Source: a virus
IMG/VR virus record: IMGVR_UViG_3300032245_001134
Location: 1 to 27,898 of that record
DNA: 27,898 nt
Direction: 5' to 3' (one strand)
Of this stretch, positions 1 through 27,898 are shown piece by piece (the first letter of the stretch is position 1; every line of letters starts with the position of its first letter). The translations under genes and the position numbers were made by a program. The notes below the pieces were generated by a model that ran no database searches, was not told where the DNA came from, and saw only the letters and a program-made list of their open reading frames with translations.

Positions 1-257
1 AGCCAATTAGTAAATAAATACAGTAGCCAAAGTTGCTATCACACTTGCTATCAAATGATTATTTAATAGTTATTTCACACATAGATAGAACACAAACAAC
101 TTGTTTCATAAAGAAGTTGTGTGTGTAATCGTGCGTAATTGAGCGTATGCCCCCCACCCTTAAACGGAAATGGCTGGACATCCCCCCAGGGGACAGGCGT
201 GATTGAGACCTAGGAGTTTAGGCAGTAGCCAAAGGGCAGGGCTGTCAAAATGGCTGC
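1..257. other. Non-coding structured leader
   Basis: No convincing gene lies in this stretch. It is AT-rich to about 140 and then contains C-runs. A long hairpin is visible: the arm at 90-102 pairs with 114-126 (12 of 13 positions) around an 11-nt loop. A small CCCC/GGGG hairpin follows near 183-192. The 12-mer CAGTAGCCAAAG occurs at 21-32 and again at 223-234. A three-codon ATG GCT GCA TGA at 250-261 overlaps the start of the next gene. This may be an upstream regulatory region of the accessory cassette; no function is proven. Confidence 0.5.
90..126. promoter_or_regulatory. Long imperfect hairpin
   Basis: The arms ACACAAACAACTT (90-102) and AAGTTGTGTGTGT (114-126) pair at 12 of 13 positions, enclosing an 11-nt loop. 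The 3' side has no T-run on the plus strand, so a simple intrinsic terminator is unlikely. It could be an RNA structure or a protein-binding palindrome. Confidence 0.45.
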
Positions 258-627
258 ATGAACCAGAATCTCTCGTTCCAGCAACTGGACATGTTCAAAC
301 CTGCTCGTGAACTGCGGGGGATGCATCTATCGGATGTCGATGTGGCTATGAACAACAGTTACTATGCTAAGGATTACAAGAAGACTGCTAAGGTCGTTAT
401 GGCTCGTAAGGTCCGTGAGTCAAAGAAATCAGGGCTGTACGAGGACATCAAGCAAAAAGGTGTACAGAAGCCTGTAGAACTTGGTCAGGGCTACGGACCT
501 GGCATAAAGGTACTAGACGGGCACCATCGTGTCGCATCAGCCATGTCCATCGACCCGAACATGCTGGTCCCTGTGACTCATCGGTAGTCCGCAACAATTT
601 TCACCTAGAGGTCTTTAGGCAGTAGCC
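209..627. repeat. Direct repeat upstream of two small genes
   Basis: The sequence TTTAGGCAGTAGCC occurs exactly at 217-230 and 614-627, each preceded by a CCTAG-type pentamer (from 209 and 604). Each copy lies 28 bp upstream of a small gene start (258 and 656). The entry spans both copies; the sequence between them is coding. It may be a shared operator or upstream promoter element. The second copy abuts a TATACT hexamer. Confidence 0.45.
258..587 (+). CDS. ParB/sulfiredoxin-fold small protein
   Basis: 109-residue protein with the ParB-like box seen in the C-terminal half: QKGVQKPVEL (about residues 65-74) and then VLDGHHRVASA (about 85-95), followed by NMLVPV. In the ParB/Srx superfamily this G-H-H-R region lies in the nucleotide-binding N-terminal domain. 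Here there is no helix-turn-helix or dimerisation domain, so it is a minimal domain and not a partition ParB. Short proteins of this kind are common in actinophages and their role is unclear. A second copy of the same fold is encoded at 2542-2916. The ATG at 258 is used because the only nearby upstream ATG (250) reads three codons and stops in an ATGA overlap with this start, which may couple translation. Confidence 0.75.
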   Translation: MNQNLSFQQLDMFKPARELRGMHLSDVDVAMNNSYYAKDYKKTAKVVMARKVRESKKSGLYEDIKQKGVQKPVELGQGYGPGIKVLDGHHRVASAMSIDPNMLVPVTHR

Positions 628-633
628 TATACT
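605..633 (+). promoter_or_regulatory. Possible promoter with TATACT -10
   Basis: A TATACT hexamer (628-633) sits directly after the second copy of the GGCAGTAGCC repeat and 22 bp before the ATG of the next gene. No good TTGACA-like box is present 16-18 bp upstream, so the repeat itself may be the recognition element. Weak evidence. Confidence 0.3.
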
Positions 634-655
634 CGGTCTAGCGAAAGGAGTCACT

Positions 656-751
656 ATGGCTGTTATGCCTATGGGCGGAGCACCTGCTCCAACATGTGGT
701 TGCCAAGGTTGCAACTGCAAGTCAGATGACAATAAGGAAAAAACTGAATAG
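656..751 (+). CDS. Tiny Cys-rich protein (31 aa)
   Basis: ATG at 656 follows a good Shine-Dalgarno (AAAGGAG, 644-650). The product has 31 residues with four cysteines in the pattern CGCQGCNC at about residues 14-21, followed by a charged tail. The spacing resembles a metallothionein-like or other metal-chelating knuckle. No family is recognised. It is the first of a run of small Cys/His proteins. It is short enough for gene callers to skip, but the ribosome binding site and compact motif support it. Confidence 0.55.
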   Translation: MAVMPMGGAPAPTCGCQGCNCKSDDNKEKTE

Positions 752-763
752 ACTTACTATTGC

Positions 764-866
764 AGCGTGGAGGCTCATGGAGACCGAACCGTCTGCCCTC
801 CTTGGGTAACGAGGTCAAACTTATCAACAGATAGTCCGCTAGTGCACATAGCGGGCTATTTGGCTT
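764..866 (+). ncRNA. Candidate structured RNA ending in a terminator
   Basis: Between the Cys-rich miniprotein and the next reading frame lies a stretch with nested pairing: GGAGG (769-773) with CCTCC (797-801), enclosing AGAC (781-784) with GTCT (791-794). An alternative pairing is CCTC with GAGG at 811-814. It is followed by the terminator-like hairpin at 831-859. The first stem contains a GGAGG that could act as a ribosome binding site for a ten-codon frame starting at 777. It could be an attenuator, a small RNA or a chance structure. No known RNA family is recognised. Confidence 0.3.
831..866 (+). terminator. Terminator-like hairpin
   Basis: Arms ATAGTCCGCTA (831-841) and TAGCGGGCTAT (849-859) pair over 11 bp with one G-T wobble and a 7-nt loop. 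They are followed by TTGGCTTTT, a moderate T-rich tail. This fits an intrinsic terminator on the plus strand. Confidence 0.55.
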
Positions 867-895
867 TTATAACCATTGTTGTCGGGCGTTTCGAG

Positions 896-988
896 GTGTA
901 CGCTTCAGGTATGAATTGGATACAAGCAACGATAATCTTTGGACCAGTGGTGGTCCTACTGATTTTCTTTTGGAACGATATTAAGTAA
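896..988 (+). CDS. Small single-helix membrane protein
   Basis: The frame ends at 988 and encodes a hydrophobic segment (IIFGPVVVLLIFFW) near its C-terminus, so a single-pass membrane miniprotein of 25-30 residues is likely. The frame is open back to a GTG at 767, which would give 73 residues. The part before about 870 is occupied by the hairpin and terminator-like sequence and reads as non-genic. The GTG at 896 or the ATG at 911 are therefore better start candidates, although neither has a strong ribosome binding site. Its stop overlaps the next ATG (TAATG), which suggests translational coupling. No family is recognised. Confidence 0.35.
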   Translation: MYASGMNWIQATIIFGPVVVLLIFFWNDIK

Positions 989-1140
989 TGGCAAATCAAT
1001 ATATGAAGAACGATGTAGGCAATAGCAAGGGCAAGTCCTACTGCAGCACCTGTGGTGAGTGGGCCTATGATTGCAAGACCATCATCGTATTTGGAACACC
1101 AGAAAGAGTATGCGGTGAGTGTCGTAGCAGCGATAGTTAA
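988..1140 (+). CDS. Zinc-ribbon miniprotein (50 aa)
   Basis: Starts in a TAATG overlap with the preceding frame. The 50-residue product has CSTC (Cys19, Cys22) and CGEC (Cys42, Cys45) knuckles about 20 residues apart, plus Cys29. This is the classic four-cysteine zinc-ribbon layout. There is no room for another domain. Its partner and function are unknown. It overlaps the next zinc-ribbon frame at its 3' end. Confidence 0.6.
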   Translation: MANQYMKNDVGNSKGKSYCSTCGEWAYDCKTIIVFGTPERVCGECRSSDS

Positions 1141-1273
1141 CGCTTACTGTGTTAATTGCAAGGAGAGCAAAGAATCTCCTCTAATAGAGATTAAACCCAC
1201 TGATAGTGGTCGGACACTCCATATCGGCGTGTGCCCTCAATGTAAAGCCCAGATTAAAAGGATAATGAGATGA
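1115..1273 (+). CDS. DUF5679-like zinc-ribbon protein
   Basis: The core reads AYCVNCKES, then about 22 residues, then GVCPQC and a basic tail. This matches the pattern I know for DUF5679 (AYCVKC ... GTCPxC), a small zinc-ribbon family common in bacteria and phages. The frame is open back to 1052, but those codons overlap the upstream gene completely. The GTG at 1115 gives 52 residues and a 26-bp overlap with the upstream gene. The exact start is uncertain and no strong ribosome binding site decides it. The stop overlaps the next gene in ATGA. Confidence 0.6.
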   Translation: MSVVAAIVNAYCVNCKESKESPLIEIKPTDSGRTLHIGVCPQCKAQIKRIMR

Positions 1274-1524
1274 CTCCAATTGGACCTCAACTAGCAAAAG
1301 CCTATGCACATCAGCAAGAGCAGATGCATAAAAAACACACAGGCAAGTGGGAACAAATGGAACTCCCATTTAATCAACCCCTTAATAAAAAGAAGATTAA
1401 ACCTGCTCAATTTGGTTCCCCCGAAGATAAAGCCAAGTGGGACCATGAGAAGGCCAAGTTAAAGAAGAACAGAGAAGACCTGGAGGCACTCCTCAAACTA
1501 GATGAGGAACTCTGGAACTCGTGA
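1270..1524 (+). CDS. Small basic, charged protein of unknown function
   Basis: 84 residues, starting in an ATGA overlap with the DUF5679-like gene. It is rich in Lys, Glu and Gln, with a predicted helical, possibly coiled-coil C-terminal half (residues about 50-82, KAKWDHEKAKLKKNRED region). There is no cysteine pair, so it differs from its zinc-binding neighbours. No family is recognised. The overlaps at both ends place it in the same translationally coupled operon. Confidence 0.6.
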   Translation: MTPIGPQLAKAYAHQQEQMHKKHTGKWEQMELPFNQPLNKKKIKPAQFGSPEDKAKWDHEKAKLKKNREDLEALLKLDEELWNS

Positions 1525-1619
1525 CAGACCAGTTCACCTGTTCCTGTGGCAAGAAGTATTCATTTGCCCATTTAATGGCTTATTGCAAAGCCAGACACAA
1601 GTCCGTCGGCGGTGCATAA
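1521..1619 (+). CDS. Zinc-finger-like miniprotein (32 aa)
   Basis: GTG start in a GTGA overlap with the previous stop. The 32 residues include CSCGKKYSFAHLMAYCKARH: Cys7, Cys9, Cys22 and His26, with His17 between. This arrangement resembles a minimal CCCH or C2H2-type finger. It is below usual gene-calling length. The overlap and the motif are the support; there is no family assignment. Confidence 0.5.
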   Translation: MTDQFTCSCGKKYSFAHLMAYCKARHKSVGGA

Positions 1620-1627
1620 TTTAAGTC

Positions 1628-1759
1628 GTGCAGGATTCTCGTTATGAGGCGTGGAAGTGCAAAGTGTGTCAAAAGCACTATGTAGTTCCAGACCTTGCAC
1701 GTGGGTGCGAGAAGAAGCACCACGACCAAGCGAAAGAACGCCTAGAGAAAGAAGAGTAA
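1628..1759 (+). CDS. Zinc-finger-like miniprotein (43 aa)
   Basis: GTG at 1628 gives 43 residues with CKVC (Cys11, Cys14), a later Cys27 and HH at 31-32, then a charged helix. The pattern C-x2-C-x12-C-x3-H-H fits a small zinc finger. A different frame is also open across this stretch, but it is only an N-terminal extension of the next gene and shows no protein-like character. The ribosome binding site is weak, so the start is tentative. Confidence 0.5.
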   Translation: MQDSRYEAWKCKVCQKHYVVPDLARGCEKKHHDQAKERLEKEE

Positions 1760-1761
1760 CT

Positions 1762-2073
1762 ATGTGGTCACCTGCTGAATGCGGACACTGCGGTTACGAG
1801 ATTCAGCCAGTTCAAGAAGGCAATCCTCATGGAGAACCTCATGCAACTGGTTGGGTTCATCAACCTGACATGGTTGGTAAAGACTTCTATTGCAACTGTG
1901 AAGGTAATAAGAAACTTAGCCATCACTCTGCACATCCCGCAGATAATCGTTCTGTAGAGCAGGAATATCACGGGGCTAATGAATTAATGGCAGAACATGA
2001 CCTTGGTATTGAAGTAAGCAAGATTATGAATCAAGCCCATAAGAATTTGAGTGGAGAACAGTTCCATGGCTAA
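1762..2073 (+). CDS. Cys/His-rich protein with CxxC and CxC knuckles
   Basis: ATG at 1762 is preceded by an AAGAAGAG ribosome binding site two bases after the previous stop; a longer frame back to 1651 was discarded. The 103-residue product has CGHC (7-10), GWVH (30-33) and CNC (44-46). This resembles small phage zinc-binding proteins with a C-x2-CG ... GWxH ... C layout. The C-terminal half is His-rich and helical. Likely metal binding by Cys7, Cys10, Cys44 and Cys46; the cellular role is unknown. It overlaps the next gene by 8 bases. Confidence 0.65.
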   Translation: MWSPAECGHCGYEIQPVQEGNPHGEPHATGWVHQPDMVGKDFYCNCEGNKKLSHHSAHPADNRSVEQEYHGANELMAEHDLGIEVSKIMNQAHKNLSGEQFHG

Positions 2074-2440
2074 TTGTCCAGAGTGCAACGGTCCTGATGA
2101 CCATATCCATCTAAGCGAAGAAGATGTAAACGCTTATAAGAACATCCACGCAGCAGCACAGATGGCTCACGCAGGTTCAGAGATTGAAAGAACCCGCAGT
2201 GTTTCATTGCACGACCATAAAGACCTTCTTGACCATCTACAGTCTGATAACGGACACATGATGGGTCGCTATGCTCAATACCGCAACACACATGATGAGC
2301 ACATTCCAGGGGTACGTCCACAAGACCACTATGACCATGAAATGACTCATAGAGAGTTGATTGCCCTGCATCAACACGACCATAACAAGTATCCTGAAGA
2401 CCCACACACCACCGTTGATGGCGAACACTTCCACCATTGA
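2066..2440 (+). CDS. Histidine-rich protein with N-terminal CxxC
   Basis: ATG at 2066 (GGAG at 2053-2056 is the ribosome binding site) gives 124 residues. CPEC is at residues 4-7, and I count 20 histidines, many in H-x-H or H-x2-H spacing towards the C-terminus (HDH, HQHDH, HFHH). That composition suggests divalent metal binding over much of the chain. The GTG at 2051 would add five residues and is less likely. No family is recognised. The opposite strand is also open here but only mirrors the His-rich codons. Confidence 0.65.
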   Translation: MANCPECNGPDDHIHLSEEDVNAYKNIHAAAQMAHAGSEIERTRSVSLHDHKDLLDHLQSDNGHMMGRYAQYRNTHDEHIPGVRPQDHYDHEMTHRELIALHQHDHNKYPEDPHTTVDGEHFHH

Positions 2441-2449
2441 GGATTTGAT

Positions 2450-2545
2450 ATGAGCAAATGTATTAAATGTGACCACGAGTTGTACGACAGCACTTGTTGT
2501 TTTGAAGACAACTGTAAATGCGTTTGCGAACGTACTAACCCATGA
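2450..2545 (+). CDS. Tiny Cys-rich protein (31 aa)
   Basis: ATG at 2450 after a GAGGA ribosome binding site. The 31 residues contain seven cysteines: CIKC at 4-7, CC at 16-17, and C-x-C-x-C at 22-26. Such density in so short a peptide indicates metal chelation or disulfide bonding. In the cytoplasm, zinc or another soft metal is more likely. The stop overlaps the next ATG in ATGA. No family is recognised. Confidence 0.55.
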   Translation: MSKCIKCDHELYDSTCCFEDNCKCVCERTNP

Positions 2546-2916
2546 GTGCACGTAACGTAAGTCATCAGCAACTTGCTATGTGGTACACACCTGGCGAAGT
2601 TAAAAACATGGTTGGTAATGAATCTAAGTTTGACCGTCGTCCAGATGAAACTATCGACCAAATGTGGTCACGTAAGGCAGATGAAGCCCGTGTTGGAGAT
2701 GTAACTCATAGCCGTACTCCAGTAAAACATCAAAGAACTCTTACACAGAGTGTTGCACAACAAGGAGTAAAGAAACCAATTCGTTTAATGCATGATACAG
2801 ATGCAGGAAGAACAATCTTGGTTGATGGACACCATAGAGTGGCTGCAGCAGCAGAGGTTAATCCAAATATGTTAATCCCTGCAGTTCACCATGAAGATAA
2901 CGTAAAGCACGAGTAA
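2542..2916 (+). CDS. ParB/sulfiredoxin-fold small protein (second copy)
   Basis: 124 residues with QQGVKKPIRL (about 73-82) and ILVDGHHRVAAAAE (about 92-105), then PNMLIPAVHH. This is the same ParB-box order as the protein at 258-587, with which it also shares an N-terminal QQL segment. No helix-turn-helix is present. The two genes look like diverged paralogues bracketing the zinc miniprotein run. Start ATG at 2542 overlaps the previous stop in ATGA. Nuclease, CTPase or regulatory activity cannot be told from sequence. Confidence 0.75.
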   Translation: MSARNVSHQQLAMWYTPGEVKNMVGNESKFDRRPDETIDQMWSRKADEARVGDVTHSRTPVKHQRTLTQSVAQQGVKKPIRLMHDTDAGRTILVDGHHRVAAAAEVNPNMLIPAVHHEDNVKHE

Positions 2917-2924
2917 CTTTTGAG

Positions 2925-2954
2925 TCTCAGGCTCTAATTGCCTGGGGACCTGAG
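2925..2954 (+). terminator. Hairpin between ParB-like and halogenase genes
   Basis: CAGGC (2928-2932) pairs with GCCTG (2940-2944), extendable with wobbles to 2925-2947. CTCAGG (2926-2931) can alternatively pair with CCTGAG (2949-2954). The T-rich run CTCCTTTTTCTG follows only about 20 bases later, so termination is uncertain. The two competing pairings could also serve attenuation. Confidence 0.35.
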
Positions 2955-2994
2955 CATGTCGTAAAACTGCTCCTTTTTCTGTTAAGGTGTACGT

Positions 2995-4491
2995 ATGAAA
3001 ATAGTCGTTGCTGGTGGAGGAACCGCAGGTTGGATTGCAGCCTACTTAATTGCTAATGCTCACAAGGGTGTGCATCAGATAACCGTTATCGAATCTTCTG
3101 AAATCGGCATCATTGGTGCTGGTGAAGGTTCTAGCGGTCTTTTTTATCAATTAGTTACAGACCGCATTGTTCAAGGCGGAGCAAGCATTGAGGACTTCAT
3201 GGTCCGTACTGACTCCACTATTAAGTACGGCATCAAGCACGAGGGTTGGTCACCAACTCATAAAGACTATTTTGCACCTCTAAATGGTTCTAATACTTCA
3301 GCAGACATCCCCGACTACAACTTTCACCACACCCTGATTAACTACCCAACTGAACACATCTCTTTAGCCTCTACTGTTGGTCTTGCCTATTACCACAACA
3401 AGGCTCCACTTCGTGAGTTTGGGTTTCACTTTGATGGTCACAAGGTTGGAAAATACTTTGAATACCTGTTGTTTAAGGAAGAGAAGGGTGTTCGTAAGGT
3501 CGATGCTGTTATCAACAAGGTCAACCTAAACCAGCAAGGTGAGATTGCAAGCCTTAATCTCAGCAACGGACAAACACTGGAAGCAGACTTCTTTATTGAT
3601 TGCACTGGTTTTGCTCGTGTCTTATCTAAAGAACTAGGCGTTAAGTGGGTTTCCTACAAAAAGAACCTTCCTGCAGATAGAGCAATGCCGTTTATCGTTG
3701 ATTACAAAATGGATGAAACAGACCGCATTGAGCAGTTAACTAAAGCAACTGCTCTGTCCTCTGGTTGGATGTGGAGTATTCCGCTACAAACACGTATGGG
3801 ACACGGCTATGTGTATAGCAGCGAGTTTCTTACTGAAGACCAAGCACAACAAGAAATTGAAAAGAAGTTGGGTCACAGCATCACCCCGATTAAAAACATC
3901 AAGTTTGAAGGTGGACGTGCTGAAAACCTTTGGGTTAAGAACTGCTTGTCTACTGGGCTATCTGGTTCATTCCTTGAGCCACTAGAGGCTACATCTATCC
4001 ATGCAACGATTATTCAGTTGTTGGAGTTTATATTCCAGTTCTTAACCGCAGATAAAGAATCGATGATGAATCCCGTTGTTGCTAAACGCTTTAACGAGAA
4101 GATGAACAACATGTTTGACGACTTTAAAGACTTTATTGTTTTGCACTACCAAGGTGGTAGAGATGACTCTGAGTTCTGGAGATACATCAAGACTGGAGAA
4201 ACCCTAACTCCGTTTGTATCTGAGTTGCTTGATTACTGTAAAACTCATATACCAAACTACCTCTACTACCAAAACTACTTAGGAACTTCCGCACCTTTGT
4301 GGAACTGGGTACTTGCTGGTATTGGAAAACTTAATCCAGAGGTTGCTAAAGCAGAACTTATGCGTCATGGAAAGTTAGAGCAAGCAGCGATGGATTTCCA
4401 ACGCTACTTTGACTATCCTCCGTTTTACAACATCAAGGATTACCCTGAGTTCTTAGTTAACCCAGGAAGTGTTTCAAAATTGCCGTTGTAG
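2995..4491 (+). CDS. Flavin-dependent (tryptophan-type) halogenase
   Basis: 498 residues, about the normal length for the Trp_halogenase family. Seen: FAD-binding GGGTAGW near the N-terminus (7-13), GAGEGS (41-46), a lysine in the STIKYGI context (Lys77) at the place of the catalytic Lys79 of PrnA, the family signature GWMWSIPL (257-264) followed by RMGHGYVYSS, and FLEPLEATSIH (327-337) around the conserved Glu/Ser-Thr region. The W-x-W-x-I-P motif separates halogenases from flavin monooxygenases. Such enzymes use FADH2, O2 and halide to form hypohalous acid and need a separate flavin reductase, which is not in the window. Related genes occur in cyanophages, for example VirX1. The substrate cannot be predicted; free Trp is only the family namesake. 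Start ATG has AAGG upstream. Confidence 0.9.
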   Translation: MKIVVAGGGTAGWIAAYLIANAHKGVHQITVIESSEIGIIGAGEGSSGLFYQLVTDRIVQGGASIEDFMVRTDSTIKYGIKHEGWSPTHKDYFAPLNGSNTSADIPDYNFHHTLINYPTEHISLASTVGLAYYHNKAPLREFGFHFDGHKVGKYFEYLLFKEEKGVRKVDAVINKVNLNQQGEIASLNLSNGQTLEADFFIDCTGFARVLSKELGVKWVSYKKNLPADRAMPFIVDYKMDETDRIEQLTKATALSSGWMWSIPLQTRMGHGYVYSSEFLTEDQAQQEIEKKLGHSITPIKNIKFEGGRAENLWVKNCLSTGLSGSFLEPLEATSIHATIIQLLEFIFQFLTADKESMMNPVVAKRFNEKMNNMFDDFKDFIVLHYQGGRDDSEFWRYIKTGETLTPFVSELLDYCKTHIPNYLYYQNYLGTSAPLWNWVLAGIGKLNPEVAKAELMRHGKLEQAAMDFQRYFDYPPFYNIKDYPEFLVNPGSVSKLPL

Positions 4492-4741
4492 CAAGTATGC
4501 ACCATGCAACGTTAAAGTAGATGATTGTTGGCAATGTCTTGATAGTTGATGTAAAAATCAAAGCAAGACTTGATATAAGAGCAAAGATGTAAAGCCACCA
4601 CCACTGTTTTCCAAATAACAATCCAGGAACAATGATGCACAACTTTGTTGAAAATGCCCAAAACTCAATGGCATTAACTTTTGTCCAGTAAGACTTAGTA
4701 AATAACTGTTGGGTAACTTGTGGTATTTCGTTAATCTTCAT
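4457..4741 (-). CDS. Three-helix membrane protein (minus strand)
   Basis: 94 residues with three hydrophobic segments at about 27-44, 47-66 and 70-90; the second begins WWWLYIF. It lies opposite the halogenase and overlaps its 3' end by 35 bases tail to tail. Its ATG lies inside the last codons of the upstream minus-strand zinc-ribbon gene (11-base overlap), so the two are probably translated together. No family is recognised. It might be a host-membrane-modifying accessory (moron) protein. Confidence 0.55.
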   Translation of the reverse strand: MKINEIPQVTQQLFTKSYWTKVNAIEFWAFSTKLCIIVPGLLFGKQWWWLYIFALISSLALIFTSTIKTLPTIIYFNVAWCILATTAILKHFLG

Positions 4742-4937
4742 TCATCGCCCTATACTCTGGTGAATCAACTGGGCACGGGACTGTGACCAGGGCTTCGCAT
4801 TCTGCACATTCGGCATCTACTCCCCACAAGGCTATATCGTAATCCTCAAACATGGCGTAGATTTTAAACAGGCGTGATTGACATACAGGGCACTCGTGTG
4901 TTGGGATACCCCTGAAATTGATGTCTTTTAACGCCAT
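4731..4937 (-). CDS. Zinc-ribbon protein (minus strand)
   Basis: 68 residues with CPVC (16-19) and CAEC (44-47), a four-cysteine zinc ribbon, plus Cys55. It is transcribed against the rest of the window and divergently from the gene at 4991. The ribosome binding site is weak (GGGG just before ATG), and a TAGTAT hexamer lies close upstream on the minus strand, so leaderless or near-leaderless expression is possible. It forms a two-gene unit with the membrane protein that follows. Function unknown. Confidence 0.65.
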   Translation of the reverse strand: MALKDINFRGIPTHECPVCQSRLFKIYAMFEDYDIALWGVDAECAECEALVTVPCPVDSPEYRAMNED

Positions 4938-4990
4938 GCCCCAATACTAGTGGTAAGGTAGAGGCACACTTCACAAACTAAGGAGACTCC

Positions 4991-5260
4991 GTGAAGATTA
5001 CAAAAACGTTTGACGCAAGCATTGTGCTTAACCCTGAAAAGGGTGGCGGTTGGCTTGCTAAGTGGCACATTCATGATGGAGAACAAGTTGTAGTAACTAT
5101 CTACTCTTCATGGAAAAACGCTTCTGCTGCAAAGCGTTGGCTTAAAGCAGAAGTACAGGCTAATACCCCTCGTAAGAGCATAAAGATGCTCCCAGGGTCC
5201 CAAGTGGACGTAAAGGGCAAACCAACCTCATTTTCAGGTTCTTTGACCTTTAAAGGCTAG
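4991..5260 (+). CDS. Small protein of unknown function
   Basis: GTG start with a strong AAGGAG (4979-4984) ribosome binding site. 89 residues, basic, with an alternating pattern suggesting a beta-rich N-terminal half (FDASIVLN, GGWLAKWHIHDG, VVVTIYSSW) and a helix (ASAAKRWLKAEV). The layout resembles a small double-stranded-RNA-binding-like or WGR-like fold, but that is guesswork. It is followed by a strong symmetrical hairpin, so it may be a monocistronic unit. Confidence 0.6.
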   Translation: MKITKTFDASIVLNPEKGGGWLAKWHIHDGEQVVVTIYSSWKNASAAKRWLKAEVQANTPRKSIKMLPGSQVDVKGKPTSFSGSLTFKG

Positions 5261-5280
5261 AAGTAAGTACTACCCAAAGT

Positions 5281-5314
5281 GGAGGGTCAAGGCTAAACTA
5301 GTCCTTGACCCTCC
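5281..5314. terminator. Perfect 12-bp hairpin, terminator-like
   Basis: GGAGGGTCAAGG (5281-5292) pairs perfectly with CCTTGACCCTCC (5303-5314). The CTA/TAG inside can extend it around a 3-nt loop with one bulge. The 3' side (AACTATTTA) is only mildly T-rich. It may act as a terminator or as an RNA processing or stability element before the peptidase gene. Confidence 0.55.
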
Positions 5315-5332
5315 AACTATTTAGGGATACCC

Positions 5333-5875
5333 ATGACAACAATTGTTGCTATTCAACATGATGATAAATGCATCATCTATTGCGATAACCAAACCACTGG
5401 TGGAGATGGTCGCAAATTCAACCACTCTAAAATGGTTAAGATTTCAAAGCGTGGGGACTTTTTAATAGCGGGTTCTGGTGAAGCAATGCCATGTGATGTT
5501 GCTCAGCACATCTGGTTACCACCAGCCCCAACAGAAAAAGATTTAAAAGACGTATATCACTTTATGATTGCAAAGGTTGTTCCGTCTCTTCGTAAATGTC
5601 TAATTGATAATGGATTTAACTTTGACGCAGAATCCGATGGGGATACTAGGTTTGACTTTATTATTGCTGTTGCAGGGCACCTATTTAGCGTTGCAGACGA
5701 CCTCTCAGTGGGTATGAGAGATGACGGTGTCTACGGAGTTGGGTCTGGCTCTAAATACGCCATAGGAGCGATTATGGCGGGTGCTACGCCATTAGAGGCA
5801 ATTAAGATTGCAGCATCCCAAGATGCCTACACATCAGGACCTTTCATGAAGAAAGAGCAGTACAAATACGAGTAA
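5333..5875 (+). CDS. HslV/proteasome-beta-like Ntn-hydrolase
   Basis: 180 residues, close to HslV length. It begins M-TTIVAI, so removal of Met1 would expose a threonine nucleophile as in HslV and 20S beta subunits. The strand-turn motif with Asp18 (Asp17 in mature numbering) is followed by NQTTGG, and Lys33 (mature 32, against Lys33 in HslV) stands in the HSKMVKI segment. AGSGEA follows, and near the C-terminus GVGSGSKYAIGAIMAG matches the conserved GSG turn plus helix. These are the marks of an N-terminal-nucleophile peptidase that assembles into rings. No ATPase partner (HslU/ClpX/Mpa type) is in the window. It could degrade host proteins, or possibly process virion proteins, as no other head protease is seen. 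Both roles are inference. Confidence 0.75.
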   Translation: MTTIVAIQHDDKCIIYCDNQTTGGDGRKFNHSKMVKISKRGDFLIAGSGEAMPCDVAQHIWLPPAPTEKDLKDVYHFMIAKVVPSLRKCLIDNGFNFDAESDGDTRFDFIIAVAGHLFSVADDLSVGMRDDGVYGVGSGSKYAIGAIMAGATPLEAIKIAASQDAYTSGPFMKKEQYKYE

Positions 5876-5880
5876 AACCC

Positions 5881-5911
5881 TTACAATCCTTTTTGGGGGC
5901 TTGTAAAGGAG
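5881..5911 (+). promoter_or_regulatory. Hairpin that could mask a ribosome binding site
   Basis: TTACAA (5881-5886) can pair with TTGTAA (5901-5906). TCCTTT (5887-5892) can pair instead with AAAGGA (5905-5910), which is the Shine-Dalgarno of the holin candidate at 5918. The alternatives would expose or hide the ribosome binding site. Short stems; suggestive only. Confidence 0.25.
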
Positions 5912-5917
5912 TACTAA

Positions 5918-6292
5918 GTGAAAAACGGAATTAAAGGAATAGGAAATATCCTACTTCGTATTGTTGCAGTCTTCGCTGCTAGTGGTCTTGGTGTAATTGG
6001 TGCTGGTGCTATCGCTGGTATCTCTACAGTCAAAGCGGTCACAGTTGCAGGTCTTACAGCGGTTGCAGCAGTTGTAGAAAAACTTGCTCGTGGATTTATG
6101 AACGACGGCAAACTTGACCTAGACGAAATCAACGCAGCATTTGCAGCAGTTGATGTTAACTCTAAGACAGCAGCAGACCTTAAGGTTGAGGCTAAGCAAA
6201 ACGGTCAGGACATCATCATTTCTGCTGGAACTAAGCCAGACGGACAAATCCCTGAAGAACATCCAGTAGATGAGGATTGGGACAAGAACTAA
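5918..6292 (+). CDS. Holin candidate with two membrane helices
   Basis: GTG start with AAAGGAG seven bases upstream. 124 residues: a short basic N-terminus, two hydrophobic segments (about 11-34 and 38-54, Gly/Ala rich), and then a soluble acidic tail with an EF-hand-like stretch NDGKLDLDE (62-70). Two helices, a charged C-terminus and direct coupling to the endolysin (TAATG) fit a holin. It could instead be a lysis regulator or an unrelated membrane protein. The Asp/Asn positions of the loop suggest possible calcium binding but do not form a full canonical EF-hand. Confidence 0.55.
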   Translation: MKNGIKGIGNILLRIVAVFAASGLGVIGAGAIAGISTVKAVTVAGLTAVAAVVEKLARGFMNDGKLDLDEINAAFAAVDVNSKTAADLKVEAKQNGQDIIISAGTKPDGQIPEEHPVDEDWDKN

Positions 6293-6846
6293 TGGCAGAT
6301 ATGGGAACAGCAGCCAAACTTATTGAGGTTGCAACAGGAGAACTTGGAACCATTGAAGGTCCTAAGGATAATGAAACAAAGTACGGTGCATTTACAAAAG
6401 CAAACTTCCAACCATGGTGTGGTTCGTTTGTTATGTGGTGTGCAAACCAGGCTGGTGTAAAAGTCCCTAATACTGTTTACACACCAGGTGGTGCAGCAGC
6501 GTTTAAGAAGGCTGGTGCATGGATTGACGGAGATATTGCAGACCCAGAACCAGGAGATATTGCTTATTTTGATTTTCCTGCAGACGGTGTAGACAGAATT
6601 TCACACGTTGGAATTGTCATTAAGGACAACGGCGATGGAACTGTTTGGTGCATTGAGGGAAATACAAGCCCAGATAAAAAAGGTTCACAACGCAATGGTG
6701 GACAAGTTTCAAAAAAACTTCGTGGATTTAAGAAGAACAAGGCTGGAGAGATGATTTCCATTGTAGGCTTTGGTCGTCCTAAGTTCAAAGGTGCAGCATC
6801 TGCTGCTCCTGCAGCCCCAGCAGTGTGCCCAACCTGCGGTAAGTAA
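6292..6846 (+). CDS. CHAP-type endolysin
   Basis: 184 residues from the ATG in the TAATG overlap; an in-frame TTG at 6277 would only add five residues. The motif WCGSFVMWC places the catalytic cysteine at 43. SHVGIV gives His105, and IEGN (121-124) supplies the third polar residue. This Cys-His-Glu/Asn order is that of CHAP/NlpC-P60-like peptidoglycan amidases or endopeptidases. There is no separate cell-wall-binding domain; the C-terminus is an Ala/Pro linker ending in CPTCGK, an incomplete zinc knuckle. It would cleave peptidoglycan at lysis after membrane opening by the neighbouring holin candidate. No signal peptide is present, consistent with holin-dependent release. Confidence 0.85.
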   Translation: MADMGTAAKLIEVATGELGTIEGPKDNETKYGAFTKANFQPWCGSFVMWCANQAGVKVPNTVYTPGGAAAFKKAGAWIDGDIADPEPGDIAYFDFPADGVDRISHVGIVIKDNGDGTVWCIEGNTSPDKKGSQRNGGQVSKKLRGFKKNKAGEMISIVGFGRPKFKGAASAAPAAPAVCPTCGK

Positions 6847-6857
6847 AGAAGAAGTCG

Positions 6858-7148
6858 ATGACCCTACCTAGTAAAAAGAAAAAGACCTACGGTCCTTACA
6901 CCATCACAGATGGTAAAAACGCAGGTCGTAAAATCATGGTTAAGTATGACCCAAAGACACAAAAGACTACGTCTACTAACCAAGCACGGGATAAAAAAGA
7001 AAAACAACTAGGTAGGTCTCTTCGTAAAGATGAGCACGTCGACCACAAGAACAATGATAGAACAAACGATTCATCTTCAAATTTACGTGTAATGTCAGCC
7101 AGTAAGAATATTGCTAAAGGCAACACCGACAGAAAGAAGAAAAAGTAA
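6858..7148 (+). CDS. HNH-like small basic protein
   Basis: 96 residues, strongly basic. The segment EHVDHKNNDRTNDSSSNLRV (59-78) matches the core of HNH_3-type homing endonucleases (H-x-D-H-x-N ... N-L). His60, His63 and Asn75 are the candidate metal/catalytic residues. The usual C-terminal recognition repeats are absent, so it is minimal. It sits inside the lysis region in tight linkage, with the TAATG of the next gene at its end. It could be a DNA-nicking enzyme linked to packaging or a domesticated homing enzyme. Confidence 0.65.
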   Translation: MTLPSKKKKTYGPYTITDGKNAGRKIMVKYDPKTQKTTSTNQARDKKEKQLGRSLRKDEHVDHKNNDRTNDSSSNLRVMSASKNIAKGNTDRKKKK

Positions 7149-7330
7149 TGAATGCAAATGACCGTTGTGACCGCTGTACTGCTGCTGCTATGGTTCGTTT
7201 CACTTTACTAAATGGAGAGTTGATGTTCTGTGGGCATCACGCCAAAGAGTTTGGTCCTTCATTAAAGGAAAAAGCAATAACAATTGAAGACCCAGAAAAA
7301 GTTCTTCACCCAGTGTTGGCAGCAATATGA
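7148..7330 (+). CDS. DUF7455-like zinc protein
   Basis: 60 residues. The pattern RCDRC (6-10), VRFTLLNGELMFCGHH and FG..L matches the small DUF7455 family typical of actinobacteria and their phages (RCDRCgAaA.VR..L..G.eL.FCGHH). Likely zinc ligands are Cys7, Cys10, Cys28 and His31. Function unknown in the family. It is one of the best host hints in the window. It starts in a TAATG overlap and ends in an ATGA overlap with the next gene. Confidence 0.75.
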   Translation: MNANDRCDRCTAAAMVRFTLLNGELMFCGHHAKEFGPSLKEKAITIEDPEKVLHPVLAAI

Positions 7331-7584
7331 GCGTTTTAAGTAATCAATTTTCTAACGCACTAGAAGAAGACAAAGTTCGTAAAAAAGGACTTATGAATCC
7401 TGATAAAGGATTTGTTGGTAATGGTTTTTATTGGGGCATGTACCCAGTATCTATTGACCAATACAGCGGTTACGGCGGATACCTAACTGCAGCACAACCA
7501 GAACCAGTATCTCCTATGGGAGGAACATCTTCTGTTTCTGGGCCTGAAGGCGTAAGTGCCGTTGGAGGCATGGCTTCTAATTAA
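7327..7584 (+). CDS. Small Gly/Ser/Tyr-rich protein, unknown
   Basis: 85 residues starting in the ATGA overlap with the DUF7455-like gene. The middle contains aromatic- and Gly-rich sequence (FVGNGFYWGMYP, QYSGYGGY); the end is Gly/Ser/Pro rich and looks disordered. No cysteine, no membrane helix and no recognised family. It closes the lysis operon just before a structured intergenic region. Confidence 0.55.
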   Translation: MSVLSNQFSNALEEDKVRKKGLMNPDKGFVGNGFYWGMYPVSIDQYSGYGGYLTAAQPEPVSPMGGTSSVSGPEGVSAVGGMASN

Positions 7585-7587
7585 AGT

Positions 7588-7656
7588 GCCCCTGGTCCCT
7601 CCCCGAAAGGTACATTTGTACCGAGAGACCAGAGGCGTATACTTCTAAAGAAGTAT
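7588..7656 (+). ncRNA. Structured intergenic RNA region
   Basis: Three nested or adjacent stems are visible. GCCCCTGGTC (7588-7597) pairs with GACCAGAGGC (7627-7636) with one mismatch. Inside it, GGTACA (7609-7614) pairs with TGTACC (7617-7622). It is followed by ATACTTC (7639-7645) with GAAGTAT (7650-7656). T-rich sequence follows at 7674-7697. It could be a compound terminator at the end of the lysis operon or a folded small RNA. No tRNA or known RNA family fits. Confidence 0.4.
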
Positions 7657-7721
7657 GGATATACCTTACACCTTCTTTTAAAGTTTTTGCTTTTTTCTGG
7701 GTCTGGTGTTACTTTTTATGC

Positions 7722-8024
7722 ATGTTACTAACACCGAAATTAGCAGCAGCAGGACTTGCGTCCTCATTACTACTTACTGGTTGCAGCGTTAATGCTCCAG
7801 TTGGTCCCTTTGATATTCACGATAACGTTGTGAACAATCCTTCAGTCACAGTACCAAGTGACTCTATTAAAGACTTCCCACAAGCACCTTCACTACCAAC
7901 AAGTGACCCTAATGCTCCACAAGATTTACCAGACCCATGGGGCAAAGATGATGTTGACCCAATTACCCCTGGTACAAATAATGAGTGCAGTACTCTGTAT
8001 CCAGATTGCAAACCCACGAACTAA
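7722..8024 (+). CDS. Phage-encoded lipoprotein
   Basis: 100 residues. The N-terminus is MLLTPKLAAAGLASSLLL followed by the lipobox LTGC (Cys21), so a lipoprotein anchored on the outer face of the membrane is expected after signal peptidase II cleavage. The mature part is Pro/Asp rich, probably extended, and ends in a two-Cys segment (CSTLYPDC). There is no globular domain I can name. Phage lipoproteins often act in superinfection exclusion or receptor blocking; that is inference here. There is no clear ribosome binding site, so a leaderless start is possible. A strong terminator follows directly, so it looks like a self-contained moron-like unit. Confidence 0.7.
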   Translation: MLLTPKLAAAGLASSLLLTGCSVNAPVGPFDIHDNVVNNPSVTVPSDSIKDFPQAPSLPTSDPNAPQDLPDPWGKDDVDPITPGTNNECSTLYPDCKPTN

Positions 8025-8030
8025 AAATAC

Positions 8031-8065
8031 GCCGTAGGTTTAAACAGCCTACGGCTTATTTTTTT
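8031..8065 (+). terminator. Strong intrinsic terminator
   Basis: GCCGTAGG (8031-8038) pairs perfectly with CCTACGGC (8048-8055) around a 9-nt loop and is followed by TTATTTTTTT. A textbook Rho-independent terminator just after the lipoprotein gene. Confidence 0.9.
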
Positions 8066-8079
8066 GGTGTAATAAGTTT

Positions 8080-8247
8080 ATGAATGACCAGAACGCTAAC
8101 CTATCAAGCGTTCAATTAAAATCGGAAGAAAACCCGTCAATTATTTCGTGGGCAAGTCGTGGTAAAGGTGTTATGGGGGAGTCTGTTAATGACTCATCTC
8201 CTAAAGAATTTATAATTAATCGGAACTGGGTCCCTCAAAAGAATTAG
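8080..8247 (+). CDS. Small hypothetical protein (55 aa)
   Basis: ATG at 8080 opens a 55-residue frame ending at 8247. It is polar, with SIISWASRGKGVMGES in the middle and a basic C-terminus, and has no cysteines or membrane helix. The ribosome binding site is weak and it begins only 15 bases after the terminator's T-tract. It lies 15 bases before the long secreted protein, whose ribosome binding site is strong. No family is recognised; it could be a leader-region peptide. Confidence 0.45.
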   Translation: MNDQNANLSSVQLKSEENPSIISWASRGKGVMGESVNDSSPKEFIINRNWVPQKN

Positions 8248-8262
8248 CCCCAGGGAGACACC

Positions 8263-10674
8263 TTGCTGTCTAAAGCAGTCAAATACCTTCTCGCCACTTT
8301 ATTTATCGGAATTCTATTAGCACTCTATTCACCAACTGAAGCACATGCCGAAGAGGTAACTGTGCAGGTTACTCCTGCCCCAGAATCTTTGCTTTCACAA
8401 TCAGACACGCCTACTGTTGTAACTGTTAGTGCCAAAATAGAACTAGCAACCACAACGTTGCAATCTGCCGTTGATGGAGCCACAGCAACAGTCGCTGCAA
8501 TCCCAAATGCTCAAACTATTGTTGCTAATAGCCCAGAAGCAACTCAAGCCGTAACAAAGGCTGGAGAAGATATCAACACTGCAAATCAAGCAATTAACGC
8601 AGCAACAGCAGCAGTTGCTACAGCAGTTACAGCCGTTCAAGCAGTTGATTCTCAAACAGCGGTAGTGGCTACCGCTACCACCGCAGTGGACTCAGCAACA
8701 GCAGTTGTTGCTACAGCAACTACAAACTTAAGTAACGCTCAGGCTGATTTAAGTACCGCTCAAACTACCCTTACAAACTCCCCCGTAGTTGAGACAACCG
8801 CCCCAGGACTTGTTGTAAAGGTCTACAACGTTCAAGGTCAAAACAATGCTCCAGTATTGCCAGAAGGAGCAACACCAATCCACACCGCAGTTGACACTAA
8901 CGGTATCAATGAAAACTGGGGAAGTGGTAACGTGGCTGGCTCTAATCGCTCAGAAGATGTAATTGTTACCTATGAAGGGCAAGTTACTGCACCAGAAGGT
9001 GTGAACACCATCAGATTTATAGTCTTATCGGATGATGGAGCACGAATCTACATAGACAATCAGTTGGTAGTTAATAACTGGAGGGACCAAGGACCTACTT
9101 GGAGTTTTGCTAGTAACTGGCTTGATTTTACTACAGACCGCACAAAAGACCTTGCAGTTTGGTATTACGAAAACGGTGGTGGAGCAACACTGCACTTGGC
9201 TTGGCAACATAGTGGTATTCACACAGGTGTGGATGCTCAGTATCTATCACATACCACAACTACTCAAGACCCAACATTAGTAGCAGCGGTTACTACCGCA
9301 CAAGCAGTTGTTACAGATAAGACCGAAGTGAAACAAGTAGCAGAGACAGCACTCGCAACTGCTCAGACCACATTAACAACAGAGACTCAAACACTTGTTA
9401 CCCTCCAAGACTCCGCAACAGCAACGATTGCTACAGCAAACACATTAGCAGATACAGCAGTTCAAGCAGTAAACACTGCTACTTCCACAGTCGCTTCTGC
9501 CGTTGCCGTAATTGTTTCAATTCAGCAGTCCCAAGTCGTTCCGCCCACTCCGACTCCCACTCCCGTATCACCAGTAGAGCCACAACCAACCCCAGCACCG
9601 CAGCCAGAGCCAACCCCAACACCAAACCCAACACCAATCCCAGAACCATCACCTACTCCTTCCGAGCCAACACCACAACCAGAACCAACACCAGACCCAG
9701 CACCAACCCCTGAGCCAACTCCTGAAGTAACACCAGACCCTATTCCTGAGCCACCCACAGAAGAGCCATTACCACCCACAGAACCGCTACCACCAGTGGA
9801 AGAACCCGAAACACCACCCGTAGAAGTCGAGGAGCCTCCTGTGGCACCTGAACCACCTGCGGAAGAACCACAAGAACCAGTGACACCAGAGCCAGAGCCA
9901 GAAAATCCGTTAGAAGAATCACCACAACCTCCTGCCGAGGAACCTCCTGTTGAGGAACCACCTGCTCCAGAGCCTACACCAGAACCTGCCCCAGAACCAG
10001 CACCAACTCCTGCTGAAGAGGTAAAGGCTGTTGTAGATGACCTTCTTTCTGATGGAAAATTATCTGCATCTGACGCAGACAAGGTTTTAGAGGCTCTTAG
10101 TGCAGATGGTGAAGTTTCTAAAGAAGAAGTCAATTCTTTGTCTGATGCACTTGCTGCAGATGGAAAGTTAACGACTGCAGAGAAAGCCGTTGTTGCTGAA
10201 GCCTTGATTGCATCTGTTGCACCAGGAGAAACACTTACAAAAGAACAGATTCAAGATGCTGGAATTGAATACAAAGACTTGCCACCAACAACTCCTGTTG
10301 ATGTTAGAACTGACGAAAACGGTAACGCTGTCATAATTAGTGCTGAAGTTGCTACACAAGTCGAGTTATTGCAAAACCCAGGAGAATTACTTTCTACAGC
10401 GTTAAGTGACCCAGGTGCTGCACTACAAGCACTTGGAAGTATCGGTGCTGATATGTCGCCACAAGAACGTGAAGAAGCAGAAAAAATGGTTGTTGCTGCC
10501 GTTATTGCAGGTAATGCAGCAATCAATGCAGTTGGTATTGCTGCATCAGCAGCAGGTGGACCAGCAGGGCCATCATCTGGCGGTAGCCGTTCAGGTGGTA
10601 CTGGTGGGGGCGGAAGTTCTGGTGGCGGTGGAGCCTCTGGAGAAAGTAAAGGCGTTAGGAGACGTAAGCCATGA
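8263..10674 (+). CDS. Secreted PA14-domain protein with Pro-rich stalk
   Basis: 803 residues. The TTG start is chosen for its GGGAG ribosome binding site (8253-8257). Order of parts: signal peptide 1-29 (cleavage after AHA); Ala/Thr/Val-rich helical region about 55-175; PA14 domain about 181-325, with the core LSDDGARIYIDNQLVVNNW and ATLHLAW; second Ala/Thr helical region about 335-420; Pro/Glu stalk about 426-583; three tandem helix-DG-helix repeats about 593-649; Ala-rich hydrophobic stretch 741-764; Gly/Ser run; RRRKP tail. PA14 domains are beta-barrels that often bind glycans. A signal peptide on a phage protein means export by the infected host. It may decorate or modify the cell wall or assist lysis. 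No LPxTG anchor is present. It overlaps the next gene in ATGA. Confidence 0.75.
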   Translation: MLSKAVKYLLATLFIGILLALYSPTEAHAEEVTVQVTPAPESLLSQSDTPTVVTVSAKIELATTTLQSAVDGATATVAAIPNAQTIVANSPEATQAVTKAGEDINTANQAINAATAAVATAVTAVQAVDSQTAVVATATTAVDSATAVVATATTNLSNAQADLSTAQTTLTNSPVVETTAPGLVVKVYNVQGQNNAPVLPEGATPIHTAVDTNGINENWGSGNVAGSNRSEDVIVTYEGQVTAPEGVNTIRFIVLSDDGARIYIDNQLVVNNWRDQGPTWSFASNWLDFTTDRTKDLAVWYYENGGGATLHLAWQHSGIHTGVDAQYLSHTTTTQDPTLVAAVTTAQAVVTDKTEVKQVAETALATAQTTLTTETQTLVTLQDSATATIATANTLADTAVQAVNTATSTVASAVAVIVSIQQSQVVPPTPTPTPVSPVEPQPTPAPQPEPTPTPNPTPIPEPSPTPSEPTPQPEPTPDPAPTPEPTPEVTPDPIPEPPTEEPLPPTEPLPPVEEPETPPVEVEEPPVAPEPPAEEPQEPVTPEPEPENPLEESPQPPAEEPPVEEPPAPEPTPEPAPEPAPTPAEEVKAVVDDLLSDGKLSASDADKVLEALSADGEVSKEEVNSLSDALAADGKLTTAEKAVVAEALIASVAPGETLTKEQIQDAGIEYKDLPPTTPVDVRTDENGNAVIISAEVATQVELLQNPGELLSTALSDPGAALQALGSIGADMSPQEREEAEKMVVAAVIAGNAAINAVGIAASAAGGPAGPSSGGSRSGGTGGGGSSGGGGASGESKGVRRRKP

Positions 10675-10841
10675 TGAAAGTCATCAAAGATATGATTGAC
10701 CAACTGTGGACTCTTCTAGGTATGTTTATTGCCTGGGTAGTTCTAGATGGTTCCGCTAAGACAGTTGTTGGATATGCCATTATTGCAACACTAATTGCTT
10801 GGGCAATTACTTATCCAATCAGAAACCGTGAAGAGGATTAA
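10671..10841 (+). CDS. Two-helix small membrane protein, holin-like
   Basis: Starts in an ATGA overlap with the PA14 gene; a second in-frame ATG follows directly. 56 residues with hydrophobic segments at about 12-26 and 31-48, a short basic/acidic N-terminus and a charged RNREED end. Size and topology fit a class II holin-like protein or a small membrane partner of the secreted protein. No family is recognised. Confidence 0.55.
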   Translation: MMKVIKDMIDQLWTLLGMFIAWVVLDGSAKTVVGYAIIATLIAWAITYPIRNREED

Positions 10842-10850
10842 CCTAATCCC

Positions 10851-11219
10851 ATGACTCGTATCGAAACCATTTCGCTTGTAATAGGTATCATCATTAGTGG
10901 TTCAATAGTTATTGGGTACCTGTTAAAGAAAGTTAACAGTTTGTTTGGCACCTGGGGCAAATTCATTCGTGACTGGGAAGGTGAAGAAGAGATGGATGGG
11001 CGGGATGCTGTTCCTGGCGTTATGGCTCGATTAAACAAGTTAGATGGAGAACTTACCCACAATGGTGGGAAGTCCGTCAAAGATGTAGTGGTTCGACTTG
11101 AAAAGCGTCAGGACCGATTAGAGCAAAAGTTGGAAGAGGCTGAAATAGCCCGCCATCAGAATCACATCGCCCTTCTTGAGGCAATTAAAGCACTTAGCCC
11201 ACGCAGAACTAAAAATTAG
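10851..11219 (+). CDS. DUF2746-like membrane-anchored coiled-coil protein
   Basis: 122 residues: one N-terminal membrane helix (about 8-25), a conserved-looking middle DWEGEEEMDGRDAVPGVMAR followed by LDGELTHNGGKS, and a C-terminal coiled coil (about 80-112). This architecture and the PGVMAR...NGGxSxxD core recur in actinophages close to lysis genes and resemble DUF2746. Suggested roles in that family range from holin or antiholin to a spanin-like or tail-associated factor; none is proven. It lies ten bases after the two-helix protein, which supports a second lysis-related cluster. Confidence 0.6.
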   Translation: MTRIETISLVIGIIISGSIVIGYLLKKVNSLFGTWGKFIRDWEGEEEMDGRDAVPGVMARLNKLDGELTHNGGKSVKDVVVRLEKRQDRLEQKLEEAEIARHQNHIALLEAIKALSPRRTKN

Positions 11220-11233
11220 GAGACACTGTAGTC

Positions 11234-12019
11234 ATGACTATTAGCCAGATTCCGATGGGTGCTCCACAAGGTGGAATGCCTAATGTTGTAAAGCCTATTG
11301 CTGAAGGCATCGACAAGATGTTTGAAGGAGCAAAAGACCGTCGTGCAAACATGCAGTATCTTGCTGCTAACCACGCACTTACAAGCGTTCGCAATGAGCG
11401 TCAACACGGTTACACAAAAGAACTACAGACTATGAAACAACGACATGAGTCTGGAATGCAACGCCGTGACCTTGCTACTCGTCAAGCAATGCAAACAGAG
11501 AAGTTAACAACAGGCTCTCGTGATGCAGCAGCACAACGCCGTCACGAAATGCGTACACTTCGTACAGGTCATGCTCAGACTCTTGAAGCACAAACACTTT
11601 CACATACACAAGGTATGGAACGTTTGGGTGCTGAACAAAATCACGAATTAAATACAGCAGCAATGGGAAGTGCAAACACAGTTGCTGAAATGCAAGCAAA
11701 GTTTAAAGGAATTGCATCTCTTGGTAAAGCAGGTCGTGTAAGCGAATTTAAAGTTGGCGATGTTAATGCTAAGTTCAATCCTTTTGTAGAGAAAGCACCT
11801 GCTGCTACACAATCACCAGCACCTGCTGCTCCAGAACAACCACAAGCAACATCTGCTCCAGCACCAACACAAACTGCAAAACCATCATTGATGTGGAACA
11901 ACCCACAAACAGGTCGAATTGAAAAGCGTCCAGAGGGAGCACCAGCACCAGTGGCTAAAAAGGCTGCTGCTAAAAAGGCTGTTGCTAAAAAGGGCACACC
12001 TCGCCCTCGTAAGAAGTAA
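11234..12019 (+). CDS. Coiled-coil protein with histone-H1-like tail
   Basis: 261 residues in three parts. Residues about 25-160 are helical, rich in Gln, His, Arg and Met, probably a long coiled coil. About 185-225 is an Ala/Pro/Gln linker. The end (about 236-261) has VAKKAAAKKAVAKKG and a basic PRPRKK, like the Lys/Ala tails of histone H1 and of actinobacterial HupB/Lsr2-type chromatin proteins. Nucleic-acid binding through the tail is likely. It could be a DNA-condensing, core or internal virion protein. The adjacent gene starts with a similar KKKAPAKKTA segment. Confidence 0.55.
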   Translation: MTISQIPMGAPQGGMPNVVKPIAEGIDKMFEGAKDRRANMQYLAANHALTSVRNERQHGYTKELQTMKQRHESGMQRRDLATRQAMQTEKLTTGSRDAAAQRRHEMRTLRTGHAQTLEAQTLSHTQGMERLGAEQNHELNTAAMGSANTVAEMQAKFKGIASLGKAGRVSEFKVGDVNAKFNPFVEKAPAATQSPAPAAPEQPQATSAPAPTQTAKPSLMWNNPQTGRIEKRPEGAPAPVAKKAAAKKAVAKKGTPRPRKK

Positions 12020-12021
12020 TC

Positions 12022-12309
12022 ATGACAACTAAGAAAAAAGCACCTGCTAAAAAAACTGCTGCTTGGACTCGTAAAGAGGGTAAGAACTCTAAAGGCGGGT
12101 TAAATGAGGCAGGTCGTAAATCTTATGAACGTCAAAATCCAGGCTCTGATTTAAAGCCACCAGTTTCAGCAGAACAAGCAAAGAAGTCTAAGAAGTCTGC
12201 TGGTCGTCGTAAGTCGTTCTGTGCACGTATGGGCGGTATGCCAGGACCAATGGAAAAAAACGGAAAACCAACACGCAAGGCACTAGCATTACGCAAGTGG
12301 GATTGTTAA
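12022..12309 (+). CDS. DUF6321-like basic phage protein
   Basis: 95 residues. The signature WTRKEGKNSKGGLNEAGRKS, then KPPVS, then RRKSFCARMGGMPGPM and a terminal LRKWDC matches the small basic family I know as DUF6321, widespread in phages. The function of the family is unknown; high positive charge suggests nucleic-acid binding. The lysine-rich N-terminal extension (KKKAPAKKTA) resembles the C-terminal tail of the protein just upstream, two bases away. Confidence 0.75.
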   Translation: MTTKKKAPAKKTAAWTRKEGKNSKGGLNEAGRKSYERQNPGSDLKPPVSAEQAKKSKKSAGRRKSFCARMGGMPGPMEKNGKPTRKALALRKWDC

Positions 12310-12319
12310 GGAGATAACT

Positions 12320-12589
12320 ATGAAATGTTCTAATTGTGAAAATACGGCTCAATACATTTATGCACCAACTGAGGCATCTAGACTTCAGTATTGCAATGTC
12401 TGTTTGCCCTCATTCTTGAGAGACCGTCAGATTGCAGGTCTTTTAGATGTGCTTGACTCATCTAAAGCAGAGGTTAGAGACGCAACTCTAATTCTTTCTG
12501 GTGTTAAAGAACCAGACGTTCCTGTAGAAGAGCCAACGGCTCCTGTTAAGAAGGCAAAAAAAGTATCTGACGCTCAGCCAGATGCCTAA
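12320..12589 (+). CDS. Zinc-ribbon protein with charged tail
   Basis: 89 residues, GGAG ribosome binding site (12310-12313). CSNC (3-6) and CNVC (25-28) form a four-Cys zinc ribbon in the first 30 residues. A helix follows and then a Pro/Val/Lys-rich disordered tail. Partners unknown. It overlaps the next gene in TAATG. Confidence 0.6.
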   Translation: MKCSNCENTAQYIYAPTEASRLQYCNVCLPSFLRDRQIAGLLDVLDSSKAEVRDATLILSGVKEPDVPVEEPTAPVKKAKKVSDAQPDA

Positions 12590-12819
12590 TGAAGTTAATT
12601 CGTAAGTTTGCAGTACAGGGGCACGATGTCCCTCATTCTGCTCATTCTCCTCAAGGCCCATTCCCTGCAGAGATAATGGAACAACCTCGCCCTAATTACG
12701 AGGAGTCCCATGCTGATTCAATGCATGAAGCCTTTGACACATTGCGTTTATTTAAATGTCGTGATTGCGACAACCTGTTATACCAAGACCAATTAGAAGA
12801 CCACGAGTGTGAGGATTAA
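12589..12819 (+). CDS. Small protein with C-terminal C2HC finger
   Basis: 76 residues beginning in the TAATG overlap. The C-terminus holds CRDC (57-60) and HEC (72-74), so Cys57, Cys60, His72 and Cys74 could bind zinc. The N-terminal half is His/Pro rich. No family is recognised. It is the last gene before a terminator and a probable transcription restart for virion genes. Confidence 0.55.
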   Translation: MKLIRKFAVQGHDVPHSAHSPQGPFPAEIMEQPRPNYEESHADSMHEAFDTLRLFKCRDCDNLLYQDQLEDHECED

Positions 12820-12840
12820 GGCAGACAGCCTTTTTCATTT
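12818..12840 (+). terminator. Short intrinsic terminator
   Basis: AAGGC (12818-12822) pairs with GCCTT (12828-12832), followed by TTTCATTTC. The stem is only 5 bp, but the T-rich tail and position right after the last gene of a run support a weak terminator. Confidence 0.5.
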
Positions 12841-12851
12841 CTTAGATACTT

Positions 12852-12886
12852 AGTTCGTCCTTCTTAGCGCAATTAGGACTTATAAC
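12852..12886 (+). promoter_or_regulatory. Possible late promoter
   Basis: TATAAC (12881-12886) is a good -10 hexamer 22 bp before the first virion gene's ATG and after a terminator. The -35 region (TTCGTC or TCCTTC nearby) is poor, which may mean an activator or an unusual sigma factor. Tentative. Confidence 0.3.
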
Positions 12887-12908
12887 TCTCTAGAGAAAGT
12901 AGAAAACC

Positions 12909-13568
12909 ATGGCAGTAAATAACCAAGGTGCTCAATTAGACACCGCAGGTGAAGTAGCAATCGATTTTGTATGGGGCAACATGGCTCCACAACCAAACGA
13001 TGCTCGCCTAAGCACAAACCGTTTAAACCTAGCACTTGGAGACCACATCAACCTAGAATCAGGTTGGAATGGATTTCCTTCATACACACCAAACACAACA
13101 GGTGCTGACGTAGCAGGTCCAACTGACTATATTCAGGTTCTTAGTGTTCTTGGAAGAACAACAGCAGATGCACAAGACATTTTGGGAGACAGCGGTCTTA
13201 CCGTTACAACTGCAACTGCAGCAACAAACACTGCTACACAACCAACTCAAGTTAACGTAACTACAACTACTGCAGCAACCATCACTATTGCTGGTGGAAC
13301 AAGCACATGGGCTGTTGGTACTAAGGTTACAATCACAGCAGGTACAGGTATCCCAACAGCAGTTGTTGGTACTTGGACTGTAACAGGTGGTTCAGGAAGC
13401 ACAATTATTATCGCAGGTTCAGGATGGACTGTTGCAAACTCAGGTGCTATCACACCTGGAACAGTACTCAAGGGTGCTGCTGGAACAATCAAGTCACAGT
13501 CAATTGCAGCAGGAGCATCTCAAACTGCAGTAGGTGCAGCAATCACAATCACACCTTGGGCAGCATAG
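12909..13568 (+). CDS. Probable virion protein with split PASTA-like domain
   Basis: 219 residues, Thr/Ala/Gly rich in the second half. Residues 78-100 (LSVLGRTTADAQDILGDSGL) look like the first half of a PASTA domain (V-x-G-x2-x2-A-x2-x-L-x3-G-L). Residues 191-216 (AGTIKSQSIAAGASQTAVGA) look like its second half (G-T-I-x-S-Q-x-x-A-x-G). Between them is an insert of about 90 residues of beta-type, Thr/Gly-rich sequence. PASTA domains bind peptidoglycan or beta-lactams in host proteins. In a phage this could be a wall-recognising virion decoration. It is first in the virion module. The ribosome binding site is weak (GAGAAAG). The domain call is from pattern only. Confidence 0.5.
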   Translation: MAVNNQGAQLDTAGEVAIDFVWGNMAPQPNDARLSTNRLNLALGDHINLESGWNGFPSYTPNTTGADVAGPTDYIQVLSVLGRTTADAQDILGDSGLTVTTATAATNTATQPTQVNVTTTTAATITIAGGTSTWAVGTKVTITAGTGIPTAVVGTWTVTGGSGSTIIIAGSGWTVANSGAITPGTVLKGAAGTIKSQSIAAGASQTAVGAAITITPWAA

Positions 13569-13591
13569 TCTTAGTCTAAGGAGTTAATTAA

Positions 13592-14404
13592 ATGGCTGTA
13601 GCGAGAAATGCTGCAAGCGGTAGAAGTTCTAAACGACCTTCTTCTGCTGAAATGATGTATGACCTCGACCCTACAGCACAGTTATACGGCATCTCGAAAG
13701 AGACCTTTGGGCAGGTGAGTGGTCTCCTGGAACCAAGCGTTAACGTAAGTAACGCTCTTCCAGGGACCCTCCCTGTTGCTCCAGGCTCTGAATACTTTGA
13801 TGCAATGGCAATTTATCATGATGATTATGAAGACATCAATGACGATTTATCAGAAGGTTTAGAGGACACCGAGAAGGCTGGGTATTACTACAACCCATAC
13901 GACCTTTCTAAAGGACCTGCAGGAACAAACTACTCAGAAGACCCTCGTGACTACTCCGATGGTCCTGCACCACTTAGCATTATCCCTACTTCAACAATGA
14001 ACTATAAGCGACCACGCACTGTGGCTGCTGGCTATGACAAGCGTCGCCAAGTTCTTACAGTCGTATTCCGTGACGGTACTTTTTACAATTACCACGATGT
14101 GAGCCAAAATCTTTGGTCTTCGTTTAAGGCTGCTTATTCCAAAGGCCGTTTTATTCTTCGTTACTTAAACAGCCATCCACATGGGCTTGCAGATATGGGC
14201 AGCGTACCAACTTATGCTCGTGAAACCCTGTATCGTATTGCCCGTACTAACCAAATCTTCTTTGAGTATGACAACCGTGCTACTAAAACTGGTGCAAAGG
14301 TTGGTCGTGACAAGCAGAAGCAAGGTCTTGTACCTATCGCTAAAGCCAACAAACAGAACACCTCTGCTCTTAAATCAAGTAAGGGCAACAAGAAGAAACG
14401 GTAA
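13592..14404 (+). CDS. KTSC-domain protein
   Basis: 270 residues; AAGGAG ribosome binding site. The first 130 residues are acidic, Tyr/Asp rich and probably disordered. Residues about 134-197 fit the KTSC domain: Ser/Thr start, AAGYDKRRQVLTVVF, then GTFYNYHDVSQNLW and FKAAYSKGRFI. The last 60 residues are Lys-rich. KTSC domains occur alone or fused to lysyl-tRNA synthetase and RNA/DNA-handling proteins, and in phages; their activity is not established. The position before the terminase suggests a role in packaging or the virion. Confidence 0.7.
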   Translation: MAVARNAASGRSSKRPSSAEMMYDLDPTAQLYGISKETFGQVSGLLEPSVNVSNALPGTLPVAPGSEYFDAMAIYHDDYEDINDDLSEGLEDTEKAGYYYNPYDLSKGPAGTNYSEDPRDYSDGPAPLSIIPTSTMNYKRPRTVAAGYDKRRQVLTVVFRDGTFYNYHDVSQNLWSSFKAAYSKGRFILRYLNSHPHGLADMGSVPTYARETLYRIARTNQIFFEYDNRATKTGAKVGRDKQKQGLVPIAKANKQNTSALKSSKGNKKKR

Positions 14405-14406
14405 AA

Positions 14407-14715
14407 ATGCCTAAGGTCCACGACATCGGAACACAACATTTTGTACAAATCATTAAACAGCCATTGATATGGAAACGTAAATGGCGAGTAAAGGGCTGGA
14501 CCCAAGAAATTACAGACCCTTATAGATTTGCTGAACCTATGATGATTAGGTTGCCATTTCAATATATTCTTGTCCTAGGTAAGTGGCAGGGCACTAAAGA
14601 TGAAGAAGAAGCACTAAACTCGGCATTAAAACGGAGGGATTTAACTTACGATGATTTCACTGAAGAAGCAGGATGGACACCAGCCCCAGACGAAGATACA
14701 GAAGCGTATCTCTAG
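14407..14715 (+). CDS. Small protein of unknown function
   Basis: 102 residues, two bases after the KTSC gene's stop. Trp-rich N-terminal half with beta character (WKRKWRVKGW, IRLPFQYILVLGKWQ), then an acidic C-terminus. No family is recognised. It overlaps the next frame by 65 bases. It might be a small-terminase-like or packaging accessory by position only. Confidence 0.55.
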   Translation: MPKVHDIGTQHFVQIIKQPLIWKRKWRVKGWTQEITDPYRFAEPMMIRLPFQYILVLGKWQGTKDEEEALNSALKRRDLTYDDFTEEAGWTPAPDEDTEAYL

Positions 14716-14878
14716 GCTTCCATCTGCAGAGTTAGTTACTTGGGCAGAAAATGCTCTTTTTGTCATTGGTAAAGAGATTACTGGTTGGCAACGTTCAGGC
14801 AACAAAGAGTTGTTAATGGACTCAGAATTGGGTGCAGAAGCACTTTTAGAAATTGTGAAGGAATTGAAGAGACGATGA
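14651..14878 (+). CDS. Small helical protein of unknown function
   Basis: 75 residues. The only standard start is ATG 14651, inside the previous gene, with a GGAGG 12 bases further upstream (14634-14638), longer than ideal. The protein-like part begins about residue 20 (RLPSAELVTWAENALFVIGK) and is amphipathic helical through LLEIVKELKRR. No family is recognised. Its place just before the large terminase makes a small terminase subunit one possibility, but there is no recognisable DNA-binding motif and it is short for that role. Confidence 0.5.
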   Translation: MISLKKQDGHQPQTKIQKRISRLPSAELVTWAENALFVIGKEITGWQRSGNKELLMDSELGAEALLEIVKELKRR

Positions 14879-14894
14879 TTTTTTCCACTATACT
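14864..14894 (+). promoter_or_regulatory. Possible promoter before terminase
   Basis: TTGAAG (14864-14869) and TATACT (14889-14894) are spaced 19 bp. The -10 lies inside a perfect small palindrome CCACTA-TACT-TAGTGG (14885-14900), which could be an operator. Tentative. Confidence 0.3.
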
Positions 14895-14934
14895 TAGTGG
14901 GTCTTCACTTCTCTCCCTTGAAGAACATGGAGTG

Positions 14935-14961
14935 GCCCACTTCGGTGGGCTTCTCTGTTTT
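14935..14961 (+). terminator. UUCG-capped terminator before terminase
   Basis: GCCCAC (14935-14940) and GTGGGC (14945-14950) close a very stable TTCG tetraloop, followed by TTCTCTGTTTTA. This is a probable intrinsic terminator or attenuator 11 bases before the terminase ATG. The terminase ribosome binding site (AAGGA) comes just after it. Confidence 0.65.
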
Positions 14962-14971
14962 AAGGACCTAA

Positions 14972-16573
14972 ATGACCATTGACTATGACAACGATAAGTT
15001 TGAGGAAATTAACCCCGAACTTTATGCTTCTGATAACGATGAAGAGAATGAGTTACCACCAGAAGAAGATGAACTTGATGAACTTTCTCAACAGTTTGTT
15101 GAAAAGTTAATTGACAAGATACTCGACTTCTTAAAAGTATTAGTTGGTCATGACCTTCACCCATACCAAAAACCATTAGCACGTCGTATTATTGAATCTG
15201 TAATCATTAATGATGGTGAAGAAATAACAGCACTTGCTGCACGTCAGTCGGGTAAATCAGAAACAGTTGCAGACACTGTTGCAACATTAATGATTCTATT
15301 ACCACGCCTAGCAAAACTTTATCCCGACCTTCTTGGTAAATATAAAGATGGATTGTGGGTCGGATTGTTTGCACCTACAGAAGGACAGGCAGAAACATTG
15401 TTTGGTCGTACTGTCACACGATTAACTTCTGAACGTGCTCTTGAAGTACTGGGAGACCCAGAAATTGATGACTCTGCTGCACGTATTGGTGGAGTTACAC
15501 GCATGATTAAACTTAAAAAATCAGGTTCAACTATTACGATGATGACCGCTAACCCTCGTGCAAAAATTGAGTCTAAGTCGTTCCATTTAATTGTTATTGA
15601 TGAGTGTCAGGAGGCAGATGACTTTGTTGTATCCAAATCTATTAGCCCTATGCTTGCTTACTATGCAGGAACTATGGTTAAGACAGGCACTCCTACTACA
15701 AGTAAAAACAATTTTTATCGTGCCATCCAATTAAACAAACGTAGGCAAACATCACGAGGGTCACGACAAAACCATTTTCAATGGGATTATAAAGAAGTAT
15801 CTAAGTACAACGACAACTACCAGAAGTTCATTAAAAAGGAGATGCTTCGTATTGGTGAGGACTCAGATGAGTTCCAAATGTCGTACTGCTGTAAATGGCT
15901 TCTTGAACGAGGCATGTTTGTTACCTCTTCTGTTATGGATGAGATGGGAGATACATCTCAAGAACTTGTAAAGGTTTGGCATCAAACCCCAGTTGTAGTT
16001 GGAATTGACCCTGCACGTAAGATGGACTCAACAGTTATCACCGTTGTATGGGTTGACTGGGATAGGCCAGATGAGTTTGGGTACTTTGAGCATCGTGTCC
16101 TTAATTGGCTAGAACTACAAGGCGATGACTGGGAAGAGCAGTATTACCAAATCGTTGCGTTCTTATCTAACTACGATGTTCTTGCTGTAGGTGTAGATGC
16201 AAACGGTGTTGGTGACGCAGTTGCACAACGCCTTAAGTTACTTCTTCCAAGAGCAGAAGTAGCATCGGTTACATCTAGTCCAACCGAACAATCTCAACGA
16301 TTTAAGCATCTACAGGCACTCATTCAACGCAGAATGCTTGGATTCCCAGCACATGCAAAAACACGTCGTCTTCGTACTTGGAAACGGTTCTATCAACAGA
16401 TGGTGGATGCAGAGGTTCAGTACAAAGGACCTAACTTTATGGTTGCTGCTCCAGACGAATCGTATGCCCATGATGACTTCGTCGACTCTTTGGCTATTGC
16501 CTGTTCCCTAACAAAGGACCTCGTTATGCCTGAGGTAGTGCTGACAAGTAGCCCTTTCTACGGGAAAAATTAG
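14972..16573 (+). CDS. terL: Terminase large subunit
   Basis: 533 residues, normal for TerL. ATPase part: Walker A-like AARQSGKSET (89-98), Walker B LIVIDE (206-211), and a coupling motif near TGTPTT (238-243). RNase H-like nuclease part: GIDPARKMDS (344-353, Asp346), VGVDANGVGD (406-415, Asp409) and HDDFVDSLAIA (500-510, Asp501/502 and Asp505). It powers DNA translocation into the procapsid through the portal and cuts the concatemer. The first 35 residues are acidic and probably disordered. Start ATG has AAGGA six bases upstream. No small subunit can be assigned with confidence. Confidence 0.95.
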   Translation: MTIDYDNDKFEEINPELYASDNDEENELPPEEDELDELSQQFVEKLIDKILDFLKVLVGHDLHPYQKPLARRIIESVIINDGEEITALAARQSGKSETVADTVATLMILLPRLAKLYPDLLGKYKDGLWVGLFAPTEGQAETLFGRTVTRLTSERALEVLGDPEIDDSAARIGGVTRMIKLKKSGSTITMMTANPRAKIESKSFHLIVIDECQEADDFVVSKSISPMLAYYAGTMVKTGTPTTSKNNFYRAIQLNKRRQTSRGSRQNHFQWDYKEVSKYNDNYQKFIKKEMLRIGEDSDEFQMSYCCKWLLERGMFVTSSVMDEMGDTSQELVKVWHQTPVVVGIDPARKMDSTVITVVWVDWDRPDEFGYFEHRVLNWLELQGDDWEEQYYQIVAFLSNYDVLAVGVDANGVGDAVAQRLKLLLPRAEVASVTSSPTEQSQRFKHLQALIQRRMLGFPAHAKTRRLRTWKRFYQQMVDAEVQYKGPNFMVAAPDESYAHDDFVDSLAIACSLTKDLVMPEVVLTSSPFYGKN

Positions 16574-16574
16574 A

Positions 16575-16638
16575 TATGAGTTAATCGGGTTTTATTTCAC
16601 AAAATCCGACACACTCATACCTGGAATAGGCCGTTCCA
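16575..16638 (+). terminator. Composite hairpins after terminase
   Basis: TATGAGT (16575-16581) pairs with ACTCATA (16613-16619) and encloses CGGGTTTT (16586-16593) with AAAATCCG (16601-16608). A second small hairpin is TGGAA (16622-16626) with TTCCA (16634-16638). There is no T-tract after either, so the region may be an RNA processing or stability element and not a terminator. Confidence 0.45.
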
Positions 16639-16662
16639 ATTACTAACGTTTAGGAGTCATTA

Positions 16663-17058
16663 ATGGCACTCGCACCAGACCCAAAGTTTCCTGAAAAGGG
16701 AACAAATGTCTATGAAGTAAAGGCAGCAGGAAACGCAACACGTCGTGGTCCTCTCCGTTTTGAAGAAGGAGTCGCAACTGATACAGATGTACCAGCCGAC
16801 TTTGAAAAGGGAATTGCATCAGGTTCTGCAGTAGCACCTGGTCGTCCAAACCGTAACGCTCCTGTCCACACAAAGACAGCAGATGAAACAATGCAGGAAC
16901 GTGCACACGTAGGTTCTGCTGCATGGATTGAGGCTCCAACATTCTTGTCAGAGTTCTCACACGGTTCATTTACAGATTATGCAGAGCAGACTGTAGAAGT
17001 TGTTGCTCGCACAGGTGGACGTACACAACGTACTTCACCAACTGTTGTAAACGACTAA
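16663..17058 (+). CDS. Small virion-module protein, unknown
   Basis: 131 residues; AGGAG ribosome binding site. Sequence is Ala/Thr/Gly/Pro-rich, with little predicted helix apart from a short stretch around ADETMQERAHVG, and no membrane segment. It lies alone between two strong hairpins, between terminase and portal, so its dosage may be set separately. A head decoration or head-associated role is possible, but nothing in the sequence shows it. Confidence 0.5.
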   Translation: MALAPDPKFPEKGTNVYEVKAAGNATRRGPLRFEEGVATDTDVPADFEKGIASGSAVAPGRPNRNAPVHTKTADETMQERAHVGSAAWIEAPTFLSEFSHGSFTDYAEQTVEVVARTGGRTQRTSPTVVND

Positions 17059-17072
17059 TTAAGTTCTAATCG

Positions 17073-17106
17073 CTTGACCCCCTAGACTAGTGCTAGGGGG
17101 AACAAG
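17073..17106. terminator. Strong hairpin, terminator-like
   Basis: CCCCCTAG (17078-17085) pairs with CTAGGGGG (17093-17100), extended by CTTG (17073-17076) with CAAG (17103-17106). Only a short AT-rich segment follows (CATTTAC). Its CTTGACCCCC arm resembles arms of the hairpins at 5281 and 21227. Confidence 0.55.
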
Positions 17107-17124
17107 CATTTACAAAGGATTATC

Positions 17125-17388
17125 GTGGCTGAAAAACCTGCAAATGAAAAGTTATGGGCAATGATTATTGCCCAAGCAAAAGCAAAGTATTCTCGTTATC
17201 CAAACCCTGCTGCTAGTCACTGGGTTCATGAGAAGTACGTTCAATCAGGTGGTAAATTTATCGACAGTAACGACCCAGTTGTACAGCGTCAAAAACTGCA
17301 GGAAAAGCAGTTTGCAAAGAACACCAAAGAACGAAAAGAAAAAGCCGTTTTAAAGAAGAAAAAAACCAAAGACAAGCGTGATAAGTAG
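17125..17388 (+). CDS. Small basic phage protein
   Basis: 87 residues, GTG start with AAGGA upstream. The pattern LW..IIAQAKAKYSRYPNPAASHWV then Y..SGGKFI resembles a small phage family with the consensus LW.kAk.eA..kf.vYPSAyAn.w....Y...GG; I recall it from memory and cannot check it. The C-terminal third is a run of Lys-rich sequence. It is 13 bases ahead of the portal gene, so co-expression is likely. Function unknown. Confidence 0.55.
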   Translation: MAEKPANEKLWAMIIAQAKAKYSRYPNPAASHWVHEKYVQSGGKFIDSNDPVVQRQKLQEKQFAKNTKERKEKAVLKKKKTKDKRDK

Positions 17389-17401
17389 TAGGGTATAGGA
17401 C

Positions 17402-19141
17402 ATGAGTTTTGTAGATTTCTCACCGCCTAGTTATAGGGCTGCGTCATCTGACTTAACCATTTCAATTTCACCTCTTGGTCTTGTAGAACTTGCTGATGAA
17501 GAGTTTGAAGTTCATGGTCCTCGACTAAATCGTTACTCACTTAACTGGGCAATGTATCTTGGACATCACTGGGGTTATCGCCGTGAACAAGGCGAAGCAC
17601 AAATTGCAGTTAACTATTACAGAGCATTTAATGATTATCTAGCACGATTCACATTTGGTAAGGGGATTCACTTCCGTTCCCCCAAAGCAACGGAAGCAAT
17701 CATTCCAGACCGCTTACAGCGTGTATGGGAAGTCGATAATGACAAAATGCGTGTGCTACTTGAAATGGCACAACAAGGTGGAATTACTGGCGATTGTTTT
17801 GTAAAGGTTGCGTACGAAGAACCATGGACTGATTCAATCGGTCGTGTTCACCCAGGTCGTGTTCGTATTCTTCCAATGAACTCCGCATTTGCGTTTCCAG
17901 AGTTCCACCCACATGACCGCAATCGTCTTTTACGTTTTAAGCAGAAATATCGTTTCTGGGGAACTTCTTTAGAAGGTACACGACAAGTATTTACTTATAC
18001 AGAAATTCTTACTGATGACCTTATTGAAGAATACATCAACGATGAATTAATTGATTCACGTCCAAACCCACTTGGTGTTATTCCAGTAGTTCATATTGCA
18101 AACGTTCCTGTTGCTGGTTCTCCATGGGGTCTTGCTGATTGCCATGACATTATTACTATTAACCGTTCATACAATGAAATTTCTACAGATGTTGCAGACA
18201 TCATTAACTATCACGCTTCTCCTGTGACAGTCATTGTTGGTGCAAAAGCATCTAACCTTGAAAAGGGTGCAAAGAAAGTATGGGGCGGTCTTCCTAAAGA
18301 TGCTCAAGTATTTAACCTTGAAGGTGGAGCATCTGGTATTGATGGTGCATTGAAGTACCTTGAACTTCTAAAGCGTTCTATGCACGAGATGATGAATATT
18401 CCAGAGTCTGCTCTTGGACAAGTTCAACCAATCTCTAACACTTCAGGTGTTGCACTTTCTATTCAGTATCAACCATTGATGAACCGTTGGTCACAGAAGG
18501 TTGCACAATATGGTGCAGGTATTGAAGCAATCAACGAACTTATTATTCTTAACTTGGCTGTTAAAGAGCCAGAAACAATGCTTTATAACCCAGATGAAGA
18601 TGGCCCAATCAAGCCAGACCAGATGATTAAGTTAGACCCTAATGACTCACTTACATATCAAAACTATGTTCAGTTCCCACCTCCACTTCCATTGGATAAG
18701 TTGATTGTTCTTAACGAAATCCAAACTAAGTTAGGTATGGGGCTTGAGTCTAAAGAAGGTGCTTTGCGTACTCTTGGTGAAGAGTTCCCAGAAGAGAAGT
18801 TGCAGGAGATTCGTTCAGAACTTCGTGACGATGCTCTATCTGATGGAGCAATGACATTGCTACGTGTACAAATCCAAAAAGAAATCCAAGACTTAACTGG
18901 AATGATGCCAGGACCTGACGGAACAACGGCGGTACCACTACAGCCAACCGTACTAGGTGACGGAGATGTCATGGGAGACCAGATTGAAGGTGCTCCAACT
19001 CCTGAAAATATGGCAAATCCAGATAATCAACAAGGTGCGATGAACTCAAACCTACAAGAATCAGAACTACGTACCAGATTGGTCACCGAAGCCTACGGAA
19101 CGAAGTTGCCACAAAGAAGAGCGGTGGACAGAGATAACTAA
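17402..19141 (+). CDS. Portal protein
   Basis: 579 residues. Length, position between terminase and scaffold/capsid, and segments such as INVNYY-like VNYYRAFNDYLARFTFGKG, the GITGDCFVKVAYE stretch (about 136-148), LGVIPVVHIAN and NIPESALGQVQPISNTSG are those of an SPP1-type/HK97-type portal. It forms the dodecameric ring at the capsid vertex through which TerL pumps DNA. The C-terminal 90 residues (PGPDGTTAV onwards) are Pro/Gly/Asn-rich and probably flexible. The start ATG is the first in frame and has only a weak GGTATAGGA ribosome binding site. Confidence 0.88.
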   Translation: MSFVDFSPPSYRAASSDLTISISPLGLVELADEEFEVHGPRLNRYSLNWAMYLGHHWGYRREQGEAQIAVNYYRAFNDYLARFTFGKGIHFRSPKATEAIIPDRLQRVWEVDNDKMRVLLEMAQQGGITGDCFVKVAYEEPWTDSIGRVHPGRVRILPMNSAFAFPEFHPHDRNRLLRFKQKYRFWGTSLEGTRQVFTYTEILTDDLIEEYINDELIDSRPNPLGVIPVVHIANVPVAGSPWGLADCHDIITINRSYNEISTDVADIINYHASPVTVIVGAKASNLEKGAKKVWGGLPKDAQVFNLEGGASGIDGALKYLELLKRSMHEMMNIPESALGQVQPISNTSGVALSIQYQPLMNRWSQKVAQYGAGIEAINELIILNLAVKEPETMLYNPDEDGPIKPDQMIKLDPNDSLTYQNYVQFPPPLPLDKLIVLNEIQTKLGMGLESKEGALRTLGEEFPEEKLQEIRSELRDDALSDGAMTLLRVQIQKEIQDLTGMMPGPDGTTAVPLQPTVLGDGDVMGDQIEGAPTPENMANPDNQQGAMNSNLQESELRTRLVTEAYGTKLPQRRAVDRDN

Positions 19142-19144
19142 GTT

Positions 19145-19207
19145 TCAGATGAAAAGCATCTGATTTAGCCAGACAAACACCTTAAAAAAGTGTGCAATTG
19201 GCTTTTG
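19145..19207 (+). terminator. Two hairpins between portal and scaffold
   Basis: TCAGATG (19145-19151) pairs with CATCTGA (19157-19163) and is followed by TTTAG. Next, AGCCA (19167-19171) pairs with TGGCT (19199-19203) around an inner ACAC/GTGT stem and is followed by TTTTG. The second has the better terminator form. Partial termination between the genes could set portal against scaffold and capsid levels. Confidence 0.5.
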
Positions 19208-19272
19208 TAAACGGGACACACAGGGAAACCTGTATTCGGACAATGATAAAGGAAACGGAATAGTGAACAACT

Positions 19273-20028
19273 ATGGAAAACACTGAAGTAAACGTTGATG
19301 TAGTAACACCTGAGGTTGCTGCTCCCATCATGGAATCAGCGAGTTTAGAGGAGACTGTGCCTAATAATCTTGGATTCACTCAAGACGACATTGTTCGTGC
19401 TCGTGAACAGGAAAAGGCCAAGTTGTATCCACAACTTGAAAAGTTAAAAGACGAACTCGCTAACCTGAAGAAGGAGCGTGATGACCGTGCAGCGGAAGAA
19501 GAACGTTCTCGTCAACAGGCTGCTCTAGAAGAGCAGAAAAAGTTGGAAGATGAGATGGATGTTCGTTCCCTCTTGGAAAAGAAGGAACAGGAATTTGCAT
19601 CTCGATTGGAAGCAGAACGCATTGAGCGTGAACGTGCATTTGCACTTCTAGAGCAAGAGCGTACATTCCAAGAACTAATGCAGTACCGTCAACAACGCCT
19701 TGAACAGGAACGAGATAACATCATTCCTGAACTCATTGATTTGATTGAAGGAAACAACAGCGATGAGATTGAGCAGAGCATCGCTTCACTTAAAGACAAG
19801 TCTGCTCGTATTCTCGACTCTGCAGCACAAGCAATGTCTAGTGCACGTAGAGAAATGGCAGGAGCACGTATTACCGCTCCAGCATCAGGACCTCTCGATA
19901 ACGACTCGGAACAACGTTCGTACTCACCCGAAGCAATTCGGGACATGTCATTGGCGGATTATGCGAAGCAAAGAGCCAAACTTCTTGGCGAAGCAGCAGG
20001 TAATCGTGGGCGAGGACTGTTCGGGTAA
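19273..20028 (+). CDS. Scaffolding protein
   Basis: 251 residues, highly charged and almost entirely helical: long Glu/Lys/Arg/Gln coiled coil at about 40-145, a helix at about 148-195, a short Pro/Ser linker and a small basic C-terminal segment (QRAKLLGEAAGN) that may bind the capsid protein. Position directly before the major capsid gene is typical. It would direct procapsid assembly and leave on maturation. The ribosome binding site AAGGAAACGGA is about 14-20 bases upstream and better spaced for a seven-codon GTG frame at 19263 that overlaps this start, so re-initiation is possible. Confidence 0.82.
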   Translation: MENTEVNVDVVTPEVAAPIMESASLEETVPNNLGFTQDDIVRAREQEKAKLYPQLEKLKDELANLKKERDDRAAEEERSRQQAALEEQKKLEDEMDVRSLLEKKEQEFASRLEAERIERERAFALLEQERTFQELMQYRQQRLEQERDNIIPELIDLIEGNNSDEIEQSIASLKDKSARILDSAAQAMSSARREMAGARITAPASGPLDNDSEQRSYSPEAIRDMSLADYAKQRAKLLGEAAGNRGRGLFG

Positions 20029-20075
20029 TTTAATTAACCTAACAACAACAACTAACAAGAAAGGTTGATTCCTAA

Positions 20076-21206
20076 ATGGCATCAGCGATTACAGGCTCCA
20101 GCCAGTTGGCTGCAGCACCTACCGCCTATAGCGGTACTAATACAAGCCTTAACCAGGCTATTCAGACAATCTGGTCAAAAGAAATTTTGTTCCAGGCAAT
20201 GCCAATCCTTCGTTTCGAACAGTTCGCAGTTAAGAAGACTGAACTTGGTGTAGCACCAGGTCTTCGTGTTAACTTCCTTCGTTACAAGAACTTTGCTGTA
20301 GACCCATCACCACTTACAGAAGGTGTACGTCTTACAACAAACGCTCTCACAGCAGAGCAAATTGCAATCACAGTTGCAGAACACGGCTACGCAGTAGCAG
20401 TTTCTGAACTACTCCTTAACGCATCATTTGATGACGTTATGGCATCTGCTTCACGTCTTCTTGGTCGCCACATGGCACAGTACCTCGACGTACAGGCTCG
20501 CAACACTCTTGGTGCTGCTACTTCTGCTGTCTTCGGTTACGACCGCACAGGCATCACAGGTGGAGCATTCACAAACTACGATGAAGGCTCACCAGCAACT
20601 GCTATCTCAGCACTTGATGGAAACCACAAGTTGACAACAGCATCTGTTAAGGACGCTGCACTGACACTTGCATCAAAGAACATCCCTCGCCTTGGTGAGA
20701 CATACGTTCAGTTCATTCACCCTAAGCAGTCACGTGACATTCGTTCGAACCCAGAGTTCATCGAAGTTACAAAGTACGCTGCTCCAGGTAACTTCATGCT
20801 CGGTGAAATCGGTCGTTTGTACGACGTAGTATTCATCGAAACCACACAGGTTAAGAAGTTGGCTGCTGGTGGAACATTCACTAACACAGGTGACATCGGT
20901 GCTCCTTCAGACCAGACAGGTGTTCCAGTTAAGGCTAACACCAACCCAGGTTCAGGTGGAAACCCAATCTCTGCAGATTACACAGCAGAAAAGGGTTACC
21001 TCTCATCTGCAACAGGTAACTCAGCAGATGTTTACGAATCAATCATGATTGGTGACAACGCATTTGGTCACGCAATCTCACTCCCAGTTGAACTTCGTGA
21101 TGGTGGCGTTCTTGACTTCGGTCGTGAACACGCTCTTGCTTGGTACGCAATCTGGGGTCTAGGTGTTATTACTGACCAGGCTATCTGCAAGGTTTACACC
21201 AACTAA
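20076..21206 (+). CDS. Major capsid protein, N4-gp56 type
   Basis: 376 residues; AAAGG ribosome binding site. Features of the N4-gp56 family of HK97-fold capsid proteins: an N-terminal segment ending in LFQAMPILRFEQFAVKK, VNFLRYKN, the TEGVRLTTNAL stretch (about 81-91), AEHGYAVAVSELL (about 107-119) and LLGRHMAQYLDVQARNTL (about 129-146). It is closed by GGVLDFGREHALAWYAIWGLG. Codons here are more uniform and C-ending than in the neighbours, as expected for the most highly expressed gene. No long N-terminal delta domain is present, in line with the separate scaffold. Confidence 0.9.
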   Translation: MASAITGSSQLAAAPTAYSGTNTSLNQAIQTIWSKEILFQAMPILRFEQFAVKKTELGVAPGLRVNFLRYKNFAVDPSPLTEGVRLTTNALTAEQIAITVAEHGYAVAVSELLLNASFDDVMASASRLLGRHMAQYLDVQARNTLGAATSAVFGYDRTGITGGAFTNYDEGSPATAISALDGNHKLTTASVKDAALTLASKNIPRLGETYVQFIHPKQSRDIRSNPEFIEVTKYAAPGNFMLGEIGRLYDVVFIETTQVKKLAAGGTFTNTGDIGAPSDQTGVPVKANTNPGSGGNPISADYTAEKGYLSSATGNSADVYESIMIGDNAFGHAISLPVELRDGGVLDFGREHALAWYAIWGLGVITDQAICKVYTN

Positions 21207-21226
21207 GAAATCGCTTTACCCGATGC

Positions 21227-21257
21227 CTGGGGGTCATACTCCTTCTTTGACCCCCAG
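21227..21257. terminator. Perfect 10-bp hairpin after capsid gene
   Basis: CTGGGGGTCA (21227-21236) pairs perfectly with TGACCCCCAG (21248-21257) around an 11-nt pyrimidine-rich loop. No T-tract follows, so it may protect the capsid mRNA 3' end or attenuate downstream transcription. Confidence 0.55.
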
Positions 21258-21292
21258 TCATCACCCAACAATCGTTTAGGAGAATAAACATC

Positions 21293-21664
21293 GTGGCAAA
21301 CACACCAACAAGTCCGCTTGATGCAACAGGCAAAGCAGCGGAAAAAGCACAAAAGAGTCGGGCAGAGGAACTGCGTAAGCGTCAAGATGAAATTTCTATC
21401 GCTAACGCATTAGAAGCAGAATCTTTGGAACGAGATGTCTTTGACCCAAAGCATCCAGACAAACCAATTGTTCTAGATGAAATCGAAGAAGTCGGCGTTG
21501 GATTGGCTAATGACAAAGTCATTATCCGAACCATCACAGATGTTGAAGAGATGACCTACGGCGTAGGTAATGTCTACACATTTAAAGCAGGAGTTAAATA
21601 CTCAGTGCCTCGTGAACTTGCTAACTACCTTGAGAATCTAGGTTACATTTGGCGACCAAACTAA
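21293..21664 (+). CDS. Post-capsid small protein, unknown
   Basis: 123 residues, GTG start with AGGAG upstream. The N-terminal third is helical and charged (AEKAQKSRAEELRKRQDE). The C-terminal half is beta-like, with VIIRTITDVEEMTYGVGN, YTFKAGVKYSVPRELANYLE and GYIWRPN. Proteins with this MTYG.GN.Y.F..G..Y.VP core are frequent just after capsid genes in actinophages; I know of no assigned function. A head-completion or connector role fits its place. Confidence 0.55.
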   Translation: MANTPTSPLDATGKAAEKAQKSRAEELRKRQDEISIANALEAESLERDVFDPKHPDKPIVLDEIEEVGVGLANDKVIIRTITDVEEMTYGVGNVYTFKAGVKYSVPRELANYLENLGYIWRPN

Positions 21665-21682
21665 GTCGTCAATAAGTCGGTC

Positions 21683-21718
21683 CGTCCCTCTGGTTTCCGC
21701 CCTCCTCCCAGAGGGACG
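21683..21718 (+). terminator. 11-bp hairpin before neck gene
   Basis: CGTCCCTCTGG (21683-21693) pairs perfectly with CCAGAGGGACG (21708-21718). It is followed by TACCCCTTTTGTG. A terminator or attenuator between the head genes and the neck/tail genes. Confidence 0.6.
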
Positions 21719-21792
21719 TACCCCTTTTGTGCGTACTAATTTCAATTAGTTTGCAAGTATTAGCACAGAGAATTTTTTATCCTGGAGGACAT

Positions 21793-22845
21793 GTGACGAC
21801 AGTAGCCAACCTAACTGACCTAGTTCGGTCAGAACTTGGCGATAGTTCTAAGTCCTTCGTCATGCAATTTGTGGCTGATGGAACAACAAATAGATTTACT
21901 CTTCATTACGCTCCTGTAAATGCGGATACTCTTTTCGTTAGTTTTAACGGAGTAGATGTTTCTGATTCATGTTCTATAGAAGAAGCAACAGGCGTTTTAG
22001 TTAGCGACACCGTGCCTATTGATGGTGTTCAAATCCTTGTGGCTGGAGATTATTTCCGCTACTTCACTAACCCAGAACTTGCTCATTTTATTGATGCTGC
22101 TTTTTTACAGCACTCTAACAACCGTGTAGATTCACTAGGACGTGTACAAACACTTGCCAATCTACCAGCAGTTGAGGTTTATCCAGTTGCAGTGTTAGCG
22201 ACAACACACGCTCTTTACACACTTGCTACTGATGCTTCTTTTGATATTAATATTTCGGCTCCTGATGGAGTCATGATTCCTCGTGCAGAACGCTATCGCC
22301 AATTGATGGACATGCTTAATGCACGTAAAGAACAATACCGTGAACTCTGTGTACTACTAGGTATTGGTATGTTTGGTATTGAGGTCTTTACTCTTCGCCG
22401 TATTTCTAAGACAACAAACAATTACATACCAGCATATCGACCACAGGAGGTTGACGATTACTCATATCCAGAACGAATTGAACTTCAAAGACCAACTTAC
22501 GGAGACAAACCCTCAGAGCACCCTTATGACTCTGTGGAACTTACCGCTTATCAGGATGTGGCTTTCACCTACTCCTTACCGTATACGGGTGACCTCACAA
22601 CTAAAGGCGTTGTTGCGAACATCAGATGGAAAGCGGGAGTAGACCAAAGTCATCTTCCATTTACAGTTTCGGTCACATCAACGTCATCTACCAGTCATAC
22701 TATTACTTTGAGTTTGACACAGGACCAGACAAGAAGACTTGCACAGCGTATGTATTGGGATGTTCAGTTTGTTTATGATTCAGATGGTCATAAAGAAACA
22801 TACAAGGCTGGCAAATTATTTACAGTGCGTGAGGTAACTACATAA
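21793..22845 (+). CDS. Head-tail adaptor (neck) candidate
   Basis: 350 residues from the GTG at 21793, which has GGAGG four bases upstream; the longer open frame back to 21727 overlaps the hairpin region and lacks a ribosome binding site. N-terminus [16 protein letters not shown], then [18 protein letters not shown], a short beta domain and [19 protein letters not shown], a layout seen in actinophage head-to-tail connector proteins. The C-terminal third is beta-rich ([14 protein letters not shown] and on, Thr/Ser-rich) and may be an added Ig-like domain. The role is inferred from order and pattern. Stop overlaps the next gene's ATG in TAATG. Confidence 0.5.
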
Positions 22846-24791
22846 TGGCTATTAATCCAAACAGCCCTAAGTATCCCGAAATTGACCCCTCACTTCTTCC
22901 TGGAGTTTCAGGACAACGAGGTCCAACAGGATATACAGGACCAACAGGTCCAACTGGTTACACAGGTCCAGCAGGTAGTGCATCTGCTACTGGTGCAACA
23001 GGACCTACAGGAGCCACTGGACCAACAGGTGCAACAGGTGCAACAGGTGCAACAGGTGCTCGTGGTTTACAAGGCGGTACTGGCCCAACTGGTCCGTCTG
23101 GTGTTGATGGTATTGGTTCAACAGGACCAACAGGTTCGCAAGGTCCAACAGGTCCAACAGGTTGGACAGGTCCCGCAGTTACAGGTCCAACAGGACCTAC
23201 AGGTGCTGCAGGATTTCTTGGAGGTACTGGACCTACAGGTGCAACTGGTCCAACAGGACAAGTCGGTGCTCAAGGTCAAGTAGGACCAACAGGACCAACT
23301 GGTTATACAGGTCCTCAAGGAAACATTGGTCCTACTGGTTACACAGGTTACACAGGCCCTCAAGGTCCAACTGGACCAACAGGTTACACAGGTCCTACAG
23401 GCTACACAGGACCTGCAAGCACAATTACAGGTCCAACTGGACCAACAGGTGCAACTGGTCCTGCAAGTACAGTTACAGGTCCAACAGGTTACACAGGCCC
23501 TACTGGTGCAACAGGTCCTGCGGGTGCAGCAACAACTATTAAGGGTCAGTACGTAGATTTAGCAACGCTTCAAACAGCAAGACCAACAGGAGCAGTAGGC
23601 GATTCTTACCTTCTTGGAAATGGTGACCTTGCTGTTTGGAATGGAACTGCTTGGCAAAATGTTGGAAACATTAAAGGCCCTACAGGTGCACAAGGTCTTC
23701 CAGGTGCAACTGGAGCAACTGGTGCTGCAAGCACAGTTACAGGACCTACGGGTTCACAAGGTCCAACAGGACCTACTGGTCCTACAGGACCAGCATCAAA
23801 TATAACTGGACCAACAGGTTACACAGGTTACACAGGTCCAACTGGAGCAACTGGTCCAGCATCTACAGTAACTGGTCCTACAGGCCCAACAGGTGCTACA
23901 GGCCCTCAAGGTACTTCCATCAGTGTTAAAGGTGCAGTTGCAACTGTAGGAAACCTACCTTCATCAGGAAACGTTGCTGGTGATGCTTACGTTGTACAAG
24001 CCAACACAAACCTTTATGTATGGAACGGCACTTCTTGGGTTAATGCTGGTCCTTTTGTTGGTCCTACTGGTCCTACAGGTATCACTGGACCTACAGGAGC
24101 AACGGGTCCTACTGGTGCACAAGGACCACGTAACGGAACTACTTTTGTTGTTACCAATAAAACAGGAAATGCACAGTACTTAGTTGCTGGAATTGCTGGA
24201 GATACCCCAACTCTTACTCTTGTACGTGGTGAAACTTATTACTTTGATGTAAGCGGTCTTGTTTCTAATGACCCATTGTGTTTGCGTTTAACAAACGGTA
24301 ATACAGCATCAGTACCAGGAACAACAAACAACGACCCAGTTTCTGGAAAGTTTTCAGGTTCTTCAAACACAATCATTACTTATGTAGTTCCACTAGATGC
24401 ACCAGCAAACATTGTTTATCAAAGTGCTTCTGATGCAACACAAATTGGTTTGCTTGGAATTTATGATAAAAAGGGTGAGACAGGCCCAACAGGTCCAACA
24501 GGTCCAACAGGTGCAACAGGACCAGCGTCAACTGTTACAGGACCAACTGGTTCAACAGGACCCACAGGTTATACAGGACCTGTTGGTAGATTTACAGCAA
24601 CAGGACCAACTGCACCAAGTACTTCAACTGCACTTGCAGGAGACGGTTGGTTTAACACACAAACTGCAAAAACCTATGTATTCTTTCAGGGTGCGTGGGT
24701 AGAAGTTGCGTCAGGCAATGTAGGTCCAACAGGTCCACAAGGAACAGTCGGAACTTTAGCGATATCTACCTCATGGTGGCTGGGTGCTTAG
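22845..24791 (+). CDS. Collagen-like tail fibre protein
   Basis: 648 residues, starting in the TAATG overlap. Collagen-type G-x-T/G-P-T triplets fill about 25-227, 276-357, 405-428 and 545-581, rich in [10 protein letters not shown]. Between them are two copies of a short module (about 231-275 and 359-403) ending in VWNGTAW or VWNGTSW, and a third related one near 581-625 ([10 protein letters not shown]). A beta-sandwich-like domain occupies about 430-543 ([16 protein letters not shown]). Triple-helical trimerisation of a virion fibre is expected. The domain inserts may be folding nuclei or receptor-binding parts. Thr in the third position suggests glycosylation or threonine-stabilised helices in place of hydroxyproline. 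Confidence 0.8.
22917..23526 (+). repeat. Collagen triplet coding repeats
   Basis: About 200 codons of imperfect 9-18 bp units such as GGTCCAACAGGT and GGTTACACAGGT encode Gly-X-Thr and Gly-Pro-Thr triplets. Shorter blocks recur to 24590. Such repeats can expand or contract by slippage or recombination. The opposite and shifted frames are also open here only because of the repeat composition. Confidence 0.75.
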
Positions 24792-24815
24792 TATGAAAAG
24801 GAAAGGTAGCAACTA

Positions 24816-27332
24816 ATGCCAGGATTTTTAGGCGGTAGTTCAAGCGGTAGTGGAACAAGCGGAGAAATTCGTTTTCCTGCCGAACTAATTGACCCAGTAA
24901 CGAAACTGCGTGTATCCGAACCGCAGACAATGATGGATACAGACTTTGAATACGGTCTGCAGCCAACAAAGTGGGAAACAGTTGAACTTATTAACAACAC
25001 CCCTTCATTCTTCTCTGCTTCTGGTGATACAACAATCCCTAACCTTCTTGATGTAACAACAACTGCTGGTTCACGTGAAGTCAAGGTAACAACCTCTCTT
25101 CCTCACGGACTTGCTGTGGGTATCCCAATCAACGTAACAGGTACTAAATCCCTTACATCAGATGGTGCTTACATTATTAACTCTGTTCCAGATAGCACAA
25201 CCTTTACTTATCTTTGTAAGCAAAACCAGTTAACTACTGCTTCTATTGTTGACCTTTACACTTCTCTTATTACTGGACAGTTTTTTCAAGGTTCACAGAT
25301 TAAGATTTCTGACTCTGAAGGAATCATCACAAATGCAGCAGCACAATCTACTCTAACTGTAAAAACAGATTCACCTCACGGTTTTGGTGTTAATACTCCT
25401 TTCTATTTCTTGAACCTTAACTCAACTGTTTCTCAAGAGTTTGATTCATCAAACACTGGAGCAAAGACATTTGATTCTTCTAACTCTGCTACCGCTCAAA
25501 CATTTGATGGCTCTAACAGCCTTACAAAACTAACAATAAACTTAAACAACTCTCCAACTGCTGGAGGAGCAGCAAGTTCTATTGTTACAGTTAACACAAC
25601 AACAGACACTATTTCTGTAAGCCATTCAACTGAGAACTTTGTAGGAAAAGGCATTGGTACTCCCCTGTACTACAACGTAAGTGCAGCAAGTGGTTACTTT
25701 GCAACAACACCTCGTGGAGTTGTTTACTTAAAAACAACTGATGGTTTAGGCTCCTCTTCTTCTACGTTTCAAGTTAGTGCTACACCTGGTGGAGCAGCAA
25801 TTGACATTACAGTAACAGTTACTGGAACATTCCAACTTGCTCCATTTGCTCTTACATTCCCAGGAAACAACGCTGACGATGTTGCTCCAACTTTGGTTAC
25901 TGTTGCAGAAGGTGCTGCTAAAGAATTTGATGGAGCAAACAACCTTGGAACAACTTCAACCGTAAACTCCTTCTCAAATGGTTCTGCAATTATCCAGATG
26001 CAAAACAATGCTGGTAGTGCTGCTTCAACAAACCTTTTTGTAGGCTCTATGGTTCGTTACAGCACAACTGGTACTGCTGCTGGTGGTTTAACAAACAACA
26101 CCACTTACTGGATTACCTATATCAACGTGATTGTTTCTGTTGCACAGGGGCTAGTACAAGTTAAACTTGCTGCAACCCCAGGCGGTTCAGACATTGTTAT
26201 TTCAAGCCAAGGTTCTGGCACACACTCAATCCAACAAGTGGGTACTTCAGTTGATGGAGATATTTTCTTTGTTCCATCTCATGGCTTCCAAGTTGGAGAT
26301 ATGGTTAAGTACTCTTATCCAGCAGGTGGACGTATCACTACATCTGATACTGCAAAAGATTATTATTATGTTGAGAAAGTCCTTGATGCTAACAACATCC
26401 AGTTAACCCTACAAAAGGGTTCTGCTAAAGATGGAAGCAGTGCCTCACGTGCTGCAATCTCTGCAGTTGAAATTCTTAAGGTTAAGCCTTCAGCAACAGA
26501 CGGTGCATACTGGATTCAACCAGTTGGTGCTCCAGCACCATCACTTGTTTGGTGTAACATGACTCTTGAAGGTGGCGGATGGATGCTTGCATTCCGTAAC
26601 GCAACCGATGAATACGGCTCTGCTTCTCGTACCCCATTTAACTCTGGAGACTTCCTAGTTGGTAACTGGGCAGGTTGGGGTTACACTAATAAAACTGAAG
26701 TTGATGCAGCACTTGGTGGAAGCCAAAATGCTACAAACTATGCGTTAGATAACGGAACAAACGCATTTAGCCCAATTTATCTTTACGCTCCATTTAATGA
26801 TGTAATGGTTCTTCCTAACCGTACTGGACAACGTACAAAGCGTGTTGGTTGGAGACACAACACAGCAATTGCAAATATGCGTACTGCAATTATGCAAAGT
26901 GCACGTCAGTACCGAAATGACTCTGTTTTGTTTGGTAACCCATACAACTGGATGACTGCTCTTGATACTCGCCCTGATACAAATACAGGTGGCGGTGCAG
27001 GAACTCACGCAGGATTCAAGATTGACTCAGATGGTCACGGTAACAGTTTTGCTGGTCAAATGGCTGGTGGATGGCCTTCTGTTTCAGGACATGCAACTTA
27101 TGCTTCACCTTCAGGTGGATGGACAATGATGCAGGTTGGTTATGGTCGTGACGGTGTTGAAGGCGGATACCACGGTGGTGGTTTTGGTTGCCGTGATGCT
27201 GCCGATACACACAACCGTTTGTCTCACCACTATTGGGGTTGGGGTTCAGGACGTGCTTCACAGTTCTGGGATGCAGACCGTTCATCTGCTTGGTATGGAC
27301 ATGCCGTGTACGTTCGTGAGAGACCAGCCTAA
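24816..27332 (+). CDS. Tail fibre/adhesin with fibrinogen-like end
   Basis: 838 residues. The long N-terminal part has at least three copies of a motif around PHGL or SHGF followed by VG..., V-x-Y and a later YYV or YII strand (near 95, 186 and 488), Thr/Ser-rich beta domains with TPGGAAIDIT (about 323-332) and TPGGSDIVIS (about 454-463), and a short tandem EFDSSN/TFDSSN/TFDGSN repeat (208-234). From about 560 comes a fibrinogen-related domain: DGAYWIQPVG, VWCNMTLEGGGWML, many Trp/Gly/Asn and a final HAVYVRERPA. That domain commonly binds glycans, so this is a good receptor-binding candidate. The ribosome binding site is only a weak AAAGGAAAGG 16 to 24 bases upstream. Confidence 0.8.
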   Translation: MPGFLGGSSSGSGTSGEIRFPAELIDPVTKLRVSEPQTMMDTDFEYGLQPTKWETVELINNTPSFFSASGDTTIPNLLDVTTTAGSREVKVTTSLPHGLAVGIPINVTGTKSLTSDGAYIINSVPDSTTFTYLCKQNQLTTASIVDLYTSLITGQFFQGSQIKISDSEGIITNAAAQSTLTVKTDSPHGFGVNTPFYFLNLNSTVSQEFDSSNTGAKTFDSSNSATAQTFDGSNSLTKLTINLNNSPTAGGAASSIVTVNTTTDTISVSHSTENFVGKGIGTPLYYNVSAASGYFATTPRGVVYLKTTDGLGSSSSTFQVSATPGGAAIDITVTVTGTFQLAPFALTFPGNNADDVAPTLVTVAEGAAKEFDGANNLGTTSTVNSFSNGSAIIQMQNNAGSAASTNLFVGSMVRYSTTGTAAGGLTNNTTYWITYINVIVSVAQGLVQVKLAATPGGSDIVISSQGSGTHSIQQVGTSVDGDIFFVPSHGFQVGDMVKYSYPAGGRITTSDTAKDYYYVEKVLDANNIQLTLQKGSAKDGSSASRAAISAVEILKVKPSATDGAYWIQPVGAPAPSLVWCNMTLEGGGWMLAFRNATDEYGSASRTPFNSGDFLVGNWAGWGYTNKTEVDAALGGSQNATNYALDNGTNAFSPIYLYAPFNDVMVLPNRTGQRTKRVGWRHNTAIANMRTAIMQSARQYRNDSVLFGNPYNWMTALDTRPDTNTGGGAGTHAGFKIDSDGHGNSFAGQMAGGWPSVSGHATYASPSGGWTMMQVGYGRDGVEGGYHGGGFGCRDAADTHNRLSHHYWGWGSGRASQFWDADRSSAWYGHAVYVRERPA

Positions 27333-27347
27333 AAGGAGATATGACTA

Positions 27348-27898
27348 ATGCCTATTAATATTACTGCGGTAGGTGCTACTGGCACACACTCCTTTACAAA
27401 AACTAACGTTAACCTAGAAGATAACTTCTTCTACTACACAGCACGTGATGGTGACCCTGTCGTTTACCCATCTGCTCTTGTTGAAGGTAACCCACGTATT
27501 TTTAGAAACGCTACTGGTAGCGTTACTGGTCCAACAAATAACGGTTTAACTTACATTAAAAAGTTAGACGATTTTTCTTTTTCACTAGCAACAACATCTG
27601 GTGGAACAGCAATTGATTTAACAGCAACTACAAATGGAAATATCCGACTTGATTTTCCAACTGTATACAACAACTTAATTAACGTTGAAACAAACTTTGC
27701 AGATGTACAGATGGTTAAGTACTACACAAGTGGTGCTCCTATTACAGGTTTAGCCAGCGGAAACACCTACTACATGAAGTCAAGCAACTCAGGGTTGGCT
27801 GGTGCTTCACTCTACTCATTTACAACACACACATTTACTTCTTGTGGAGTTACTGGACGTTTTGGTCCTACAAAAGCACAAATGGATACTGCGTATAC
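27348..27898 (+). CDS. Tail fibre protein, partial at right edge
   Basis: ATG at 27348 with AAAAGGAG ten bases upstream opens a frame that runs through the window end (183 codons visible). Thr/Ser/Gly/Asn-rich, with FSLATTSGGTAIDLTA resembling the TPGGAAIDIT repeat of the previous fibre and SGNTYYMKSS resembling its YYV strand. Near the edge GRFGPTKAQMDTAY recalls the boundary segment that precedes Gly-rich C-terminal domains in some phage fibres; that is memory-based and uncheckable here. An ATG at 27341 reads only five codons. Probably another adhesin or fibre subunit. Confidence 0.7.
   Translation, partial: MPINITAVGATGTHSFTKTNVNLEDNFFYYTARDGDPVVYPSALVEGNPRIFRNATGSVTGPTNNGLTYIKKLDDFSFSLATTSGGTAIDLTATTNGNIRLDFPTVYNNLINVETNFADVQMVKYYTSGAPITGLASGNTYYMKSSNSGLAGASLYSFTTHTFTSCGVTGRFGPTKAQMDTAY

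Follow-up and report, generated by a model that had tools for sequence, protein, structure and literature searches.

A conserved proteasome/HslV-like Ntn peptidase gene in a phage of probable actinobacterial host

The peptidase locus

The window, as the whole analysed stretch of 27,898 bases from a virus record is called here, carries a gene for a small proteasome/HslV-like Ntn peptidase (P0001, N-terminus MTTIVAIQ) in an open reading frame of the + strand that lies exactly where an earlier note on this DNA had placed it, with an ATG start and a length of 180 residues (Table 1). Relatives of P0001 are encoded on 115 viral-contig stretches, and the description of the gene as phage-encoded holds. 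Comparison of P0001 with five relatives gave dN/dS values of 0.03–0.09 (NG86), of which only the order of magnitude counts, the larger dS values being near saturation. This indicates strong purifying selection that has kept the gene functional, and together with the number of relatives it argues that P0001 is not a chance reading frame.

The gap preceding the gene contains a perfect hairpin, possibly a terminator or a regulatory element, that is kept in five relatives; five of its pairs show changes in both arms, and TAAACT in the loop is invariant. In relatives of the L011 type another hairpin occupies this position. Elsewhere in the window lie a tryptophan halogenase gene (2995–4491, Pfam E 5e-93), also seen in L003 and L005 but missing from the corresponding position of L001 and L002, and genes for two probably structural proteins, one with a PA14 domain and a long Pro/Glu-rich stretch (8263–10674) and one with collagen-like repeats (22845–24791).

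Table 1. Features of the peptidase locus and of two relatives. Coordinates refer to the window unless a relative is named; alignments A1 and A2 are defined in the text.
Feature	Position	Strand	Remarks
Perfect hairpin of 13 bp, gap preceding the peptidase gene	5280..5315	+	conserved and covarying
Proteasome/HslV-like Ntn peptidase P0001, 180 aa	5333..5875	+	ATG start; PHROG 1040; 22-row alignment; model; dN/dS
Thr2 codon, predicted nucleophile after Met1 removal	5336..5338	+	invariant in A1 and A2; upstream stops in homologues define the start
Asp18 codon (proteasome Asp17)	5384..5386	+	invariant in A1 and A2
Lys36 codon (proteasome Lys33 equivalent)	5438..5440	+	invariant in A1; at least 90% in A2
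Acidic loop, residues 93-106 (NGFNFDAESDGDTR), predicted pore loop	5609..5650	+	net -3; net -1 to -4 in 22/22 A1 rows
Ser138 codon, GSG turn (proteasome Ser129 equivalent)	5744..5746	+	at least 90% conserved in A1
Small protein between peptidase and endolysin	5918..6292	+	PHROG 26427, labelled 'nuclease'; holin-like by eye only
CHAP endolysin, conserved neighbour	6277..6846	+	
AAA_5 (MoxR/CobS-like) ATPase gene	L001 1870-3273; L002 1119-2537	-	absent from the window; both close relatives have long upstream flanks

Family assignment and active site

The PHROG 1040 profile ('peptidase HslV family') matches residues 1–174 of P0001 with an E value of 2.9e-26, placing the protein in that family. 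Narrower models score it weakly: the NCBIfam HslV equivalogs gave E values of about 6e-5 (22.9 and 22.7 bits, below their cut-offs of 137 and 157.75), and the Pfam Proteasome model, used as a test for 20S beta, an E value of 0.017 (15.2 bits, below its cut-off of 22.4). A sequence search against solved structures returned as best match the betaproteobacterial proteasome homologue BPH, at an E value of only 8e-4. P0001 belongs on the HslV/BPH side of the family, in group I sensu Fuchs et al. 2021 (PMC8665760). The PHROG match, the predicted Ntn fold and the intact catalytic residues together bear out the identity of an HslV/proteasome-beta-like Ntn-hydrolase that had been assigned from the sequence, and leave us highly confident that P0001 is a functional proteasome-like Ntn peptidase.

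Conservation was examined in an alignment of 22 viral rows of homologues (A1) and in one of 20 diverse rows (A2), among them E. coli HslV, proteins of bacterial plasmids and those of further phages. Met1, Thr2, Thr3, Ile4, Asp18, Lys36, Gly47 and Gly49 are invariant in every row of A1, and Thr2 and Asp18 remain so across A2, where Lys36 is at least 90% conserved. The active-site set of the superfamily (Thr1/Ser1, Asp17, Lys33, Gly47) is thus represented in P0001 by T2, D18, K36 and G49, and Ser138, in the middle of the GSG turn (residues 137–139), is nearly invariant in A1. The aspartate at mature position 17 and the GSG turn, both singled out in the earlier note, are therefore present and conserved, as is the threonine on whose conservation that reading depended. 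Its 'Lys near 33' was right in that a catalytic lysine exists but imprecise as to which, since the literal K33 varies among the A1 rows and the invariant residue is K36 (mature 35). The 13 residues separating K36 from G49 are also the distance between Lys37 and Gly50 of T. denitrificans BPH, whose Lys37 corresponds to Lys33 of the proteasome (PMC5777263).

In P0001 the threonine directly follows Met1, and several homologues have a stop codon that abuts the ATG or precedes it by a few codons, so that a propeptide is not possible. The position equivalent to proteasome Asp166 appears, from our reading of A1, not to be conserved. Outside the active site A1 also contains strictly kept residues specific to the family, such as PCDxAQHxW and YHF.

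Predicted fold and pore loop

An AlphaFold2 model built from A1 (mean pLDDT 92.6, pTM 0.88) shows the expected alpha-beta-beta-alpha Ntn sandwich, with four main helices at residues 51–60, 74–92, 140–148 and 153–163. A Foldseek search of the PDB yielded 929 matches with E values of at most 0.001, the top ones being chains of the proteasome family; BPH (5ovs/5ovt) came first (E 6e-11), followed by HslV and 20S beta. VIA-align likewise gave a Z score of 17.7 against BPH 5ovt (166 residues, rmsd 2.8 Å) and of 16–17 against 20S and HslV chains, and viral structure models labelled HslV were also among the structural matches. The loop joining the second helix to the next strand, predicted to be the pore loop, is acidic in all 22 rows; the corresponding loop is acidic in BPH, whereas the HslV counterpart is a short linker that carries basic residues (PMC5777263).

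Host and distribution

The window's terminase, portal and capsid proteins (54%, 55% and 61% identity, respectively) have their closest counterparts in the Streptomyces phages BRock, LuckySocke, Alone3, GiJojo and pSt2308. The actinobacterial regulator WhiB occurs in eight of 14 related records, including a 99.8-kb contig with a 96%-identical peptidase, and among 14 control genomes it was seen in Corynebacterium only. This gene content makes an actinobacterial host very likely, in agreement with what the earlier note had supposed.

Homologues of P0001 were found by tblastn in 102 phage records that span phages of Escherichia, Klebsiella and Vibrio to those of Microbacterium and Arthrobacter and the lake phage DSL-LC01, many of them already annotated as protease or HslV family. 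LuckySocke gene 42, annotated 'peptidase', was read as a candidate relative and is not one. In a tree that includes no BPH sequence, and whose deep order was left aside because several long branches meet, the window clade stands apart from a bacterial AAH-like clade (100/99 support) that includes two proteobacterial phages. A scan of genome contigs with A1 matched its patterns and found no relative, and one with a Streptomyces plasmid protein found six actinobacterial loci. Searching 396 actinobacterial genomes with the A1 profile gave two matches, one a 43-residue fragment and the other the AAH-like gene belonging to the genome chosen as centre, neither of them clearly of the window type, so that in this sample the clade looks phage-bound. 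Members of the close clade of P0001 were met in phage contigs only, and their hosts are probably Actinobacteria. A previous survey reported AAH in phages and found no actinobacterial phage carrying it (PMC8665760), and our literature search found no paper testing the function of any phage-borne proteasome homologue, nor a studied actinophage one. Among the bacterial loci, an AAH-like gene on a Sinorhizobium plasmid (L097, 4001–4546) lies among nitrogen-fixation genes (nifQ, Fe-S assembly, nifS) and has relatives on other rhizobial plasmids.

The ATPase question and a proposed mechanism

No AAA_2 (ClpX/HslU-type) ATPase was found in the window or in 17 other records, most of which may be fragments, although relatives of 100 kb and 95 kb were included. 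Broader AAA (PF00004) searches of relatives gave weak matches, and the two that were followed up as candidates for HslU or Mpa proved to be an AAA_5 protein instead, encoded in L001 and L002 about 5 kb from the peptidase on the opposite strand. The earlier note is supported in that no HslU-type ATPase was seen with the phage copy in the records searched, but not in that this is unusual: besides the 102 phage records, Fuchs et al. 2021, who gave the phage-borne PPH, AAH and CPH their names, saw none of the new homologues co-occur with an AAA+ partner (PMC8665760), and in 2020 HslV was noted without HslU in a Salmonella jumbo phage (PMC7823757), which makes the ATPase-less state the rule for phage copies. 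P0001 may also be served by an ATPase encoded in another part of its genome, or by one of the host.

These observations can be combined in a mechanism, to which we give about an even chance, whereby P0001 would be a threonine peptidase that compartmentalises itself, needs no ATPase and works within the infected cell. Host methionine aminopeptidase would remove Met1, as its known preferences and the analogy with HslV suggest, and free Thr2 to act as the nucleophile together with Asp18, Lys36, Gly49 and Ser138. The protein would then self-assemble into a BPH-like double ring with its active sites facing inward and an acidic pore loop, and may work without a dedicated AAA+ unfoldase, presumably degrading unfolded or loosely structured proteins during infection. 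In favour of this mechanism are the PHROG 1040 match, the top match to BPH, the invariant site, the absence of a propeptide, the low dN/dS, the acidic loop and the lack of an AAA_2 gene; counted against it are the apparently unconserved Asp166 position, the AAA_5 gene of L001 and L002, and the behaviour of BPH itself, which binds epoxomicin yet gave no activity on model substrates (PMC5777263), so that an intact site is no proof of bulk proteolysis by P0001.

Genomic contexts and alternative roles

The surroundings of the gene differ between lineages, in counts that are not those of independent events, several loci being near-copies: in the window's group a CHAP endolysin gene lies two or three genes downstream of the peptidase at six of seven loci (L004, the remaining one, breaks off too soon to show it), loci of the L011 type have the endolysin immediately before the peptidase in all 14 cases with that side present, and in a podovirus-like group the portal gene ends 14–18 nt upstream of the peptidase at 7/7 loci complete on that side. 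In the L050 type the neighbours lie on the opposite strand, and in the L007 type the peptidase is preceded by a histone-deacetylase-family gene, found directly upstream of the homologue in L009 (7077–7982, Pfam E 1e-52) and likewise in L007, L008 and L010. Such varied contexts imply no single fixed partner.

The portal-linked lineage makes virion processing the main rival, namely that during assembly the enzyme cleaves structural proteins of the phage such as portal, scaffold or internal virion proteins. A distant homologue in Sinorhizobium phage phiM5 likewise sits between terminase and portal, and no conventional prohead protease was seen between the window's portal and capsid genes. However, the window's own peptidase lies beside the endolysin, 12 kb from the portal, and searches found no homologue in BRock and LuckySocke, which share the portal-scaffold-capsid block at 54–61% identity, placing the peptidase outside the core head module. 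Moreover, in Microbacterium phage WaterT the homologue exists alongside a distinct capsid maturation protease, and in phiM5 portal, scaffold and capsid are marked in the virion proteome but the peptidase is not. We consider virion processing rather improbable as the function of P0001, and still more so a role as head or virion maturation protease in the portal-linked lineage, perhaps extending clade-wide. We know of no proteasome-fold enzyme yet shown to process virions, and such a role, if true, would be the first.

A slightly poorer prospect is that P0001 docks on a host ATPase of the Mpa/ARC, ClpX or ClpC type and diverts unfolded host substrates to the phage peptidase. This would suit an actinobacterial host, since all three actinobacterial genomes tested have 20S proteasome genes, as well as the failure to find an AAA_2 partner in the 18 phage records; but no docking feature was identified in P0001, its acidic pore loop resembles that of BPH, which has no known unfoldase, and phages of many hosts outside the Actinobacteria have homologues too. 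It is unlikely, too, that P0001, instead of being a bulk protease, performs highly specific processing or ligation. Connectase, a distant family member, is a monomeric protein ligase (PMC8665760), and the strictness of the PCDxAQHxW and YHF residues beyond the active site is unusual, but P0001 is compact, has both helix pairs and lacks the connectase-type insertion between strands 3 and 4 (PMC8665760). Finally, a role as poison subunit, in which P0001 would enter the 20S or HslV particles of the host and inactivate them, is conceivable from the common fold but highly improbable, as an identity of about 20% to E. coli HslV makes mixed rings unlikely and a mere poison would not need catalytic residues under strong purifying selection.

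Comparison with known systems

As a kind P0001 is ordinary, phage-borne proteasome relatives having been catalogued since 2021 (PMC8665760) and being widespread. What is new is a precise clade, common in metagenomic phage contigs and strongly selected, its link to actinobacterial hosts, and its two conserved contexts, lysis and portal. It is useful as a well-defined actinophage clade, whose small, propeptide-free proteins are suited to expression and whose contrasting contexts make hypotheses of function testable.

The closest named system is BPH, the top structural match, with which P0001 shares the Thr-Asp-Lys-Gly-Ser set, the Lys-to-Gly spacing, the acidic loop and the lack of a known ATPase. 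Identity over the structural alignment is about 20–27%, however, and BPH is a bacterial protein with a tetradecameric double ring, a form that P0001 would share if it assembles as proposed. HslV has the same fold, the MTTIV start and, in E. coli, the same Met-Thr N-terminus without propeptide, but it differs in sequence (about 20% identity, with P0001 scoring far under the curated cut-offs), in its basic loop, and in having the partner HslU, which was not seen with P0001 in the 18 records searched. A Streptomyces plasmid protein, assigned like the other plasmid proteins to AAH by us from organism and length, is about 29% identical to P0001 and shares its PP and FM motifs, although in AAH-like bacterial proteins the GSG turn reads GCG. 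PPH, the proteasome homologue of phages and their hosts, is also phage-borne and without an ATPase, but at about 140 residues and without helix H2 (PMC8665760) it is distinct from P0001, whose 180 residues and four main helices in the model rule out that assignment. The 'protease' genes of Microbacterium phages WaterT and Pumpernickel, Arthrobacter phage Hum25 and Actinomycetia phage DSL-LC01 come from phages of the same host phylum and encode proteins 27–31% identical to P0001 over the whole length, in neighbourhoods that differ from that of the window.
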